Of a stretch of DNA of 64,000 bases, positions 1 through 64,000 are shown piece by piece. The translations under genes were made by a program, and so were the position numbers. The DNA is taken from assembly GCF_014127485.1 (NCBI RefSeq), contig NZ_CP059903.1, positions 744,001 to 808,000 of the forward strand, read 5' to 3'. The notes under the pieces are model-generated. The model saw nothing but the letters and a program-made list of their open reading frames with translations. It was not told where the DNA came from and searched no databases. The number at the start of each line of letters is the position of its first letter. Position 1 is the first letter of the stretch. Source of the stretch: Nocardioides dongkuii. GTDB taxonomy: Bacteria > Actinomycetota > Actinomycetes > Propionibacteriales > Nocardioidaceae.

Positions 1-1233
1 GTCTACCTGACCTACGCCGTGTTCACGAAGAAGTTCACCGAGTACGACGAGGTCACCCTGCAGACCTCGAAGATCGGCCTGCAGCTGCCCGACCGCGCCG
101 ACGTCAAGATCCGCGGCGTCATCGTCGGGGAGGTCATCGACTCCCGCGCGATCGATGACGACGGCAACGCCGAGCTGACCCTCGGGCTGTTCCCGGACCA
201 GCGCGACATCATCCCGGCCGACGTCACGGCGCGGATCCTGCCCAAGACGCTCTTCGGCGAGAAGTTCGTCGCGCTGCAGGTGCCCGACCAGCCCAGCGGC
301 GACCCCATCGAGGCGGGGGACCGGATCACCCAGACGGAGGTCTCGATCGAGGTCGAGAAGGTCCTCGCCGACCTCTACCCGCTGCTGCAGACCGTCCAGC
401 CGGTCCAGCTCAACAACACCCTCAACGCGGTCTCGACCGCTCTCGAGGGCCGCGGGGAGCAGCTGGGCGAGACCCTCGTGACGCTCGACGGCTACCTGAA
501 GCGGATCAACCCGCAGCTCCCGCTGCTCGTCGACGACCTGACGCTGGCCGCGCGCACCTCCGACGTCTACCGCGACATCCTGCCCGAGGTGGCGCAGATC
601 CTCCGGGACCAGATCGTCACCACCGGCACCCTCGAGGGCCGCGAGGACAAGCTGCGGGCCCTGTTCACCGACGTCTCGGCGTTCTCCGACTACACCCGCG
701 GCTTCCTCGCCCGCAACGAGCAGGCGCTCGTGCAGGTCGGCGAGGTCAGCGTGCCCACCCTCGAGCTGCTCGCCCGGTACTCCCCGGAGTTCCCCTGCCT
801 GGCCGGGGGCATCGTCGGCGCAGGCAAGCGGCAGGCCGAGGCGTTCCGCAACTACACCCTGCACATCAACCTCGAGCTGATCCCCAACCAGCCCCGGCGC
901 TACACCGAGGCCGACCAGCCGCGCTTCGGCGAGAGCCGCGACCCGCACTGCGGCACGCTGCCCGACCCGCCGTTCAACCAGGAGAACCGCTACCAGCAGC
1001 CGTCCTTCGACGACGGCGTCGACGAGGAGACCGGCAAGGGCACGATCCGCGTCGCTCCCGACCTGGAGCGCCGGGTCGTCGACCCCGGGCAGTACGTCGG
1101 CAGCGCGGCCGAGGCCGACCTGATCAACACCCTGCTCGCGCCCGTGCTGGGCCGCACCGAGGCGCAGGTGCCCGACCTCGGCGCCGTCCTGCTCGGGCCC
1201 ATGGTCCGTGGCTCGGAGGTGTCGCTGCGATGA
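1..1233 (+). CDS. mceA: MCE family protein, MceA-like (5' truncated)
   Basis: Secreted or membrane-anchored subunit of a Mce lipid-import system; MceA-F-type proteins form the periplasmic shuttle that works with YrbE permeases and an MceG ATPase. The frame is open from base 1, so the N-terminus and its membrane anchor lie upstream. The visible 410 residues contain the MlaD/MCE beta domain (about residues 15-95, including GVIVGEVIDS and FGEKFVALQV), then a long helical region and a Cys-containing C-terminal part (FPCLAGG, DPHCGTLPDPP) typical of MceA. It overlaps the next gene by 4 nt (ATGA). YrbE genes are expected just upstream but are outside the window. The mce subtype, and so the substrate, cannot be told from this sequence. 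Confidence 0.9.
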   Translation, partial: VYLTYAVFTKKFTEYDEVTLQTSKIGLQLPDRADVKIRGVIVGEVIDSRAIDDDGNAELTLGLFPDQRDIIPADVTARILPKTLFGEKFVALQVPDQPSGDPIEAGDRITQTEVSIEVEKVLADLYPLLQTVQPVQLNNTLNAVSTALEGRGEQLGETLVTLDGYLKRINPQLPLLVDDLTLAARTSDVYRDILPEVAQILRDQIVTTGTLEGREDKLRALFTDVSAFSDYTRGFLARNEQALVQVGEVSVPTLELLARYSPEFPCLAGGIVGAGKRQAEAFRNYTLHINLELIPNQPRRYTEADQPRFGESRDPHCGTLPDPPFNQENRYQQPSFDDGVDEETGKGTIRVAPDLERRVVDPGQYVGSAAEADLINTLLAPVLGRTEAQVPDLGAVLLGPMVRGSEVSLR

Positions 1234-2279
1234 AGCTCCTGGACAAGAAGACCAGCGCCGACGCCAGCCGGCTGCTCGTCTTCATCCTGTTGACGACGAT
1301 GGCCACCTCGCTCCTGGTGATCCTCATCGGCAACGTCACCTTCGGTGAGGCCCGCTCCTACCGCGCGGTCTTCACCGACGTGACCGGCGTGGTCGAGGGC
1401 GACGACGTCCGGGTCGCCGGCGTGAAGGTCGGCACCGTCGAGGACATCGAGCTGCGCGACGACCGCGCGGTGCTCACCTTCAGCGTGGCCGAGGGCACCA
1501 GCGTCACCGGCGCGACCGAGGCGACCGTGCGCTACCGCAACCTCGTCGGCCAGCGCTACGTGTCGCTGACCGACGGCATCGGCGACGCCCGGGAGCTGAA
1601 GGAGGGCGCCACGATCCCGGTCGAGCGCACCGCCCCGGCGCTCGACCTCACCGTGCTGTTCAACGGCTTCAAGCCGCTCTTCGAGGCGCTCACGCCCGAG
1701 GACGTCAACCGGCTCTCCTACGAGATCGTCCAGGTCTTCCAGGGCGAGGGCGGCACGGTCGAGAGCCTGCTCGCCAACACCGCCTCGATCACGACGACGC
1801 TCGCCGACCGCGACGAGGTGATCAGCAGCCTGATCACGAACCTCGACGACGTGCTGACCCGGATCGGCCGGCGCGACGACGAGCTCTCCGCGCTGATCGT
1901 GAACTTCCGCGACCTGGTCGGCGGCCTCAAGGACGACCGCCGGGCGATCCTGGGGTCGCTGGAGCAGATCTCCGTGCTCTCGACGGAGACCGCCGGCCTG
2001 GTGGACGGCATCCGCGAGCCGTTCGTGAAGGACATCCGCGAGCTGCGGCGGTTCGCCGGCAACCTCAACGAGCCGCAGAACCGCGCCGAGCTGGACCGCG
2101 CGATGCAGGTCCTCCCGATCAAGCTGGAGAAGATCGGCCGCACCGCGATCTACGGCTCCTACTTCAACTTCTTCCTCTGCGACTTCAAGGCCGACGTCTC
2201 CCTGGCCGGGCAGGAGCTGGTCGGGCTGCAGTTCCCGCCGGACGGCCTCAAGGCGCCCGAGAGGTGTGACCTCGGATGA
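1230..2279 (+). CDS. mceB: MCE family protein, MceB-like
   Basis: Second Mce subunit, 349 aa, predicted to be anchored by an N-terminal membrane segment (about residues 13-35) with the rest outside the membrane. The MCE domain follows (about 40-125: FTDVTGVVEGDDVRVAGVKV, YRNLVGQRYV), then a long alpha-helical region as expected for the shuttle barrel. The C-terminus has the pattern YGSYFNFFLCDF that ends MceB-type proteins. The start ATG overlaps the mceA stop and the stop overlaps the next ATG, so translation is probably coupled along the operon. Family and position both support the call; substrate unknown. Confidence 0.92.
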   Translation: MKLLDKKTSADASRLLVFILLTTMATSLLVILIGNVTFGEARSYRAVFTDVTGVVEGDDVRVAGVKVGTVEDIELRDDRAVLTFSVAEGTSVTGATEATVRYRNLVGQRYVSLTDGIGDARELKEGATIPVERTAPALDLTVLFNGFKPLFEALTPEDVNRLSYEIVQVFQGEGGTVESLLANTASITTTLADRDEVISSLITNLDDVLTRIGRRDDELSALIVNFRDLVGGLKDDRRAILGSLEQISVLSTETAGLVDGIREPFVKDIRELRRFAGNLNEPQNRAELDRAMQVLPIKLEKIGRTAIYGSYFNFFLCDFKADVSLAGQELVGLQFPPDGLKAPERCDLG

Positions 2280-3244
2280 AGCCCTTCCGCGACCGCAACC
2301 CCGTGACCATCGGGCTGGTCGGCATCGTCGTGCTGGCCGCCATGCTGGTCGCCGCGTTCCGCGCCCAGGACCTGCCGCTCATCGGCGGGGGCGACACCTA
2401 CTACGCGGCGTTCACCGAGGCCGGCGGCCTCGAGCCCGACGACGAGGTCCGCATCGCCGGCGTCCGGGTCGGCATCGTGGAGTCCATCGAGCTCGACGAG
2501 GGCGAGGTCAAGGTCGGCTTCCGGCTCGAGGAGCCCGCCGACCTCGGCCAGGAGACCGGCGCCGCGATCAAGGTCAAGACGCTGCTCGGCGACATGTTCC
2601 TCGCGCTCGAGCCCGCCGGTCCCGGCGAGCTGAAGGAGGGCGCCGAGATCCCCGCCGACCGCACGGTCGCGCCGTACGACGTGGTCGAGGCGTTCGAGGG
2701 GCTCGCCGACACCGCGGGGGAGATCGACTCCGACCAGCTGGCCGAGGCGTTCACCACGGTGGCCGACCTGGGGCGCGACACGCCCGAGGAGTTCCGCGCG
2801 GCGCTGGACGGGCTCTCGCGGCTCTCCCGCAACCTGGCCGCCAAGGACGACGAGATCGGGTCGCTGCTGCAGAGCCTGACCAAGGTCACCGCCGTGCTCG
2901 ACGAGCGCGGCCAGGACCTCGTCGACCTGATGGCCGACGCCGACGTGCTCTTCCGGGCGCTGGTGAACCGCCGCGACGTCGTGCACCAGTTGCTGGTGAC
3001 CACCACGCAGATGTCGACCGAGCTGACCGCGCTGGTCCGCGAGAGCCGCGCCGACCTCACGCCGGCGCTCGAGGAGCTCGAGGGCGTCGTGAACCTGCTG
3101 CTGAAGAACGAGGACAACCTCGACTCCGCCCTGCGGCTGATGGCCCCGTTCTACCGGGTGTTCGCCAACACGCTCTCGACCGGGCCGTGGTTCGACACCT
3201 TCATCCAGAACTTCCCGTCCTCGCTCCCGCAGCTGGGAGGCTGA
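2276..3244 (+). CDS. mceC: MCE family protein, MceC-like
   Basis: Third Mce subunit, 322 aa. An N-terminal membrane anchor (about residues 12-30, VTIGLVGIVVLAAMLVAAF) is followed by the MCE domain (FTEAGGLEPDDEVRIAGVRV, then KVKTLLGDMFLAL) and a helical C-terminal region ending near FANTLSTGPWFDTFIQNF, a pattern common in MceC. The 4-nt overlap with mceB and 1-nt gap to mceD indicate a single transcript. Length and layout are normal for the family, and nothing appears broken. Confidence 0.92.
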   Translation: MKPFRDRNPVTIGLVGIVVLAAMLVAAFRAQDLPLIGGGDTYYAAFTEAGGLEPDDEVRIAGVRVGIVESIELDEGEVKVGFRLEEPADLGQETGAAIKVKTLLGDMFLALEPAGPGELKEGAEIPADRTVAPYDVVEAFEGLADTAGEIDSDQLAEAFTTVADLGRDTPEEFRAALDGLSRLSRNLAAKDDEIGSLLQSLTKVTAVLDERGQDLVDLMADADVLFRALVNRRDVVHQLLVTTTQMSTELTALVRESRADLTPALEELEGVVNLLLKNEDNLDSALRLMAPFYRVFANTLSTGPWFDTFIQNFPSSLPQLGG

Positions 3245-3245
3245 G

Positions 3246-4430
3246 ATGTCCACCCCGACGCTGTCCGACCGCCTGCCGCGGATCCTCGTGCCGCTGGTGG
3301 TGCTCGCGCTCGTCGCGGCCGCCGCGATCTCCGTGCTCGGCGCCGACGACCGCAAGACCGTCACGGCGCACTTCCCCCGGGCCATCTCGGTCTTCGAGGG
3401 CAGCGACGTGCGGGTGCTCGGCGTCCCCGTCGGCGAGGTCGTGTCAGTGACCCCCTCGGGCACCGAGGTCGTCGTCGAGATGGCCTACGACGCCGAGGTC
3501 GACGTCCCGGCCGACGCGCAGGCGCTGATCGTGGCGCCGAGCATCGTGGGCGACCGCTACATCCAGCTCTCCCCGGCGTACGAGGACGGCAAGGTGCTCG
3601 CCGACGACGCCGAGATCGACGCCGAGGACAGCGCGATGCCGGTCGAGCTCGACCAGATCTACGCCAACCTCGACGAGCTGAGCGTCGCGCTGGGCCCGGA
3701 GGGCGCCAACAAGGAGGGTGCGCTCTCCGACCTGCTCACCCAGACCGCCGAGCAGTTCAGCGGTCAGGGCGAGGCGGTCAACCAGACGATCCGGGACTTC
3801 TCGGCCCTCTCGACGACCCTCGAGGACAACAAGGAGGAGCTGTTCGGGGCGACCCGCCAGCTCGGCCAGTTCGTCGAGACGCTCGCCGAGAACGACACGA
3901 CGGTCCGCGAGTTCAACCAGTCGCTGGCGCGGGTCTCGACGCTGCTCTCCGACGAACGGGAGGAGCTCGCCACGTCGCTCGACAACCTCGGGACGGCGCT
4001 CGGCGAGGTGAAGAGGTTCGTCTCCGACAACCGCGCGGTCCTGGGCCGCGACATCAAGGGCCTGCAGCGGGTCACCCAGGTCCTCGTGAAGCAGCGCGAG
4101 GCGGTCGACGAGATCCTCCAGATCGCGCCGCTCGCGCTCAACAACCTCGGCCTGACCTACAACCCGCAGGCCGGCACGCTCGACGTCCGGGCGAACCTCG
4201 GCTACCTGATCGAGCAGCTGCAGGTCGACCCCCTGCTCTACGTCTGCACGCAGCTCGAGCAGATCCAGGGCGCGGGCCAGCTGTGCAAGCAGCTGCGCGA
4301 CCTGCTGCCGAAGTTCGGTGACGCGCGGGCCGGCTCCCGGTCCCGCCCCGCGGCCGTCGGCCCCGCCTCCACCGGGTCGCCGGACCGGTTCGACCTCTCC
4401 CTCCTCGGCCTCGTGGAGGACCCGTCGTGA
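3246..4430 (+). CDS. mceD: MCE family protein, MceD-like
   Basis: Fourth Mce subunit, 394 aa, with one N-terminal membrane segment (about residues 14-32) and the MCE domain (FPRAISVFEGSDVRVLGVPV, SIVGDRYIQL). The C-terminal region contains paired cysteines (LYVCTQLEQ, GQLCKQLRDLLP) as in MceD-type proteins and ends in a polar, proline/serine-rich tail. It starts 1 nt after mceC and overlaps mceE by 4 nt. The function is inferred from the family and the operon: part of the extracytoplasmic lipid conduit. Confidence 0.92.
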   Translation: MSTPTLSDRLPRILVPLVVLALVAAAAISVLGADDRKTVTAHFPRAISVFEGSDVRVLGVPVGEVVSVTPSGTEVVVEMAYDAEVDVPADAQALIVAPSIVGDRYIQLSPAYEDGKVLADDAEIDAEDSAMPVELDQIYANLDELSVALGPEGANKEGALSDLLTQTAEQFSGQGEAVNQTIRDFSALSTTLEDNKEELFGATRQLGQFVETLAENDTTVREFNQSLARVSTLLSDEREELATSLDNLGTALGEVKRFVSDNRAVLGRDIKGLQRVTQVLVKQREAVDEILQIAPLALNNLGLTYNPQAGTLDVRANLGYLIEQLQVDPLLYVCTQLEQIQGAGQLCKQLRDLLPKFGDARAGSRSRPAAVGPASTGSPDRFDLSLLGLVEDPS

Positions 4431-5863
4431 ACCGTCTCCAGGCTGTCCTGCTCACGGTCGTCGGTGCGCTGACGCTCAGCGCGTGCGAGTTCAGCATCTA
4501 CGACCTCCCGCTCCCCGGCGGCACCGACGTGGGGGAGGACGCCATCGAGGTCACGGTGCAGTTCAACGACGTCCTTGACCTGGTGCCCCAGTCGACGGTC
4601 AAGGTCAACGACGTGAGCGTCGGCATGGTGCGGGAGATCCGCGTCGACGACTACACCGCGGAGGTGGTGCTCGAGGTCCGCGAGGACACCGAGCTGCCCG
4701 CCGACGCGGAGGCGAGGATCCGGCAGACCAGCCTGCTCGGCGAGAAGTTCGTGGAGCTGGCCGCCCCCGAGGGCGGGGGCAGCGCCGAGCTGCTGGCCGA
4801 CGGCGCGGTGATCCCGCTCGAGCGCACCGGCCGCAACCCGGAGGTCGAGGAGGTCTTCGCCGCGCTCAGCCTGGTGCTCAACGGTGGCGGCATCGCCCAG
4901 CTGCGCACCATCAACATCGAGCTCGCCGACGCCCTCGAGGGGCGCGAGGGGTCGGTGCGCAACGTGCTCAGCGAGATCGAGAGCTTCACCGGCCAGCTCG
5001 CGGACCGCAAGGGCGAGATCGTGCGCGCCATCGAGTCCATCGACGCGCTGGCCCGCGGGATCCAGGACGAGCAGGGCACCATCGACGCCGCGCTCGACGA
5101 GCTCCCCAGCGCGATCCGGTCCATCGACTCCCAGCGCGCCGACCTGGTGAAGATGCTCCAGTCGCTCAACCGGCTCGGTGACATCGGCGTCCGGGTCATC
5201 CGCGCCACCAAGGACGACACCATCGCGGCCCTGGACTCCCTCGACCCGGTGCTGACCCAGCTGGCGAACGCCGGCGACGACTTCGCCCACGCGTTCCAGA
5301 CCTTCTTCACCTACCCCTTCGTCGACGAGGTCGTCGGGCGCGACCCCCAGGTGGCCCGCAACCTGCACATGGGCGACTACACCAACCTCGCGATCCAGCT
5401 CGACCTGCAGCTCGACAAGCTGCTGACCAACCCGCCCGGCCTGCCCAACGAGTGCGTGCGGCTCGAGGAGATCCCTGCCGAGCTCCCGCTCGAGGACATC
5501 CTCGGCCTCCAGAACCTCTGCGAGAAGGCGCTCGCCGCGATCAACGAGTGCCTCCAGAAGCAGACCGTCGACGCCTGCCTCGGCATCCCCGCCGCGGTGA
5601 TCGGCGCGGTCTGCGACAAGCTCCCGATCCCGATCGTCTGCGGGCGTCGCGGTGGCGGCGGTGGCGGCGGGGGCCTGCTCCCGCTCCCGGACCTGCCGGG
5701 GATCGGTGACCTCCCGATCATCGGCGGCCTGCTGCGCACGCCGTTCACCGCCGACGGCGCCACCCCGGACGCCGCGGGCTCCTCCCCGGGCACGCCGGAG
5801 GGCCTCGCGGCGTACGACCCCGACCTCGTCCGCCTGCTCGTCCCCGGGATGGTGACGCGATGA
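4427..5863 (+). CDS. mceE: MCE family lipoprotein, MceE-like
   Basis: Fifth Mce subunit, 478 aa, and the lipoprotein of the set: the N-terminus is a lipoprotein signal with lipobox LSAC, predicting lipidation of Cys20. The MCE domain follows (VQFNDVLDLVPQSTVKVNDV, RQTSLLGEKFVEL). The helical region is followed by a Cys-rich segment (NECVRLEE, LQNLCEKA, NECLQKQ, DACLGIP, AVCDKLP, IVCGRR), a run of glycines near residue 410 and a proline/glycine-rich tail. A Cys-rich C-terminus and lipobox are usual for MceE/LprK proteins. It overlaps mceD and mceF by 4 nt each. Confidence 0.92.
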   Translation: MNRLQAVLLTVVGALTLSACEFSIYDLPLPGGTDVGEDAIEVTVQFNDVLDLVPQSTVKVNDVSVGMVREIRVDDYTAEVVLEVREDTELPADAEARIRQTSLLGEKFVELAAPEGGGSAELLADGAVIPLERTGRNPEVEEVFAALSLVLNGGGIAQLRTINIELADALEGREGSVRNVLSEIESFTGQLADRKGEIVRAIESIDALARGIQDEQGTIDAALDELPSAIRSIDSQRADLVKMLQSLNRLGDIGVRVIRATKDDTIAALDSLDPVLTQLANAGDDFAHAFQTFFTYPFVDEVVGRDPQVARNLHMGDYTNLAIQLDLQLDKLLTNPPGLPNECVRLEEIPAELPLEDILGLQNLCEKALAAINECLQKQTVDACLGIPAAVIGAVCDKLPIPIVCGRRGGGGGGGGLLPLPDLPGIGDLPIIGGLLRTPFTADGATPDAAGSSPGTPEGLAAYDPDLVRLLVPGMVTR

Positions 5864-7143
5864 TCACCCGCCGCACGAAGCTCCAGCTGCTGGTCTTCGC
5901 GATCATCACGCTGCTCGGCGTCAGCTACGTCGGCGCCCGCTACGCCCAGCTCGACCGGCTCTTCGTCGACGACACCTACACGGTGGTCGCGCACTTCGAG
6001 GAGTCCGGCGGCATCTTCGCCGGCGCGGAGGTGACCTACCGCGGCGTCGGCATCGGCGACGTCGAGGAGCTGGTCCTCACCGAGGAGGGCGTCGACGTCC
6101 ACCTGCGCATCGAGAAGAGCAGCGACCCGATCCCCGCCGACACCGCGGCGCTCGTGGGCAACCGGTCGGCGGTCGGCGAGCAGTACGTCGAGCTGCAGCC
6201 CCGCACCGAGGACGGCCCCTACCTCGAGGACGACTCCGAGATCGCCGTCGAGGACACCGCGGTCCCGATCTCGACCACGAAGCTGCTGACCGACCTCTCC
6301 AACACGGTCAACTCCGTCGAGGAGGCCGCGCTGCGCACCACGATCCTCGAGCTCGGCACCGCCTTCGAGGGCACCGGGGAGACGCTGCAGCAGATCATCG
6401 ACACCGGCAGCTCGTTCATCGAGACCGCCAACGACAACTTCGACGTCACCACCGCGCTCCTCGAGGACAGCAACGTCGTCCTCGAGGGCCAGATCGACTC
6501 GGCCGGGGCGCTGCGGACCTTCGCCCGCGACCTCTCGCTGTTCACCGGCACCCTCGCGACCAGCGACCGCGACCTGCGCCGGCTCATCGACACCGGCGGC
6601 GCGTCGGTGACCGAGGTCCGCACCTTCCTGGAGGAGAACGAGGTCCCGCTGGCGGGCCTGCTCGACAACGTGATCACGACCGGGCAGACCGTCGTGCGCC
6701 GGATCCCGGCCCTGCGCCAGATGCTCGTGCTCTACCCGTACGTCGTGGAGGGCGGCTACACCGTCGTCGACAAGAACAGCGAGGGGCTCTACGACGCCCA
6801 CTTCGGGCTCGTGCTGACCGAGGCGCCGCTGTGCCTGGAGGGGTACGACGGCACCGACCGCCGCACGCCGGACGACCGCGGCAACCGGCCGATGAACGAG
6901 GACGCCCGCTGCACGGAGTCGCCCGCGATCACCAACTCCCGCGGCTCCCACACGGCGCCCCGGCCCGCCGCGGACGTCGATCCCGACAGCGTCATCGGCA
7001 GCTACGACCGCACGACCGGCTCCTTCGCCTGGGGCGCCGAGGACGCGGGGGACCGGACCACCGGTAGCCTCGCCCCCCGGAGCTTCGGGAAGGAGTCCTG
7101 GAAGTGGCTGTTCCTCCAGCCCATGACGACGGCGTCGCGCTGA
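5860..7143 (+). CDS. mceF: MCE family protein, MceF-like
   Basis: Sixth Mce subunit, 427 aa. An N-terminal anchor (about residues 8-24, LQLLVFAIITLLGVSYV) and MCE domain (FEESGGIFAGAEVTYRGVGI, GNRSAVGEQYVEL) precede a helical domain. The C-terminal half has the MceF-like stretch LVLYPYVVEGGYTVV and two cysteines (APLCLEGYDG, DARCTESP). The C-terminus GKESWKWLFLQPM overlaps the start of the next gene by 40 nt, because the next gene's Shine-Dalgarno sequence is inside the end of mceF. It completes a canonical mceABCDEF order. Confidence 0.92.
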   Translation: MITRRTKLQLLVFAIITLLGVSYVGARYAQLDRLFVDDTYTVVAHFEESGGIFAGAEVTYRGVGIGDVEELVLTEEGVDVHLRIEKSSDPIPADTAALVGNRSAVGEQYVELQPRTEDGPYLEDDSEIAVEDTAVPISTTKLLTDLSNTVNSVEEAALRTTILELGTAFEGTGETLQQIIDTGSSFIETANDNFDVTTALLEDSNVVLEGQIDSAGALRTFARDLSLFTGTLATSDRDLRRLIDTGGASVTEVRTFLEENEVPLAGLLDNVITTGQTVVRRIPALRQMLVLYPYVVEGGYTVVDKNSEGLYDAHFGLVLTEAPLCLEGYDGTDRRTPDDRGNRPMNEDARCTESPAITNSRGSHTAPRPAADVDPDSVIGSYDRTTGSFAWGAEDAGDRTTGSLAPRSFGKESWKWLFLQPMTTASR

Positions 7144-7763
7144 GCGTGCCGGGCCACCGGCCCGGCTCCGGCCGCGCCCGCCTGGTCCTGACCGTCGTCC
7201 TTGCCCTCGCCCTCGTGGCGTCCGCGGTCGTGCTCGGCGTCGTGCTCTGGGACCGCCGCGGCGAGGCCGACGACGTCCAGCGCGAGCGCGACCGGGCGAT
7301 GGCGCAGGCCGAGCAGTTCGTGCTGCGCATCGGCACCTTCGGCCCGGACCTCCTCGAGGGCGAGCAGATGCCGGAGTTCCGCGACCGGGTCGCGGAGGTG
7401 CTCACGCCCAAGGCGGTCACCGAGTTCGAGGCCCAGGTCGTCGTCGCCGAGCAGCTGGTCGCCCAGCAGGAGGCCGAGCGCAGCGCCGAGGTCTTCGGCA
7501 CCGGCGTCTCCGACCTCGACGAGGACTCCGCCACGGCGCTGGTCGCCGGCGCGTTCACCAACACCGTCGCCGGTGAGGCCGGCGCGCCGTTCCCGGTCTA
7601 CCTGCGGCTGCGGATGCTCAAGGTCGACGGCGAGTGGCTCGTCGACGACTTCGGGTCGGCCGTGCAGGAGGAGGACGAGGGCGCGCTCCCGGGCGGCACC
7701 TCGCCGTCCACCGAGCCGTCCGTCCCGCCCGCCACCGAGCCGTCGGGAGAGGCGACCCCGTGA
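7104..7763 (+). CDS. Mce-associated membrane protein
   Basis: Single-pass membrane protein of 219 aa that resembles the Mce-associated (Mas) proteins encoded after mceF in mycobacteria and relatives. These are thought to assist or stabilise the Mce complex, with a NTF2/VirB8-like fold predicted for some. The N-terminal tail is followed by a membrane helix (about residues 27-48, LVLTVVLALALVASAVVLGV) and an extracytoplasmic domain, then an acidic, Ser/Pro-rich tail. GTG 7104 was chosen because AAGGAG lies at 7090-7095, 8 nt upstream; this makes it overlap mceF by 40 nt. An alternative GTG at 7146 starts after the mceF stop but has no comparable ribosome site. Confidence 0.8.
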   Translation: MAVPPAHDDGVALSVPGHRPGSGRARLVLTVVLALALVASAVVLGVVLWDRRGEADDVQRERDRAMAQAEQFVLRIGTFGPDLLEGEQMPEFRDRVAEVLTPKAVTEFEAQVVVAEQLVAQQEAERSAEVFGTGVSDLDEDSATALVAGAFTNTVAGEAGAPFPVYLRLRMLKVDGEWLVDDFGSAVQEEDEGALPGGTSPSTEPSVPPATEPSGEATP

Positions 7764-8560
7764 CCCCCAGCTGGTACGACCTGCTCGACGTCGACCGCGA
7801 CGCCTCCGGCGACGAGATCCGCGCCGCCTGGCGCGCCCGCGTCGCCGACCTCGACCCCACCGACCGGCGCTTCGCCGTCCTCAACGAGGCGGCGGCGGTG
7901 CTGCTCGACCCGGACCGCCGGGCCGCGCACGACGCGGACCTCGCCGAGCAGGACGCGGCGGCCGAGCCGGTCGAGCCCGTCCAGCCCCTCGAGCCGGTCG
8001 AGCCCGGCGCGTCCGCCGAGACGGGGGAGCCGGCCGCGGACCGGGCGGGCGACCAGCCGGTCTCCGGCGGTCGCCGGGTGCCGCTCTGGCTGCCGGTCGT
8101 GCTCGCGGTGCTGGCGCTCGCGATCGCCGGCGCGGCGACCTGGTTCGCGGTGAACGAGCCCGCCGACGAGGAGGTGCTCGACGCCACCCGCACCGCGCAG
8201 GCGACGGCCGAGCGGGCGATCGTCCCGGTGCTCTCCTACGACCACCGCACCCTCGAGGAGGACAAGGCCGCGGCGGTCCGCTACCTCACCGACGACTTCC
8301 GCGACGACGACTACGAGCCGCTGTTCACCCAGATCGAGGAGAACGCGCCGTCGACCAAGGCCGTCGTGGAGGCGGCGGTGCGCGCCTCCGCGATCACCCG
8401 CGGCGGCCACGACCGCGTGCAGGTGCTGCTCTTCGTCGACCAGGTGACCACGAACGCCCAGACCACGGAGCCGGTGACCTACCGCAACCAGGTCACGGTG
8501 ACCATGGAGCGGGTCGGGGACCGCTGGCTGGTCGACGAGCTGCGCACCACCCGGGGCTGA
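7760..8560 (+). CDS. Mce-associated membrane protein with degenerate J-like N-terminus
   Basis: 266 aa, starting at GTG 7760, which overlaps the previous stop as GTGA. Residues 3-60 read like a J domain (SWYDLLDVDRDASGDEIRAA, then LNEAAAVLLDPDRRAAHD), but the HPD tripeptide needed to stimulate DnaK is absent; the equivalent loop reads LDPTD. An acidic, Pro/Glu-rich linker leads to a membrane helix (about 107-129) and a C-terminal domain ending VTVTMERVGDRWLVDEL, typical of Mce-associated proteins. The C-terminal assignment fits the operon position. What the J-like part does is unknown: a protein-interaction module without chaperone co-activity is an inference. Pfam DnaJ would probably score weakly. 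Confidence 0.75.
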   Translation: MTPSWYDLLDVDRDASGDEIRAAWRARVADLDPTDRRFAVLNEAAAVLLDPDRRAAHDADLAEQDAAAEPVEPVQPLEPVEPGASAETGEPAADRAGDQPVSGGRRVPLWLPVVLAVLALAIAGAATWFAVNEPADEEVLDATRTAQATAERAIVPVLSYDHRTLEEDKAAAVRYLTDDFRDDDYEPLFTQIEENAPSTKAVVEAAVRASAITRGGHDRVQVLLFVDQVTTNAQTTEPVTYRNQVTVTMERVGDRWLVDELRTTRG

Positions 8561-8597
8561 CCGGGGGTGACCGGGGCTGACCGGGGCTGTCCGGGGT
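8558..8597 (+). repeat. Four tandem copies of a 10-bp unit
   Basis: Consecutive units TGACCGGGGG, TGACCGGGGC, TGACCGGGGC and TGTCCGGGGT begin exactly on the stop codon of the preceding gene. Each unit carries TGA or TGT at its start. The array lies about 45 bp upstream of the first rpoB promoter candidate. It may be a simple slippage product; no function is claimed. Confidence 0.8.
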
Positions 8598-8641
8598 CGG
8601 GCGGGTGCCGCGACACGCGGTCCCCGGATGTGCGGAACGGC

Positions 8642-8670
8642 TTGACCTCGGGGCCCTCGCCGCGCATGAT
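8642..8670 (+). promoter_or_regulatory. Candidate housekeeping promoter P1 for rpoBC
   Basis: TTGACC at 8642-8647 and CATGAT at 8665-8670 are separated by 17 bp, close to the primary sigma-factor consensus (TTGAC intact, 4 of 6 in the -10). It would give a leader of about 155 nt before the rpoB start. Inferred from motif only. Confidence 0.45.
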
Positions 8671-8705
8671 CATGGCCACGCTCGTCGACCAGGCGCATGC
8701 AGATA

Positions 8706-8734
8706 TTGTGCTGCGCCCTGCGTGGGGGTATCGT
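8706..8734 (+). promoter_or_regulatory. Candidate promoter P2 for rpoBC
   Basis: TTGTGC at 8706-8711 and TATCGT at 8729-8734 are separated by 17 bp, downstream of P1 and about 90 nt before the rpoB start. The surrounding bases are noticeably more AT-rich than the flanking genes, which supports a promoter. Inferred from motif only. Confidence 0.45.
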
Positions 8735-8832
8735 CGCTCTTTGCGTCTGCCCTCAAATGCGAGTCTCCTGCCCGGTGGTTGACTTAGTGGTGGGCCGGAC
8801 GCGATCCAGTGCGAACCGTCGAAGGACACCTC

Positions 8833-12315
<3,483 letters not shown>

Positions 12316-12319
12316 TCGA

Positions 12320-12368
12320 GGAACGGCGGAGCGCCTGTTCCTCGGAGCACTCGGCGCTCCGCCGTTCC
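12320..12368 (+). promoter_or_regulatory. Perfect 16-bp hairpin in the rpoB-rpoC gap
   Basis: GGAACGGCGGAGCGCC (12320-12335) pairs without mismatch with GGCGCTCCGCCGTTCC (12353-12368) across a 17-nt loop, starting 5 nt after the rpoB stop. No T tract follows, so an efficient intrinsic terminator is unlikely in a unit that must reach rpoC. A processing site, partial attenuator or stability element is more plausible. Confidence 0.75.
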
Positions 12369-12425
12369 CCCGTCCGCCCTCCCTCAGCCTCACTTTCCTA
12401 GAACTACCGAAGGGTTGCAGCCATC

Positions 12426-16304
<3,879 letters not shown>

Positions 16305-16326
16305 GTCGAGTCTGAGCTGAATCGCC

Positions 16327-16361
16327 GGAACCCCGTCACGCCGCGTGCGTGACGGGGTTCC
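16327..16361 (+). terminator. Intrinsic terminator after rpoC
   Basis: GGAACCCCGTCACGC (16327-16341) pairs perfectly with GCGTGACGGGGTTCC (16347-16361) around a 5-nt loop, 22 nt after the rpoC stop. The following T tract is weak, as is common in high-GC actinobacteria. Confidence 0.85.
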
Positions 16362-16471
16362 GTCGTTCCCGGACCGCGTGCTGACCCAGAGCAGGGCGCC
16401 TGAGCCACACTGCCGGGGCCGATCCGGCGCGCCGGTCGCCGCCCGGATGTGGAGCACGCGGGCCCGACTGG

Positions 16472-16477
16472 GAGAAT
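16472..16477 (+). promoter_or_regulatory. Candidate -10 element placing the reductase start at +1
   Basis: GAGAAT lies 6 nt before ATG 16484, so the transcript may begin at or next to the start codon. No Shine-Dalgarno sequence is visible upstream. The same spacing recurs at other first genes in this window. Confidence 0.35.
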
Positions 16478-16483
16478 CGGGGG

Positions 16484-17731
16484 ATGAGCACCCCCACGAG
16501 CACCGACGTGCTGGTCGTGGGCGCCGGCCCGGCCGGCTCCGCGGCCGCGACCTGGGCGGCCCGCGCCGGCGCGGACGTCGTGCTCGCCGACGCCGCGGTC
16601 TTCCCCCGGGACAAGACCTGCGGCGACGGCCTCACCCCGCGCGCGGTCGGCGAGCTGCAGCGGCTGGGGCTCGAGGACTGGCTGCGGACGCACACCGTCA
16701 ACCAGGGCTTGCGGGCGCACGGCTTCGGCCAGACGCTGCTGCTGCCCTGGCCCGGCGGCACGCTGCCCGACTGGGGCTCGGCGGTCGCCCGTACCGAGCT
16801 CGACGACCACCTGCGCACGACCGCGCTGAAGTCCGGCGCCATCGGGCTCGACGGCGCCCGGGCGGTCGACGTACGACGCGACGGCGACCGGGTCGCCGCC
16901 GTCGTCTTCCGGTCCGGCTCGGGCTCGGACGCGGAGACCTTCGAGGTCGCCTGCCGGCACCTCGTCGTCGCCGACGGCGTGCGCTCCCCGCTGGGCAAGG
17001 TGCTGGGGCGGGAGTGGCACCGCGAGACCGTGTACGGCGTGGCCGGCCGCACCTACGTCGACTCCGGGATGAGCGACGACCCGTGGATCAGCTCGCACCT
17101 CGAGCTGCGCGGCGAGGACGGCGCGATCCTGTCCGGGTACGGCTGGATCTTCCCGCTCGGCAACGGCGAGGTGAACCTGGGCGTCGGCACGCTCGCGACC
17201 GCGAAGCGGCCCGCCGACATCGCCGTACGGCCGCTGATGGCGCACTACGCCGGGCTGCGGCGCGAGGAGTTCCAGCTCGGTGAGGAGCTGCGGATGCCGA
17301 CGTCGGCGCTGCTGCCGATGGGCGGGGCGGTCTCGAACGTCGCCGGCCCCAACTGGGCGCTGATCGGCGACGCCGCCGGCTGCGTGAACCCGCTCAACGG
17401 CGAGGGCATCGACTACGGCCTGGAGACCGGCCGGCTGGTGGCCGAGCTGATCGCCGACGGCGCCGCGCTCGACCAGGTCTGGCCGGCGCTGCTGCGCGAG
17501 CACTACGGCGAGGCGTTCTCGATCGCGCGTCGGCTGGCCGGCCTGGTGACCGTGCCCCGGCTGCTGCCGGCCCTCGGCCCGGCCGGGATGCGCTCGGACC
17601 GGCTGATGACGCTCGCCCTGCGCTGGATGGGCAACCTGGTCACCGACGAGGACCGCGACCACGCGGCCCGGGTCTGGCGCTGGGCGGGGCGCCGCTCGAT
17701 CGCCCTCGACCACCGGCCGCCCTTCACCTGA
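16484..17731 (+). CDS. Geranylgeranyl reductase family FAD-dependent oxidoreductase (MenJ-like)
   Basis: Flavoprotein of 415 aa that reduces isoprenoid double bonds. The closest well-known actinobacterial role is MenJ, which saturates one isoprene unit of menaquinone; other members act on archaeal-type or carotenoid-linked polyprenyl chains. An N-terminal Rossmann motif GAGPAG (residues 12-17), the CGDGLTPRA segment that follows, and the late FAD motif GDAAGCVNPLNGEGIDYGLE are all present. A tryptophan/basic C-terminal tail may contact the membrane. There is no quinone gene next to it here, so the substrate is inferred from the family. It is followed with a 1-nt overlap by a tandem Nudix gene. 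Confidence 0.85.
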   Translation: MSTPTSTDVLVVGAGPAGSAAATWAARAGADVVLADAAVFPRDKTCGDGLTPRAVGELQRLGLEDWLRTHTVNQGLRAHGFGQTLLLPWPGGTLPDWGSAVARTELDDHLRTTALKSGAIGLDGARAVDVRRDGDRVAAVVFRSGSGSDAETFEVACRHLVVADGVRSPLGKVLGREWHRETVYGVAGRTYVDSGMSDDPWISSHLELRGEDGAILSGYGWIFPLGNGEVNLGVGTLATAKRPADIAVRPLMAHYAGLRREEFQLGEELRMPTSALLPMGGAVSNVAGPNWALIGDAAGCVNPLNGEGIDYGLETGRLVAELIADGAALDQVWPALLREHYGEAFSIARRLAGLVTVPRLLPALGPAGMRSDRLMTLALRWMGNLVTDEDRDHAARVWRWAGRRSIALDHRPPFT

Positions 17732-18612
17732 TGCGCGAGCGGCCCCGGGAACGACGGCTCGCGGCGTACGCCGTGGTGCTGCGCGACGACCAGGTGCTGC
17801 TGAGCCGGCTCGCGCCGCGGATCAGCGAGCAGGAGATGTGGACGCTGCCGGGCGGTGGCGTCGAGCACGGCGAGGACCCGCGCGACGCCGTGGTCCGCGA
17901 GGTGCACGAGGAGACCGGGCTGGACGTCGTGGTCGGCGAGACCGCCCGCGTCGACTCCTTCCACCAGCCCTCCGCGTGGCGCGACGGACGCCGCGTCGAC
18001 GCGCACTCGGTGCGGCTGGTCTTCGAGGGCTGGGTGCCGCGCGACGCGCCCGCCCCCCGCGTCGTCGAGGTGGACGGGTCGACCGTGGACGCCGCCTGGC
18101 ACCCGGTGCAGGCGGTCCTCGACGGCACCGTGCCGACCTCGGCCCTGGTGCGCGCGTCGCTGCGCGTGCACGAGCCGTTCCGGCTGCAGCGGGTCGCGGC
18201 GTACGCGCTGGTGCGGCGCGACGACCGTGTCCTGCTGACCCGGATCTCGGCACGGGGGTTCCACAGCGGGAGCTGGACGCTGCCCGGCGGCGGCATCGAC
18301 CACGGCGAGCCGCCGCGCGAGGCGCTGGTGCGCGAGGTCCGCGAGGAGTGCGGCCTCGACTGCGTCGTCGGCGGCGTGCTCGACGTGCACGACGTGCACT
18401 TCGGCGGCACGGCGCCGTCCGGCCGCCACGAGGACTTCCACGGGCTGCACCTGGTGTTCGAGGCGACCGTCCCCGACGACGCCGAGCCGGTGGTCGCCGA
18501 GGTCGACGGCACCACCGACGCCGTCGCCTGGGTGCCCCTCGGCGACATCGAGTCCGGTGCGGTCGACGTGCTCGACGTGGTGCGCGCCGCGCTCGCTGCT
18601 GCCGCTCGCTGA
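17731..18612 (+). CDS. Tandem Nudix hydrolase-domain protein
   Basis: Two complete Nudix domains in 293 aa. The boxes GX5EX7REUXEEXGU are perfect at residues about 42-64 (GGVEHGE then REVHEETGL) and 187-209 (GGIDHGE then REVREECGL), so both halves should bind Mg and hydrolyse nucleoside-diphosphate-linked substrates. The halves are clearly homologous (AAYAVVLRDD and AAYALVRRDD at equivalent positions), pointing to internal duplication. The start ATG shares one base with the stop of the preceding reductase, so the genes form a two-gene unit. The substrate cannot be predicted; NADH pyrophosphatase-type zinc ligands are not present. Confidence 0.85.
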   Translation: MRERPRERRLAAYAVVLRDDQVLLSRLAPRISEQEMWTLPGGGVEHGEDPRDAVVREVHEETGLDVVVGETARVDSFHQPSAWRDGRRVDAHSVRLVFEGWVPRDAPAPRVVEVDGSTVDAAWHPVQAVLDGTVPTSALVRASLRVHEPFRLQRVAAYALVRRDDRVLLTRISARGFHSGSWTLPGGGIDHGEPPREALVREVREECGLDCVVGGVLDVHDVHFGGTAPSGRHEDFHGLHLVFEATVPDDAEPVVAEVDGTTDAVAWVPLGDIESGAVDVLDVVRAALAAAAR

Positions 18613-18626
18613 GGGTCGGCCGGGGG

Positions 18627-18654
18627 CGGTTTCCCCGGTTCACCGGGGAAACCG
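18627..18654. terminator. Perfect 12-bp palindrome, likely terminator
   Basis: CGGTTTCCCCGG and CCGGGGAAACCG flank a TTCA loop, 14 nt after the Nudix stop. A short T/C-rich stretch follows. It could terminate the upstream unit, and its symmetry also fits a dispersed REP-like element. Confidence 0.7.
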
Positions 18655-18656
18655 GA

Positions 18657-18706
18657 ACTTCTCAGCCGTCGCGATGCCTGAGAACGTGCAGGAAACCCTG
18701 AGAAGT
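18657..18706. repeat. Inverted repeat ACTTCTCAG / CTGAGAAGT with a third copy inside
   Basis: A perfect 9-bp inverted repeat lies at 18657-18665 and 18698-18706, with another CTGAGAA copy at 18678-18684. It follows directly after the 12-bp palindrome. Together they form a compound element upstream of the transhydrogenase gene. It may be an operator region or part of a REP-like repeat. Confidence 0.6.
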
Positions 18707-18771
18707 CGGCCGGTCCGGAGGCCGGGCGCGGGCGGATGCGGCGCACCACGCGCCCGGGGCGGCCGGGCCGA

Positions 18772-18777
18772 TAGGTT
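18772..18777 (+). promoter_or_regulatory. Candidate -10 element for the transhydrogenase operon
   Basis: TAGGTT lies 6 nt before GTG 18784, and no ribosome-binding site is visible, suggesting a leaderless transcript for the six-gene unit that follows. Confidence 0.4.
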
Positions 18778-18783
18778 GGCCGG

Positions 18784-20049
18784 GTGAGCGAGACGGTCTT
18801 CACCTACGCGGCGCCGGCACTGAAGTTCGGCCGGGGGGCGGCCGACGAGGTGGGCCACGACCTGCTGGGGTACGGCGCCCGGCGGGTGCTGCTGGTGACC
18901 GACCCCGGCGTGGCCGCGACCGGGCACCCCGCGCGGATCGCCGAGCAGGCGACGGCCCGCGGCCTGCAGGTCACGACGTACGACCGGGTGCACGTGGAGC
19001 CGACGGACGCCTCGATGGCCGACGCGATCGCGTTCGCCCGCGACGCCGGCCCGTTCGACGCGATCCTCGCCGTCGGCGGCGGCTCCGCCATCGACACCGC
19101 GAAGGCCGTCAACCTGCTCACCACCAACCCCGGCGAGCTGATGGACTACATCAACGCGCCGGTCGGCAAGGCGCTGGCGCCGTCCCAGCCGCTGCTGCCG
19201 CTGGTCGCGGTGCCGACGACCACCGGCACCGGCTCGGAGAGCACCACCATCTGCGTGCTCGACGTGCTGTCGCTGAAGGTGAAGACCGGCATCAGCCACG
19301 TCGCGCTGCGGCCCCGGCTCGCCGTCGTCGACCCCTCGCTGACCGCCAGCCAGCCGGCGATGGTGACCGCCGCCTCCGGGATGGACATCCTCTGCCACGC
19401 GCTGGAGAGCTACACCGCGCGCTGGTACGCCGACTTCGACGCCAAGCAGCCCGAGCAGCGGGTGCCGTACTGCGGGGCGAACCCGATCGCCGACATGTGG
19501 TCGGAGAAGGCGCTCTCGCTGCTCGCCGGCGCCTTCCGCGCGGCCGTCCGCGACGGCGACGACACCCTGTCGCGCGAGCAGATGGCGCTCGCCGCGACCT
19601 TCGCCGGGCTCGGGTTCGGCAACGCGGGCGTGCACATCCCGCACGCCAACGCCTACCCGATCGCCGGGCGGGTGCGCTCCTACCGGCCCGAGGGCTACCC
19701 GGCGGACGAGCCGATCGTGCCGCACGGCATGGCGGTGTCGCTGACCGCGCCGGAGGCGTTCCGGTTCACCTTCGACGCCGACCCCGGGCGGCACCTGCGC
19801 GCCGCGCGGCTGCTCGAGCCGGACGCCGACCTGGGCGAGGGCGCCGACGTGCTTCCCGGCGTGCTGACCCGGTTGATGCGCGACATCGGCATCCCCAACG
19901 GCCTGGCCGAGGTGGGGTACGGCGAGGCGGACGTCGAGCCGCTCGTCGACGGGGCGCTGAAGCAGCAGCGGCTGCTCGCGACCGCGCCCCGCGCGGTGGC
20001 CGGCGAGGACCTCGCGGCCGTCTTCCGCGGCTCGATGGAGCACTGGTGA
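18784..20049 (+). CDS. Iron-containing alcohol dehydrogenase, hydroxyacid-oxoacid transhydrogenase (ADHFE1/HOT) type
   Basis: Group III metal-dependent alcohol dehydrogenase, 421 aa. NAD-binding GGGS is at residues 98-101; likely metal ligands are D201, H205 (GMDILCHALESY), H287 and H314. The segment GFGNAGVHIPHANAYPIAG closely resembles ADHFE1, the enzyme that couples oxidation of 4-hydroxybutyrate to succinate semialdehyde with reduction of 2-oxoglutarate to D-2-hydroxyglutarate. The HOT call is therefore family-based; a general NAD-dependent alcohol dehydrogenase is the alternative. GTG 18784 is the only start that fits the conserved N-terminus. The stop overlaps the next GTG. The third downstream gene is a likely oxidase for the 2-hydroxyacid product. 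Confidence 0.82.
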   Translation: MSETVFTYAAPALKFGRGAADEVGHDLLGYGARRVLLVTDPGVAATGHPARIAEQATARGLQVTTYDRVHVEPTDASMADAIAFARDAGPFDAILAVGGGSAIDTAKAVNLLTTNPGELMDYINAPVGKALAPSQPLLPLVAVPTTTGTGSESTTICVLDVLSLKVKTGISHVALRPRLAVVDPSLTASQPAMVTAASGMDILCHALESYTARWYADFDAKQPEQRVPYCGANPIADMWSEKALSLLAGAFRAAVRDGDDTLSREQMALAATFAGLGFGNAGVHIPHANAYPIAGRVRSYRPEGYPADEPIVPHGMAVSLTAPEAFRFTFDADPGRHLRAARLLEPDADLGEGADVLPGVLTRLMRDIGIPNGLAEVGYGEADVEPLVDGALKQQRLLATAPRAVAGEDLAAVFRGSMEHW

Positions 20050-20543
20050 CCGCGCGCCTGACCTTCGCCGCGTCCGTCCTCAGCCTCGCCGTCGCGCTGG
20101 TCTGCGCAGCGTTCCTCCTGCCCGCCGAGGTGCCGCTGCACTTCGACGGCTCCGGTGACCCCGACCGGTGGGGGAGCCGCACCGAGGCCCTGGTGACGAT
20201 GGGGCTGGTCGGCGGGCTGCTCGCCCTCGTCCTCGGTGGCTCGGCCGCGCTGGTCGACCGGATGCCGCCCGGGGTCCTCAACGTCCCGCACCGGGACTGG
20301 TGGACCGCGACCCCGGAGCGCGAGCGGCGGATGCGCACGATGATGCGCACCGACCTGCTGGTGATCGGGGCCGCGACCCTGCTGCTCGTCGCGCTGGCCG
20401 TCGTCGCCACGACCGTCGCGGCGCGCTCCGACGACCCCGCGCTCGGGCCGCACTTCATCGTGGCGTTCGCCGGCTACCTCCTCTTCCTCACCGGCTGGAC
20501 GGTCTGGTCGCTGCGCACCCGCTACCGGAGGACCGCTCCGTGA
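20046..20543 (+). CDS. DUF1648-like membrane protein
   Basis: 165-aa integral membrane protein with about four hydrophobic segments (residues 5-24, 48-68, 97-120, 133-152). The loop after the first helix reads VPLHFDGSGDPDRWGSR, the signature of DUF1648 proteins, a family of small membrane proteins of uncertain role, some near SdpI-type immunity proteins. Start GTG 20046 overlaps the upstream stop as GTGA and its own stop overlaps the next GTG the same way, so it is translated within the coupled operon. No function can be given from sequence. It may simply be carried with the dehydrogenase genes. Confidence 0.8.
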   Translation: MTARLTFAASVLSLAVALVCAAFLLPAEVPLHFDGSGDPDRWGSRTEALVTMGLVGGLLALVLGGSAALVDRMPPGVLNVPHRDWWTATPERERRMRTMMRTDLLVIGAATLLLVALAVVATTVAARSDDPALGPHFIVAFAGYLLFLTGWTVWSLRTRYRRTAP

Positions 20544-23335
20544 CCGCGGTGGCCGGCGACGACCTGCTCGCCGAGCTGCGCCGCCGCGGGGTGACCGACG
20601 TCGACGACTCGACGCTCACCCGGGCGCTCTACTCCTCCGACGCCTCGCTCTACCGCGTCGTGCCGCGAGTGGTGGCCCGGCCGCGGTCGCGCGAGGAGCT
20701 GCTCGCGGTGCTGGAGGTCGCGCGCCTGACCGAGGTGCCGCTCACGATGCGCGGGGCCGGCACCTCGATCGCGGGCAACGCGGTGGGCCCGGGCATCGTC
20801 GTCGACACGCTGCGGCACCTGGACCGGGTGGTCTCGGTGGACCCCGAGTCGCAGACGGCCGTGGTCGAGCCGGGCGCCGTGCACGCCACCCTGCAGCGGG
20901 CCGCCGCGGCCCACGGGCTGCGCTTCGGGCCGGACCCCTCGACGCACACCCGCTGCACGATCGGCGGGATGATCGGCAACAACGCCTGCGGGTCCCGCGC
21001 GCTCGGCTACGGGCGCACCTCCGACAACGTCGTCGCCCTCGACACGGCGTACGCCGCGGCGGGCGACGTGCCCACCGCGCTGGCGGCCGTGGTCGAGGAC
21101 CACCTGGCGCACGTGCGCACCACCTTCGGCCGGTTCTCGCGCCAGGTCAGCGGCTACGCGCTCGAGCACCTGCTGCCGGAGCGGCGCTCGGTCGACCGCT
21201 TCCTCGTCGGCTCCGAGGGCACGCTGGCGGTGGTGCTCGGCGCCACCGTCCGGCTGGTGCCCGACGAGCCGGTCCGCGAGCTGGTCGTGCTCGGCTACCC
21301 CTCGATGGTGGAGGCGGCGGACGCCGTGCCGGCCCTGCTCGCGGCCGCCGGCGTGCGCCCCACGGCGGGGGCTGTGGACGGGGCCGCCGGACTGTCGGAG
21401 GCGAGTGCTCGGCTGGTCGCGTGCGAGGGACTGGACGCGCGGATCGTCGACCTGGTGCGGGCCCGTGGGGGCTCCGTGCCGGAGCTGCCGCGCGGTGCCG
21501 GCTGGCTCTTCGTCGAGGTCGCCGGGCCGGACGCGCCGTCCTTGCTCTCCTCGCTCGTGGCCGCCTCCGGCGCGCTGGACCACCGGCAGGTGCCGAGCCC
21601 GGCCGAGGCGGCTGCGCTGTGGCGGATCCGGGAGGACGGCGCCGGGCTGGCGGCCCGCAGCCTGAGCCGGCCGGCGTACTCCGGCTGGGAGGACGCCGCG
21701 GTCCCGCCGGACCGGCTCGGCGCCTGGCTGCGCGACTTCGACGAGCTGCTGCGCGACCACGACCTCGACGGGGTGCCCTACGGCCACTTCGGCGACGGCT
21801 GCGTGCACGTGCGCATCGACTTCGACCTGACAGGAGGTGGGCAGCGCCGGTTCCGCGACTTCCTCACCGCGAGCGCGCTCCGCCTGCGCGAGCACGGCGG
21901 CTCCCTGTCCGGCGAGCACGGCGACGGGCGCGCGCGCTCCGAGCTGCTGCCGCTGATGTACGACGCGGAGTCGCTGCGGCTCTTCGGCGCGGTCAAGGCA
22001 GTCTGCGATCCCGGCAACCTGCTCAACCCGGGGGTGCTGGTGGACCCCGCGCCGCTCGACGCCGACCTGCGCGCGGTCCGCCCGCGGCTGCCGGTGCGAC
22101 CGTTGCTCCGGCTGACCCACGACGGGGGCTCGCTCGGCGACGCGGTCCACCGCTGCACGGGGGTGGGCAAGTGCGTCGCGCCCGCGACGGGCGGGGTGAT
22201 GTGCCCGTCGTACCTCGCGACGCGGGAGGAGAAGGACTCCACCCGGGGACGGGCGCGGGTGCTCCAGGAGGCGCTCGACGGCGAGCTCGTCGCCGGTCTC
22301 GCCGACCCGGCGGTCCACGAGGCGCTCGACCTCTGCCTGTCGTGCAAGGGATGCGCCTCCGACTGCCCCACCGGCGTCGACATGGCGACCTACAAGTCGG
22401 AGACGCTGCACCAGACGTACGCCGGGCGCCGCCGGCCGCGCAGCCACTACGCGATGGGCCGGCTGCCGCGCTGGGCCGCGCTCGCGGCGCCGGTGGCGCC
22501 GCTGCTCAACCGGGCACTGCGGGTGGGTCCGCTGCGCCGGGTGGCGACGGCGGTCGCCGGCGTGGACCCGCGCCGCTCGCTGCCGGCGTTCGCGCCCCGG
22601 ACCCTGCGGCGCGAGGCCGGGGTGGCCGACGTGCTCCCCGACGTCTGGATCTGGGCGGACTCCTTCACCGACCACTTCCTGCCCCAGACCGCCCGCGCGG
22701 CCAGGGACGTGCTGGCGGCGGCCGGGCTGACGGTCCGGGTGATCGCCGACGACGCCTGCTGCGGGCTGACCTGGCTGACCACCGGGCAGCTGGAGCAGGC
22801 GCGGTCGACGATGGGGCGCACGGTGGCCGCGCTGGCGCCGTACGTCGCGAGCGGCGTGCCGGTCGTCGGCCTCGAGCCGTCGTGCCTGGCGACGCTGCGC
22901 AGCGACGCCGTCGAGCTGACCGACGACCCGCGGGCGGTGGCGGTCGCCGAGGGCGTGCTGACCTTCGCCGAGCTCCTGGAGCGGCTCGAGGTGCCGGTGC
23001 CGGACCTCACCGGCGTCCGGGTCGTCGCGCAGCCGCACTGCCACCAGGCGTCGGTGCTCGGCTGGGCGGCGGACGAGCGGGTGCTGGCGGCGGGCGGCGC
23101 GACGGTGGCCCGGGTGCCGGGATGCTGCGGGCTCGCCGGCAACTGGGGCATGGAGCGCGGGCACTACGAGACCTCGGTCGCGGTGGCCGAGACCCACCTG
23201 CTGCCCGCGGTCCGGGCCGATCCAGACGCGGTCGTGCTCGCCGACGGACTGTCCTGCCGCCACCAGCTCGACGACCTCGCCGGGGTGCCGGCGATGCACC
23301 TCGCCGAGCTGCTGGCTTCTAGACTTAAGGGGTGA
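20540..23335 (+). CDS. FAD-linked and Fe-S cluster-containing 2-hydroxyacid dehydrogenase (GlcD-GlcF type fusion)
   Basis: A single 931-aa chain joins a vanillyl-alcohol-oxidase-type FAD domain (about residues 1-500; MRGAGTSIAGNAVG, IGGMIGNNACGSRALGYGR) to a ferredoxin-like domain and a CCG domain. Cluster ligands are CTGVGKC...C from about residue 539 and CLSCKGCASDC from about 599. CCG motifs are at about 740 (DDACCGL) and 862 (PGCCGL), with PHCHQ between them. This is the layout of E. coli YdiJ and D-lactate/D-2-hydroxyglutarate dehydrogenases, which pass electrons to quinone. The neighbour that makes D-2-hydroxyglutarate favours that substrate; D-lactate is the alternative. GTGA overlaps on both sides. 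Confidence 0.85.
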   Translation: MTAVAGDDLLAELRRRGVTDVDDSTLTRALYSSDASLYRVVPRVVARPRSREELLAVLEVARLTEVPLTMRGAGTSIAGNAVGPGIVVDTLRHLDRVVSVDPESQTAVVEPGAVHATLQRAAAAHGLRFGPDPSTHTRCTIGGMIGNNACGSRALGYGRTSDNVVALDTAYAAAGDVPTALAAVVEDHLAHVRTTFGRFSRQVSGYALEHLLPERRSVDRFLVGSEGTLAVVLGATVRLVPDEPVRELVVLGYPSMVEAADAVPALLAAAGVRPTAGAVDGAAGLSEASARLVACEGLDARIVDLVRARGGSVPELPRGAGWLFVEVAGPDAPSLLSSLVAASGALDHRQVPSPAEAAALWRIREDGAGLAARSLSRPAYSGWEDAAVPPDRLGAWLRDFDELLRDHDLDGVPYGHFGDGCVHVRIDFDLTGGGQRRFRDFLTASALRLREHGGSLSGEHGDGRARSELLPLMYDAESLRLFGAVKAVCDPGNLLNPGVLVDPAPLDADLRAVRPRLPVRPLLRLTHDGGSLGDAVHRCTGVGKCVAPATGGVMCPSYLATREEKDSTRGRARVLQEALDGELVAGLADPAVHEALDLCLSCKGCASDCPTGVDMATYKSETLHQTYAGRRRPRSHYAMGRLPRWAALAAPVAPLLNRALRVGPLRRVATAVAGVDPRRSLPAFAPRTLRREAGVADVLPDVWIWADSFTDHFLPQTARAARDVLAAAGLTVRVIADDACCGLTWLTTGQLEQARSTMGRTVAALAPYVASGVPVVGLEPSCLATLRSDAVELTDDPRAVAVAEGVLTFAELLERLEVPVPDLTGVRVVAQPHCHQASVLGWAADERVLAAGGATVARVPGCCGLAGNWGMERGHYETSVAVAETHLLPAVRADPDAVVLADGLSCRHQLDDLAGVPAMHLAELLASRLKG

Positions 23336-23421
23336 ACCCCCGCCACCGCCGCCTGCTCATCCCGGCGGCGCTCGTGGCCCTCCTGGTGATCGTGGTGGTC
23401 GCCTCGGTGGTGAACAGGTGA
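23332..23421 (+). CDS. 29-residue membrane peptide
   Basis: A very short gene, GTG 23332 to TGA 23421, encoding a basic head (MNPRHRRLL) and one hydrophobic helix (IPAALVALLVIVVVASVV) ending in NR. It exactly fills the space between the dehydrogenase and the methyltransferase and overlaps both by GTGA. Nearly all codons end in G or C, like its neighbours. AAGGGG just upstream of the start can serve as a ribosome site. The overlaps and codon use argue that it is real. Its role is unknown; a membrane anchor or regulator of the adjacent quinone-linked enzyme is speculative. Confidence 0.65.
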   Translation: MNPRHRRLLIPAALVALLVIVVVASVVNR

Positions 23422-24632
23422 GCCAGCCGCTGCCCGAGGCCCTGGCCACGGTGCGCGCCCACCTGCTCGACCCCGACCTCCTCGTCCGGGCGGTCGCCGG
23501 CGGCCGCCGGCGCGGGTCGCAGCCGCGGTGGCGCCGGGTGGAGCTGCGGTACGTCGACCTGAAGGCCGGCCGCCACCTGCAGGTCACGGCGTACGACGAG
23601 ACCCAGGCGCACACCGCCAACCACGCGGTCGGGGACGAGGCCCGCGAGGCCGTCGACGCGCTGCTCGAGGAGCCGTTCGGCAACTGGCACGTCGAGACCA
23701 CGACGCAGAGCCACCAGCTGCGGGTCACCAAGAAGCTCGAGGCGGTGCTGCACACCAGCGACCGCGCCGCGCCGGTCGAGGCCGACCGCGGCCACGACCG
23801 CGGGAAGGACCGGCTGCTGCCGGCCGACGACCCGGTCTTCCGGGTCCTCGGGCTCACCGACGCCCAGGGGCGGATCAAGCCGAGCCGGCAGTCGAAGTAC
23901 CGCCAGGTGGAGGAGTTCCTGCGGCTGCTCGCCGCGACCCTCGACGATGCCCTGGAGAAGGGCCACCTGCGCCGGCCCACCGACGACGACCCGCTGCGGA
24001 TCGTCGACCTCGGGTGCGGCAACGCCTACCTCACCTTCGCCGCCCAGCGCTACCTCGGGGCCGTCCGCGGGCTGCCCGTCGTGGTCACCGGCGTCGACGT
24101 CAAGGAGCAGTCCCGCGAGCACAACAGCCGGGTCGCCGAGGAGCTCGGCGTCCAGGCGGAGTTCGTCGTCGGCACGATCGGCGGCGTGGAGCTCGACCCC
24201 GCGCCGGAGGTCGTGCTCGCGCTGCACGCCTGCGACACGGCTACCGACGAGGCGCTCTCCCAGGCGGTGCGCTGGGGGGCGCAGGTGGTGCTCGCCGCGC
24301 CCTGCTGCCACCACGACGTCGCCGCGCAGCTGCGCACGGCGCCCACGCCCGCGCCGTACGCCCTGCTCACCCGGCACGGCATCCTGCGCGAGCGGCTCGC
24401 TGACACGCTCACCGACGGCCTGCGCGCCGCGCTGCTGCGCATCGAGGGCTACCGCGTCGACGTGGTGCAGTTCGTCGAGAGCCAGCACACCCCGCGCAAC
24501 ACCATGCTGCGCGCGGTGCGCACCGGGGCGCCGGACCGGGCCGGCAGCGTCCGCGCGGAGTACGACGAGCTGGTCACGAGCTGGGCGGTCCGGCCGCGGC
24601 TGGCCGAGCTGCTGGACGCGGGCCGTGGCTGA
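23418..24632 (+). CDS. SAM-dependent methyltransferase (METTL25/RRNAD1-like fold)
   Basis: 404-aa class I methyltransferase. The SAM-binding motif I is VDLGCGNAYLTFAAQRYL (about residues 196-213), the acidic motif II is TGVDVKEQS, and the late motif LHACDTATDEAL is followed by LAAPCCHHDVAAQL, a combination seen in the Methyltransf_32/METTL25-like family. The N-terminal 180 residues are a separate domain with a DLKAGRHLQVTAYDETQ strand that may bind nucleic acid or protein. GTG 23418 overlaps the 29-codon gene. The substrate is unknown; nothing in the operon indicates RNA or small molecule. Confidence 0.75.
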   Translation: MSQPLPEALATVRAHLLDPDLLVRAVAGGRRRGSQPRWRRVELRYVDLKAGRHLQVTAYDETQAHTANHAVGDEAREAVDALLEEPFGNWHVETTTQSHQLRVTKKLEAVLHTSDRAAPVEADRGHDRGKDRLLPADDPVFRVLGLTDAQGRIKPSRQSKYRQVEEFLRLLAATLDDALEKGHLRRPTDDDPLRIVDLGCGNAYLTFAAQRYLGAVRGLPVVVTGVDVKEQSREHNSRVAEELGVQAEFVVGTIGGVELDPAPEVVLALHACDTATDEALSQAVRWGAQVVLAAPCCHHDVAAQLRTAPTPAPYALLTRHGILRERLADTLTDGLRAALLRIEGYRVDVVQFVESQHTPRNTMLRAVRTGAPDRAGSVRAEYDELVTSWAVRPRLAELLDAGRG

Positions 24633-25614
24633 CCAGCTCCTGGTCTGGCTGGTCGGCGTCCCCTTCGCGCTCGGGACGGCGACCGCCCTCGCGCCGGAGG
24701 ACGTGCCGGCCCTCTTCACCTTCGCCGACCCCGCCATCGTGGAGTCCAGCGGCCTCGTGGCCCGCGACGACCTGGTCGTGACCACCAACGACTCCGGCGA
24801 CTCCGGCCGGGTCTTCACCGTCGACCCCGCCACCGGGCGGACGGTCGGGGTGACCCGCTGGGAGGGGGAGCCGACCGACGTCGAGGCCCTCGCCCCGGCC
24901 GGGCCCGGTGAGGTCTGGGTGGGGGACATCGGCGACAACCCGGGCTCGCGCGACTCCGTCGAGGTGCTGCGCGTGCCCGTCGGCCGTGGCGACCGGACCG
25001 CCGACCCGGAGCGCTTCGAGCTGGTCTACCCCGACGGCCCCACGGACGCCGAGACGCTGCTCGCCGAGCCGGAGACCGGACGGCTGGTGGTCGTGAGCAA
25101 GGAGATCTTCGGCGGCACCGTCTACCGCGCCCCCGCCCGGCTCGACCCCGACGGTCCCAACCGGCTGACCGCCGTCGGTCCCGCGCCCGGCATCGCCACC
25201 GACGGCGCGTTCTTCCCCGACGGCCGGCACGTCGTCGTCCGCGACTACGGCAGCGCGACGGTGCTGACCTGGCCGGCGCTGGACACGGTGGACAGCTTCG
25301 GCCTCCCCGACCAGGACCAGGGGGAGGGGATCGCGGTGGACGAGGACGGCCGGGTGCTGATCAGCACCGAGGGAGCCGCCTCGGACGTGCTCGCCGTGAC
25401 CCTCCCGCGCGAGGTTCGGGCCGCGGTCGCGCCGCCGGAGCCCGCCGAGCCGACGGAGCCCGCCGTACCCTCCGCGCCGCCGGCGCCGGACCCGGCGGAC
25501 GAGACCGAGCCGACCCCGGAGGACCGTCCGGTGTGGCCGTGGTTCCTCGGCGGCTGGCTGGGGGTCGGCGTGCTCGTGGTGCTGCTCCGCTGGCTCTGGC
25601 GGCGGCCGAGCTGA
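24625..25614 (+). CDS. Beta-propeller-like protein with C-terminal membrane anchor
   Basis: 329 aa. Residues 30-260 contain repeated short beta motifs (TNDSGDSGRVFTVDP, VWVGDIGDNPGSRDSVEVLR, EGIAVDEDGRVLISTEGAAS), like soluble propeller proteins of the SdiA-regulated/esterase-like type. An N-terminal hydrophobic stretch may be a signal sequence. A long Pro/Glu-rich linker (about 265-300) leads to one membrane helix (WFLGGWLGVGVLVVLLRWLW) and a short basic tail, so the propeller is probably held on the outer face of the membrane. GTG 24625 overlaps the methyltransferase stop by 8 nt. No enzyme residues could be assigned. Confidence 0.7.
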   Translation: MADQLLVWLVGVPFALGTATALAPEDVPALFTFADPAIVESSGLVARDDLVVTTNDSGDSGRVFTVDPATGRTVGVTRWEGEPTDVEALAPAGPGEVWVGDIGDNPGSRDSVEVLRVPVGRGDRTADPERFELVYPDGPTDAETLLAEPETGRLVVVSKEIFGGTVYRAPARLDPDGPNRLTAVGPAPGIATDGAFFPDGRHVVVRDYGSATVLTWPALDTVDSFGLPDQDQGEGIAVDEDGRVLISTEGAASDVLAVTLPREVRAAVAPPEPAEPTEPAVPSAPPAPDPADETEPTPEDRPVWPWFLGGWLGVGVLVVLLRWLWRRPS

Positions 25615-25662
25615 CCGCGGGCGGGAGTTTGCCGTCGCTGCGCCACGGCTACTGACCCGCTC

Positions 25663-26676
25663 GTGCCCCGCCTGCGCCGTACCTCACCGGACCAGCCGGG
25701 CTGGACCCGGCGGCGTGCGGGCAAGGGCTTCGTCTACCTCGACGACCAGGGGCGCCGGCTGCCCGAGGACGCGGCCCAGCGGGTGCGCGGCCTGGTGATC
25801 CCGCCGGCGTGGCGCGACGTCTGGGTCACGCCGTACCCGAACGGCCACCTGCAGGCGGTCGGCACCGACGACGCCGGGCGGCGGCAGTACCTCTACCACC
25901 CGGTCTGGCGGCAGAAGCGGGACGCGGAGAAGTTCGAGCGGATGCTGGATTTCGGCGCGGCGCTGACCGAGGCCCGCCAGCTCGTGGTCGCCGACCTCGG
26001 GCGCGAGGGGATGCCGCTGGAGCGGGCCTGCGCGGTCGCCGTCCGGCTGCTCGACCTCGGCTACTTCCGGATCGGCAACGACGTGTACGCCGACACCAAC
26101 GGCAGCTTCGGGCTCACCACCCTCGAGCGCCGCCACGTGCGGCGGCGCCAGGACCGGCTGGTGTTCACCTTCACCGGCAAGTCGGGGGTGGACCACCGCA
26201 TCGAGATCGACGACGCGGTGGTGATCGAGACGCTGGAGGCGATGCGCCGCCGGCGCGGGGTGGACGCGCGGCTGCTGTCCTACAAGGAGGGCCGCGACTG
26301 GCGCAGCCTGCTGCCGGCGCTGGTCAACGAGTACGTCCGCGCGTCGACCGGGCTGGAGGCCACGGCCAAGGACTTCCGCACCTGGCACGCCACCGTCCTC
26401 GCCGCCGCGGCGCTCGCCGAGAGCCCCGAGCCCGGGCAGACCAAGGCCTCCCGGAAGCGGGCGGTGTCGGGGGCGATGAAGGAGGTCTCGTCGTTCCTCG
26501 GCAACACGCCGACCCTGGCCCGCTCGGCGTATGTCGACCCGCGGGTCATCGACGCCTACGAGGAGGGCCGCACGATCTCCGCGACCACCCGGCGGACCTA
26601 CGACAACCCCGACGAGCGCCAGGCCGCGCTGGAGCGGGCCACCCTCGCGCTGATCCGGGACCAGGAGGCCTCCTGA
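25663..26676 (+). CDS. DNA topoisomerase IB
   Basis: Poxvirus-type bacterial topoisomerase IB, 337 aa, which relaxes supercoils through a 3'-phosphotyrosyl intermediate. The N-terminal DNA-binding domain (GFVYLDDQGRRLP, IPPAWRDVWVTPYPNGHLQA) leads to the catalytic domain. The latter has FTFTGKSGVDHRIEI, the conserved TAKDFRTWHATVLAA (Arg/His) and, near the end, TPTLARSAYVDPRVI, whose Tyr290 is the expected nucleophile. It is complete. GTG 25663 begins the typical basic N-terminus. The gene follows the six-gene operon after a 48-nt gap and may have its own promoter: TACTGA lies 7 nt before the start. Confidence 0.92.
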   Translation: MPRLRRTSPDQPGWTRRRAGKGFVYLDDQGRRLPEDAAQRVRGLVIPPAWRDVWVTPYPNGHLQAVGTDDAGRRQYLYHPVWRQKRDAEKFERMLDFGAALTEARQLVVADLGREGMPLERACAVAVRLLDLGYFRIGNDVYADTNGSFGLTTLERRHVRRRQDRLVFTFTGKSGVDHRIEIDDAVVIETLEAMRRRRGVDARLLSYKEGRDWRSLLPALVNEYVRASTGLEATAKDFRTWHATVLAAAALAESPEPGQTKASRKRAVSGAMKEVSSFLGNTPTLARSAYVDPRVIDAYEEGRTISATTRRTYDNPDERQAALERATLALIRDQEAS

Positions 26677-26702
26677 CCGGCGCGGCTGGGTACCGACCTC
26701 CC

Positions 26703-27197
26703 GTGGACATCACAGTGGTGGAGGGCGACATCACGACCCAGAAGGTCGACGCGGTGGTCAACGCCGCCAACCGCGGGATGCGCGGCGGCGGCGGGGTCGA
26801 CGGCGCGATCCACCGGGCCGGCGGACCGGCCGTGCTGGAGGACTGCGTACGCCGGTTCCCCCGCGGGCTCGCGACCGGCGACGCCGGCTGGACGACGGCC
26901 GGGGAGATGCCCGCCCGGTGGGTGATCCACGTCGTCGGCCCCAACTACAACGCCGGCGAGACCGACCGCTCCCTGCTCACCTCGTGCTACCGCCGCGCGC
27001 TCGAGGTCGCCGACGAGCTCGGCGCCCGCACCGTCGCGTTCCCGCTCATCAGCGCCGGCATCTACGGCTGGCCCAAGGACGACGCGGTCGCCGCCGCCCT
27101 CGAGGTCTTCCGCTCCGCCGACACCCAGGTGACCGAGGCCCGGATCGTCGCCCTCGGCCGCCCGTCGTACGACCTGGTCCGACGGTCGTTGGGGTAG
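26703..27197 (+). CDS. Macrodomain protein, O-acetyl-ADP-ribose deacetylase type
   Basis: 164-aa macrodomain of the YmdB/MacroD class, which removes acetyl from O-acetyl-ADP-ribose or mono-ADP-ribose from acidic residues. Motifs include the N-terminal VEGDITTQKVDAVVNAANRG, the GGGGVDGAIHRAGG loop that binds the distal ribose and holds the catalytic Asn/Asp, and FPLISAGIYGWP near the phosphate site. Start GTG 26703 gives the canonical VDITVVEGDI beginning, 26 nt after the topoisomerase stop. The stop codon lies inside the left arm of a palindrome. A role in ADP-ribose turnover is family-based. Confidence 0.92.
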   Translation: MDITVVEGDITTQKVDAVVNAANRGMRGGGGVDGAIHRAGGPAVLEDCVRRFPRGLATGDAGWTTAGEMPARWVIHVVGPNYNAGETDRSLLTSCYRRALEVADELGARTVAFPLISAGIYGWPKDDAVAAALEVFRSADTQVTEARIVALGRPSYDLVRRSLG

Positions 27198-27253
27198 TCC
27201 GACACACCTGTGTCGTCCCCCGGCCGGGAGACAGCACGAGTGTGTCGGACTAC
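27194..27253. repeat. REP-like palindrome A (14-bp arms)
   Basis: GTAGTCCGACACAC (27194-27207) is inverted perfectly at 27240-27253. The left arm contains the macrodomain stop codon. It lies between converging genes and could act as a two-way terminator. Palindrome B nearby shares the outer TAGTCCG/CGGACTA ends. Confidence 0.8.
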
Positions 27254-27296
27254 CTCGGTACGCCGAGTCGGCGCTTGTGTCCGCCCGCGGGCGGGA

Positions 27297-27356
27297 TAGT
27301 CCGGCACGTTCCGGTCGTGGACACGGGGGCCCGGACGACCGAAACGTGCCGGACTA
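27297..27356. repeat. REP-like palindrome B (14-bp arms)
   Basis: TAGTCCGGCACGTT (27297-27310) is inverted perfectly at 27343-27356, with an inner CGGTCGT/ACGACCG pair that extends the stem imperfectly. It ends 2 nt from the serC stop. Total length 60 bp, the same as palindrome A. Confidence 0.8.
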
Positions 27357-27358
27357 CC

Positions 27359-28989
<1,631 letters not shown>

Positions 28990-29018
<29 letters not shown>

Positions 29019-29502
29019 GACCGGTCAGGAGCTGGAGGTCGTGCGGGTCGGCTACGACCACCCGGACGCCGTCCGGCTGGTCGAGGAGGTCCAGGCCGAG
29101 TACGTCGCGCGGTACGGCGGCCGCGACGAGTCGCCGGTCGACCCCGCGCTGTTCCTCCCGCCGCGGGGCAGCTTCTTCGTCGGCTACCGGCCCGACGGGG
29201 ACGCCGTCGCCACCGGCGCCTGGCGGCACTCGGGCGTCGAGGCGCTCGGCACCACCCGGACCGCCGAGATCAAGCGGATGTACGTCGTCCCGCGCGCCCA
29301 GCGCCGCGGTCACGCCCGGCGGGTGCTCGCCCACCTGGAGGCGACCGCCCGCGCGGCCGGCTACCAGGCCCTGGTGCTGGAGACCGGGTCGCAGCAGCCC
29401 GAGGCGATGGCGCTCTACGAGTCCGCGGGCTACGAGCTGATCGCGCCGTTCGGCTACTACCGGGACTCGCCGGTCAACCGCTGCTACGGCAAGCGGCTCT
29501 GA
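28990..29502 (+). CDS. GNAT family N-acetyltransferase
   Basis: 170-aa acetyl-CoA-dependent N-acyltransferase. Core motifs: TAEIKRMYVVP beta strand 4, the acetyl-CoA pyrophosphate loop QRRGHARRVL and the late YESAGYELIAPFGYY. An N-terminal segment VRLVEEVQAEYVARYGGRDE may bind substrate. GTG 28990 was used because the fold begins soon after it; it overlaps the zinc-ribbon gene by 29 nt, so the two are probably co-expressed. The acceptor is unknown. Confidence 0.88.
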
Positions 29503-29526
29503 GACGGGCCGGCTGAGGAGCCACCG

Positions 29527-30129
29527 GTGCTGCTGCCGCCGAAGGTCGCGCACGGCGTCGCCGACGGCACGGTGACGCTGGCGTTCCGGCGGTGGCGGGC
29601 GCCCGACGTCCGCCCCGGCTCGCAGTTCCGCACCGTCGCGGGCGTCGTCCGGGTCGAGGCGGTCGAGGAGGTGGACCCCGCGGCGATCACCGACGAGGAG
29701 GCGGCACTCGCCGGCCACCCGAGCGCCGACGCGCTGCGCGCCCGCCTCCGCGACGACGACGCGCCGACGTACCGGGTGGTGCTGGCGTGGGCCGGGCCCG
29801 ACCCACGCGTCGCGCTGCGCGAGGACGCCGATCTCACCGACGCCGACGTCGCCGCGATCGACGCGCGGCTCGAGCGGCTGGACCGCGCCAGCAGCCACGG
29901 GCCCTGGACGATGCGGACGCTCGAGCTCATCGGCCGCCGCCCGCACGTCCGCGCCCCCGACCTCGCCGCGGAGGTCGGCCGCGAGCGCGACCCGTTCAAG
30001 ATCGACGTCCGCAAGCTGAAGAACCTCGGCCTGACCGTCAGCTTCGACGTCGGCTACGACCTCTCACCGCGCGGCCGCGCCTACCTCGCCCGCACGACCC
30101 GCTCAGCACCGGGCGCGCCCGGCCGATGA
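29527..30129 (+). CDS. ASCH/PUA-like domain protein with C-terminal helical domain
   Basis: 200 aa. Residues 1-55 have the ASCH-type pattern (KVAHGVADGTVTLAFRRW, PGSQFRTVAGVVRVEAVEEV), a PUA-like beta barrel that usually binds RNA. The remaining part (about 100-190) is helical, with MRTLELIGRRPHVRAPDLAA then DVRKLKNLGLT, resembling a winged-helix unit. GTG 29527 follows a GAGGAG ribosome site and lies 24 nt after the acetyltransferase. The RNA-binding role is inferred from fold alone; the match is by eye and moderate. Confidence 0.6.
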   Translation: MLLPPKVAHGVADGTVTLAFRRWRAPDVRPGSQFRTVAGVVRVEAVEEVDPAAITDEEAALAGHPSADALRARLRDDDAPTYRVVLAWAGPDPRVALREDADLTDADVAAIDARLERLDRASSHGPWTMRTLELIGRRPHVRAPDLAAEVGRERDPFKIDVRKLKNLGLTVSFDVGYDLSPRGRAYLARTTRSAPGAPGR

Positions 30130-30136
30130 GCCACCC

Positions 30137-30709
30137 ATGCTGCGCCGTGCCCTGGCCTCCCTCGTCGTCCTGCTCGCCGTCGTCCTGACCGCGGGTGCGC
30201 TCGCCGCGCCCGCCGGCGCCGCGGAGCCGGTCGACGACTACGCCGACTACCAGCCGCAGAAGAAGTGCTCCCCGCGCGCCAAGGCCGGCACCGAGGCGCT
30301 CGGCCGCCACCTCGTGAGCAGGTACGGCGGGGCGTACGGCGGCATCTCCCGCGGCTGCACCCCCGGCTCGACCTCCGAGCACCAGGGGGGACGCGCCTTC
30401 GACTGGACCCTGGACGCGGCGAGCAAGCGCGACCGCCGCACCGCGAAGGCGTTCCTGCGCGACGCCTTCGCGACCGATCGCGCCGGCAACCCGCACGCGC
30501 GGGCGCGCCGGATGGGGATCATGTACGTCATCTGGGACGACCGGATCTACTCCGCGTGGAACGAGTTCCGACCCGCGGCGTACCTCAGCTCCGGCTGCCG
30601 GTCGCGCAAGCGCTGCTCCAAGACCCTGCGCCACCGCGACCACGTGCACGTCTCGCTGAGCCGTGCCGGCGGCAAGGGCAGGACGTCCTGGTACGACGGG
30701 CGCCTGTGA
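30137..30709 (+). CDS. Secreted M15-like peptidase or peptidoglycan-binding protein
   Basis: 190 aa with a classic Sec signal peptide (hydrophobic core to residue about 25, cleavage near AGA-AEP). The mature part contains SEHQGGRAFDW and a late HRDHVHVSLS, which match the metal-ligand patterns SXHXXGXAXD and HXH of M15 D-Ala-D-Ala carboxypeptidases. Two cysteine pairs (KKCSPR/RGCTPG and SGCRSR/KRCSKT) suggest disulfides in the exported protein. It begins 7 nt after the ASCH gene. Cell-wall hydrolysis is the likely role, by family; substrate not proven. Confidence 0.7.
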   Translation: MLRRALASLVVLLAVVLTAGALAAPAGAAEPVDDYADYQPQKKCSPRAKAGTEALGRHLVSRYGGAYGGISRGCTPGSTSEHQGGRAFDWTLDAASKRDRRTAKAFLRDAFATDRAGNPHARARRMGIMYVIWDDRIYSAWNEFRPAAYLSSGCRSRKRCSKTLRHRDHVHVSLSRAGGKGRTSWYDGRL

Positions 30710-30741
30710 GCGCCCGCCGCAGCGGGTGCCGCAGCGCCCGC
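30710..30741. terminator. GC-rich nested hairpins between convergent genes
   Basis: GCGCCCGC (30710-30717), GCGGGTGC (30722-30729) and GCGCCCGC again (30734-30741) allow the middle arm to pair with either side (one G-T pair). It begins right after the peptidase stop and ends 10 nt from the citrate synthase stop, so it may terminate both. Confidence 0.45.
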
Positions 30742-30751
30742 CGTGAGGGGC

Positions 30752-31855
30752 TCAGGCGTGCCAGTCGGGGTTCCAGCCCTCGACCTGGTCGGCGCCGCGG
30801 GGCTCGGGGCCGGTGTAGATCGCCGAGGGCCGGATCAGCCGGCCGGTGGTCTTCTGCTCCAGGATGTGCGCCGACCAGCCGCCGGTGCGCGCACAGGTGA
30901 ACATCGAGGTGAACATGTGCGCCGGCACCTCGGCGAAGTCCAGGACGATCGCCGCCCAGAACTCCACGTTGGTCTCCAGCACCCGGTCGGGGCGCCGCTC
31001 CTTGAGCTCCTTGAGCGCGGCCTTCTCGAGCGCCTCGGCCACCTCGTAGCGGGGGGCGTCGAGCTCCTTCGCCGTCCGACGCAGCACCCGGGCGCGGGGG
31101 TCCTCGGCGCGGTAGACGCGGTGGCCGAAGCCCATCAGCCGCTCGCCCTTGTCGAGCAGCCCCTTCACGTAGGCCTCGGCGTCGCCGCTCTCCTCGACGT
31201 CGGCGATCATCCCGAGCACCCGGGACGGCGCGCCGCCGTGCAGCGGGCCGGACATCGCGCCGATCGCGCCGGAGAACGCCGCCCCGACGTCGGCGCCGGT
31301 GGAGGTGATCACGCGCGCGGTGAAGGTGGAGGCGTTCATGCCGTGCTCGGCCGCGGAGGACCAGTAGGCGTCGATGGCCTGGACGTGCTTGGGGTCCGCC
31401 TCGCCCTTCCAGCGGATCAGGAACTTCTCGGCCAGCGTCGCGCCGGCGTCGACGTCGGCCTGCGGGACGACGGGCTGGTGCAGGCCGCGGGCCGACTGCG
31501 CGGCGTACGAGAGCACCATGACGGCGACGCGCGAGAGGTCGGCGCGGGCCTGCTCGTCGGAGATGTCGTAGGTCTGGCGGAAGCCGAACGCCGGCGCCAG
31601 CATCGCGATGGCGGCCTGGACGTCGACGCGCACGTCGCCGGTGTGCACCGGGATGTTGTAGGCCTCGGCCGGCGGGAGGCCGGGGGAGTAGGAGCCGTCG
31701 ATGAGCAGGCCCCAGACGTTCTCGAACGGCACCCGGCCGACGATGTCCTCGATGTCGACGCCGCGGTACCGCAGCGCGGAGCCCTCCTTGTCCGGCTCCG
31801 CGATCTGCGTCTCGAAGGCGACGACGCCCTCCAGTCCGTGGTGGACCTCGGTCAT
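30752..31855 (-). CDS. citA: Citrate synthase 2 (CitA type)
   Basis: 367-aa citrate synthase of the short actinobacterial class that condenses oxaloacetate with acetyl-CoA. Substrate and catalytic regions include PLHGGAPSRVLGMI, GFGHRVYRAEDPRARVL (signature GFGHXXY) and FTCARTGGWSAHILEQ. ATG 31855 was chosen for its product start (MTEVHHGLEGVVAFET) and for AAGGAG 6 nt upstream; a longer reading from 31921 is unlikely. The position near serC and pdxH resembles the arrangement around citA in other actinobacteria. A 2-methylcitrate synthase activity cannot be excluded. Confidence 0.93.
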   Translation of the reverse strand: MTEVHHGLEGVVAFETQIAEPDKEGSALRYRGVDIEDIVGRVPFENVWGLLIDGSYSPGLPPAEAYNIPVHTGDVRVDVQAAIAMLAPAFGFRQTYDISDEQARADLSRVAVMVLSYAAQSARGLHQPVVPQADVDAGATLAEKFLIRWKGEADPKHVQAIDAYWSSAAEHGMNASTFTARVITSTGADVGAAFSGAIGAMSGPLHGGAPSRVLGMIADVEESGDAEAYVKGLLDKGERLMGFGHRVYRAEDPRARVLRRTAKELDAPRYEVAEALEKAALKELKERRPDRVLETNVEFWAAIVLDFAEVPAHMFTSMFTCARTGGWSAHILEQKTTGRLIRPSAIYTGPEPRGADQVEGWNPDWHA

Positions 31856-31928
31856 GGTGGACTCCTTCGTCTCGGCTCCTGCGTCGGGCACCACCTCCGC
31901 AGCGCCCCGGGCATTCTGCACCCATCCC

Positions 31929-31934
31929 TAGGCT
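31929..31934 (+). promoter_or_regulatory. Candidate -10 element for pdxH
   Basis: TAGGCT lies 6 nt before the pdxH ATG at 31941, in a divergent intergenic region with no Shine-Dalgarno sequence on this strand. This suggests a leaderless pdxH transcript. Confidence 0.4.
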
Positions 31935-31940
31935 GTGGGT

Positions 31941-32591
31941 ATGTCGGACCCCGATCTCGACCTGCGCGCGCTGCGCCAGGAGTACGCCGCGGCGGGCCTC
32001 GCCGAGGACGACCTGGCCCCGGACCCGGTGGCGATGTTCCGCCGCTGGCTGGACGAGGCGCTCGCCTCCGGGCTGCACGAGCCGAACGCGATGGTGGTCG
32101 CGACCGTCGGCGCCGACTTCGCGCCGTCGTCGCGGATGGTCCTCCTCAAGGGCGTCTCCGAGGACGGCTTCGTCTTCTACACCAACACCCGCTCGCGCAA
32201 GGGCGAGGAGCTGGCCGGCAACCCGCGCTGCGCGCTGCTGTTCCCCTGGCACCCCCTGGAGCGGCAGGTCCGGGTCGACGGGCTCGCGACGCCGCTGCCG
32301 GCCGCCGCGGTCGCCGACTACTTCGCCGTCCGGCCGCGGGGCTCCCAGCTGGGGGCGTGGGCCTCCCACCAGTCCCGCCCGGTGGCCGACCGCGACGAGC
32401 TCGCCGCGGCGTACGCCGAGGTCGAGGCGCGGTTCGACGGCCAGGACGTCCCCGTCCCCGACGAGTGGGGCGGGTACGTCGTCCGCCCCGAGACCGTGGA
32501 GTTCTGGCAGGGACGCCCCGGCCGGATGCACGACCGGCTGGTCTACCGTCGCGACGGCGAGCGGTGGCGCACGGAGCGGCTCGCGCCATAA
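31941..32591 (+). CDS. pdxH: Pyridoxamine 5'-phosphate oxidase
   Basis: FMN enzyme of 216 aa that oxidises pyridoxamine or pyridoxine phosphate to PLP. FMN-contact segments SRMVLLKGVSEDGFVFYTN and SRKGEELAGNPRCALLFPW are present, with the PRGSQLGAWASHQS loop and the C-terminal signature PDEWGGYVVRPETVEFWQG. ATG 31941 gives the usual N-terminus (MSDPDLDLRALRQEY); a GTG two codons upstream is possible. Linked in function to the PLP enzyme SerC encoded nearby. The ABC exporter genes follow 13 nt later and may share its transcript. Confidence 0.96.
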   Translation: MSDPDLDLRALRQEYAAAGLAEDDLAPDPVAMFRRWLDEALASGLHEPNAMVVATVGADFAPSSRMVLLKGVSEDGFVFYTNTRSRKGEELAGNPRCALLFPWHPLERQVRVDGLATPLPAAAVADYFAVRPRGSQLGAWASHQSRPVADRDELAAAYAEVEARFDGQDVPVPDEWGGYVVRPETVEFWQGRPGRMHDRLVYRRDGERWRTERLAP

Positions 32592-32604
32592 CCGAGGGGT
32601 CCTG

Positions 32605-34341
32605 ATGCTCGTCCGTCTGCTCCGCGAGCGGCTCGCGCCGTACCGCACCTGGCTCGTGGCGGTGGTCGCCTTCCAGTTCGCCGGCGTCCTCGCGATGCTC
32701 TACCTCCCGAGCCTCAACGCCCGGATCATCGACGAGGGCGTGGTCGCCGGTGACACCGCCCTGATCTGGCGACTCGGCAGCCTGATGCTGGCCGTCTCGC
32801 TGCTCCAGGTCGCCTGCGCGGTCGCCGCCGCCTGGTACGGCTCGCGCACGGCGACGGCGTTCGGGCGCGACCTGCGCCGCGACCTGTTCCGCCGGGTCGG
32901 CACGTTCTCCGCCCGGGAGGTGCAGGACTTCGGCGCGCCGTCGCTCATCACCCGCACCACCAACGACGTCCAGCAGGTGCAGATGCTGGTGGTGATGGCC
33001 TGCCTGATCGCGGTCTCCAGCCCGATCATGATGGTCGGCGGCGTGGCGATGGCGCTGCGCGAGGACCTCGGCCTCGGGTGGGTGCTGGCCGTGGTCGTGC
33101 CCGCGCTGTTCCTGAGCGTGGGGTTCGTGGTCTCCCGGATGGTCCCGAGCTTCCGCGCGATGCAGACGCGCATCGACGAGGTCAACCGGGTGCTGCGCGA
33201 GCAGATCAGCGGGATCCGGGTGGTCCGGGCGTTCGTGCGCGAGCCGTACGAGCGGGAGCGGTTCGCGGTGGCCAACGACCGGCTCACCGACGTCGCCGTC
33301 ACCGCCGGCCGGTGGATGGCGACCATGTTCCCGCTGGCGATGCTGGTCGTGAACGTCTCCAGTGTCGCCGTCATCTGGTTCGGCGGGCACCGCGTGGACG
33401 ACGGGCAGATGGGCGTCGGCTCGCTGACCGCGTTCCTCACCTACCTGATGCAGATCCTGATGTCGGTGATGATGGCGACGTTCATGCTGATGCAGGTCCC
33501 GCGCTCGGCGGTGTGCGGCGATCGGATCGCCGAGGTCCTCGACACCGAGACCTCGGTCGCCCCGCCCACCGACCCGGTCACCCCCGACCCGGCGAGGCGG
33601 GGCTGGCTCGACCTCGAGGACGTGGCCCTCACCTACCCCGGCGCCGACCGGCCGGTGCTCGAGGGGGTCTCGTTCTCGGCCCGCCCCGGCACGACGGTGG
33701 CGGTCGTCGGCTCCACCGGCGCGGGCAAGTCCACGCTGGTCAACCTGGTCCCGCGGCTCTTCGACGCCACCGGGGGCGTGGTGCGCGTCGGCGGCGTCGA
33801 CGTACGACGGCTCGACCCCGACGCACTCTGGTCGCAGATCGGCCTGGTCCCGCAGCGGGCGTACCTGTTCTCCGGGACGGTCCGCAGCAACCTCCTGCAC
33901 GGGCGGCCCGACGCGACCGAGGAGCAGCTGTGGGCGGCGCTCGAGGTGGCCCAGGCCGCCGCGTTCGTCGCGGACCTGCCCGAGGGGCTGGACGCCCCGG
34001 TCTCCCAGGGCGGCACCAACTTCTCCGGTGGCCAGCGCCAGCGGCTCGCGATCGCCCGGGCCGTCGTCCGCCGCCCCGCGGTCTACCTCTTCGACGACGC
34101 GTTCTCCGCGCTGGACCTCGCGACCGACGCGCGGCTGCGCGCCGCGCTCGGCCCGGTCACCACCGACGCGACGGTGCTGGTCGTCGCCCAGCGGGTCTCC
34201 TCGATCCGCGACGCCGACCTGATCCTGGTGCTGGAGGACGGCCACGTCGTCGGCCGGGGCACCCACGACGAGCTGGTCGCCGGGTGCGCCACCTACCAGG
34301 AGATCGTCGCCTCCCAGCTGACCGCGGAGGAGGCGGCGTGA
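32605..34341 (+). CDS. ABC exporter half-transporter A (degenerate ATPase site)
   Basis: 578-aa fusion of a six-helix ABC exporter domain (about residues 1-310) and an ATPase domain. Walker A is GSTGAGKST, the signature is FSGGQRQR, and Walker B reads VYLFDDAFSALD, where Asp replaces the catalytic Glu. This marks the degenerate half of heterodimeric exporters of the TM287/288 or BmrC/D kind. The partner starts at the overlapping GTG 34338. The substrate may be a drug, lipid or peptide; the sequence does not say. Start ATG 32605 has GAGGGG upstream. Confidence 0.92.
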   Translation: MLVRLLRERLAPYRTWLVAVVAFQFAGVLAMLYLPSLNARIIDEGVVAGDTALIWRLGSLMLAVSLLQVACAVAAAWYGSRTATAFGRDLRRDLFRRVGTFSAREVQDFGAPSLITRTTNDVQQVQMLVVMACLIAVSSPIMMVGGVAMALREDLGLGWVLAVVVPALFLSVGFVVSRMVPSFRAMQTRIDEVNRVLREQISGIRVVRAFVREPYERERFAVANDRLTDVAVTAGRWMATMFPLAMLVVNVSSVAVIWFGGHRVDDGQMGVGSLTAFLTYLMQILMSVMMATFMLMQVPRSAVCGDRIAEVLDTETSVAPPTDPVTPDPARRGWLDLEDVALTYPGADRPVLEGVSFSARPGTTVAVVGSTGAGKSTLVNLVPRLFDATGGVVRVGGVDVRRLDPDALWSQIGLVPQRAYLFSGTVRSNLLHGRPDATEEQLWAALEVAQAAAFVADLPEGLDAPVSQGGTNFSGGQRQRLAIARAVVRRPAVYLFDDAFSALDLATDARLRAALGPVTTDATVLVVAQRVSSIRDADLILVLEDGHVVGRGTHDELVAGCATYQEIVASQLTAEEAA

Positions 34342-36293
34342 CCACCTCCGAGCGACCCGCGGGCGCCAAGCCGGGGCAGGGCTTCCAGGCGACGGAGCGG
34401 ATCGAGGCCCCGGCCGGCGGGCCCGGCCGCGGCCCGATGGGCGGCATGGTCGCCCAGAAGGCGATGGACTTCGGGCCGTCGGCGCGCCGCCTGGTCGCCG
34501 GCATGCGCCCGGTCCGCGGCCAGGCGCTCCTGGTCGTCCTGCTGGTCACCGCGTCGGTCCTGCTGATGGCGATCGGCCCGCGGCTGCTGGGGCACGCCAC
34601 CGACCTCGTCTTCCGTGGCGCGGTCGGCGGGTCGGTGCCGGCGGGCACGCCCGACTCGGCGCTCCCGGACGCGGTGCAGGACCAGGGGGTCGTGGCCGGC
34701 CAGGGCGTCGACTTCGCCGCGGTCGGGGAGTGGCTGCTGCTCGTGCTGGCGGTGTACGTCGCGGCGTCGCTGCTGTCCTGGCTGGCCGGCTACGTGCTCA
34801 ACGGCGTCGTCCAGCACACCGTGCGGCGGATGCGCCAGGACGTCGAGGACAAGATCCACCGGCTCCCGCTGCGGTACTTCGACCGCTCGCCGCGCGGCGA
34901 GCTCCTGAGCCGGGTCACCAACGACATCGACAACGTCAGCCAGACCCTGCAGCAGACGATGAGCCAGCTGCTCCAGTCCGTGCTCACCGTGCTCGCGGTG
35001 CTCGCGATGATGCTGTGGATCTCCCCGCTGCTCGCCCTGGTGGCGCTGGCCACCGTCCCGCTGTCGTTCTGGGTCACCCGGGCGATCATGAAGCGGTCCC
35101 AGGGGCAGTTCGTCGCCCAGTGGCGTCGTACCGGCCAGCTCAACGGGCACATCGAGGAGGCCTTCTCCGGCCACGCGCTGGTCAAGGTGCTCGGCCGCAC
35201 CCGCGAGGTGGAGCGGTCCTTCGAGGAGCACAACGAGGGCCTGTACGAGGTGTCGTTCCGGGCGCAGTTCGTCAGCGGGCTGGTGATGCCGGCGATGATG
35301 TTCCTCGGCAACCTCAACTACGTCGTCGTGGCGGTCGTGGGCGCGTTCCGGGTCTCCAGCGGGGCGCTGACCCTGGGCGAGGTGCAGGCGTTCGTGCAGT
35401 ACACCCGGCAGTTCACGCAGCCGCTCACCACGGTGGCCTCGATGGCCAACCTGCTGCAGTCGGGGGTCGCGTCCGCCGAGCGGGTCTTCGAGCTGCTCGA
35501 CGCCGACGAGGAGCCGCCCGACGTCCCCGCCGCCGGCGGGCCGGCTGCCCGGCGCGGCGAGGTCCGGTTCGAGCACGTCTCGTTCTCCTACGACCCCGAG
35601 CGGCCGCTCATCACCGACCTGTCCCTGGTCGCGAGGCCGGGCGAGACGGTGGCGATCGTCGGCCCCACCGGGGCCGGCAAGACGACGCTGGTCAACCTGG
35701 TGATGCGCTTCTACGACCTCGACGCGGGCCGGATCACGCTCGACGGCGTCGACATCGCCGCCGTGCCGAGGGCGCAGCTGCGCGAGCAGGTCGGGATGGT
35801 GCTCCAGGACGCGTGGCTCTTCGAGGGCACGATCCGCGACAACATCGCCTACGGCCGCCCGGGCGCCTCCGAGGAGGAGGTGCTCCACGCCGCCCGCGCC
35901 ACGTTCGTGGACCGCTTCGTCCACTCCCTCCCCGAGGGCTACGACACCCTGGTCGACGAGGAGGGGTCCAGCCTCTCCGCGGGCGAGCGGCAGCTGGTGA
36001 CCATCGCCCGCGCCTTCCTCACCGACCCGGCGCTGCTGATCCTCGACGAGGCCACCAGCTCGGTGGACACGCGCACCGAGGTGCTCGTGCAGCAGGCGAT
36101 GGCCGCGCTGCGCACCGACCGGACCTCGTTCGTGATCGCCCACCGGCTCTCGACCATCCGCGACGCGGACCTGATCCTGGTGATGGAGGACGGCGCCATC
36201 GTCGAGCAGGGCGACCACGCCACCCTGCTCGCCGCCGGGGGCGCGTACGCCCGGCTGCACGCGGCCCAGTTCGCCGCCGCGAAAAGTCCTTGA
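34338..36293 (+). CDS. ABC exporter half-transporter B (catalytic ATPase site)
   Basis: 651-aa partner of the upstream half-transporter, starting at GTG 34338 within the upstream stop region (GTGA). A 55-residue Gly/Pro-rich N-terminal extension precedes six membrane helices. An extracellular-side loop of about 40 polar residues after helix 1 is longer than in the partner. The ATPase domain has GPTGAGKTT, signature LSAGERQL and canonical Walker B LLILDEATSSVD with intact Glu, so this half supplies the active Walker B residues. It ends 13 nt before a small + strand unit. Confidence 0.92.
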   Translation: MTTSERPAGAKPGQGFQATERIEAPAGGPGRGPMGGMVAQKAMDFGPSARRLVAGMRPVRGQALLVVLLVTASVLLMAIGPRLLGHATDLVFRGAVGGSVPAGTPDSALPDAVQDQGVVAGQGVDFAAVGEWLLLVLAVYVAASLLSWLAGYVLNGVVQHTVRRMRQDVEDKIHRLPLRYFDRSPRGELLSRVTNDIDNVSQTLQQTMSQLLQSVLTVLAVLAMMLWISPLLALVALATVPLSFWVTRAIMKRSQGQFVAQWRRTGQLNGHIEEAFSGHALVKVLGRTREVERSFEEHNEGLYEVSFRAQFVSGLVMPAMMFLGNLNYVVVAVVGAFRVSSGALTLGEVQAFVQYTRQFTQPLTTVASMANLLQSGVASAERVFELLDADEEPPDVPAAGGPAARRGEVRFEHVSFSYDPERPLITDLSLVARPGETVAIVGPTGAGKTTLVNLVMRFYDLDAGRITLDGVDIAAVPRAQLREQVGMVLQDAWLFEGTIRDNIAYGRPGASEEEVLHAARATFVDRFVHSLPEGYDTLVDEEGSSLSAGERQLVTIARAFLTDPALLILDEATSSVDTRTEVLVQQAMAALRTDRTSFVIAHRLSTIRDADLILVMEDGAIVEQGDHATLLAAGGAYARLHAAQFAAAKSP

Positions 36294-36318
36294 GCACCGC
36301 CCCGGAGCGACCTACCGT
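36290..36318 (+). promoter_or_regulatory. Promoter-like pair for a small transcript
   Basis: TTGAGC at 36290-36295 and TACCGT at 36313-36318 are separated by 17 bp. Transcription would start near 36325, a few bases before a near-perfect anti-SD complement (AAAGGAGGT at 36332-36340). Confidence 0.45.
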
Positions 36319-36350
36319 GGTCGCACACGGGAAAGGAGGTGGTCCGGAGA

Positions 36351-36389
36351 ATGAGTTCTTCTTGGACGCGTGAGGTGGCTGCCCGCTAG
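36351..36389 (+). CDS. 12-codon ORF with near-perfect Shine-Dalgarno
   Basis: ATG 36351 to TAG 36389 encodes MSSSWTREVAAR. The preceding AAAGGAGGTGG (36332-36342) complements the 16S tail over about 9 nt, far stronger than other ribosome sites in this window, though it is 8-11 nt from the ATG. The stop codon is inside a small hairpin. A short peptide behind its own promoter with alternative hairpins resembles a leader peptide, yet the next gene is on the opposite strand. I have an unverified impression that similar mini-ORFs ending TREVAAR occur in other actinobacteria. Function unknown. Confidence 0.5.
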   Translation: MSSSWTREVAAR

Positions 36390-36435
36390 CAGCCCCAGCA
36401 GGACGACGGGGCAGGAGTGCCCCCGAGGCTGCTGG
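36377..36435 (+). promoter_or_regulatory. Mutually exclusive hairpins over the mini-ORF stop
   Basis: GGCTGC (36377-36382) can pair with GCAGCC (36389-36394), enclosing the TAG. The adjacent CCAGCAG (36395-36401) pairs with CTGCTGG (36429-36435), and GCAGCC can instead pair with GGCTGC at 36427-36432. A ribosome on the mini-ORF would cover the first arm. This is a layout used by attenuators; here it is a structural inference only. Confidence 0.4.
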
Positions 36436-36579
36436 CGAATCCACAGCAGCTACCCGACCCGCAGGCGAACCGGGACCACGTCCCCCGGTGCGGCCCGGAC
36501 CCCGGTCAGACCAGGATCCGGCGCCACGCCTGCGGGTCGCTGCGTCTCCGCCGGGTCTCCCGCCGCCTCAGGGGGACGC

Positions 36580-36825
36580 TCAGGCCGCGGCGGTCTCGCG
36601 ACCCTCGTCGACCTCGGTCGGCTCGAGCGGCACCGCGACCGGTCGCGGCGGCTCGCCGACCAGCGCCTCGACGATGGAGATCGCGACCCAGGCCACGACC
36701 AGCGCGACCGCGAACCGCAGCAGCGCGGTCTCCATCGTCAGCTGCTGGGTGACGAACCCCTGCCAGAGGGCGGGGGAGGAGACCAGCGCGGCGGCGCCCA
36801 GGACCGGGGCGGAGACCATCCTCAT
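36580..36825 (-). CDS. 81-residue membrane protein coupled to flhA
   Basis: Small gene whose ATG (36825) overlaps the flhA stop as ATGA. The product has two hydrophobic stretches (MVSAPVLGAAALVSSPALW and LLRFAVALVVAWVAISIVEAL) and an acidic, proline-rich tail. It is the last gene of the - strand flagellar block. No match to a known flagellar component was recognised; a small membrane partner of the export gate is possible but unproven. A second start at MVSAPV two codons later is possible. Confidence 0.65.
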   Translation of the reverse strand: MRMVSAPVLGAAALVSSPALWQGFVTQQLTMETALLRFAVALVVAWVAISIVEALVGEPPRPVAVPLEPTEVDEGRETAAA

Positions 36826-38885
36826 GCCGTCACCTGCATCGCGTGCTCGCGGGCCGGGTCGGCGGAGACGACGCCGGCGGAGCGCACCTGGGCGGTGCCG
36901 CTGAGCTCGGAGTAGGCGAGGACCGGCAGCCGGTCGATCGCCGGCCGCACCAGCCGGCGTACGGCGGCGCGCAGCTGCGGGGCGCAGACGAGCACCGGCC
37001 GGGTGTTGCGGTTCTCGGCGTCCACGAGGAGCTGGGCCAGGCTGCCGACCATCGCGTGCATGGTCACCGGGTCCAGCACGATCACCGTGCCCTGCTCGGA
37101 GGGGCGCATCGCCTCCAGCATCCGCTGCTCGAACTGCGGCTCGAAGCTGATCACGTGGACGGTCCCGTCGGCGATGTGCGGGGCGACCACCGCCGGGCCG
37201 AGGGCGCCGCGCGCGACCTCGACGAGCGCGTCGAGGTCCTTGGTGGTCTGCGCGCGGAGCGAGAGCGCCTCGTAGATGCGCACCAGGTCGCGGATGGACA
37301 CGCCCTCGTCGAGCAGGCACTGGAGCACCCGCTGCACCTCGCCGAGGCTGAGGTGCGCCGGGACGAGCTCGTCGACGACGTTGGGGTGGGTGCGCTTGAC
37401 GACGTCGGTGAGCAGCCGGACGTCCTCGCGGCCGAGCAGCCGGGCGGCGTGGGTGGAGACGACCTCGGCGAGGTGGGTGGTGATCACCGCGGCCCGGTCG
37501 ACGACGGTGGCGCCGCTGAGCTCGGCCTGGCTGCGCAGCTCCGAGGGGATCCACTTGGCCTCGAGCCCGAAGACCGGCTCGCGGGTGGGCTCACCGGGCA
37601 GCGAGCCGAGGAAGTCCCCGATCGCCAGCACGGTGCCGGGCGGCGCCTCCCCGCGGGCCACCTCGATGTCGAAGAGCTTGATCGCGTAGGTGCGGCTGGG
37701 GAGGTCGAGGTTGTCGCGGGTGCGCACCAGGGGCACCACGACGCCGATCTCGGAGGCCACCTTGCGGCGCAGCGCCTTGACCCGCTCGAGCAGGTCGCCG
37801 CCGGAGGAGGTGTCGACGAGGTCGATGAGGTCGGCGGAGAGCTCGAGGCCGAGCGGGTCGACCTGGATCTCGGCGGCGAGGCTCTCGGGGGAGTCGTCCA
37901 CGGCCGCGGCGTGCAGGGCGGCGACCTCGGACGGCGCGGGCTCGGGGTCCTCGGGGGTGACCCGGGTGGAGAGCAGCAGCAGGACGCCGCCGGTCAGCAG
38001 GAACGGGATCTTCGGCAGCCCCGGGATCAGGCACAGCGCCATCGACGCCGCGCCCGCGATCCGCAGGGGCATCTGGTTGCGGGTGACCTGCCGGATGATG
38101 TCGGAGCCCATGTCGCCGTCGCCGGCGCTGCGGGTGACGATCAGGCCGGTGGCGACGGAGAGCAGCAGCGCCGGGATCTGCGAGACCAGGCCGTCGCCCA
38201 CCGAGAGCAGGCTGTACGTCGTGACCGCGTCGCCCGCCGACATGCCCATCTGGGTCATGCCGATCGCGAACCCTCCGATCAGGTTGACCAGGGTGATCAT
38301 GATCGCCGCGATCGCGTCGCCCTTGACGAACTTCGAGGCGCCGTCCATCGCGCCGTAGAAGTCGGCCTCGGCGTGCACCTCGGCGCGGCGCTTCCGGGCC
38401 TGGTCCTCGTCGATCAGGCCGGAGTTCAGGTCGGCGTCGATCGCCATCTGCTTGCCGGGCATCGCGTCGAGGGTGAAGCGGGCGCCGACCTCGGCGACCC
38501 GCTCGGCGCCCTTGGTGATCACCATGAACTGGATGATCAGCAGGATCACGAAGATGATCAGGCCGACGATCAGCGAGCCGCCGACCACGAAGTGGCCGAA
38601 CGTCTCGATCACCTTGCCGGCGTACCCGTCGACCAGCACCAGCCGGGTCGCGCTGACGTTGAGGGCCAGGCGGAACAGCGTCATCACCAGCAGCACCGAG
38701 GGGAACGAGGCGAAGTCGAGCGGCCGGACCACGAACATGGCGGTCAGCAGGACCAGCAGCGCGCCGGTGATGTTGGCGGCGATCAGCAGGTCGAGCAGCA
38801 CCGCGGGGAGCGGGACGACCAGCATCACGACGATCATGACGATGCCGATCGGCACGCCGAGCTGGGTCAGTCGCTTGAGGCCCAT
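36822..38885 (-). CDS. flhA: Flagellar biosynthesis protein FlhA
   Basis: 687-aa export-gate protein of the flagellar type III secretion system, with an N-terminal membrane domain of about eight helices (residues 1-300) and a cytoplasmic docking domain that binds chaperones. Conserved features include FASFPSVLLVMTLFRLALNV, the charged loop AERVAEVGARFTLDAMPGKQ and GDGLVSQIPALLLSVATG. Length is normal. It is separated from flhB by the cyd genes but has its own flagellar-type promoter about 80 bp upstream. ATG 38885 was chosen as the start of the conserved N-terminus. Confidence 0.97.
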   Translation of the reverse strand: MGLKRLTQLGVPIGIVMIVVMLVVPLPAVLLDLLIAANITGALLVLLTAMFVVRPLDFASFPSVLLVMTLFRLALNVSATRLVLVDGYAGKVIETFGHFVVGGSLIVGLIIFVILLIIQFMVITKGAERVAEVGARFTLDAMPGKQMAIDADLNSGLIDEDQARKRRAEVHAEADFYGAMDGASKFVKGDAIAAIMITLVNLIGGFAIGMTQMGMSAGDAVTTYSLLSVGDGLVSQIPALLLSVATGLIVTRSAGDGDMGSDIIRQVTRNQMPLRIAGAASMALCLIPGLPKIPFLLTGGVLLLLSTRVTPEDPEPAPSEVAALHAAAVDDSPESLAAEIQVDPLGLELSADLIDLVDTSSGGDLLERVKALRRKVASEIGVVVPLVRTRDNLDLPSRTYAIKLFDIEVARGEAPPGTVLAIGDFLGSLPGEPTREPVFGLEAKWIPSELRSQAELSGATVVDRAAVITTHLAEVVSTHAARLLGREDVRLLTDVVKRTHPNVVDELVPAHLSLGEVQRVLQCLLDEGVSIRDLVRIYEALSLRAQTTKDLDALVEVARGALGPAVVAPHIADGTVHVISFEPQFEQRMLEAMRPSEQGTVIVLDPVTMHAMVGSLAQLLVDAENRNTRPVLVCAPQLRAAVRRLVRPAIDRLPVLAYSELSGTAQVRSAGVVSADPAREHAMQVTA

Positions 38886-38963
38886 GGGGCGGGTCGTCTC
38901 CCGTTCGGGTGCGATCGCCGTCCCTGGCCCACGTGGTGACGCCGTCCTGGCCTCGCGGGCTTC

Positions 38964-38989
38964 ATCGGCCGGTCGTGCCGGGGGCTGAG
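38964..38989 (-). promoter_or_regulatory. Flagellar (FliA/sigma-28 type) promoter for flhA
   Basis: On the - strand CTCA (38989-38986) is followed after exactly 16 bp by GCCGAT (38969-38964), about 80 bp before the flhA start. The same motif with the same spacing occurs upstream of flgB, flbD and fliM. Confidence 0.62.
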
Positions 38990-39040
38990 AGGTTCGACCG
39001 GGCGACTCCTCGGCGAGCTGGGCGAAGACTCGCCTCCCCG

Positions 39041-42000
39041 TCACGGGACCCTGGCCGGCTCCTCCTGGCCGAGGCGGACGATCTCGTCCATCCGGTCCAG
39101 CCCGACGGTGCCGTGGGTGATCCACACGACCGTGCGGTCGCTGGTCACCGCCAGCAGCTCGTCCGCGACCGCGCGGGCCGTGCGGGTGTCGAGGTGGGCG
39201 GTCGGCTCGTCCAGGACCAGCACGCGGTGGTCGGCCAGCAGCATCCGCGCCAGGCCGATCCGGGCCCGCTCCCCGCCGGAGACGGCCGCGCCGCCGTCGC
39301 CGAGCCGGGTCTGCAGTCCCTGGGGGAGCGCGTCGAGCCAGTCCCCGAGCCGGGCGGCCCGCAGCGCCGCCTCGACCTGGTCGTCGCCGGCGGCGGGGGC
39401 GGCGAGCCGGACGTTCTCCACCAGAGTGGAGCCGAACAGGTACGGGTCGTCGTCGAGCAGCCCGACCACGCCGCGCACGTCGTCGGCGGCCAGGGAGCGC
39501 ACGTCGAGGCCCGCCAGCCGGTAGCTGCCCGCGGTGGGGTCGAGGAAGCGGACCAGGACCGCGGCCAGCGTGGACTTGCCGGAGCCGGAGGGACCGACCA
39601 GTCCGATGCGGCGCCCCGGGGGGAGGTCCAGCGAGATCGGATCGAGCACGTCGCGGTCCGCCCACGCGGCCGTGACCTCGGCGAGGCGGACGGCCGCGTC
39701 CGCGGGGGACAGCGGGCACGGCAGCGGGAGGGGGTCCGCCGGGTCGGCCACTGCCGGGGGCAGCGCGGTGAGCTCGTCCAGGCGCCGGGCGGCGGCGCGG
39801 GTGGAGACCTGCAGGGCGCCGGCGTCGGCGACCGGGCCGAGCACGTCGACCAGGGCCAGCGGGAGCAGCACGAGCAGCGCGACGACCGGTCCCGAGACGG
39901 TGCCCTCGCGCAGCGCGGACCCGCCGACGGCCGCCATCGTCACCATGCCGATCCCCGCCGCCAGCATCGGCCAGGCGCGGGCCAGGACGAGCCAGAGGGT
40001 CGTGCGGTCGGCGGCTCGGGCGAGGGCGGCACCGGCCTGCTGGACGTGGTCGACGGCCCGCGCGCCGGCCTGCCACTGGACCAGGTTGCGGGCATCGGTC
40101 AGCAGGGAGAGGCTGCGCCGGGACAGCTCGGCACGGGCGGCCACCTGCTCGGCGGCGTGCCGTGCCGTGCCGTAGCGGGCGGTCGCCCAGCTCAGCATGC
40201 CGGTGAGGAGCACCAGCGCGGCGGTGACCAGGCCGGCGGCCGGGAGGAACCAGGTCGCGACCAGCGTGGTGACCGCGCCGGCGCCCACCCAGGTGACCAG
40301 CGGCATCCGCACCCGCAGCTGGTCGTCGAGCAGCGCGTCGACGTCGTCGACCACGGAGGCCAGCAGGTCGCCGCGGTGTCGGCCCAGCCGCCCGGGCACC
40401 AGCGGCACCAGCGCGTCGTACACGCTGGCCCGGCGCTCGGCCAGCTCGCGCAGGGCGACGTCGTGCGAGGTCAGCCGCTCGGCGTACCGCAGCGCCGGGC
40501 GGGCCAGGCCGAAGGTGCGCACCCCGACGATCGCGACCATCAGCATCAGCACCGGCGGGTGCTCGGCGGCCCGGACGATCAGCCACCCGGCCGTCGCGGT
40601 CAGCGCGATCCCCGAGGTCGAGGCCAGCACTCCGAGCAGCGTGGCCAGCGCGAGCCGGGCCCGGGGGTGGGAGGGCGCAGGGTCGGGGGAGCCCGCCGAC
40701 GGCCCAGGAGCCTCCGGGGTCCCCGGTGTCGCCTCGCGTGCCCGGGGCGGTGCGCCTGCGTCCCCGGGAGCGACCCGGGGCGCGACGGGCTCCGCTGCCA
40801 TCCCAGCCGCCATCCCCGCCGCCGTCAGCGCCACCACCGTGTCGGCGGCGTCGACGAGCGCCTGGCTGTGCGCGACGGCGAGGACGCAGCGATCGCGGGC
40901 CAGGTCGCGCAGCGTGCGCAGCAGCACCTCCTCGGTGGCGGGGTCGAGGTGCGCGGTGGGCTCGTCGAGGAGCACGAAGGGGCGCTCGGAGACGATCACG
41001 CGGGCGAGCGCGAGGCGGGCGCGCTGCCCGGCGGAGAGACCGGCGCCGTCCTCGCCGAGAGGGGTGTGGATCCCGAGCGGCAGCGCGTCGACGACCTCGG
41101 TGAGGTCCACCCGCGACAGGGCGCCGATCACCGCGGCGTCGTCGGCGTCGGGGCGGCCGAGGCGGACGTTGTCGGCGAGGGTGCCGTCGGTGAGCCAGGG
41201 CCGCTGCGCGACGTGGGCCACCCGCGAGCGCCACGAGTCGGGGTCGAGGGAGGTCAGGTCCACGCCGCCCACCCGCACGAGCCCGCCGGTGATCGGCACC
41301 TCGCGCATCAGCGCGGCGAGGAGCGTGCTCTTGCCGCACCCGGACGGGCCGGTGACCACGGTCAGCCCGCGGGCGGGGATGCCGACGTCGAGACCCTCGA
41401 GCGCCGGCCGGTCGCGGCCGGGCCACCGGATGCTCAGGTGGTCGATGCGCAGGGGCGCCGGGGCGAGCGGAGCCGGCTCGGTGCCCGCGGCGGGCAGCGG
41501 CTGCGCGGTGAGGTCGTGGATCGCCTCGAACGTCGCGGAGCCCTCGGCGGCGGCGTGGAACTCCGCCCCGACACGTCGCAGCGGCCAGTAGGCCTCGGGG
41601 GCCAGCAGCAGCACGGTGAGCGCGGTCTGCAGCTCCATGCCGTCAGCGGCGAGCCGGAGGCCGACGAGCACCGCGACCAGGGCGACGGAGATCGTCGCGA
41701 TCAGCTCCAGCGCGGCCGAGGAGGCGAACGCGAGCTTGAGCACGTCGCCGTTGGCGCGGCGGTAGCGGTCGGTGATCGCGCGGATCCGGGGGGCCTGCGC
41801 CCGTGCCCGGCGGTGCGCGACCAGGGTGGGCAGTCCGCGCACCACGTCGACGAAGTGGCCCGAGAGCTGGCTCAGGATGCGCCACTCCCGGTCGGCGCGG
41901 TCGCGGGTGCTCATCCCGATCAGGACCGCGAAGACCGGGACCAGCGGCAGCGTCAGCACCACGACCAGCGCGGAGAGCCAGTCCTGGGTGGCGATCGCCA

Positions 42001-42463
42001 GCACCGTCAGCGCCGGCAGCACCCCGGCCAGCACCAGCGTCGGCAGGTAGCGGGTGAGGTACGGCTCGACCGCCGCGACCCCGCGGGTGGCGAGCAGCCC
42101 GAGCTCGCCGGTGCGGTGCTCGGCGAGGCTGACGGCGTCCAGGTCGAGCGCGCGCTGGAGGACCGTACGGCGCAGGTGGGTGGCCACCTGGCCCGCGGCC
42201 CGGGACGCCGCGGCGTCGACCACGGCGCTGAGCAGCCCGCGCCCGACGGTGACGGCGAGCAGGGCCAGTGCCGGCCCGGCCCAGCCGTCGGCGGAGAGGT
42301 CGGCCCGCCAGCCGCCGGTCACCAGGCGGGTGACCAGCGTGGCCAGGGCGAAGGCCTGCGCCACCAGCAGCACGCCGGCGAGCAGGTTGCCCACCACCAC
42401 CACGGCCAGGGAGACCCGGGCGGGTCGCAGGTGGGGGAGGACTCGGGGGTCGAGGGGCTTCAC
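39041..42463 (-). CDS. cydDC: Fused CydDC ABC transporter for cytochrome bd assembly
   Basis: 1140-aa chain holding two complete ABC exporter halves, CydD then CydC. This transporter moves thiols (and, in recent work, heme) and is needed for cytochrome bd maturation. First half: membrane domain then GPSGCGKST, LSAGQRAR and FVLLDEPTAHLD. Second half: GPSGSGKST, VSGGERAR and VLVLDEPTAHLD; both Walker B sites keep Glu. The halves are joined by a Pro/Ala/Gly-rich linker around residue 545-590. Fusion is common in actinobacteria. GTG 42463 is 53 nt after cydB, and the gene is followed by the flhA promoter. Confidence 0.93.
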   Translation of the reverse strand: MKPLDPRVLPHLRPARVSLAVVVVGNLLAGVLLVAQAFALATLVTRLVTGGWRADLSADGWAGPALALLAVTVGRGLLSAVVDAAASRAAGQVATHLRRTVLQRALDLDAVSLAEHRTGELGLLATRGVAAVEPYLTRYLPTLVLAGVLPALTVLAIATQDWLSALVVVLTLPLVPVFAVLIGMSTRDRADREWRILSQLSGHFVDVVRGLPTLVAHRRARAQAPRIRAITDRYRRANGDVLKLAFASSAALELIATISVALVAVLVGLRLAADGMELQTALTVLLLAPEAYWPLRRVGAEFHAAAEGSATFEAIHDLTAQPLPAAGTEPAPLAPAPLRIDHLSIRWPGRDRPALEGLDVGIPARGLTVVTGPSGCGKSTLLAALMREVPITGGLVRVGGVDLTSLDPDSWRSRVAHVAQRPWLTDGTLADNVRLGRPDADDAAVIGALSRVDLTEVVDALPLGIHTPLGEDGAGLSAGQRARLALARVIVSERPFVLLDEPTAHLDPATEEVLLRTLRDLARDRCVLAVAHSQALVDAADTVVALTAAGMAAGMAAEPVAPRVAPGDAGAPPRAREATPGTPEAPGPSAGSPDPAPSHPRARLALATLLGVLASTSGIALTATAGWLIVRAAEHPPVLMLMVAIVGVRTFGLARPALRYAERLTSHDVALRELAERRASVYDALVPLVPGRLGRHRGDLLASVVDDVDALLDDQLRVRMPLVTWVGAGAVTTLVATWFLPAAGLVTAALVLLTGMLSWATARYGTARHAAEQVAARAELSRRSLSLLTDARNLVQWQAGARAVDHVQQAGAALARAADRTTLWLVLARAWPMLAAGIGMVTMAAVGGSALREGTVSGPVVALLVLLPLALVDVLGPVADAGALQVSTRAAARRLDELTALPPAVADPADPLPLPCPLSPADAAVRLAEVTAAWADRDVLDPISLDLPPGRRIGLVGPSGSGKSTLAAVLVRFLDPTAGSYRLAGLDVRSLAADDVRGVVGLLDDDPYLFGSTLVENVRLAAPAAGDDQVEAALRAARLGDWLDALPQGLQTRLGDGGAAVSGGERARIGLARMLLADHRVLVLDEPTAHLDTRTARAVADELLAVTSDRTVVWITHGTVGLDRMDEIVRLGQEEPARVP

Positions 42464-42516
42464 TCAGCGGTCCTGGTTCGTCGGTGTTCGGTCTGGTTCT
42501 CGCGCCGCCGTCGTGA

Positions 42517-43536
42517 TCACGTCCCGCTGGCGGCCAGCTCGGCGGTCGGGATGTGGTGGACGGAGATGCGCTTGCGGAACACCCAGTAGGTCCAGGCCTG
42601 GTAGCCCAGCACGATCGGGGTGAAGATCGCCGCGACCCAGGTCATCACCGTCAGCGTGTACGCCGTCGCGGCCGCGTTCGTGGTGGTGAGCGAGAACGCG
42701 GCGTCGGTCGTCGAGGGCATCACGTCGGGGAACAGGGCGAGGAACAGGCCGGTGACCGCGAGCCCGATGGTGACGAAGGTCCCGAGGAAGGCCCAGCCCT
42801 CCCGGCCGGCCCTCGCGGAGAGGATGCCAGCGACCAGCGCCAGCGCCGCCAGCACGAAGACGACGGCCGAGGCCGGGGTGCCGGTCCGCTCCTGGGTCCA
42901 GGCCAGGAAGACCACCGCGGCGACGGCGGCGCCGACGCCGAGCCGGACCGCGAGGGCGCGGGCCCGGTGCCGGATGTCGCCGTCGGTCTTGAGGGCCACG
43001 AACATCGCGCCGTGGGTCAGGAAGAGCAGCAGGGTGACCAAGCCGCCGAGCAGGCCGTAGGGGTTCAGCAGGGTGAACAGGGAGCCGGTGAACTCCTTGT
43101 CGGCGTCGATCGGGACGCCGCCGACGATGTTGGCGAACGCCACGCCCCAGAGCACGGCCGGCAGGAAGGAGCCGACGATGATCGCGGCGTCCCAGCGCGA
43201 CTGCCACCGGCGCTCCGGGCGCTTGTGGCGGTACTCGAAGCCCAGGTTGCGCACGATCAGCGCCAGCAGGATCAGCAGGAGGGGCAGGTAGAACCCGCTG
43301 AAGAGCGTGGCGTACCACTCCGGGAACGCCGCGAACGTGGCACCGCCGGCGACCAGCACCCAGACCTCGTTGCCGTCCCAGACCGGGCCGATGGTGTTGA
43401 TCATGACGCGGCGCTCGGTGTCGTCCTCGGCCAGCACCGGCAGCAGCATGCCGACGCCGAAGTCGAAGCCCTCGAGGGTGAAGTAGCCGACCCAAAGGAC
43501 GGTGATGAGGATGAACCAGACAGTGGTGAGTTCCAT
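42517..43536 (-). CDS. cydB: Cytochrome bd oxidase subunit II
   Basis: 339-aa membrane subunit of the bd-type quinol oxidase, which partners CydA in reducing oxygen to water under low oxygen. The N-terminus ELTTVWFILITVLWVGYFTL then EGFDFGVGMLLPVLAEDD is typical, with about eight to nine membrane helices. GGAGG precedes the ATG at 43536. It lies 11 nt after cydA and is therefore co-transcribed with it. Confidence 0.96.
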   Translation of the reverse strand: MELTTVWFILITVLWVGYFTLEGFDFGVGMLLPVLAEDDTERRVMINTIGPVWDGNEVWVLVAGGATFAAFPEWYATLFSGFYLPLLLILLALIVRNLGFEYRHKRPERRWQSRWDAAIIVGSFLPAVLWGVAFANIVGGVPIDADKEFTGSLFTLLNPYGLLGGLVTLLLFLTHGAMFVALKTDGDIRHRARALAVRLGVGAAVAAVVFLAWTQERTGTPASAVVFVLAALALVAGILSARAGREGWAFLGTFVTIGLAVTGLFLALFPDVMPSTTDAAFSLTTTNAAATAYTLTVMTWVAAIFTPIVLGYQAWTYWVFRKRISVHHIPTAELAASGT

Positions 43537-43547
43537 GGGGGTCCTCC

Positions 43548-44996
43548 TCAGTAGGCGAAGGTCAGGGGAGCGTCGTCGTCGGCCGGGGTGTTGCCGGGGT
43601 CCGGCGGCTCCTGGAACGCGGGGGCGCCCGCCCTGACGTACTTGAGGGTGAGCCCGATCTCGATCACCGCGAGCACCGCGTACACCAGGGTCAGCGAGAG
43701 CAGCGAGATCCAGGCCTCGGTGGTGCTGACGCCGGGGGAGACGGCGTTGCCCACGGTCATCAGGCCGTAGACCACCCACGGCTGGCGGCCCAGCTCGGTG
43801 AACAGCCAGCCCCAGGAGTTGGCGAAGACCACGGCGAGCGGGAGCACGACCGCGAGCCTGGCCCACCACACGCTGGTGGGGACCCGACCCTTGCGGGTCG
43901 CCCACAGGACCAGCGCGGCGCCGGCGGCGGCCAGGACGCCCAGGCCGATCATGAACCGGAAGCTCCAGTACGTCACCGGGACCACCGGGACGTAGTCGCC
44001 GGCGTGGTAGTACGCCTCACCCGGGTCCTGGCCGTACTCCTCGGCGTACTCCTCGCGCAGCTCGTTGATGCCCTGGACCTCGCCGTCGAAGCTCCCGGTG
44101 CCCAGGTAGCTGAGCAGGCAGGGGACGGTCAGCGCGAACTTCTCCTCCTTGCCGTCGGGCGTGCCCAAGGTGAAGACCGAGAACGGAGCGCAGGTCTCGG
44201 CGGTCTCGTAGAGCCCCTCGGCGGCGGCCATCTTCATCGGCTGGACCTCGGTCATCACCTTGCCCTGCAGGTCGCCGGTGAGGGCGACGCCGAGGCCGGC
44301 GACCAGGGTGACCAGCGCACCCGCGCGGATGCCGATCCGGTACATCGGGCGGTCGCCCTCGGCGGTCGAGCGGCGCAGGTAGAGCCAGGCGCTGACGCCG
44401 AGCACGAACGCGCCACCGGTCATGTACGCCGCGGTCATCACGTGCGGGAACGTGACCAGCTGGACCTTGTTGACCATCACCGCCCAGAAGTCGACCAGCT
44501 CGGCGCGGCCGTTCTCGGCGCTGTACTCGTAGCCCACCGGGTTCTGCATCCAGGAGTTGGCGGCCAGGATGAAGTACGCCGAGAAGACAGTGCCGAGGTG
44601 GGCCAGCCACATGGTGGCCGCGTGCAGGCCGCGGGGGAGCTTGTCCCAGCCGAAGATCCACAGGCCGAGGAACGTGGACTCCAGGAAGAAGGCCAGCAGC
44701 CCCTCGATGGCCAGCGGCGCCCCGAAGATGTCACCGACGAAGCGGCTGTAGCCGGACCAGTTCATGCCGAACTGGAACTCCTGGACGATGCCGGTCACCA
44801 GGCCGAGGGCGAAGTTGATCAGGAACAGCGTCCCGAAGAACTTGGTCAGCCGGAGGTACTCGGGCCTCTTCTTGAACACCCACAGCGTCTCGAAGGAAGC
44901 GACGATGGCCGAGAGGCCGATCGTGATCGGGACGAAGAGGAAGTGGTAGACGGTGATGATGCCGAACTGCCAACGGGCAATCTCGAGAACGTCCAA
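43548..44996 (-). CDS. cydA: Cytochrome bd oxidase subunit I
   Basis: 482-aa catalytic subunit with hemes b558, b595 and d. Conserved ligands are visible: H18 (heme in the di-heme site), H185 (VTFPHVMTAAYM) and M349 (SFRFMIGLG), plus the acidic pair E99 and E107 in EGLLAFFLES. The Q-loop is short to intermediate. Start TTG 44996 gives MDVLEIARWQFG, the normal beginning of actinobacterial CydA; no good Shine-Dalgarno sequence is visible, so the start is slightly uncertain. A 24-bp dyad lies about 55 bp upstream. The gene begins a cydA-cydB-cydDC operon inside the flagellar cluster. Confidence 0.95.
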   Translation of the reverse strand: MDVLEIARWQFGIITVYHFLFVPITIGLSAIVASFETLWVFKKRPEYLRLTKFFGTLFLINFALGLVTGIVQEFQFGMNWSGYSRFVGDIFGAPLAIEGLLAFFLESTFLGLWIFGWDKLPRGLHAATMWLAHLGTVFSAYFILAANSWMQNPVGYEYSAENGRAELVDFWAVMVNKVQLVTFPHVMTAAYMTGGAFVLGVSAWLYLRRSTAEGDRPMYRIGIRAGALVTLVAGLGVALTGDLQGKVMTEVQPMKMAAAEGLYETAETCAPFSVFTLGTPDGKEEKFALTVPCLLSYLGTGSFDGEVQGINELREEYAEEYGQDPGEAYYHAGDYVPVVPVTYWSFRFMIGLGVLAAAGAALVLWATRKGRVPTSVWWARLAVVLPLAVVFANSWGWLFTELGRQPWVVYGLMTVGNAVSPGVSTTEAWISLLSLTLVYAVLAVIEIGLTLKYVRAGAPAFQEPPDPGNTPADDDAPLTFAY

Positions 44997-45050
44997 GGAA
45001 GCGTCTGCTTTCAGTGCGGTGCGGGGCCTGGTGGGGGGCGCGCGTGTGGG

Positions 45051-45074
45051 ATCTCTACGGAACGTCGTGGAGAT
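45051..45074. promoter_or_regulatory. 24-bp dyad, candidate operator upstream of cydA
   Basis: ATCTCTACG (45051-45059) and CGTGGAGAT (45066-45074) are inverted with one mismatch around a 6-bp centre, about 55-78 bp before the cydA start. The symmetry and place suit a dimeric repressor or activator. It does not match the Rex consensus (TGTGAAC...GTTCACA) that controls cyd genes in some actinobacteria. Confidence 0.5.
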
Positions 45075-45135
45075 TACGAGCGGGCGCCGTCGTCCGGCAG
45101 AGTCGCGCGACCTGCACGCCGCAGGACGAACGTCC

Positions 45136-45159
45136 CGACGGCGGAGAGGGTCGCCGTCG
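45136..45159 (-). terminator. Terminator-like hairpin after flhB
   Basis: CGACGGCG (45136-45143) and CGCCGTCG (45152-45159) form a perfect 8-bp stem with an 8-nt loop, 16 nt downstream of the flhB stop on the - strand. It would separate the flagellar transcript from the cyd operon. Confidence 0.5.
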
Positions 45160-45175
45160 CGTCGACGAGCCGCGT

Positions 45176-46327
45176 CTAGACGGGCGCCTGCGCGGACGTG
45201 TCCATCCCCGCTCCCCGGCGCCGTCGTCCCGCGACCGGGACCGCAGGCAGGTCGGCCTCGGTGCGGGGGCTCACGTGCTGCCCGCCGCGCCGCCCGGAGC
45301 CGCGGCGGCTGATCACGAACGCCAGCACCTGGGCGACCGCCGCGAACAGCTCCGCGGGGATCTCCCGGCCGACCTCGGTGGAGGAGTACAGAGCGCGGGC
45401 GAGCGGTACGTCGCGCACCAGCGGCACCTCGTGCTCGACCGCCCGCTCGCGGATGGCCGCCGCGATCGCGCCCGCCCCGCGGGCCACGACGACCGGCGCG
45501 CCGCGCTCGGCCTGGTAGCGCAGCGCGACCGCGACGTGGGTCGGGTTCACGAGCACGACGTCGGCGGTCGGGACGTCGGCCATCATCCGGTTGCGGGCGG
45601 CGGCGAGCTGGCGGGACCGGATGGCGCTCTTGACCAGCGGGTCGCCCTCCGTCTGCTTGTGCTCCTGCTTGATGTCGTCCTTGCTCATCCGGGTCTGCTT
45701 GCCGGTGCGGTGCCGCTGGTAGGCGTAGTCGGCGGCGGCCATCACCAGGCCCGCCACCGCGACGCTGCGCAGCAGCCCGAGCGCGTGGTCGCTGACCGCG
45801 GCCAGGACCGTGTCGACCGGCACCATCCCCCCGAGCAGCGGCATCATCGCGCGGATCGCGGACCACACGAACGCGGCGACGACCGAGCACTTGATGAGCA
45901 TCTTGGTGCCCTCCCAGAGGGCCTGCGGACCGAAGATCCGCTTGGCGCCCGAGATCGGGTTGAGCTTGGAGAACGTCGGCTTCACCGCCTTGGTGGCCAG
46001 GTAGAAGCCACCCTGCGCGACGGTGCCGGCGACGCTGACCAGCGCGATCCCGCAGGAGAGGACCAGCACGGCGACGAACGCGTGCAGCGCGCCCTCGCGC
46101 AGCAGCCGGGTCGCGGTGGCGACCGTGGGGTCCTCGGTGCCGCGCAGGCTGGCGAGCACGATCTCGCGCAGCGCACCGAGCTCGTGGCCGACCATCATCG
46201 GCATCGTCAGGGCGGCGAGCATCATGGCCGACCAGGCGCCCAGCTCCTGGGTGCGCGCGACCTGGCCCTCCTTGCGCGACTCCTTCCGCTTCTTCGCGGT
46301 GGGCTTCTCGGTCTTCTCCCCGCTCAC
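45176..46327 (-). CDS. flhB: Flagellar biosynthesis protein FlhB
   Basis: 383-aa export-gate protein that switches substrate class from rod/hook to filament proteins. Four membrane helices (about residues 33-200) lead to the cytoplasmic domain with the self-cleavage motif NPTH at 261-264, so switching by autocleavage is expected. The N-terminal EKTEKPTAKKRKESRKEGQV and the linker KDDIKQEHKQTEGDP are typical. The C-terminus has a basic extension rich in Arg and Gly. GTG 46327 starts 3 nt after fliR; the next downstream flagellar gene, flhA, lies beyond the cyd operon. Confidence 0.97.
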   Translation of the reverse strand: MSGEKTEKPTAKKRKESRKEGQVARTQELGAWSAMMLAALTMPMMVGHELGALREIVLASLRGTEDPTVATATRLLREGALHAFVAVLVLSCGIALVSVAGTVAQGGFYLATKAVKPTFSKLNPISGAKRIFGPQALWEGTKMLIKCSVVAAFVWSAIRAMMPLLGGMVPVDTVLAAVSDHALGLLRSVAVAGLVMAAADYAYQRHRTGKQTRMSKDDIKQEHKQTEGDPLVKSAIRSRQLAAARNRMMADVPTADVVLVNPTHVAVALRYQAERGAPVVVARGAGAIAAAIRERAVEHEVPLVRDVPLARALYSSTEVGREIPAELFAAVAQVLAFVISRRGSGRRGGQHVSPRTEADLPAVPVAGRRRRGAGMDTSAQAPV

Positions 46328-46330
46328 GGC

Positions 46331-47098
46331 TCACCCCCCGCCCGCGAGGGAGGCCATGACCTCCATGGACAGCTCGGTGAGCGTGCGCACCACGCCGGGG
46401 AGCACCGGGAAGGACAGGCCGACCAGCAGCAGCGTCAGCCCGATCTTGACCGGGAACATCACGTTGATCGCGTTCAGCTGCGGGGCCACCTTGGTCATCA
46501 GCGCCAGGCCGAGGTCGGCGATGAAGAGCACCGCGATCAGCGGCAGCGCGATCTGGACGGCGGTGACGAAGAAGACCTGGAAGGCCCGCAGCAGCAGGTC
46601 GGGGCCGTGGTCGACGTCCGGCGTCGCGCCGACCGGGAGCAGCTTGAAGGTGCTCAGCAGCCCGCCGATGACGAGCAGGTGGCCGCCGGTGGCGAAGAGG
46701 AGCATGGTCGCGAGCATCTGGTGGAACTTGCCGAACACCGTGGTCATGTTCATCGCCAGCGGGTCGAAGCCCTGCGCGAGGGCGAAGCCGCCGAAGACGT
46801 CGACGAGGCTGCCGGCCGCGGCGATCGCACTGAACAGCACCGAGGTGAGGAAGCCCATCGCCAGCCCGATCAGGGCCTGGGTGACCACGGTCACGACCAG
46901 GCCCACGGTGTCCACCGGGATCGTCGCGTCGGCCATCGCCGGCGCGACGGCCAGGGCCAGCCCCAGGCTCAGCACGACCTTGGCCATCGCCGGGACCGAG
47001 CGGGAGGAAAACGGCGGCACGACGGCCATCCACGCCACGATGCGCACCGAGGCGAGGAGGAACGCGAGCACCGGCTCGCCGGCCACCGTGATGGTCAT
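46331..47098 (-). CDS. fliR: Flagellar biosynthetic protein FliR
   Basis: 255-aa hydrophobic component of the FliPQR export gate, with about six membrane helices and the family pattern GFLTSVLFSAIAAAGSLVDV then GGFALAQGFDPLAM and VKIGLTLLLVGLSFPVLP. It assembles with FliP and FliQ into the helical pore through which rod, hook and filament subunits pass. ATG 47098; it lies 1 nt after fliQ and 3 nt before flhB, in the usual gene order. Confidence 0.96.
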   Translation of the reverse strand: MTITVAGEPVLAFLLASVRIVAWMAVVPPFSSRSVPAMAKVVLSLGLALAVAPAMADATIPVDTVGLVVTVVTQALIGLAMGFLTSVLFSAIAAAGSLVDVFGGFALAQGFDPLAMNMTTVFGKFHQMLATMLLFATGGHLLVIGGLLSTFKLLPVGATPDVDHGPDLLLRAFQVFFVTAVQIALPLIAVLFIADLGLALMTKVAPQLNAINVMFPVKIGLTLLLVGLSFPVLPGVVRTLTELSMEVMASLAGGG

Positions 47099-47099
47099 G

Positions 47100-47369
47100 T
47101 CAGCCCAGCAGGGTCGGGATGCGCTCGAAGAGCTGCTCGGTGAAGGTGATCAGGGTGTGCAGCATCCAGTTGCCGCTGACGACGATGGCGACGCCGACGG
47201 CGACCACCTTGGGGACGAACGCCAGCGTGAACTCCTGGATCTGGGTCATCGACTGGAACAGCGAGACCAGGAAGCCGACGGCCAGCGCGGTGACCAGGAT
47301 CGGTGCGGAGAGCTTGAGCGAGACCACCATGGTCTCCATCGCGATCGCGATGATGTCGGTGTCGGTCAC
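47100..47369 (-). CDS. fliQ: Flagellar biosynthetic protein FliQ
   Basis: 89-aa protein with two membrane helices, matching the standard FliQ length. Pattern: MTDTDIIAIAMETMVV, then SAPILVTALAVGFLVSLFQS and the conserved TQIQEFTLAFVPKVVAV loop. Four copies pack on the FliP5-FliR1 core of the export gate. Located between fliP and fliR with short gaps (9 and 1 nt). Confidence 0.96.
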   Translation of the reverse strand: MTDTDIIAIAMETMVVSLKLSAPILVTALAVGFLVSLFQSMTQIQEFTLAFVPKVVAVGVAIVVSGNWMLHTLITFTEQLFERIPTLLG

Positions 47370-47378
47370 GGCCGGTCC

Positions 47379-48233
47379 CTACTGGTAGCTCGCGACGAGG
47401 GAGGTGATGACCAGCCCCCATCCGTTGACGAGGACGAAGAGCAGGAGCTTGAACGGCAGCGACACCATCACCGGCGGCATCATCATCATGCCGAGCGCCA
47501 TCAGCGCCCCGCTCACGACGATGTCGATGACCAGGAACGGGATGAAGATGATGAAGCCGATGATGAAGGCCTGCTTCAGCTCGCTCAGGATGAACGCCGG
47601 CACCAGCGTGGACATCGCGACGTCCTCGCGGCTCTCCGGCAGGTCGCGGTCGGCGACGTTCGTGAGCAGCTCCAGCTCCTCGTCGCCGGCCTGGTGCAGC
47701 ATGAAGGTCCGCAGCGGCTCGATGCCGGAGTCCCAGGCCTCGGTGCTGGTCTTCTCGCCGTCGAGGTAGGGCTGCACGCCGATGTCGTTCATCTCCGAGA
47801 GCACCGGCGCCATGATGAAGAGGCTGAGGAACAGGGCCAGCCCCGCCAGCACCTGGTTCGGCGGCGTCTGCTGGAGGCCGAGGGCGTTCCGGGTGAGCCC
47901 GAGGACGATGAGGATCTTGGTGAAGCTGGTGCAGGTCAGCAGGATCGCGGGCAGCAGCGAGAGCAGCGTGAGGGTGATCAGCACCGTCACCGACGAGCTC
48001 GGCTTGTCGGCCAGGCCCTCGAGGTCGATGGTGACCGAGCTGTCCGAGCCGCCGGGGCCGCCGGGACCCCGCGGCCCGCCGGGCCCGTCCTCGTCGACCG
48101 CAGGCACGGAGACGGCCGCCGGGGCTGAGACCGGGGCGGCCGAGGCGGACCCGGCGGTGCCGACCAGCGCGCCCAGCGCGGGCGCGAGGACCAGCAGCAG
48201 GAGGACGGTCGCGCGCAGGACGGCCCGGGTCAC
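47379..48233 (-). CDS. fliP: Flagellar biosynthetic protein FliP
   Basis: 284-aa core protein of the export gate. An N-terminal cleavable signal (to about residue 33, ASAAP) and a low-complexity Gly/Pro segment (GPGGPRGPGGPGG) precede the conserved part: LLSLLPAILLTCTSFTKILI, the signature LGLQQTPPNQVLAGLALFLS, and near the end PFLVIDIVVSGALMALGMMM. The Gly/Pro insert is unusual but outside the conserved region. Start overlaps the fliO stop by 4 nt. Confidence 0.96.
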   Translation of the reverse strand: MTRAVLRATVLLLLVLAPALGALVGTAGSASAAPVSAPAAVSVPAVDEDGPGGPRGPGGPGGSDSSVTIDLEGLADKPSSSVTVLITLTLLSLLPAILLTCTSFTKILIVLGLTRNALGLQQTPPNQVLAGLALFLSLFIMAPVLSEMNDIGVQPYLDGEKTSTEAWDSGIEPLRTFMLHQAGDEELELLTNVADRDLPESREDVAMSTLVPAFILSELKQAFIIGFIIFIPFLVIDIVVSGALMALGMMMMPPVMVSLPFKLLLFVLVNGWGLVITSLVASYQ

Positions 48234-48790
48234 GAGGCGCGCCCGGTGACGGCGCGCGCGGCCTGCCGCCAGGTCTGGGCGGAGAGCAGGGAGCCCGCGA
48301 ACGGGCCGGAGTCGGTGGCCTGGTCGGCGCGCGGGGTCGCGGCCGGGGCGGCGGCGCGGTGCCGGCCGGCGGGCTGCGGAGCGGGTACGGCGGGGGCCGG
48401 CTCGAGCTCGGCGGCGAGGGCGGCGGCGAACGAGTCGGGGGCGGCCGGCTCGGGGGTCGGCAGCGCCACCAGGGCGCGGCGCCCGGTGGTGGACCCGCCG
48501 TCCGCGGGGGCGGCGGCGATCAGGTCGGCGGGGTCGCCGACCCCCAGGTCGGCGGGGTCGAGCTCGGCGAGCATGCGGACCTGCTGGTCGGTGGTGCCGA
48601 GCACGAGCACGCGGGAGCCGATGGTGACGACGGCGACCGACGAGCCGCGGGTCAGCGACTGCCGGTGCAGGACCTTGACCGGGGACCCAGCCCGGCCCTG
48701 GAAGCGACGCGAGCCGAGCCGGGCCAGCAGCAGCAGGAGGCCCAGGACGACGGCCAGCGACACGACCATCCGCACGGCGAGCTCGGCCAC
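48230..48790 (-). CDS. fliO: Flagellar protein FliO
   Basis: 186-aa single-pass membrane protein that assists assembly of the FliP ring. One N-terminal helix (about residues 7-25, VRMVVSLAVVLGLLLLLARL) is followed by a small FliO/MopB beta domain (KVLHRQSLTRGSSVAVVTIG, RVLVLGTTDQQVRMLAEL) and a long Ala/Pro-rich tail. The domain and the position between fliN and fliP support the call; FliO sequences diverge strongly elsewhere. Confidence 0.9.
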   Translation of the reverse strand: MAELAVRMVVSLAVVLGLLLLLARLGSRRFQGRAGSPVKVLHRQSLTRGSSVAVVTIGSRVLVLGTTDQQVRMLAELDPADLGVGDPADLIAAAPADGGSTTGRRALVALPTPEPAAPDSFAAALAAELEPAPAVPAPQPAGRHRAAAPAATPRADQATDSGPFAGSLLSAQTWRQAARAVTGRAS

Positions 48791-48793
48791 GGC

Positions 48794-49579
48794 TCAGACC
48801 GCCGCGCTCTCGTCGACGATCTCGGTGACCCGCAGGCCGAAGTCCTCGTCGACGACGACGACCTCGCCACGGGCGATGAGCCGGCCGTTGACGAGCAGGT
48901 CGGCGGGGCTGCCCGCGGCGCGGTCCAGCTCCAGCACGGTGCCGGGGGCCAGGGCGAGCAGGTCGCGCACGGTCATCCGGGTGCGCCCGAGCTCGACGGT
49001 GACCTCCATCTCGACGCCGTGCAGCATCTCGATGCCCCGGCCGCCGGCGACCGGCCGCAGCCGCGGGGTGCCGGGCAGCGCCGAGACGGGCGAGGGCGCG
49101 GTCGGGGTGGACGGCGCCGGCGTGCCGGCGGCGGTGGCCAGGGTCGCGTCGGGGACCAGGAGCGCCGCGGCGAGGGTGGACCCGAGCAGCGGGACCGCGG
49201 TGGACGGGCCGCCGAGCTCGTGCAGGACGAGCGCGAGGTCGAGCTCTCGGGCGGCGCTCGCCCGGGCACCCAGCATCGACGCGGCGGTGTCGAGGGCGGG
49301 CTGCACGGCGGAGGCGAGGTCGAGGGCGCCCATCGGGCTGGACGCCAGCGCGGCGACCAGGTCCTCGCCGACCAGGATCGCGATCCGGCCCCGCACGGCG
49401 CCGGTGAGGTCGGCGACGACCGCGCCGGCGAAGCGGCCGGTGAGCTGCTCGTCGCCCGGCTGCGCGTCGCCCGGGCGGAGCGGCTCGGCCGACGGCAGCG
49501 CGCCGGCGACGCCCTGCGCGGTGGCGGTCAGGATCGCGGACACCGGGCCGGAGGGCTCGTGTGCGGTGGGCGGGGTCAT
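48794..49579 (-). CDS. fliN: Flagellar motor switch protein FliN (long form)
   Basis: 261-aa C-ring protein. The C-terminal SpoA domain (about residues 185-258: [40 protein letters not shown]) is the FliN core that binds FliM and helps position the export ATPase. The N-terminal 150 residues are extra compared with a plain FliN and resemble the CheC-like region of FliY ([29 protein letters not shown]), though CheC active-site residues were not confirmed. The ATG at 49579 has GAGGAGAG upstream and overlaps the fliM stop. Confidence 0.92.
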
Positions 49580-50547
49580 GCGCTCTCCTCGGGGGTGGTG
49601 ACGATCAGGGCGGCGAGGCGGGGGCCCTGGGCCCCGGCGGTCGCGTGGGCGAAGGCGGTGTCGTCGACGGTGACGTCGAGCGGGGCGGAGGCCGGGTGGG
49701 CCAGGCGCAGGACGTCGCCGACGCCGAGGCCGGTGAGCGTGGCCGGGTCGAGGCCGGTGCTGCGGAAGCGCACGGCGACGTCGACGGGGACGTCCTGGAA
49801 CTCCCGGTGCAGGAGCTCGGCGGCCCGGTCGCGCTGGGCCCGCTCGCGGTTGGAGACGGGGGACGGCGCCGCGGCGGCGGTCAGGTGCGGGTGCAGGCCG
49901 TTGAAGGGCAGGCAGACCGTCATCGCGTGCGGGCGGTCGTCGATCCGCAGCTCGAGACGGATCACCACCACGACGTCCGCGGGGCCGGCGGCCTGCGCGA
50001 ACTGCGGGCTGTACTCGACCCCGGTGACCTGCGGGTCCAGCGCGACGATGTCGGTGAGGGAGTAGCGCATCTCGGCGAGCAGGCGGTCGACGACGCCCTT
50101 GATGATGCCGCTCTCGATCTCGGTGAGCGGCCGCCTCGGCTGGACGCCGGTGCCGGGCCCGCCGAGCATGTGGTCGATGCAGGACATCACCGCGTCCAGC
50201 GGGATGTCGAGGACGCCCTGGCCGGGGACCGGCTCGGTCGAGAACAGCGTCAGGTACGTCGTGCCGGCGAGCGAGTCGACGTACTCCGCGTAGGTGCGCT
50301 GGTCGATCCGGGTGACCGAGACCTGGCAGACGCTGCGCAGCGCGGAGGTGAAGACCGTCATCGCCTGGCGGGCGAACGCGTCGAACCCGAGCTGCAGGAT
50401 CCGCTGGTGCTCGCGGGAGAGCTGGATCGGGCGCTTGAAGTCGTAGGGAACCGGCTCGACGGCCGCGCCACGACGGCGCGACCGACCCGTCGACCCGGTG
50501 GGGCCGGGGGGGACGGTGCCGGCAGGCTCGGCGGTGGTCAGGCTCAC
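49576..50547 (-). CDS. fliM: Flagellar motor switch protein FliM
   Basis: 323-aa C-ring protein that transmits CheY-P signals to FliG. The middle domain contains the GGXG signature ([10 protein letters not shown], about residue 130), and the C-terminal SpoA domain ends the protein. A 30-residue Pro/Gly/Arg-rich N-terminus replaces the usual clear LSQXEID CheY-binding motif, which is not obvious here. GTG 50547 lies only about 8 nt downstream of the promoter -10 element, so the mRNA may be leaderless. This is the first gene of the fliM-fliN-fliO-fliP-fliQ-fliR-flhB run. Confidence 0.95.
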
Positions 50548-50556
50548 GTCGAGGTT

Positions 50557-50582
50557 TTCGGCGCACGCTCGAGGGACCTGAG
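50557..50582 (-). promoter_or_regulatory. Flagellar (FliA/sigma-28 type) promoter for fliM
   Basis: CTCA (50582-50579) and GCCGAA (50562-50557) are separated by 16 bp on the - strand. The predicted start of transcription falls at or next to the fliM GTG. The local sequence GCCGAAAA is among the most AT-rich stretches of the cluster. Confidence 0.65.
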
Positions 50583-50640
50583 CGGAATCTTTACCGTCTC
50601 TTCACATGCTCCCCGCGGACGCGGGCCGGACCAGTGCGGG

Positions 50641-51084
50641 CTACTGGGTGACGAACTCCGTGAAGTAGAGGTCCATCACCTCGTGGTGGTAGGCCTCCTC
50701 GACCTCGTGGAGCAGCTCCTTCTTGATCTTCGCCCGCTCCTTGGGCTGCGCCAGCTCCTCGGTGGTCCGGCCGCTGAAGGTGTCGATCACCAGGTCGAGC
50801 GCCTTGCTGCCGTCCGCCGCGTGGGTGACGTCGGCGGTGAGCTGCAGGGCGACGCCGATCCGCAGGTAGTGCCCCTCGGCGAGGTTCACCTGGATCGGCT
50901 CCATGACCACGACCTCGCCCGGCACCGGCTCGGCCGCGTCGGCGCCGCCCGGCTTGAGGAGGAACCAGTAGGCCGCGCCCGCGACCGCGAGCACCAGGAC
51001 CAGCACGAGGAGCAGCTTCTTCCTGCTCTTCTTCGTCGGCTCGGTGTCCGTGCCGTCCGTCTGCGGCATCGTCGTGACGCTCAT
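50641..51084 (-). CDS. fliL: Flagellar basal-body-associated protein FliL
   Basis: 147-aa single-pass protein near the stator. A basic N-terminal cytoplasmic stretch (TKKSRKK) and membrane helix (about residues 24-43) are followed by the SPFH-like extracytoplasmic domain: VMEPIQVNLAEGHYLRIGVA, then ELLHEVEEAYHHEVMDLYFT, ending with FVTQ as in other FliL proteins. It supports torque generation by packing around MotAB. The start overlaps motB by 4 nt; a 93-nt gap with a promoter separates it from fliM. Confidence 0.93.
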   Translation of the reverse strand: MSVTTMPQTDGTDTEPTKKSRKKLLLVLVLVLAVAGAAYWFLLKPGGADAAEPVPGEVVVMEPIQVNLAEGHYLRIGVALQLTADVTHAADGSKALDLVIDTFSGRTTEELAQPKERAKIKKELLHEVEEAYHHEVMDLYFTEFVTQ

Positions 51085-52070
51085 CGGTGGGGTCCTTCCG
51101 GGCTGGTCTCGGGGGCGGGGGCGGCCTCGGTGCTGCCGTCCGCGGTCTGGCTGCTGGTGGTCTGGGTCTGGGTCTCGGGGGAGTCGTGGAACCCCGCGGC
51201 CCGCTTCTCGCGGGCGACCTCGGCGAGCAGCGCGCGGGCGTCGGCGGGGGCGTTGGAGAGGACCACGATGTCGACCCGCTTGTTGATCGCCTGCGAGCCG
51301 GCCTCGGCCGGGTCGACGAGCGGGCGCTCGTGGCCGTACGCCGCGAGCGAGAGCCGCTCGGCGGGCACGCCCAGGTGCTCGTCGAGGCGACGGAGCACCG
51401 CGATGGCGCGGGCGGCGGACAGGTCCCAGTCGGTGTCGAAGAACCTCGGCTTCCCGGACGCCTGGTTGGTGTGGCCGTCGACCTGCAGCGGGTCCGCGAG
51501 CTCGCGCAGCACCGGGGCCATGGTGTCGACGACCAGCCGCCCGCGATCGCTCAGGGTGGCCAGGTCCGCCTCGAAGACGACGTGCTTGGAGACCAGGCTG
51601 ACGACCAGCCCGCGCTCGTCGTACGACGCCTGGACGTCGTCCTCGAGGCCGCGCTCGCGCAGGGCGGCGCGGATCCGCTCGTACACCTCGTCGAGGCGCT
51701 CGACCTCGGCCGCCGCGTCGTCGCGGGACCGCTCGGCCGCCATCCGGTTCTGCTCCTGCAGGGCGCCGTCGACCGCGGCGCGCTCCTTCTCGGAGAGCGA
51801 GGCGTTCGCCAGCTGCGGGTTGATGGTGGTGATCGGCGAGTTGTCGTCGGCGAGCACGGACTCGTTGCCGTTGAGGATGGAGTCCTGGCCGAAGCCGGTC
51901 GCGAGCCCGCTCTTGAGCGCGTTGTACTTCTCCTGGTCGACGGCGCTCATCGCGAACATCACGATGAACAGCACCATCAGCAAGGTGACCATGTCGGCGT
52001 AGGTCACCAGCCAGCGCTCGTGGTTCTCGTGCTCCTCGGGCTCCTCGTGCTTGGTGCGGCGGCGGCTCAT
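51081..52070 (-). CDS. motB: Flagellar motor stator protein MotB
   Basis: 329-aa stator subunit. The membrane helix RWLVTYADMVTLLMVLFIVM contains the proton-carrying Asp26; proton rather than sodium use is not certain from sequence. A plug/linker region leads to an OmpA-like peptidoglycan-binding domain (GLVVSLVSKHVVFEADLATL, VDGHTNQ, LSAARAIAVLRRL). The C-terminus has a Ser/Thr/Glu-rich extension of about 40 residues. Starts 1 nt after motA. Confidence 0.96.
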   Translation of the reverse strand: MSRRRTKHEEPEEHENHERWLVTYADMVTLLMVLFIVMFAMSAVDQEKYNALKSGLATGFGQDSILNGNESVLADDNSPITTINPQLANASLSEKERAAVDGALQEQNRMAAERSRDDAAAEVERLDEVYERIRAALRERGLEDDVQASYDERGLVVSLVSKHVVFEADLATLSDRGRLVVDTMAPVLRELADPLQVDGHTNQASGKPRFFDTDWDLSAARAIAVLRRLDEHLGVPAERLSLAAYGHERPLVDPAEAGSQAINKRVDIVVLSNAPADARALLAEVAREKRAAGFHDSPETQTQTTSSQTADGSTEAAPAPETSPEGPHR

Positions 52071-52071
52071 C

Positions 52072-52842
52072 TCAGGCCGCCTCCGGGGCGGGCTGCTGGC
52101 TGCTCGGCAGCAGCGAGGTCAGCTTCTGGGAGATGATCCGCGGGTTCGCGCCGGCCTGGATGGCGGCGACGCCCTCGATCACGACCTCCATCCGAGCGGC
52201 CTCGAGCTCGCTGAGCCGCTTGAGCCGGCTGGCGATGGGCAGCCACATCACGTTGGCGGACAGCACGCCCCACAGGGTCGCGAGGAACGCCGCGGCGATC
52301 AGGTGGCCGAGCTCCTCCGGCTGGGCGAGGTTCTCCAGCACGTGCACCAGGCCCATGACGGTGCCGATGATGCCGATGGTGGGGGCGTAGGCGCCGGCGT
52401 CGGCGAAGAACTTGGCGGCCTGCTTGTCGGCGCGCTTCTTCGCCATCACCTCGGCCTCGAGGATCTCGCGGACCTCCTCGGGGTCGGTGCCGTCGATCGC
52501 CATCGTGACGCCCTTGGCCAGGAACTCGTCGTCGAGGCGCTTGACGGAGTCCTCGAGCGCGAGCAGCCCCTCGCGGCGGGCCTTCTCGGCGAGCGTGACG
52601 ACCTGGGGGACGACGTCGCCGGACGACGGCACGCTGCCGGTGAACGCTCGCCCGAGGGCGGACAGCGAGCTCTTGAAGTCGTCCATCGTGCCGCCCGCCA
52701 TCGACACGCAGATGGTGGCGCCGAAGACCAGGAGCAGCGGCGGCAGCAGCAGCATGCTCATCGGGTTCCCGCCCTCGAGCACGTTGGCGGTGATGATGAC
52801 GACGAAGGCGCCGCCCACGCCTGCGGAGGTCGCGACGTCCAT
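52072..52842 (-). CDS. motA: Flagellar motor stator protein MotA
   Basis: 256-aa stator subunit with four membrane helices (two near the N-terminus, two around residues 150-200) and a cytoplasmic loop that contacts FliG. The helix-3 region APTIGIIGTVMGLVHVLENL has the conserved proline near the ion path, and AAAFLATLWGVLSANVMWLP is helix 4. Start ATG 52842 overlaps the flbD stop by 1 nt. A five-MotA:two-MotB stator is expected from the family. Confidence 0.96.
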   Translation of the reverse strand: MDVATSAGVGGAFVVIITANVLEGGNPMSMLLLPPLLLVFGATICVSMAGGTMDDFKSSLSALGRAFTGSVPSSGDVVPQVVTLAEKARREGLLALEDSVKRLDDEFLAKGVTMAIDGTDPEEVREILEAEVMAKKRADKQAAKFFADAGAYAPTIGIIGTVMGLVHVLENLAQPEELGHLIAAAFLATLWGVLSANVMWLPIASRLKRLSELEAARMEVVIEGVAAIQAGANPRIISQKLTSLLPSSQQPAPEAA

Positions 52843-53174
52843 CAGGGCTTCGCCTCCGTCCGGGCGTCGGCGTGCTCGTCGGTGTGCTCGTCGGGGTGCG
52901 TGACGACGGAGAGGGCCGGGCGCACCGGGTCCGACTCCTGGTGGCCGGCGGACGGGGTCACGGCGGCGCCGGCGATCTGCAGCGCCTCGCTGAGCGCGAT
53001 CACCTCCGCGCGGTGGTGGCGGACCGCGGTGACGAGGTCGCGCAGGTCCTCGCGGACGACGTACTTGGAGCCGTCCACCAGCGTGACGATGGTGTCCGGG
53101 GTGCTGTCGATGCGCTCGATGAGGTCCGAGTTCAACACGAACGGGGAGCCTGAGAGACGGGTCAGCAAGATCAT
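52842..53174 (-). CDS. flbD: Flagellar protein FlbD
   Basis: 110-aa protein whose first 60 residues are the FlbD domain: MILLTRLSGSPFVLNSDLIE, then TPDTIVTLVDGSKYVVRED. FlbD-type proteins commonly sit between hook and motor genes in Gram-positive clusters; their role is poorly understood (not the Caulobacter regulator FlbD). The C-terminal 45 residues are an acidic His/Asp-rich tail not shared by the family. It is the first gene after a flagellar-type promoter. Confidence 0.88.
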   Translation of the reverse strand: MILLTRLSGSPFVLNSDLIERIDSTPDTIVTLVDGSKYVVREDLRDLVTAVRHHRAEVIALSEALQIAGAAVTPSAGHQESDPVRPALSVVTHPDEHTDEHADARTEAKP

Positions 53175-53232
53175 GGGGGAGCACCATCCTTAGTGCGGTG
53201 TACGGCGGCCGTCCGTGGCCGTCAAGAGACCC

Positions 53233-53258
53233 ATCGGCCGGGCATCGCCGGACCTGAG
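53233..53258 (-). promoter_or_regulatory. Flagellar (FliA/sigma-28 type) promoter for flbD-motAB-fliL
   Basis: CTCA (53258-53255) and GCCGAT (53238-53233) are 16 bp apart on the - strand, about 59 bp before the flbD start and just after the hairpin that ends the flgE transcript. Confidence 0.62.
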
Positions 53259-53265
53259 GCCTCGG

Positions 53266-53298
53266 GGCCGACCGCCCGGGTGCGCCGGGCGGTCGGCC
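53266..53298 (-). terminator. Terminator after flgE
   Basis: GGCCGACCGCCCGG and its exact complement CCGGGCGGTCGGCC (14 bp) enclose a 5-nt loop (53280-53284), 22 nt downstream of the flgE stop on the - strand. No T tract. It lies directly before the flbD promoter, so one unit ends and the next begins. Confidence 0.7.
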
Positions 53299-53319
53299 TC
53301 GTGGGCGGGGTGGTCGGGG

Positions 53320-54174
53320 TCAGCGCTTGATGTTGACGAGGTCCTCGAGGACCGAGTCGGAGGTGGTGATCACCCGCGAGCTGGCCTGGAACCCGCGCTG
53401 GGCGAGGATCAGGTTGGTGAACTCGGCGGCGAGGTCGACGTTCGACATCTCCACCGCGCCCCCGATGAGGGTGCCGTTGCCGTTCCGGCCCGCGGTGCTG
53501 ATCTCCGCGGCGCCGGAGTTGGCGGACTGGCGGAACGAGCTCTCGCCCACCCGCTCGAGGCCCATCGGGTTGTTGAAGTCGCCGACCGCGACCTGCGCGA
53601 TCTCGCGCTGCACGCCGTCGGTGAAGACGCCGCGCAGGGTGCCGTCGCTGCCGAAGTCGTACGACGTGAGCTCGACGCCCGCGGGGACGGGCGGGGTCAG
53701 GCCGTCGGCGTCGAGCCGGATGTCGACCAGGCCGCCGGTGGGCTCGCCGTTCGCGTCGATCGCGTAGCCCTGCACGCGGCTGCCGGAGGAGGTCACCAGG
53801 GTGCCGGTCTCGTCGAAGGTGAAGGCGCCCGCGCGGGTGTAGAGCATCTCCTCGCCCTTCTGGACCACGAAGAACCCGTCGCCCTGGATCATCAGGTCGG
53901 TGCCGCGGCCGGTCATCTGCGCCGAGCCCTGCCCGAAGTTGCTGAGCGTGCCGGCGACCTGGACGCCGAGCCCGACCTGCACCGGGTTGGTGCCGCCGCG
54001 GCCGTCGTTGGCGCCCGCGGCCCCGGTCAGCATCTGGCTCAGGGTGTCCTGGAAGACCGTGGTGCTGGACTTGAAGCCGATGGTGTTGGCGTTGGCGATG
54101 TTGTTGCCGGTCACGTCGAGCATGGTCTGGTTGACGCGGAGACCGCTGATGCCGGCGAAGAGTGAACGGAGCAT
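53320..54174 (-). CDS. flgE: Flagellar hook protein FlgE (short form)
   Basis: 284-aa hook/rod-family protein. N-terminal LRSLFAGISGLRVNQTMLDV then GNNIANANTIGFKSS and C-terminal [20 protein letters not shown] are the conserved terminal helices, and the MTGRGTDLMIQGDGFFVV segment is typical of FlgE/FlgF/FlgG. Position after fliK and flgD fits the hook protein FlgE rather than FlgG; it lacks the large outer domains of enterobacterial FlgE (about 400 aa). Start ATG 54174 has AAGGAA upstream. Confidence 0.9.
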   Translation of the reverse strand: MLRSLFAGISGLRVNQTMLDVTGNNIANANTIGFKSSTTVFQDTLSQMLTGAAGANDGRGGTNPVQVGLGVQVAGTLSNFGQGSAQMTGRGTDLMIQGDGFFVVQKGEEMLYTRAGAFTFDETGTLVTSSGSRVQGYAIDANGEPTGGLVDIRLDADGLTPPVPAGVELTSYDFGSDGTLRGVFTDGVQREIAQVAVGDFNNPMGLERVGESSFRQSANSGAAEISTAGRNGNGTLIGGAVEMSNVDLAAEFTNLILAQRGFQASSRVITTSDSVLEDLVNIKR

Positions 54175-54212
54175 GGGACTTCCTTACGGTGGGGTGGAGC
54201 CGGGTCTGGGTG

Positions 54213-54236
54213 TGCTGGTGCTGGTGCTGGTGCTGC
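54213..54236. repeat. Hexanucleotide tract in the flgD-flgE gap
   Basis: TGCTGG is repeated three times (54213-54230) followed by a partial copy TGCTGC. It lies about 40-60 bp upstream of flgE on its transcribed strand. Slippage could change the leader length, but it is not in the ribosome site. Confidence 0.7.
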
Positions 54237-54255
54237 TGCGTGGTCCGGGTGGTGG

Positions 54256-54702
54256 TCAGTCCGTGGTGGACGGGGCCGGGGTGGGCGACGCCTCGCCGAC
54301 GGTGATGACCGAGACGAGGGGGACGTCGACGCCGTCGACGTCGAGGACCGGGCCGGCCGCCTCGAAGGTGACGCCGCGGACGGTGCCGGTGGTCGAGGCG
54401 CCGTCGGCGCCCGTGTAGGTCACCTGCTGGCCGATCATGCTGCTCGCGCCGAAGGCCATCTGCGCGCCGAGGACGAGCGTGGTCTGGTCGGCGACGGCCT
54501 GCATCTTCTCGAGCGCGGTGAACTGCGCGGACTGGGCGAGGAACTCACCGGAGTCGGCGGGGTTCATCGGGTCCTGGTAGCGCAGCTGGGCGACGAGGAG
54601 CTGCAGGAACATGTCCTTGTCCTCGGACTGGCCCGCTGGGGCCGCGGTCACGAGGTTGCTGAGACCTGCGGCTGGGACGGCTTCGATGCCGGAGACGGAC
54701 AT
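54256..54702 (-). CDS. flgD: Flagellar hook-capping protein FlgD (short)
   Basis: 148-aa scaffold for hook growth. The family core DKDMFLQLLVAQLRYQDPMN then EFLAQSAQFTALEKMQAV is intact. After it there is only a small tudor-like portion (IGQQVTYTGADGASTTGTVR), so the FnIII part of longer FlgD proteins is absent; short forms occur in Gram-positive bacteria. The signal-like start MSVSGIEAVPAAGLS resembles that of fliE in this cluster. It follows fliK after 39 nt. Confidence 0.93.
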   Translation of the reverse strand: MSVSGIEAVPAAGLSNLVTAAPAGQSEDKDMFLQLLVAQLRYQDPMNPADSGEFLAQSAQFTALEKMQAVADQTTLVLGAQMAFGASSMIGQQVTYTGADGASTTGTVRGVTFEAAGPVLDVDGVDVPLVSVITVGEASPTPAPSTTD

Positions 54703-54741
54703 GGTGGGACCTTTCGGTGGTCGGGTCGGACGGTCAGGGGG

Positions 54742-55947
54742 TCAGAGGGCCAGGTCGAGGCCGGGACGGGGCTGCACGTCCCGGGCCGCGCGCGGCTCGG
54801 GGACGTCGGGCCGGGCCGGCCGGTCGAACCGGTCGGGGGGCCCGCGGTGCTCGCCCGCGGACCGGCCGCGGCCGTCGTACGACGGGCCGTGGTCGGCGCC
54901 GCCGCGGGCGGAGGACTCGGACGGCTGGCCGGACTGACCCGGCTGGCCGGGCAGGTCGTGGACCGCGACCCGGGCCTCGACGCCGCCGGTCTGCTCCAGC
55001 AGCCGCCGCAGCTCGGGGGCGGCGTGGACGAGGGCGTCGCGGGCGTCCGGCTGGGCGGCCAGGCGGACCTGCACCTCCCCGTCGCGGACGGTGAGCACGA
55101 CCCGGACCTCCCCGAGGGTGCCGGGGTCGAGCCGCATCGTGATGCGGTGGGTGCCGTTGCCGGACTGCGAGAGCCGGACGACCTCGGGGATGACCTGCCG
55201 CGGCACCGCGGTCGCGGCCGGCTCGGCGGGCACCGGCTCGAGGCCGGCGGTGCTCGTCGCGCCGACCGTTGCCCCGCCGGCTGCGGTCACCGCAGCGGTG
55301 GCGGCCGCAGGGTCGGTGCCGGCGGGGGGCGCGGTCACGGGCGCCGCGGCGGCGGGAGCGGTCGGGTCCGGGACGTCGAGCGTCGGGACCGCCGAGGCGG
55401 CCGGAGCGGCGTCCTCGACGGTCACGGGCTCGACGGACCTCACCGCGGCCTCGAGGGCGGCGGTGGTCAGGGGGGCGAGGGCGGCCTCGGGCACCGCCAG
55501 GCGGGCCTGCACGACGGCGGCGCCGAGCGCCGGGTCCGGCGCCGGGGCGGCCTCGACCGGGTCGGCAGGGTCGACAGGGTCGGTCTCGTCGTCCTCGGGG
55601 GCGTCGGCGACGTCGGTCCCGTCGGCGGGTGCCGGCTGCGTGCCGGACACGACGGGGAGCGGGACGCCCGGCTCGGGCGCGAGCGCAACCGCCGGGTCGG
55701 CGGGATCGGCGGGGTCGGCGGGGTCGGCGGGCTCCGCTGCAGCAGCCGGCAGCGGCGCGGCGCCCGGGACGCCGGCGGAGACCGGCGTCGCCGGAGCGGG
55801 CGCCGGTCCGCCGGAGACCATCGCTGCGAGCAGCGCGCCGAAGCCGGCGGCACCGGCACCGGCACCGGCACCGGTGCCGGGCGTGGGCGCCGGGCCCGTG
55901 AGCAGGTCGAGCAGGGGGTTCGCCGGGAGCGGCGTGACGGGGCACAT
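54742..55947 (-). CDS. fliK: Flagellar hook-length control protein FliK
   Basis: 401-aa ruler protein. The N-terminal two-thirds are Ala/Pro-rich with low-complexity repeats (GAGAGAGAAG, PADPADPADPADPA), as expected for a flexible ruler. The C-terminal domain (about residues 270-345) is the Flg_hook domain that contacts FlhB: GTHRITMRLDPGTLGEVRVV, then VQVRLAAQPDARDALVHAAP and LRRLLEQTGGVEARVAVHDL. A Pro/Arg/Asp-rich tail follows. Start ATG 55947 overlaps the hydrolase stop by 1 nt. Its repeat content may vary between strains. Confidence 0.9.
   Translation of the reverse strand: MCPVTPLPANPLLDLLTGPAPTPGTGAGAGAGAAGFGALLAAMVSGGPAPAPATPVSAGVPGAAPLPAAAAEPADPADPADPADPAVALAPEPGVPLPVVSGTQPAPADGTDVADAPEDDETDPVDPADPVEAAPAPDPALGAAVVQARLAVPEAALAPLTTAALEAAVRSVEPVTVEDAAPAASAVPTLDVPDPTAPAAAAPVTAPPAGTDPAAATAAVTAAGGATVGATSTAGLEPVPAEPAATAVPRQVIPEVVRLSQSGNGTHRITMRLDPGTLGEVRVVLTVRDGEVQVRLAAQPDARDALVHAAPELRRLLEQTGGVEARVAVHDLPGQPGQSGQPSESSARGGADHGPSYDGRGRSAGEHRGPPDRFDRPARPDVPEPRAARDVQPRPGLDLAL
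55696..55731. repeat. 9-bp tandem repeat inside fliK
   Basis: Four units of GTCGGCGGG (one with A at the first base) encode the repeated Asp-Pro-Ala of FliK on the - strand. A second array, GGCACC x4 at 55849-55872, encodes the Gly-Ala run. Both keep the frame, so copy changes would alter ruler length without breaking the gene. Confidence 0.85.
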
Positions 55948-56939
55948 CAGGAGGGTCCGATCATGGCGAGGACGGAGCGGACGTAGTTCTGGGTCTCGGG
56001 GTACGGCGGGACGCCGTCGTAGCGCAGGACGGCGCCGGGGCCGGCGTTGTAGCCGGCGAGCGCGAGGTCGGTGCTGCCGAACCGGTCGAGGAGGTCGCGC
56101 AGCAGGCGCGCGGCGCCGTCCACGGCCTGGACCGGGTCGAAGGAGTCGGTGACGCCGAGGCCGCGGGCGGTGCCCGGCATCAGCTGCATCAGGCCCTGGG
56201 CGCCGGCGGGCGACACGGCCTGCGGGTCGTAGCCGGACTCCTGGCGGGCGACGGCGGCGAGCAGGCCGGCGTCGACGCCGTACCGCTGCGAGGCGCCGAC
56301 GAACAGGTCGCGGTAGGGGACGTCGGCGGGCACCCGGGACGCGGCGGGGATGCCGGCGATCCCGTCGAGCGCGGGGATCCCGGGGAGCCCGCCGGACGAC
56401 GTCGCGGCGGCGTCGGGCAGCACCCGCCGGATGTGGCTCGGGGTCTCGTAGACGTCGATGACGCGGACGTCGAGCCCGGTGCGCGGCGCCTCGATCATCT
56501 GGCCGTCGCCGATGTAGATGCCGACGTGGTGCACGGGGGAGCCGAAGGCGAGGATGTCGCCGGGCTGGGCGTTGTCGAGCCCGCCCTGGACGACGCGGCC
56601 GGCCTCGGCCTGCTGGTAGGAGACGCGGGGCAGGTCGACGCCGAGGTTCTTGTAGACCAGCTGGACCAGGCCGGAGCAGTCCAGGCCCTTGTCGGGGTCG
56701 GTGCCGCCCCAGACGTAGGGGATGCCGAGGTACTTGCGCGCCTCGGCCACGACCTGCTGCCCGTCCGCGCTGGTGCCGGTCGGGGCGGTGCCGGCAGCCC
56801 CGGTGCCGGAGGCGGCGGCGGTCGCGGTCGCCAGGGAGCTCGCGAAGCCGGCGGCGGTCGAGGCGCCCGTACGCGGCGCGAGCAGAGCCAGCTGGGACTG
56901 GATCTGGGTGATGCGTGCGGTGATCTCGCTGACGCTCAT
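55947..56939 (-). CDS. Dual peptidoglycan hydrolase: NlpC/P60 plus lytic transglycosylase
   Basis: 330 aa with two cell-wall-cleaving domains. Residues about 60-165 are NlpC/P60 with Cys88 (GLDCSGLVQLVY) and His138 (HHVGIYIG). Residues about 205-325 are a soluble lytic transglycosylase domain with catalytic Glu234 (ARQESGYDP) and GAQGLMQLMPGTARGLGV, ending in AGYNAGPGAVLRY. No ordinary signal peptide is visible; the N-terminus is helical (VSEITARITQIQSQLALL), so it may be exported by the flagellar system. Position between fliJ and fliK suggests it opens the wall for the rod, in the role FlgJ has in proteobacteria. Confidence 0.88.
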   Translation of the reverse strand: MSVSEITARITQIQSQLALLAPRTGASTAAGFASSLATATAAASGTGAAGTAPTGTSADGQQVVAEARKYLGIPYVWGGTDPDKGLDCSGLVQLVYKNLGVDLPRVSYQQAEAGRVVQGGLDNAQPGDILAFGSPVHHVGIYIGDGQMIEAPRTGLDVRVIDVYETPSHIRRVLPDAAATSSGGLPGIPALDGIAGIPAASRVPADVPYRDLFVGASQRYGVDAGLLAAVARQESGYDPQAVSPAGAQGLMQLMPGTARGLGVTDSFDPVQAVDGAARLLRDLLDRFGSTDLALAGYNAGPGAVLRYDGVPPYPETQNYVRSVLAMIGPS

Positions 56940-57388
56940 GCGGTCGCCTCCGCCCGGTGGCGGCGCAGCCAGAGCCGTCCGGCCACGTCGTCGAGCTCGC
57001 GGGCCTCGGCCTGCAGCGCCTCGGCACGGCGCTCGTCAGCGCGGCGCCCCAGGAGGCTCTCGACCGCGGAGAGCCGGGTGTGGTCGCCCTGCCAGTGCTC
57101 CTGGGCGGAGGTGGCCACGAGCGTGGCGGTGTCGAGCTCGGCCCGGGCGTGGGTGGTCGCCTCGCGGAGGCCGACCAGCTGGGTGCGGAGCGCGACGAAG
57201 GCGCCCATGTCGCCGCTGACGAACGACCCGTGCTGCCGGGTGATCTCCTCGAGCTCGGCCAGCCGCCCCGCGTGCGCCTCCTGCTCCCGGCGGGCCTGCT
57301 GGAGGCCGAGCCGGCTGTCCCGCTCGCGGACCTCGCGGACCCGCTCCACGGCCCGCAGGCCGCGGTCGGCCGTGCGCCCGGCGCTCAC
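56936..57388 (-). CDS. fliJ: Flagellar export protein FliJ
   Basis: 150-aa coiled-coil protein forming the central stalk of the FliI ATPase ring, like the gamma subunit of F-type ATPases. The sequence is helical and charged throughout with heptad-like spacing (LQQARREQEAHAGRLAELEE). Conservation is low, so the call rests on size, coiled coil and position directly after fliI. GTG 57388 overlaps the fliI stop by 4 nt. Confidence 0.85.
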   Translation of the reverse strand: MSAGRTADRGLRAVERVREVRERDSRLGLQQARREQEAHAGRLAELEEITRQHGSFVSGDMGAFVALRTQLVGLREATTHARAELDTATLVATSAQEHWQGDHTRLSAVESLLGRRADERRAEALQAEARELDDVAGRLWLRRHRAEATA

Positions 57389-58713
57389 GGCGCCACCAGC
57401 GCGTTCAGCCAGGCCCAGGTGTCGCCGGTGGCGGTGGCCTCGTCCATCGGCTGCTGGAGGAACTCGTCGATCAGGCCGCGACGGGCGAGGGCGGCGTCGG
57501 CGTCGGGGTCGCTGCCCGCGACGTACGCGCCGATCTCGACGAGCTCGCGGACGTTGCGGTGCGCGGCCATCATCCGGCGCAGCCGGGTCGCGTCGGCCCG
57601 CTGGTCGAGGGTGGTGACCGCGGACGTCACCCGCGAGATCGACTCGAGGACGTCGATGCTGGGGAAGTGGCCGGCGGTCGCGAGGCGGCGCGAGAGGACC
57701 ACGTGGCCGTCGAGGATCGACCGGGCGGTGTCGCCGATCGGGTCCTGCAGGTCGTCACCCTCGACGAGCACGGTGTAGAGCCCGGTGATCGAGCCGGTCG
57801 GCGAGGTGCCGGCGCGCTCGAGCAGCCGGGGGAGCAGGGCGAAGACGCTCGGCGGGTAGCCGCGGGTCGCGGGGGGCTCGCCGGCGGACAGGCCGATCTC
57901 GCGCTGGGCCATCGCGACCCGGGTGAGGCTGTCCATCATCAGCACGACGTGCCGGCCGTCGTCGCGGAACCACTCCGCGATCCGGGTGGCGACGAACGCC
58001 GCGCGCAGCCGCTCGACCGGCGGCGCGTCGGAGGTGGCGACCACGACGACCGAGCGGGCCAGGCCCTCGGGGCCGAGGTCGTTCTCGAGGAACTCGCGGA
58101 CCTCGCGGCCGCGCTCGCCGACCAGCGCGATGACCGAGACCTCGGCCTCGGTGCCGCGGGCGATCATCGAGAGCAGGCTGGACTTGCCGACGCCGGAGCC
58201 GGCCATGATGCCGATCCGCTGGCCGGTGCCGCACGGCACCAGCGCGTCCAGGGCGCGGACGCCGAGGCCGAGCTGCGTCTGGATCCGGGGCCGGGTGAAG
58301 GCGTCGGGGGCGGGGTGCTCCACGACCGCGTCGTGCAGGCCGGGCAGGTCCGCGAGCGGCGGGCCGCCGTCGACCGGGCGGCCGAGGCCGTCCAGGACCC
58401 GCCCGCGCAGGGCGTCGCCGACCTTGATGGAGAGCGGTCCGCCGGTGCTGCGGACCACCGCGCCCACGTGCAGGCCCTCGGTGCGGCCGAGGGGGAGGCA
58501 GGTGAGGCCGCCGTCCGTGCTGCTGGCGACGACCTCGGCCAGCAGCGGGTCGGGGCCGCCCCCCACCTCGAGCAGGTCGCCGACCGCGGCCCGGATCCCG
58601 GAGACGCGCAGGTGCAGGCCGACGAGCTCGGAGACCCGGCCGAGCCGGAGCGGGCCGGCGGCGGCGAGGGCCTGCTCGCGGACCCGGCGCAGCGGGGCGG
58701 TGGCGAGGCTCAT
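57385..58713 (-). CDS. fliI: Flagellum-specific ATP synthase FliI
   Basis: 442-aa ATPase that powers unfolding and delivery of export substrates. Walker A is GIMAGSGVGKSSLLSMIARG (about residues 168-187); Walker B is HVVLMMDSLTRVAMAQREIG; the signature GEPPATRGYPPSVFALLPRL is complete. The N-terminal segment with RVSELVGLHLRVSG is the beta barrel. It overlaps fliH and fliJ by 4 nt. Normal length for the family. Confidence 0.97.
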   Translation of the reverse strand: MSLATAPLRRVREQALAAAGPLRLGRVSELVGLHLRVSGIRAAVGDLLEVGGGPDPLLAEVVASSTDGGLTCLPLGRTEGLHVGAVVRSTGGPLSIKVGDALRGRVLDGLGRPVDGGPPLADLPGLHDAVVEHPAPDAFTRPRIQTQLGLGVRALDALVPCGTGQRIGIMAGSGVGKSSLLSMIARGTEAEVSVIALVGERGREVREFLENDLGPEGLARSVVVVATSDAPPVERLRAAFVATRIAEWFRDDGRHVVLMMDSLTRVAMAQREIGLSAGEPPATRGYPPSVFALLPRLLERAGTSPTGSITGLYTVLVEGDDLQDPIGDTARSILDGHVVLSRRLATAGHFPSIDVLESISRVTSAVTTLDQRADATRLRRMMAAHRNVRELVEIGAYVAGSDPDADAALARRGLIDEFLQQPMDEATATGDTWAWLNALVAP

Positions 58714-59447
58714 GCCAGCGCCTCCCGGACCCGGTCCAGGGCGGCGTCCACGCCGAGGTCGACCACCGTGGTGGCGGTCTCGACGACGGCGTCGTGGCGG
58801 CCCAGGGTCGGGTCGGCGACGACGGTGACGCCGTGGGCGGCCAGCGCCTCGGCGGCGGCGTGGGAGCGGACGTCGGGGTGGACGCGGACGGTCGTGGGGA
58901 CGCCGTCGGGCAGCACCTCCAGCGCGCGGCGTACGACGTCGCCCGCGGGGTCGGCCGCGGTGGCGAGCTCGCGGCCCAGCAGGGCGGCGGTGAGCTCACG
59001 GGCGAGGCGCAGCGCCTCGTCCTCGACGGCGGCGCTCACCGCGGCGGCGGCGTCCTGGAAGGACGCGGCGGCCCGGACCAGCGCGGCCACGGCGTCGGCG
59101 TGCTCGGCCTGCCGGCGCCGCTCGGCGAGCTGCTGGGCGTGGGCGGCCTCGTCGGCCTCGTCGGCGGCCCGGGCCGCGGCCTCCCGGCGGCCCTCCGCCC
59201 AGCCCACGGCGTACCCCTGCGCGCGGGCGGCGGCGGCGGTGCTCTCGGCGAGCCGGCCGAGCGCGCGCTCGGTGACCTCGTCCCCGAGGACGGCGCGGTC
59301 GCCGAGCCGGGTCCAGGACCCGTCGCGGAGCTCCGGGGTGACCAGGCCGACGGCGCCGACGGCCTCGGGCCCGCGCAGCACGGCGGCGGCCGGGGCGTCG
59401 TACGCCTCGAAGGGCAGGACCGCCAGCGGGCTACTCGACGAACTCAT
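58710..59447 (-). CDS. fliH: Flagellar assembly protein FliH
   Basis: 245-aa regulator that links FliI to the C ring. The central part (about residues 70-130) is an Ala/Glu/Arg-rich helix with a GWAEGRREAAARAADEADEA stretch; the C-terminal domain (LARELTAALLGREL, RVHPDVRS, VVADPTLGRHDAVVET) resembles the V-type ATPase E/FliH fold that binds FliI. The gene overlaps fliG by 17 nt and fliI by 4 nt. Weak conservation is normal for FliH; position supports the call. Confidence 0.9.
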   Translation of the reverse strand: MSSSSSPLAVLPFEAYDAPAAAVLRGPEAVGAVGLVTPELRDGSWTRLGDRAVLGDEVTERALGRLAESTAAAARAQGYAVGWAEGRREAAARAADEADEAAHAQQLAERRRQAEHADAVAALVRAAASFQDAAAAVSAAVEDEALRLARELTAALLGRELATAADPAGDVVRRALEVLPDGVPTTVRVHPDVRSHAAAEALAAHGVTVVADPTLGRHDAVVETATTVVDLGVDAALDRVREALA

Positions 59448-60444
59448 CGTCGCCTCCTCGGCGGACCATGATCTGGCCCTGCTCCTCGAGCTGGCGGATG
59501 GTGCGGATGACGCCCTGCTGGGCCTCCTCCACCTGCGCGAGGCGGACCGGGCCGAGCAGCTCGATCTCCTCGACCAGGCTCTGCCCGGCGCGCTCGGAGA
59601 GGTTGCGCACGATCTTGTCGCGGACGTTGTCCGGGACCCCCTTGAGCGCGAGCGCCAACGAGGCCGTCTCGACCTGCCGCAGCACCTGCTGCACGGAGCG
59701 GTCGTCGAGCTTCGTGATGTCCTCGAACATGAACATCCGGCTCCGGACCTCCTCGGCCAGCGCCTGGTCGAGGGACTCGAGGCCCTCGACGATCTGGCGC
59801 TCGGTCGAGCGGTCGGAGCGGTTGATGATGTCGACGAGCGGGTCGAGGCCGCCGACCCGGGACATGTCCTGGGGCTGCAGCATCGAGGAGAGCTTGCGCT
59901 CGAGCGTGGCCTCGACCCCGCGCACGATGTCGGGCGAGGTCCGGTCCATGACCGCGATCCGGTGGGCGACCTGCGCCTGCTGGTCGGCGGGCAGCCCGGA
60001 GAGCAGCAGCGAGGCCTTGTCGGGCGTCATGTGGGCGAGCACCAGGGCGATGACCTGCGGGTGCTCGTCGACGATGAAGGAGCGCAGCTGCGCCGGGTCG
60101 GCCCGGTGCAGGAACTGGAAGGGCATCTGCACCGCGGCGGCGTGCAGCCGGGCGATGATCTCGGCGGCGCGCTCGGGGCCCATGGACTGCTCGAGGAGCT
60201 GCTGGGCGTACACGAGGCCGCCGCGGCTGATCGCGGTGCGCGCGGTCATCAGCTCGTGGGCCTCCTGCAGCACCGCCTGGGTCTCGGGGGCGCTGATCGA
60301 GTCCAGGCGCGCGATCTCGGCGGTGACCGCCTCGACCTCGGTGTCGCTGAGGTGGCTGAGCACCTCGGCGGCCCTGTCCCGGCCGAGCTGGACCAGCAGG
60401 ACCGCGGCCTTGCGGGTGCCCAGGGAGGCGACGGCGGTGCTCAC
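59431..60444 (-). CDS. fliG: Flagellar motor switch protein FliG
   Basis: 337-aa torque-generating protein of the C ring. N-terminal domain binds FliF; the middle domain contains the EHPQ motif (SFIVDEHPQVIALVLAHMTP); the C-terminal domain carries the charged helix that meets MotA (DIINRSDRSTERQIVEGLES, SRMFMFEDITKLDDRSVQQV). GTG 60444 was taken as start, overlapping the fliF stop by 4 nt. Full length. Confidence 0.97.
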   Translation of the reverse strand: MSTAVASLGTRKAAVLLVQLGRDRAAEVLSHLSDTEVEAVTAEIARLDSISAPETQAVLQEAHELMTARTAISRGGLVYAQQLLEQSMGPERAAEIIARLHAAAVQMPFQFLHRADPAQLRSFIVDEHPQVIALVLAHMTPDKASLLLSGLPADQQAQVAHRIAVMDRTSPDIVRGVEATLERKLSSMLQPQDMSRVGGLDPLVDIINRSDRSTERQIVEGLESLDQALAEEVRSRMFMFEDITKLDDRSVQQVLRQVETASLALALKGVPDNVRDKIVRNLSERAGQSLVEEIELLGPVRLAQVEEAQQGVIRTIRQLEEQGQIMVRRGGDDEFVE

Positions 60445-62033
60445 GAGGGACGCTCCACGAGCCAGCCGCGCAGCAGCTCCGCGACGTCCTCGGGCTGACG
60501 CTCGATGAGCGCGTTGAGCTCGTGGCGCATCTGGCCGGCCTCGTCCAGCTCGGCCTGCTCCAGCGCGAGGGCGGCAGGGGTGGTGGTCTCCAGCGCGGCG
60601 GTGTTCCGGGCCTGGTCGGCCCTCAGCTGCTCCACGAGGTACGACGTCGCCTCCTGCCGGGCCTTGTTCCGCCGGCGGGCGGTGACCCAGGCCAGGAGCA
60701 GCAGCAGCAGCACCAGGACGGCCAGGCCGGCCTTGCGGATCAGGTCCATCCGGGCGCTGGCGGCGTCCGCCTTCGCGGCCGCCTCCAGCTCCGCCGCGGC
60801 CGCGTCCTCCGCGGACCGGTTGAAGGGCAGGGAGGAGACCTTGACGGTGTCGCCGCGCGCCTTGTCGATGCCGATGGTGGCGGCCACCAGGCCGCGGATC
60901 TCGTTCGGGTCGACGTTGCCGGCGGCCTCGCCGTCGAGCACCACGCCGACGTGCTGCGACTCGATCGCGCCGGGGGCGGTCTCGCGGCGCTCGACACGGG
61001 ACCCGACAGCGTTGTCCTGGGTGACCTGCTCCTTCTCGTAGCTGCCGTCGGTCGCGGCGGCGCCGGTCTCCTCGGTCTGGCCGTCCGGGCCGACCACGCC
61101 GCCGGCGGCGCCCGGGGCCCCGTCGACGCCGTTGTAGGACTCGGTGGAGGTGGCGGTCGAGAAGGGGACGGCGTTGCCCTCCTCGTCGTACTCGGTGGTC
61201 TCGGTGACGGTCTTGTCGAAGTCGAGGTCGACGGTGACCTGCACGGTGGAGTTCCCGGCGCCGACGACCTGGTCGAGCATCCGCTGCAGCCGGCCGTTGA
61301 GCTCGTCCTGGACCGCCTTGACCTGCTCGTTGCGGGTGGTGGCCGCGGCGCCGCCGCCGGCGCTGTCCGGCGCGGTCAGCACCCGGCCGGTGGAGTCGGC
61401 GACCGTGACGTTCTCGGGGTCCATGCCGTCGATGCTGGAGGCGACGAGGTGGACCACGGCCTGCACCTGGCTGCTCTCGAGGGAGTTGCCCGGGGAGGTC
61501 TGTAGCAGCACCGAGGCAGTGGAGGGCTCCTGCTCGTCGGCGAAGACCTCCTTCTCCGGCAGCGCGAGGTGGACGACGGCGGTCTGCACGTCGTCGATGC
61601 CCTCGATGGTGGTGGAGAGCTCGCCCTCCATCGCGCGCTTGAAGTCGGTCTGCCACTGGTCCTCGGAGGTGGAGAGGCCCTGGTCGTCGAGGAGCGAGTA
61701 GCCGCCCTCGGAGCTGGTGGGCAGGCCCTCGCCGGACAGCTCGATCCGGGTCTCGTAGACCTGGTCGCGGGGCACCATCACGGTGCCGCCGCCGCCGGCG
61801 ATCTCGTAGGGGACGCCCTGGGACTCCAGCTGCTCGACGACCGCCGAGGCGTCGGTCGAGGACAGGTTGGAGAACAGCGGGGCGTAGCTCGGCGTGGACG
61901 CCCAGCGGAAGACCATGAACCCGCCGAGCAGGAGCGCCAGCGTGCCCAGCACGGCGACGACCTTCTGCCCGGTGGTGAAGGCGGCGAACGACTGGCGGAG
62001 CTTGCCGGTCAGCCGGGTGATCGTGTCCTTCAT
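60441..62033 (-). CDS. fliF: Flagellar MS-ring protein FliF
   Basis: 530-aa protein that forms the membrane-supramembrane ring. Two membrane helices are seen (about residues 25-45 and 438-455, AGLAVLVLLLLLLAWV). Between them are the ring-building motifs (YAPLFSNLSSTDASAVVEQL, GVPYEIAGGGGTVMVPRDQV, TSVLLQT-like ASVLLQTSPGNSL) and an acidic Gly-rich insert with YNGVDGAPGAAGG. The C-terminal tail (NALIERQPEDVAELLRGWLV) binds FliG. ATG 62033 shares a base with the fliE stop. Confidence 0.97.
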   Translation of the reverse strand: MKDTITRLTGKLRQSFAAFTTGQKVVAVLGTLALLLGGFMVFRWASTPSYAPLFSNLSSTDASAVVEQLESQGVPYEIAGGGGTVMVPRDQVYETRIELSGEGLPTSSEGGYSLLDDQGLSTSEDQWQTDFKRAMEGELSTTIEGIDDVQTAVVHLALPEKEVFADEQEPSTASVLLQTSPGNSLESSQVQAVVHLVASSIDGMDPENVTVADSTGRVLTAPDSAGGGAAATTRNEQVKAVQDELNGRLQRMLDQVVGAGNSTVQVTVDLDFDKTVTETTEYDEEGNAVPFSTATSTESYNGVDGAPGAAGGVVGPDGQTEETGAAATDGSYEKEQVTQDNAVGSRVERRETAPGAIESQHVGVVLDGEAAGNVDPNEIRGLVAATIGIDKARGDTVKVSSLPFNRSAEDAAAAELEAAAKADAASARMDLIRKAGLAVLVLLLLLLAWVTARRRNKARQEATSYLVEQLRADQARNTAALETTTPAALALEQAELDEAGQMRHELNALIERQPEDVAELLRGWLVERPS

Positions 62034-62383
62034 CAGACCTGCATCCGCATGATCTCGGTGAACGCCTCGACCGCCTTGTTGCGGACGGCGACCGTCACCT
62101 GGGTGGTCGCCGCGGCCTGCGAGGCCGCGATCGTGTAGTCGTGGAGGTTCTCGAGCTCACCGGTGGCGGCCTGCACGGCCAGCGAGTCGCTGGTGCGCTG
62201 CACGCCGTCGAGACGGTCCAGGCCGTCGAGGACGAGGTCGCCGAAGTCGGGACCGGAGGAGCGGGAGGCGGAGACGCCGGAGACGCCGGAGGTGGCGGCG
62301 GCCGGGGCCGTGGGGACCTGGGGGGCGACGTACGGCGTGAAGCCGGCCGCGCCGGCGAGGCCCTCGATGCCGGAGACGCTCAT
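62033..62383 (-). CDS. fliE: Flagellar hook-basal body complex protein FliE
   Basis: 116-aa junction protein between the MS ring or export gate and the rod. The C-terminal two-thirds are conserved ([55 protein letters not shown]). ATG 62383 lies in the flgC stop (ATGA-like sharing) and the stop shares a base with fliF. The protein is exported despite no signal peptide, as known for FliE. Confidence 0.95.
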
Positions 62384-62775
62384 CAGCGGTTGCCGATCTG
62401 GATCGCGCTGGCGTAGGCGTCCTGGGCGAACTGGGTCACCTGCGAGGAGGCCTGGAAGCCGCGCTGCGCCATGATCAGCTGGCTCATCTGGCTGGTGAGG
62501 TCCATCGCGGGGCCGCGGACGTAGCCGTCCTCGTCGGCGAGCGGGTGGTCGGGGGAGTGCACCAGCACGCCCTCGGGGTCGCCGGTCGCGATGCCGGCGA
62601 CGTCGACGCCGCCGTCGGGACGGGCCTGCGCCACCACCATCTGCGCGGTGAAGGCGTCCTCGTCGGTCGAGGTCATCGTGTTGACGTTGGCGATGTTGCT
62701 GCCGATCGTGTCCAGCCAGGTCTGGTGCATGCCGAGGCCGGAGCCGGCGATGCGGAGCAGGTCGAAGGCGCCCAT
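62383..62775 (-). CDS. flgC: Flagellar basal-body rod protein FlgC
   Basis: 130-aa proximal rod protein. N-terminal [20 protein letters not shown] then SNIANVNTM is the conserved flagellar rod pattern, and the C-terminus [20 protein letters not shown] ends in the usual helix. Length matches the family. Start ATG and stop share bases with flgB and fliE respectively. Confidence 0.95.
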
Positions 62776-63149
62776 CAGGAGGCACTCGCCGCGGTCTTGA
62801 GGTGCTCGAAGCGGTCGGTCACGGCGCGGGTCACCATCTGGTACTGGAACTGCGACTGCATCGCCGCGAGGGTCTCCTTGCGGAGGTCCACGTTGTTCCC
62901 GTTGGCGCCGACCGGGGTGTCCACGGCGACGGTGCTGATGCCGGCCCGGGCCAGGTCGGCGGCGGGGTCGTCGGAGCCGAGGGCGTCGGTGAGCGCGCTC
63001 TCGAAGTCGACGGCCACGGCGCGGAAGCCGGGGGTGTCGACGTTCGCGAGGTTGTCGGCGATCGTGCGCTGGCGCAGCGACAGCCCGTCGAGCGCGAAGC
63101 CGAGGGCAGCCGACACGGGGTCGGACGCCGAGAAGGCAGGAACGGACAC
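62775..63149 (-). CDS. flgB: Flagellar basal-body rod protein FlgB
   Basis: 124-aa proximal rod protein and the first gene of the basal-body run. It has the pattern [20 protein letters not shown] then [12 protein letters not shown] and a C-terminal helix [23 protein letters not shown] 63149 is preceded by GGAGAGG. A flagellar-type promoter lies about 80-100 bp upstream, in the 126-bp gap after the next gene on the same strand. Confidence 0.95.
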
Positions 63150-63225
63150 GGGGGACCTCTCCAGGAGGAAGCGAGGTGCCGGTCCGTCGGCGGGTGTGCT
63201 GAGCAGTCCCTGCTCTGGGAGGTGG

Positions 63226-63251
63226 ATCGGTCGGGGTCGTGCCGATCTGAG
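63226..63251 (-). promoter_or_regulatory. Flagellar (FliA/sigma-28 type) promoter for flgB
   Basis: CTCA (63251-63248) and ACCGAT (63231-63226) are 16 bp apart on the - strand, about 77-102 bp before the flgB start. It would drive flgB-flgC-fliEFGHIJ and beyond. Confidence 0.58.
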
Positions 63252-63275
63252 GACTTTCTTTTCTCGGGGTGCCGC

Positions 63276-63770
63276 TCAGGCGAGGACGAGGGCCAGCCGG
63301 CCGGCGCCGTACCCGGCGACGTCGACCCGCAGGTCGAGGCGGCGGCCGAGCACCTGGGTGCGGGCGCGCAGGTCGGCCGGCACCGGCGAGCCGGCCAGGT
63401 GGACGGCGTACGGGCGCAGCTGCGGGCCGTCGGCGCCGGCGAGGAGCGGCGCGACCTCGGTGATGAGGCGGTCCAGCCTCGCGCCGATCACCGGACCCAG
63501 GGTGCTCTCGGTGACCGCGGTCCGGGCGGCGGCGGGCGGCACCAGCGCCGACGCGGCCCCGGCGTACGCCGAGAGCGGCAGGTCGAGCACGACCAGGGCC
63601 CGCACCACCAGCGTGTCGTCGACGTACGACGCGACGCTGGCGGGGGTGAACTCGCTCACCGCGAGCGGCGGGCCGGGCCGGAGCGCGACCTCCCGGCGGA
63701 GTAGGTCGCCGAGCAGGTCGCGCACCTGCATGGGGCCGGGCAGGCGGACCGCCCCTGTCGACGCGTGCAT
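63276..63770 (-). CDS. Conserved-looking protein of the flagellar cluster, unknown function
   Basis: 164 aa, no signal peptide or membrane helix. It is Ala/Leu/Arg-rich with a proline-containing N-terminus (AVRLPGPMQVRDLLGDLLRR) and mixed alpha/beta pattern ending RRLDLRVDVAGYGAGRLALV. No known flagellar, chaperone or chemotaxis motif was recognised. The ATG at 63770 has AGGAG 9 nt upstream; a second ATG at 63731 (MQVRDLL) is possible. It sits between an unidentified gene and flgB on the same strand, so a flagellar role is only suggested by context. Confidence 0.6.
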   Translation of the reverse strand: MHASTGAVRLPGPMQVRDLLGDLLRREVALRPGPPLAVSEFTPASVASYVDDTLVVRALVVLDLPLSAYAGAASALVPPAAARTAVTESTLGPVIGARLDRLITEVAPLLAGADGPQLRPYAVHLAGSPVPADLRARTQVLGRRLDLRVDVAGYGAGRLALVLA

Positions 63771-63807
63771 GTGAGGGTGCTCCTGTTCTCAGGCGGATCG
63801 GGTGCGG

Positions 63808-64000
63808 CTACGCCGAGACGTCGACGTACGCCGGCACGTGGCGGCGCCCGGAGGCGCGGTCGACGCGGTCGACCACGGCCTGCTGCCGGGAGGTGTCGCC
63901 GAGACGGTCGGCCAGCTGCTCGAGGACGGCCTCCTGGCGGGCGAGGATCTCGTGCGCCCGGGCCTGGAGGGCGGTCGGGACCGGGCCCTGCGGGCTCGGG
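63808..64000 (-). CDS. Unidentified helical protein (5' truncated)
   Basis: The last 63 residues of a protein whose start lies beyond the window, reading in frame to TAG at 63808-63810. The visible part is a charged amphipathic helix (LQARAHEILARQEAVLEQLA) followed by a basic tail (RRHVPAYVDVSA). Helical character and position next to flagellar genes would fit a small chaperone such as FliT or FlgN, but no diagnostic motif is visible. Confidence 0.6.
   Translation of the reverse strand, partial: PSPQGPVPTALQARAHEILARQEAVLEQLADRLGDTSRQQAVVDRVDRASGRRHVPAYVDVSA

Follow-up and report, generated by a model that had tools for sequence, protein, structure and literature searches.

The short gene that an earlier note discerned in this DNA of Nocardioides dongkuii forms the 5' half of an RNA of ~215 nt, which closes with a large hairpin and lies between two convergent genes. 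On the evidence of sequence comparison, the RNA is a member of a known Rfam family, RF02471 (Ms_IGR-5), for which we give here a revised structure, a conserved open reading frame (ORF) and a range beyond the actinobacteria. We favour the reading that this is a free-standing regulatory RNA in which the act of being translated, and not the peptide, would set the fold, and we give this a probability of roughly 0.55.

The RNA, its promoter and its family

A cmscan search of the window (the whole stretch of 64,000 nt that was analysed) against Rfam yielded a single match, to the actinobacterial small RNA (sRNA) RF02471, at 36325-36545 on the + strand, to which all the features of the RNA described below also belong. 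It scores 106.8 bits (E = 4.6e-23 over the window; the gathering threshold of the family is 45 bits) and spans the full length of the model, positions 1-184, with no truncation; the block is the self-contained unit that it had been taken for. Its extent had been given as 36290-36435: the start region is real, but the unit runs on to ~36540 and includes a terminator-like hairpin. Our own covariance model, R1, scores the N. dongkuii RNA at 124.1 bits, this sequence being within the training set of R1, and the RNA is present as a single copy in the genome. The single-sequence fold is better than those of shuffled sequences (z = -2.33), which is weak evidence taken alone. The founding paper of Ms_IGR-5 is said to be that of Li et al. 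in RNA in 2013. Absent from the earlier note were the existing Rfam family, the helix that joins the 5' end to the ORF (P1) and the range past the actinobacteria.

The upstream neighbour, an ABC exporter gene, lies on the + strand, and its TGA stop codon (36291-36293) overlaps the -35 element, TTGAGC (36290-36295); a spacer of 17 nt separates the latter from the -10 element, TACCGT (36313-36318). Both had been proposed previously, together with AAAGGAGGTGG from 36332, an ATG at 36351, the ORF MSSSWTREVAAR and its TAG, and all of these are present where they were placed. The promoter-like pair is more than a chance occurrence: TAnnnT is found in 134/157 homologues, compared with a mean of 12 and a maximum of 21 for shuffled upstream sequences, and in 132 of the 134 it ends 6-7 nt before the first base of the RNA; TTG is seen at the matching upstream position as well in 103/157, the spacer being 17-18 in 99 of these. 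From the position of the -10 element and from P1, we infer that the RNA begins at A36325, and its 3' end would be located at the terminator-like hairpin, at ~36540. The next gene downstream, for FHIPEP (FlhA-like), is on the - strand and convergent with the RNA; as had been recognized, there is no + strand gene to attenuate, and the neighbours vary among lineages.

Passages of published reports give RNA-seq support for the Ms_IGR-5 homologue of S. lividans (PMC8079986), count the family among the independently transcribed sRNAs of S. avermitilis (PMC8780764) and describe a transcript that overlaps IGR-5 in M. smegmatis (PMC10454040). Ribosome reads on family homologues appear in a part of a study of M. 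abscessus and M. smegmatis, the authors of which themselves caution that RNPs can mimic ribosome footprints (PMC4974804).

The reading frame and the helices that it enters

The 3' end of the N. dongkuii 16S rRNA reads GGATCACCTCCTTTCT, and the extended Shine-Dalgarno (SD) element of the RNA, AAAGGAGGTGGTCC (36332-36345), can pair with 14 nt of this tail, GGATCACCTCCTTT, with one G.U. Exact AAAGGAGGTGRTCC sites (one G.U choice was scanned) occur in the 4.2-Mb genome only in this RNA and in the 16S gene. With G.U allowed, all 14 SD positions are pairable in 157 of 158 homologues; their collection relied on similarity to this block, whereby the conservation of the SD is partly ascertained. The hexamer GAGGUG occurs twice in the RNA, once within the SD and once, as an SD-like element, in codons 8-9 of the ORF (36372-36377), where GAGGTG is invariant in 48/48 sequences of alignment A1, a subset of the 158. 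Here, each copy precedes exactly 9 nt, followed by ATG for the first and by TAG for the second.

The ORF comprises 12 codons (36351-36389), from the ATG at 36351 to the TAG stop at 36387-36389, and its frame, start and stop are conserved. The 158 homologues are what remained of 191 fetched loci after removal of two with local-alignment scores <40 (L171 and L172), of duplicates over the first 110 nt and of truncated loci. The spacing between the SD and GAGGTG varies among them: each number from 35 to 45 occurs, 29 is seen in a single case, and all three residues modulo 3 are represented. At normal SD spacing, ATG, GTG or TTG is found in the frame of GAG in 136/158, whereas the two alternative frames have one in 2 and 1 homologues, respectively; the GAG frame is free of stops in 156/158, versus 66 and 13; and a canonical start plus a stop at codon 5 after GAG is seen in 135, versus 0 and 0. 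Counted from the first G of GAGGTG, the stop falls at exactly 15 nt (+15) in 155/158, the exceptions being L166 and L175, which are without it, and L191, which stops at +30. Since TAG (133), TGA (18) and TAA (5) are all used, what is kept is a stop, and not fixed RNA letters. Only a near-cognate start is available in 20/158 (CTG 10, ATC 5, ATT 3, ACG 1 and ATA 1); L166 has no start and L175 was left unscored. The encoded peptide has 12 residues in 114/156, 13-15 in 41 and 17 in one.

When named genomes were scanned with a pattern that made no demand on a stop, at least 119 stretches were obtained, the titles of which include Acidimicrobiales, Solirubrobacterales, Thermoleophilaceae, Nitriliruptoraceae, Gordonia and Nonomuraea; three of the 119 were already among the 158. 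The stop at +15 is present in 118/119, and the sole miss, L300, has an R1 score of 9.3 bits and was rejected as a chance match, not the RNA. Among the at least 119 listed, the start is canonical in 48, CTG in 51, another near-cognate codon in 19 and lacking in one (L300), although these proportions do not represent the family at large, the pattern having favoured lineages outside the Actinomycetes; a CTG placed 13 nt from the SD recurs under Acidimicrobiales titles among the matches listed. Judged from these comparisons, the frame and the stop position of the ORF are under selection, which bears out the earlier proposal that the ORF is real, and the ORF is very probably translated.

The conserved structure was obtained from RNAalifold on the 158 sequences and from pair counts on the alignment of 48, and the two agree. 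P1 is formed by bases 2-5 of the RNA with the codon that precedes GAG and the first base of GAG (codons 7-8): its 5' strand lies at 36326-36331 (36326-36329 plus G36331) and its 3' strand, within the ORF, at 36367-36372. It is 98.7% paired in the 48 sequences, with double changes at 3/5 pairs, and 98% paired in the 158, with 88 double-change cells; when the partner is slid by 1-3 nt, pairing falls to 7-67%. The pairs seen are CACG/CGTG, CACA/TGTG, CCAG/CTGG, CGCG/CGCG and CTTC/GAAG. P2, in which UCC (36343-36345) would pair with GGA (36364-36366) such that the loop holds the start codon, has no two-sided changes despite 96.5% pairing in the 48 sequences, and is compatible with the alignment, not proven.

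P3 involves GGTGGCTGC, in codons 8-11 of the ORF (36374-36382), and GCAGCTACC (36446-36454), 63 nt further on; it is 96.5% paired in the 158 sequences and formable in 93.3% of cases for the 48. All of its 102 double-change cells in the 158 sequences fall in the five pairs after GGTG: the first four (GGUG/CACC) have none, suggesting a second partner for GGUG, for CACC or for GAGGUG as a whole; this could be the first SD (SD1) in the case of the CACC strand, or else the anti-SD of a ribosome at termination. Nested in P3 is P4, whose 5' strand (36384-36393) includes the stop codon and whose 3' strand lies at 36428-36437. Its covariation is weaker than that of P1 and P3: it is 87.1% paired in the 48 sequences, with double changes at 5/6 pairs, and 81.7% paired in the 158, with 80 double-change cells versus up to 55 in slid controls. 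From P4 to P3 there extends an unpaired linker, AATCCACA (36438-36445), with an AAUCC-like consensus in the alignment, and P3 is followed by P5, the terminator-like hairpin (36455-36467 with 36527-36539), which is evident in the sequence, is present in the Rfam consensus structure and has no U-tract after it. For the 48 sequences, the structure as a whole is better than all 500 shuffles on five of five measures, a control that ignores relatedness, and in slid controls, which keep relatedness, 5-25 double-change cells are counted versus 94 for the real structure.

The Rfam entry describes the same sequence family, and its structure line contains a P4-like hairpin and P5, but not P1 or P3; its description, in the form consulted, mentions neither the ORF nor a second phylum. 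Its own 5' helix, of the SD with codons 10-11, is 88.9% formable in the 48 sequences, has no two-sided change and equals shuffles; this sequestration of the SD would therefore be at best an alternative fold, and P1 and P3 are favoured. The earlier note had envisaged arms that pair in two exclusive ways, GGCTGCTGGC with either GCTAGCAGCC or CAGCAGC. Both pairings are present here, but the second is only 49.7% formable across the 48 homologues, where P3 reaches 93.3% and P4 87.1%, and there are no two exclusive conserved hairpins; the downstream CAGC strand is part of the other conserved helix, P3, with GGTGGCTGC of the ORF. Covariation thus supports P1 and P3, whereas the proposed alternative arms are not conserved. 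In single-sequence folds, GGAGG is on average only 41% unpaired and the 5' strand of P1 53% unpaired, so thermodynamic prediction alone does not cleanly yield the covariation structure.

Range within and beyond the actinobacteria

With the Rfam model, matches at E <=0.001 were found in 70/396 genomes of a phylum sample, 35 of them above the family cut-off, and in 192/296 genomes of a class sample, such that the suspicion voiced earlier, that the same block occurs in other actinobacteria, proves correct. R1, which was built from 48 sequences, some of them from genomes in the samples searched, again finds 192/296 in the class, but more, 143/396, in the phylum. Neither model detected the RNA in 104/296 class genomes; given that the two class counts are equal, these absences look real, and the RNA would therefore seem to be dispensable or replaced in places. 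Where it is found, there is nearly always one match per genome.

When the ORFs neighbouring 118 loci were clustered, the largest family was shared by 19 and none by most loci, and the adjacent downstream frame lies on either strand; such varying neighbours point to a free-standing RNA and not to a cis leader. A mobile-element origin was considered and rejected, there being few copies in the phage, plasmid and viral collections in what were limited searches: one strict pattern scan found none in viral contigs, the plasmid collection gave one 2.66-Mb Nocardia replicon and two weak Azospirillum matches, and the phage collection gave one phage-labelled match, an unverified scaffold. The literature searched, outside of which most subscription papers lay, contained no description of the ORF, of P1 and P3 or of a second phylum, and no functional account of the family.

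Loci were also found in metagenome-assembled genomes (MAGs) titled Acidobacteria (L229 and L263) and Candidatus Tectomicrobia (L311, 68.2 bits). Within the phylum of the L263 genome, R1 gave 19 matches in 149 genomes, and R2, for which second-phylum sequences were also used, gave 33, of which 15 belong to its training set, R1 and R2 alike having been run on samples that include their training genomes; two R1 matches (G825 and G861) were not refound by R2, and the union, 35/149, corresponds to the 19 + 16 loci examined. As no genome listed by either search occurred in the earlier actinobacterial searches, this is a second phylum, Acidobacteriota going by record titles alone. The absence of WhiB, as seen for the genomes of L229 and L263, was discarded as a phylum test for Acidobacteria-titled MAGs, since it is non-discriminating: the genomes of Svornostia (L238) and L245 lack WhiB too. 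Two further loci with Acidobacteria titles, L210 and L239, are in genomes with WhiB and are probably from mistitled actinobacteria, whereas L245, titled Chlamydiae, was set aside as the same stretch as L220, from an actinobacterial MAG of the same series.

In the second phylum, the stop lies at +15 after GAGGTG in 19/19, all with an in-frame canonical start, and the peptides have 11-19 residues. The same holds for 16/16 held-out loci, found with R2 and outside its training set, in respect of both the stop and a canonical start, five of these (L361-L364 and L366) being near-identical; for L336, L337 and L341, which hold two GAGGTG, the copy with the stop at +15 was taken. Folding of 15 second-phylum sequences alone recovers P1 and P3. 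P1 is weak in several of the lineages, even when scored at the best register, a choice that favours pairing.

A proposed role and its alternatives

In the mechanism that we envisage, the ribosome-free RNA would fold into P1, P3 and P4, and the loading of a ribosome at the extended SD would open P1. On arrival at the stop codon, the ribosome would cover GAGGUG together with the 5' strands of P3 and P4; GAGGUG would there be at normal SD spacing, and its pairing with the anti-SD could hold the terminating ribosome. Once P3 and P4 had opened, their downstream strand, AAUCC...GCAGNCACC, would be free; it could then block the next ribosome through GGUGGU/GNCACC pairing with SD1, as read off the consensus, or could instead act on other RNAs. 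The state of initiation or of termination would, in this way, set the fold of the RNA. More speculatively, it may be an ancient ribosome gauge, common to at least two phyla, in which the SD loads a ribosome on a weak-to-good start, the second SD-like hexamer detains it as it terminates, and a fold that reports initiation or termination capacity is switched by the occupancy of both; we put this forward tentatively.

Free-standing RNAs with a translated short ORF are familiar as dual-function sRNAs, such as SgrS/SgrT, RNAIII/hld and SR1. The present RNA resembles these in being free-standing and in having a short ORF, for which sequence conservation here and ribosome reads in homologues argue for translation; it differs in that the codons of the ORF build conserved helices, whereas the peptide sequence is weakly conserved. 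In translated leader peptides and ribosome-sensing attenuators of the erm type, the position of the ribosome picks the RNA fold. A similar choice would be made here, as in these and in the topAI uORF described in a part of PMC12121999, but in our case there is no downstream gene to regulate. Long SD:anti-SD pairing is also a property of the extended SD motifs of Staphylococcus aureus, as a passage of PMC13009471 presents them, although here it belongs to a single RNA in each genome, which has another SD-like element whose position relative to the stop is fixed. 6C RNA (RF01066) is likewise an actinobacterial sRNA with ribosome reads, according to a section of PMC4974804; no sequence relation to the present RNA was found, the cmscan of the window having given RF02471 only.

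Were the short peptide itself the product, with the structure merely tuning its expression, the strong conservation of frame, start and stop would be readily understood, as would the ribosome reads on homologues (in the part of PMC4974804 concerned) and the preference for Ser or Asp at codon 3, where Ser is reached via two codon boxes in 52/114, a weak hint of peptide constraint. However, in the 114 twelve-codon ORFs, the conserved residues mostly coincide with RNA constraints, namely GAGGTG (which specifies E-V), P1 and P3. The residue before E-V can be any of nine amino acids (R, C, L, S, P, H, E, Y and G) while P1 stays 98% paired through compensatory changes; codons 2-4 vary freely except for the preference at codon 3; third positions there are no freer than others (n = 114); and the length ranges from 11 to 19 residues. 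Given that amino-acid conservation mainly follows the constraints on the RNA, translating, and not the peptide, is the likely selected function; selection would then likely act on the translating frame and the RNA, not mainly on the peptide, and we regard a small-protein gene as quite unlikely. Rather doubtful, too, is a trap for free small subunits or initiation complexes, which the extended SD and GAGGUG would retain when ribosomes idle, tuning initiation, for example between SD-led and leaderless mRNAs. It would profit from the potential 14-nt complementarity to the 16S tail in 157/158 (G.U allowed), from the uniqueness of the exact site in the genome, and from the near-cognate starts that stand beside an intact SD in 20/158 and in 70 of the at least 119 named loci (51 of them CTG); a pure trap, however, would need neither the canonical start that most of the 158 possess nor the fixed stop found in all but three, and there is nearly always one match per genome.

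It is possible that the RNA is a conventional base-pairing sRNA, the ORF of which controls only its stability: in S. avermitilis it is listed as an sRNA with a transcription unit of its own (in a passage of PMC8780764), there is a C-rich strand downstream of P4, and a changing genomic context fits a role in trans. The 15-nt distance from GAGGTG to the stop, fixed across phyla, is nevertheless left unexplained by it. The anatomy is also like that of translated leaders, with an SD, a short ORF, hairpins and a terminator, but it is very improbable indeed that the RNA acts in cis as a leader or attenuator for an adjoining gene: the next gene is convergent here, the most widely shared neighbour family covers 19/118 loci with downstream frames on either strand, and the terminator-like hairpin closes the unit. 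Attenuation in cis was rejected on this genomic context, there being no conserved co-directional downstream gene.

To return to the preferred reading, of a free-standing RNA folded according to its translation, the RNA is found in about two thirds of the sampled class genomes, and the combination of a protected ORF, an SD with 14 nt of complementarity to 16S rRNA and helices made with the codons of the ORF makes it a testable candidate for a ribosome-linked regulator. Its presence in a second phylum suggests that its role may be basic, and not specific to a lineage.

Genomic neighbourhood and additional matches

On the minus strand of the window, a reading frame at 39041-42463 encodes an ABC transporter membrane domain together with two ATPase stretches; it lies near the FHIPEP gene and adds a second ABC-type frame to the surroundings of the Ms_IGR-5 (RF02471) RNA, whose upstream neighbour is already an ABC exporter. 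Among the sampled genomes, G325 has a full copy of the RNA and also a second, weak and partial match (contig C3, 130565-130646; 24.8 bits, model positions 49-125), which possibly arose by chance. At locus L120 (G488, contig C157, 10631-10923), two family matches overlap within one genome, which suggests an internal duplication or repeat.

Copies in records of unexpected title

A full-length RNA of the RF02471 type (85 bits) occurs at 6015-6146 of MT835602.1 (L193), an UNVERIFIED 'Bacteriophage sp.' scaffold from human faeces; the scaffold is possibly a bacterial contig instead of a phage. Copies of actinobacterial type were also seen in metagenome-assembled genomes (MAGs) titled Acidobacteria/Acidobacteriota (L210 and L239, with WhiB found in both genomes) or Chlamydiae (L245), and the titles or bins of these three MAGs are probably wrong. 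A further full-length match (68.2 bits), at 6748-6908 of L311, has an in-frame ATG and a stop codon 15 nt after the first G of GAGGTG; its MAG is titled Candidatus Tectomicrobia, which, going by the record title alone, would make this a third phylum for the RNA.

Loss in a sister genus and near-cognate starts

Within g2, a sister genus in the same family, the RNA was undetected in seven sampled members (G214, G411, G415, G449, G458, G461 and G464) with both Rfam's RF02471 and R1, the model built here from 48 sequences; G455, of the same genus, carries it. We read this absence as loss, and it offers a possible test case for compensating changes.

In lineages outside Actinomycetes, in-frame near-cognate starts (CTG, ATC, ATT and ACG) occur alongside an intact extended SD (the 14-nt complement of the 16S tail) at L121, L123, L124, L129 and L131, and also at loci from a pattern scan of named genomes that favoured such lineages; among the matches listed in that scan, 70 of 119 stretches have near-cognate starts. 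These loci constitute an unusual natural set for studies of start-codon discrimination.
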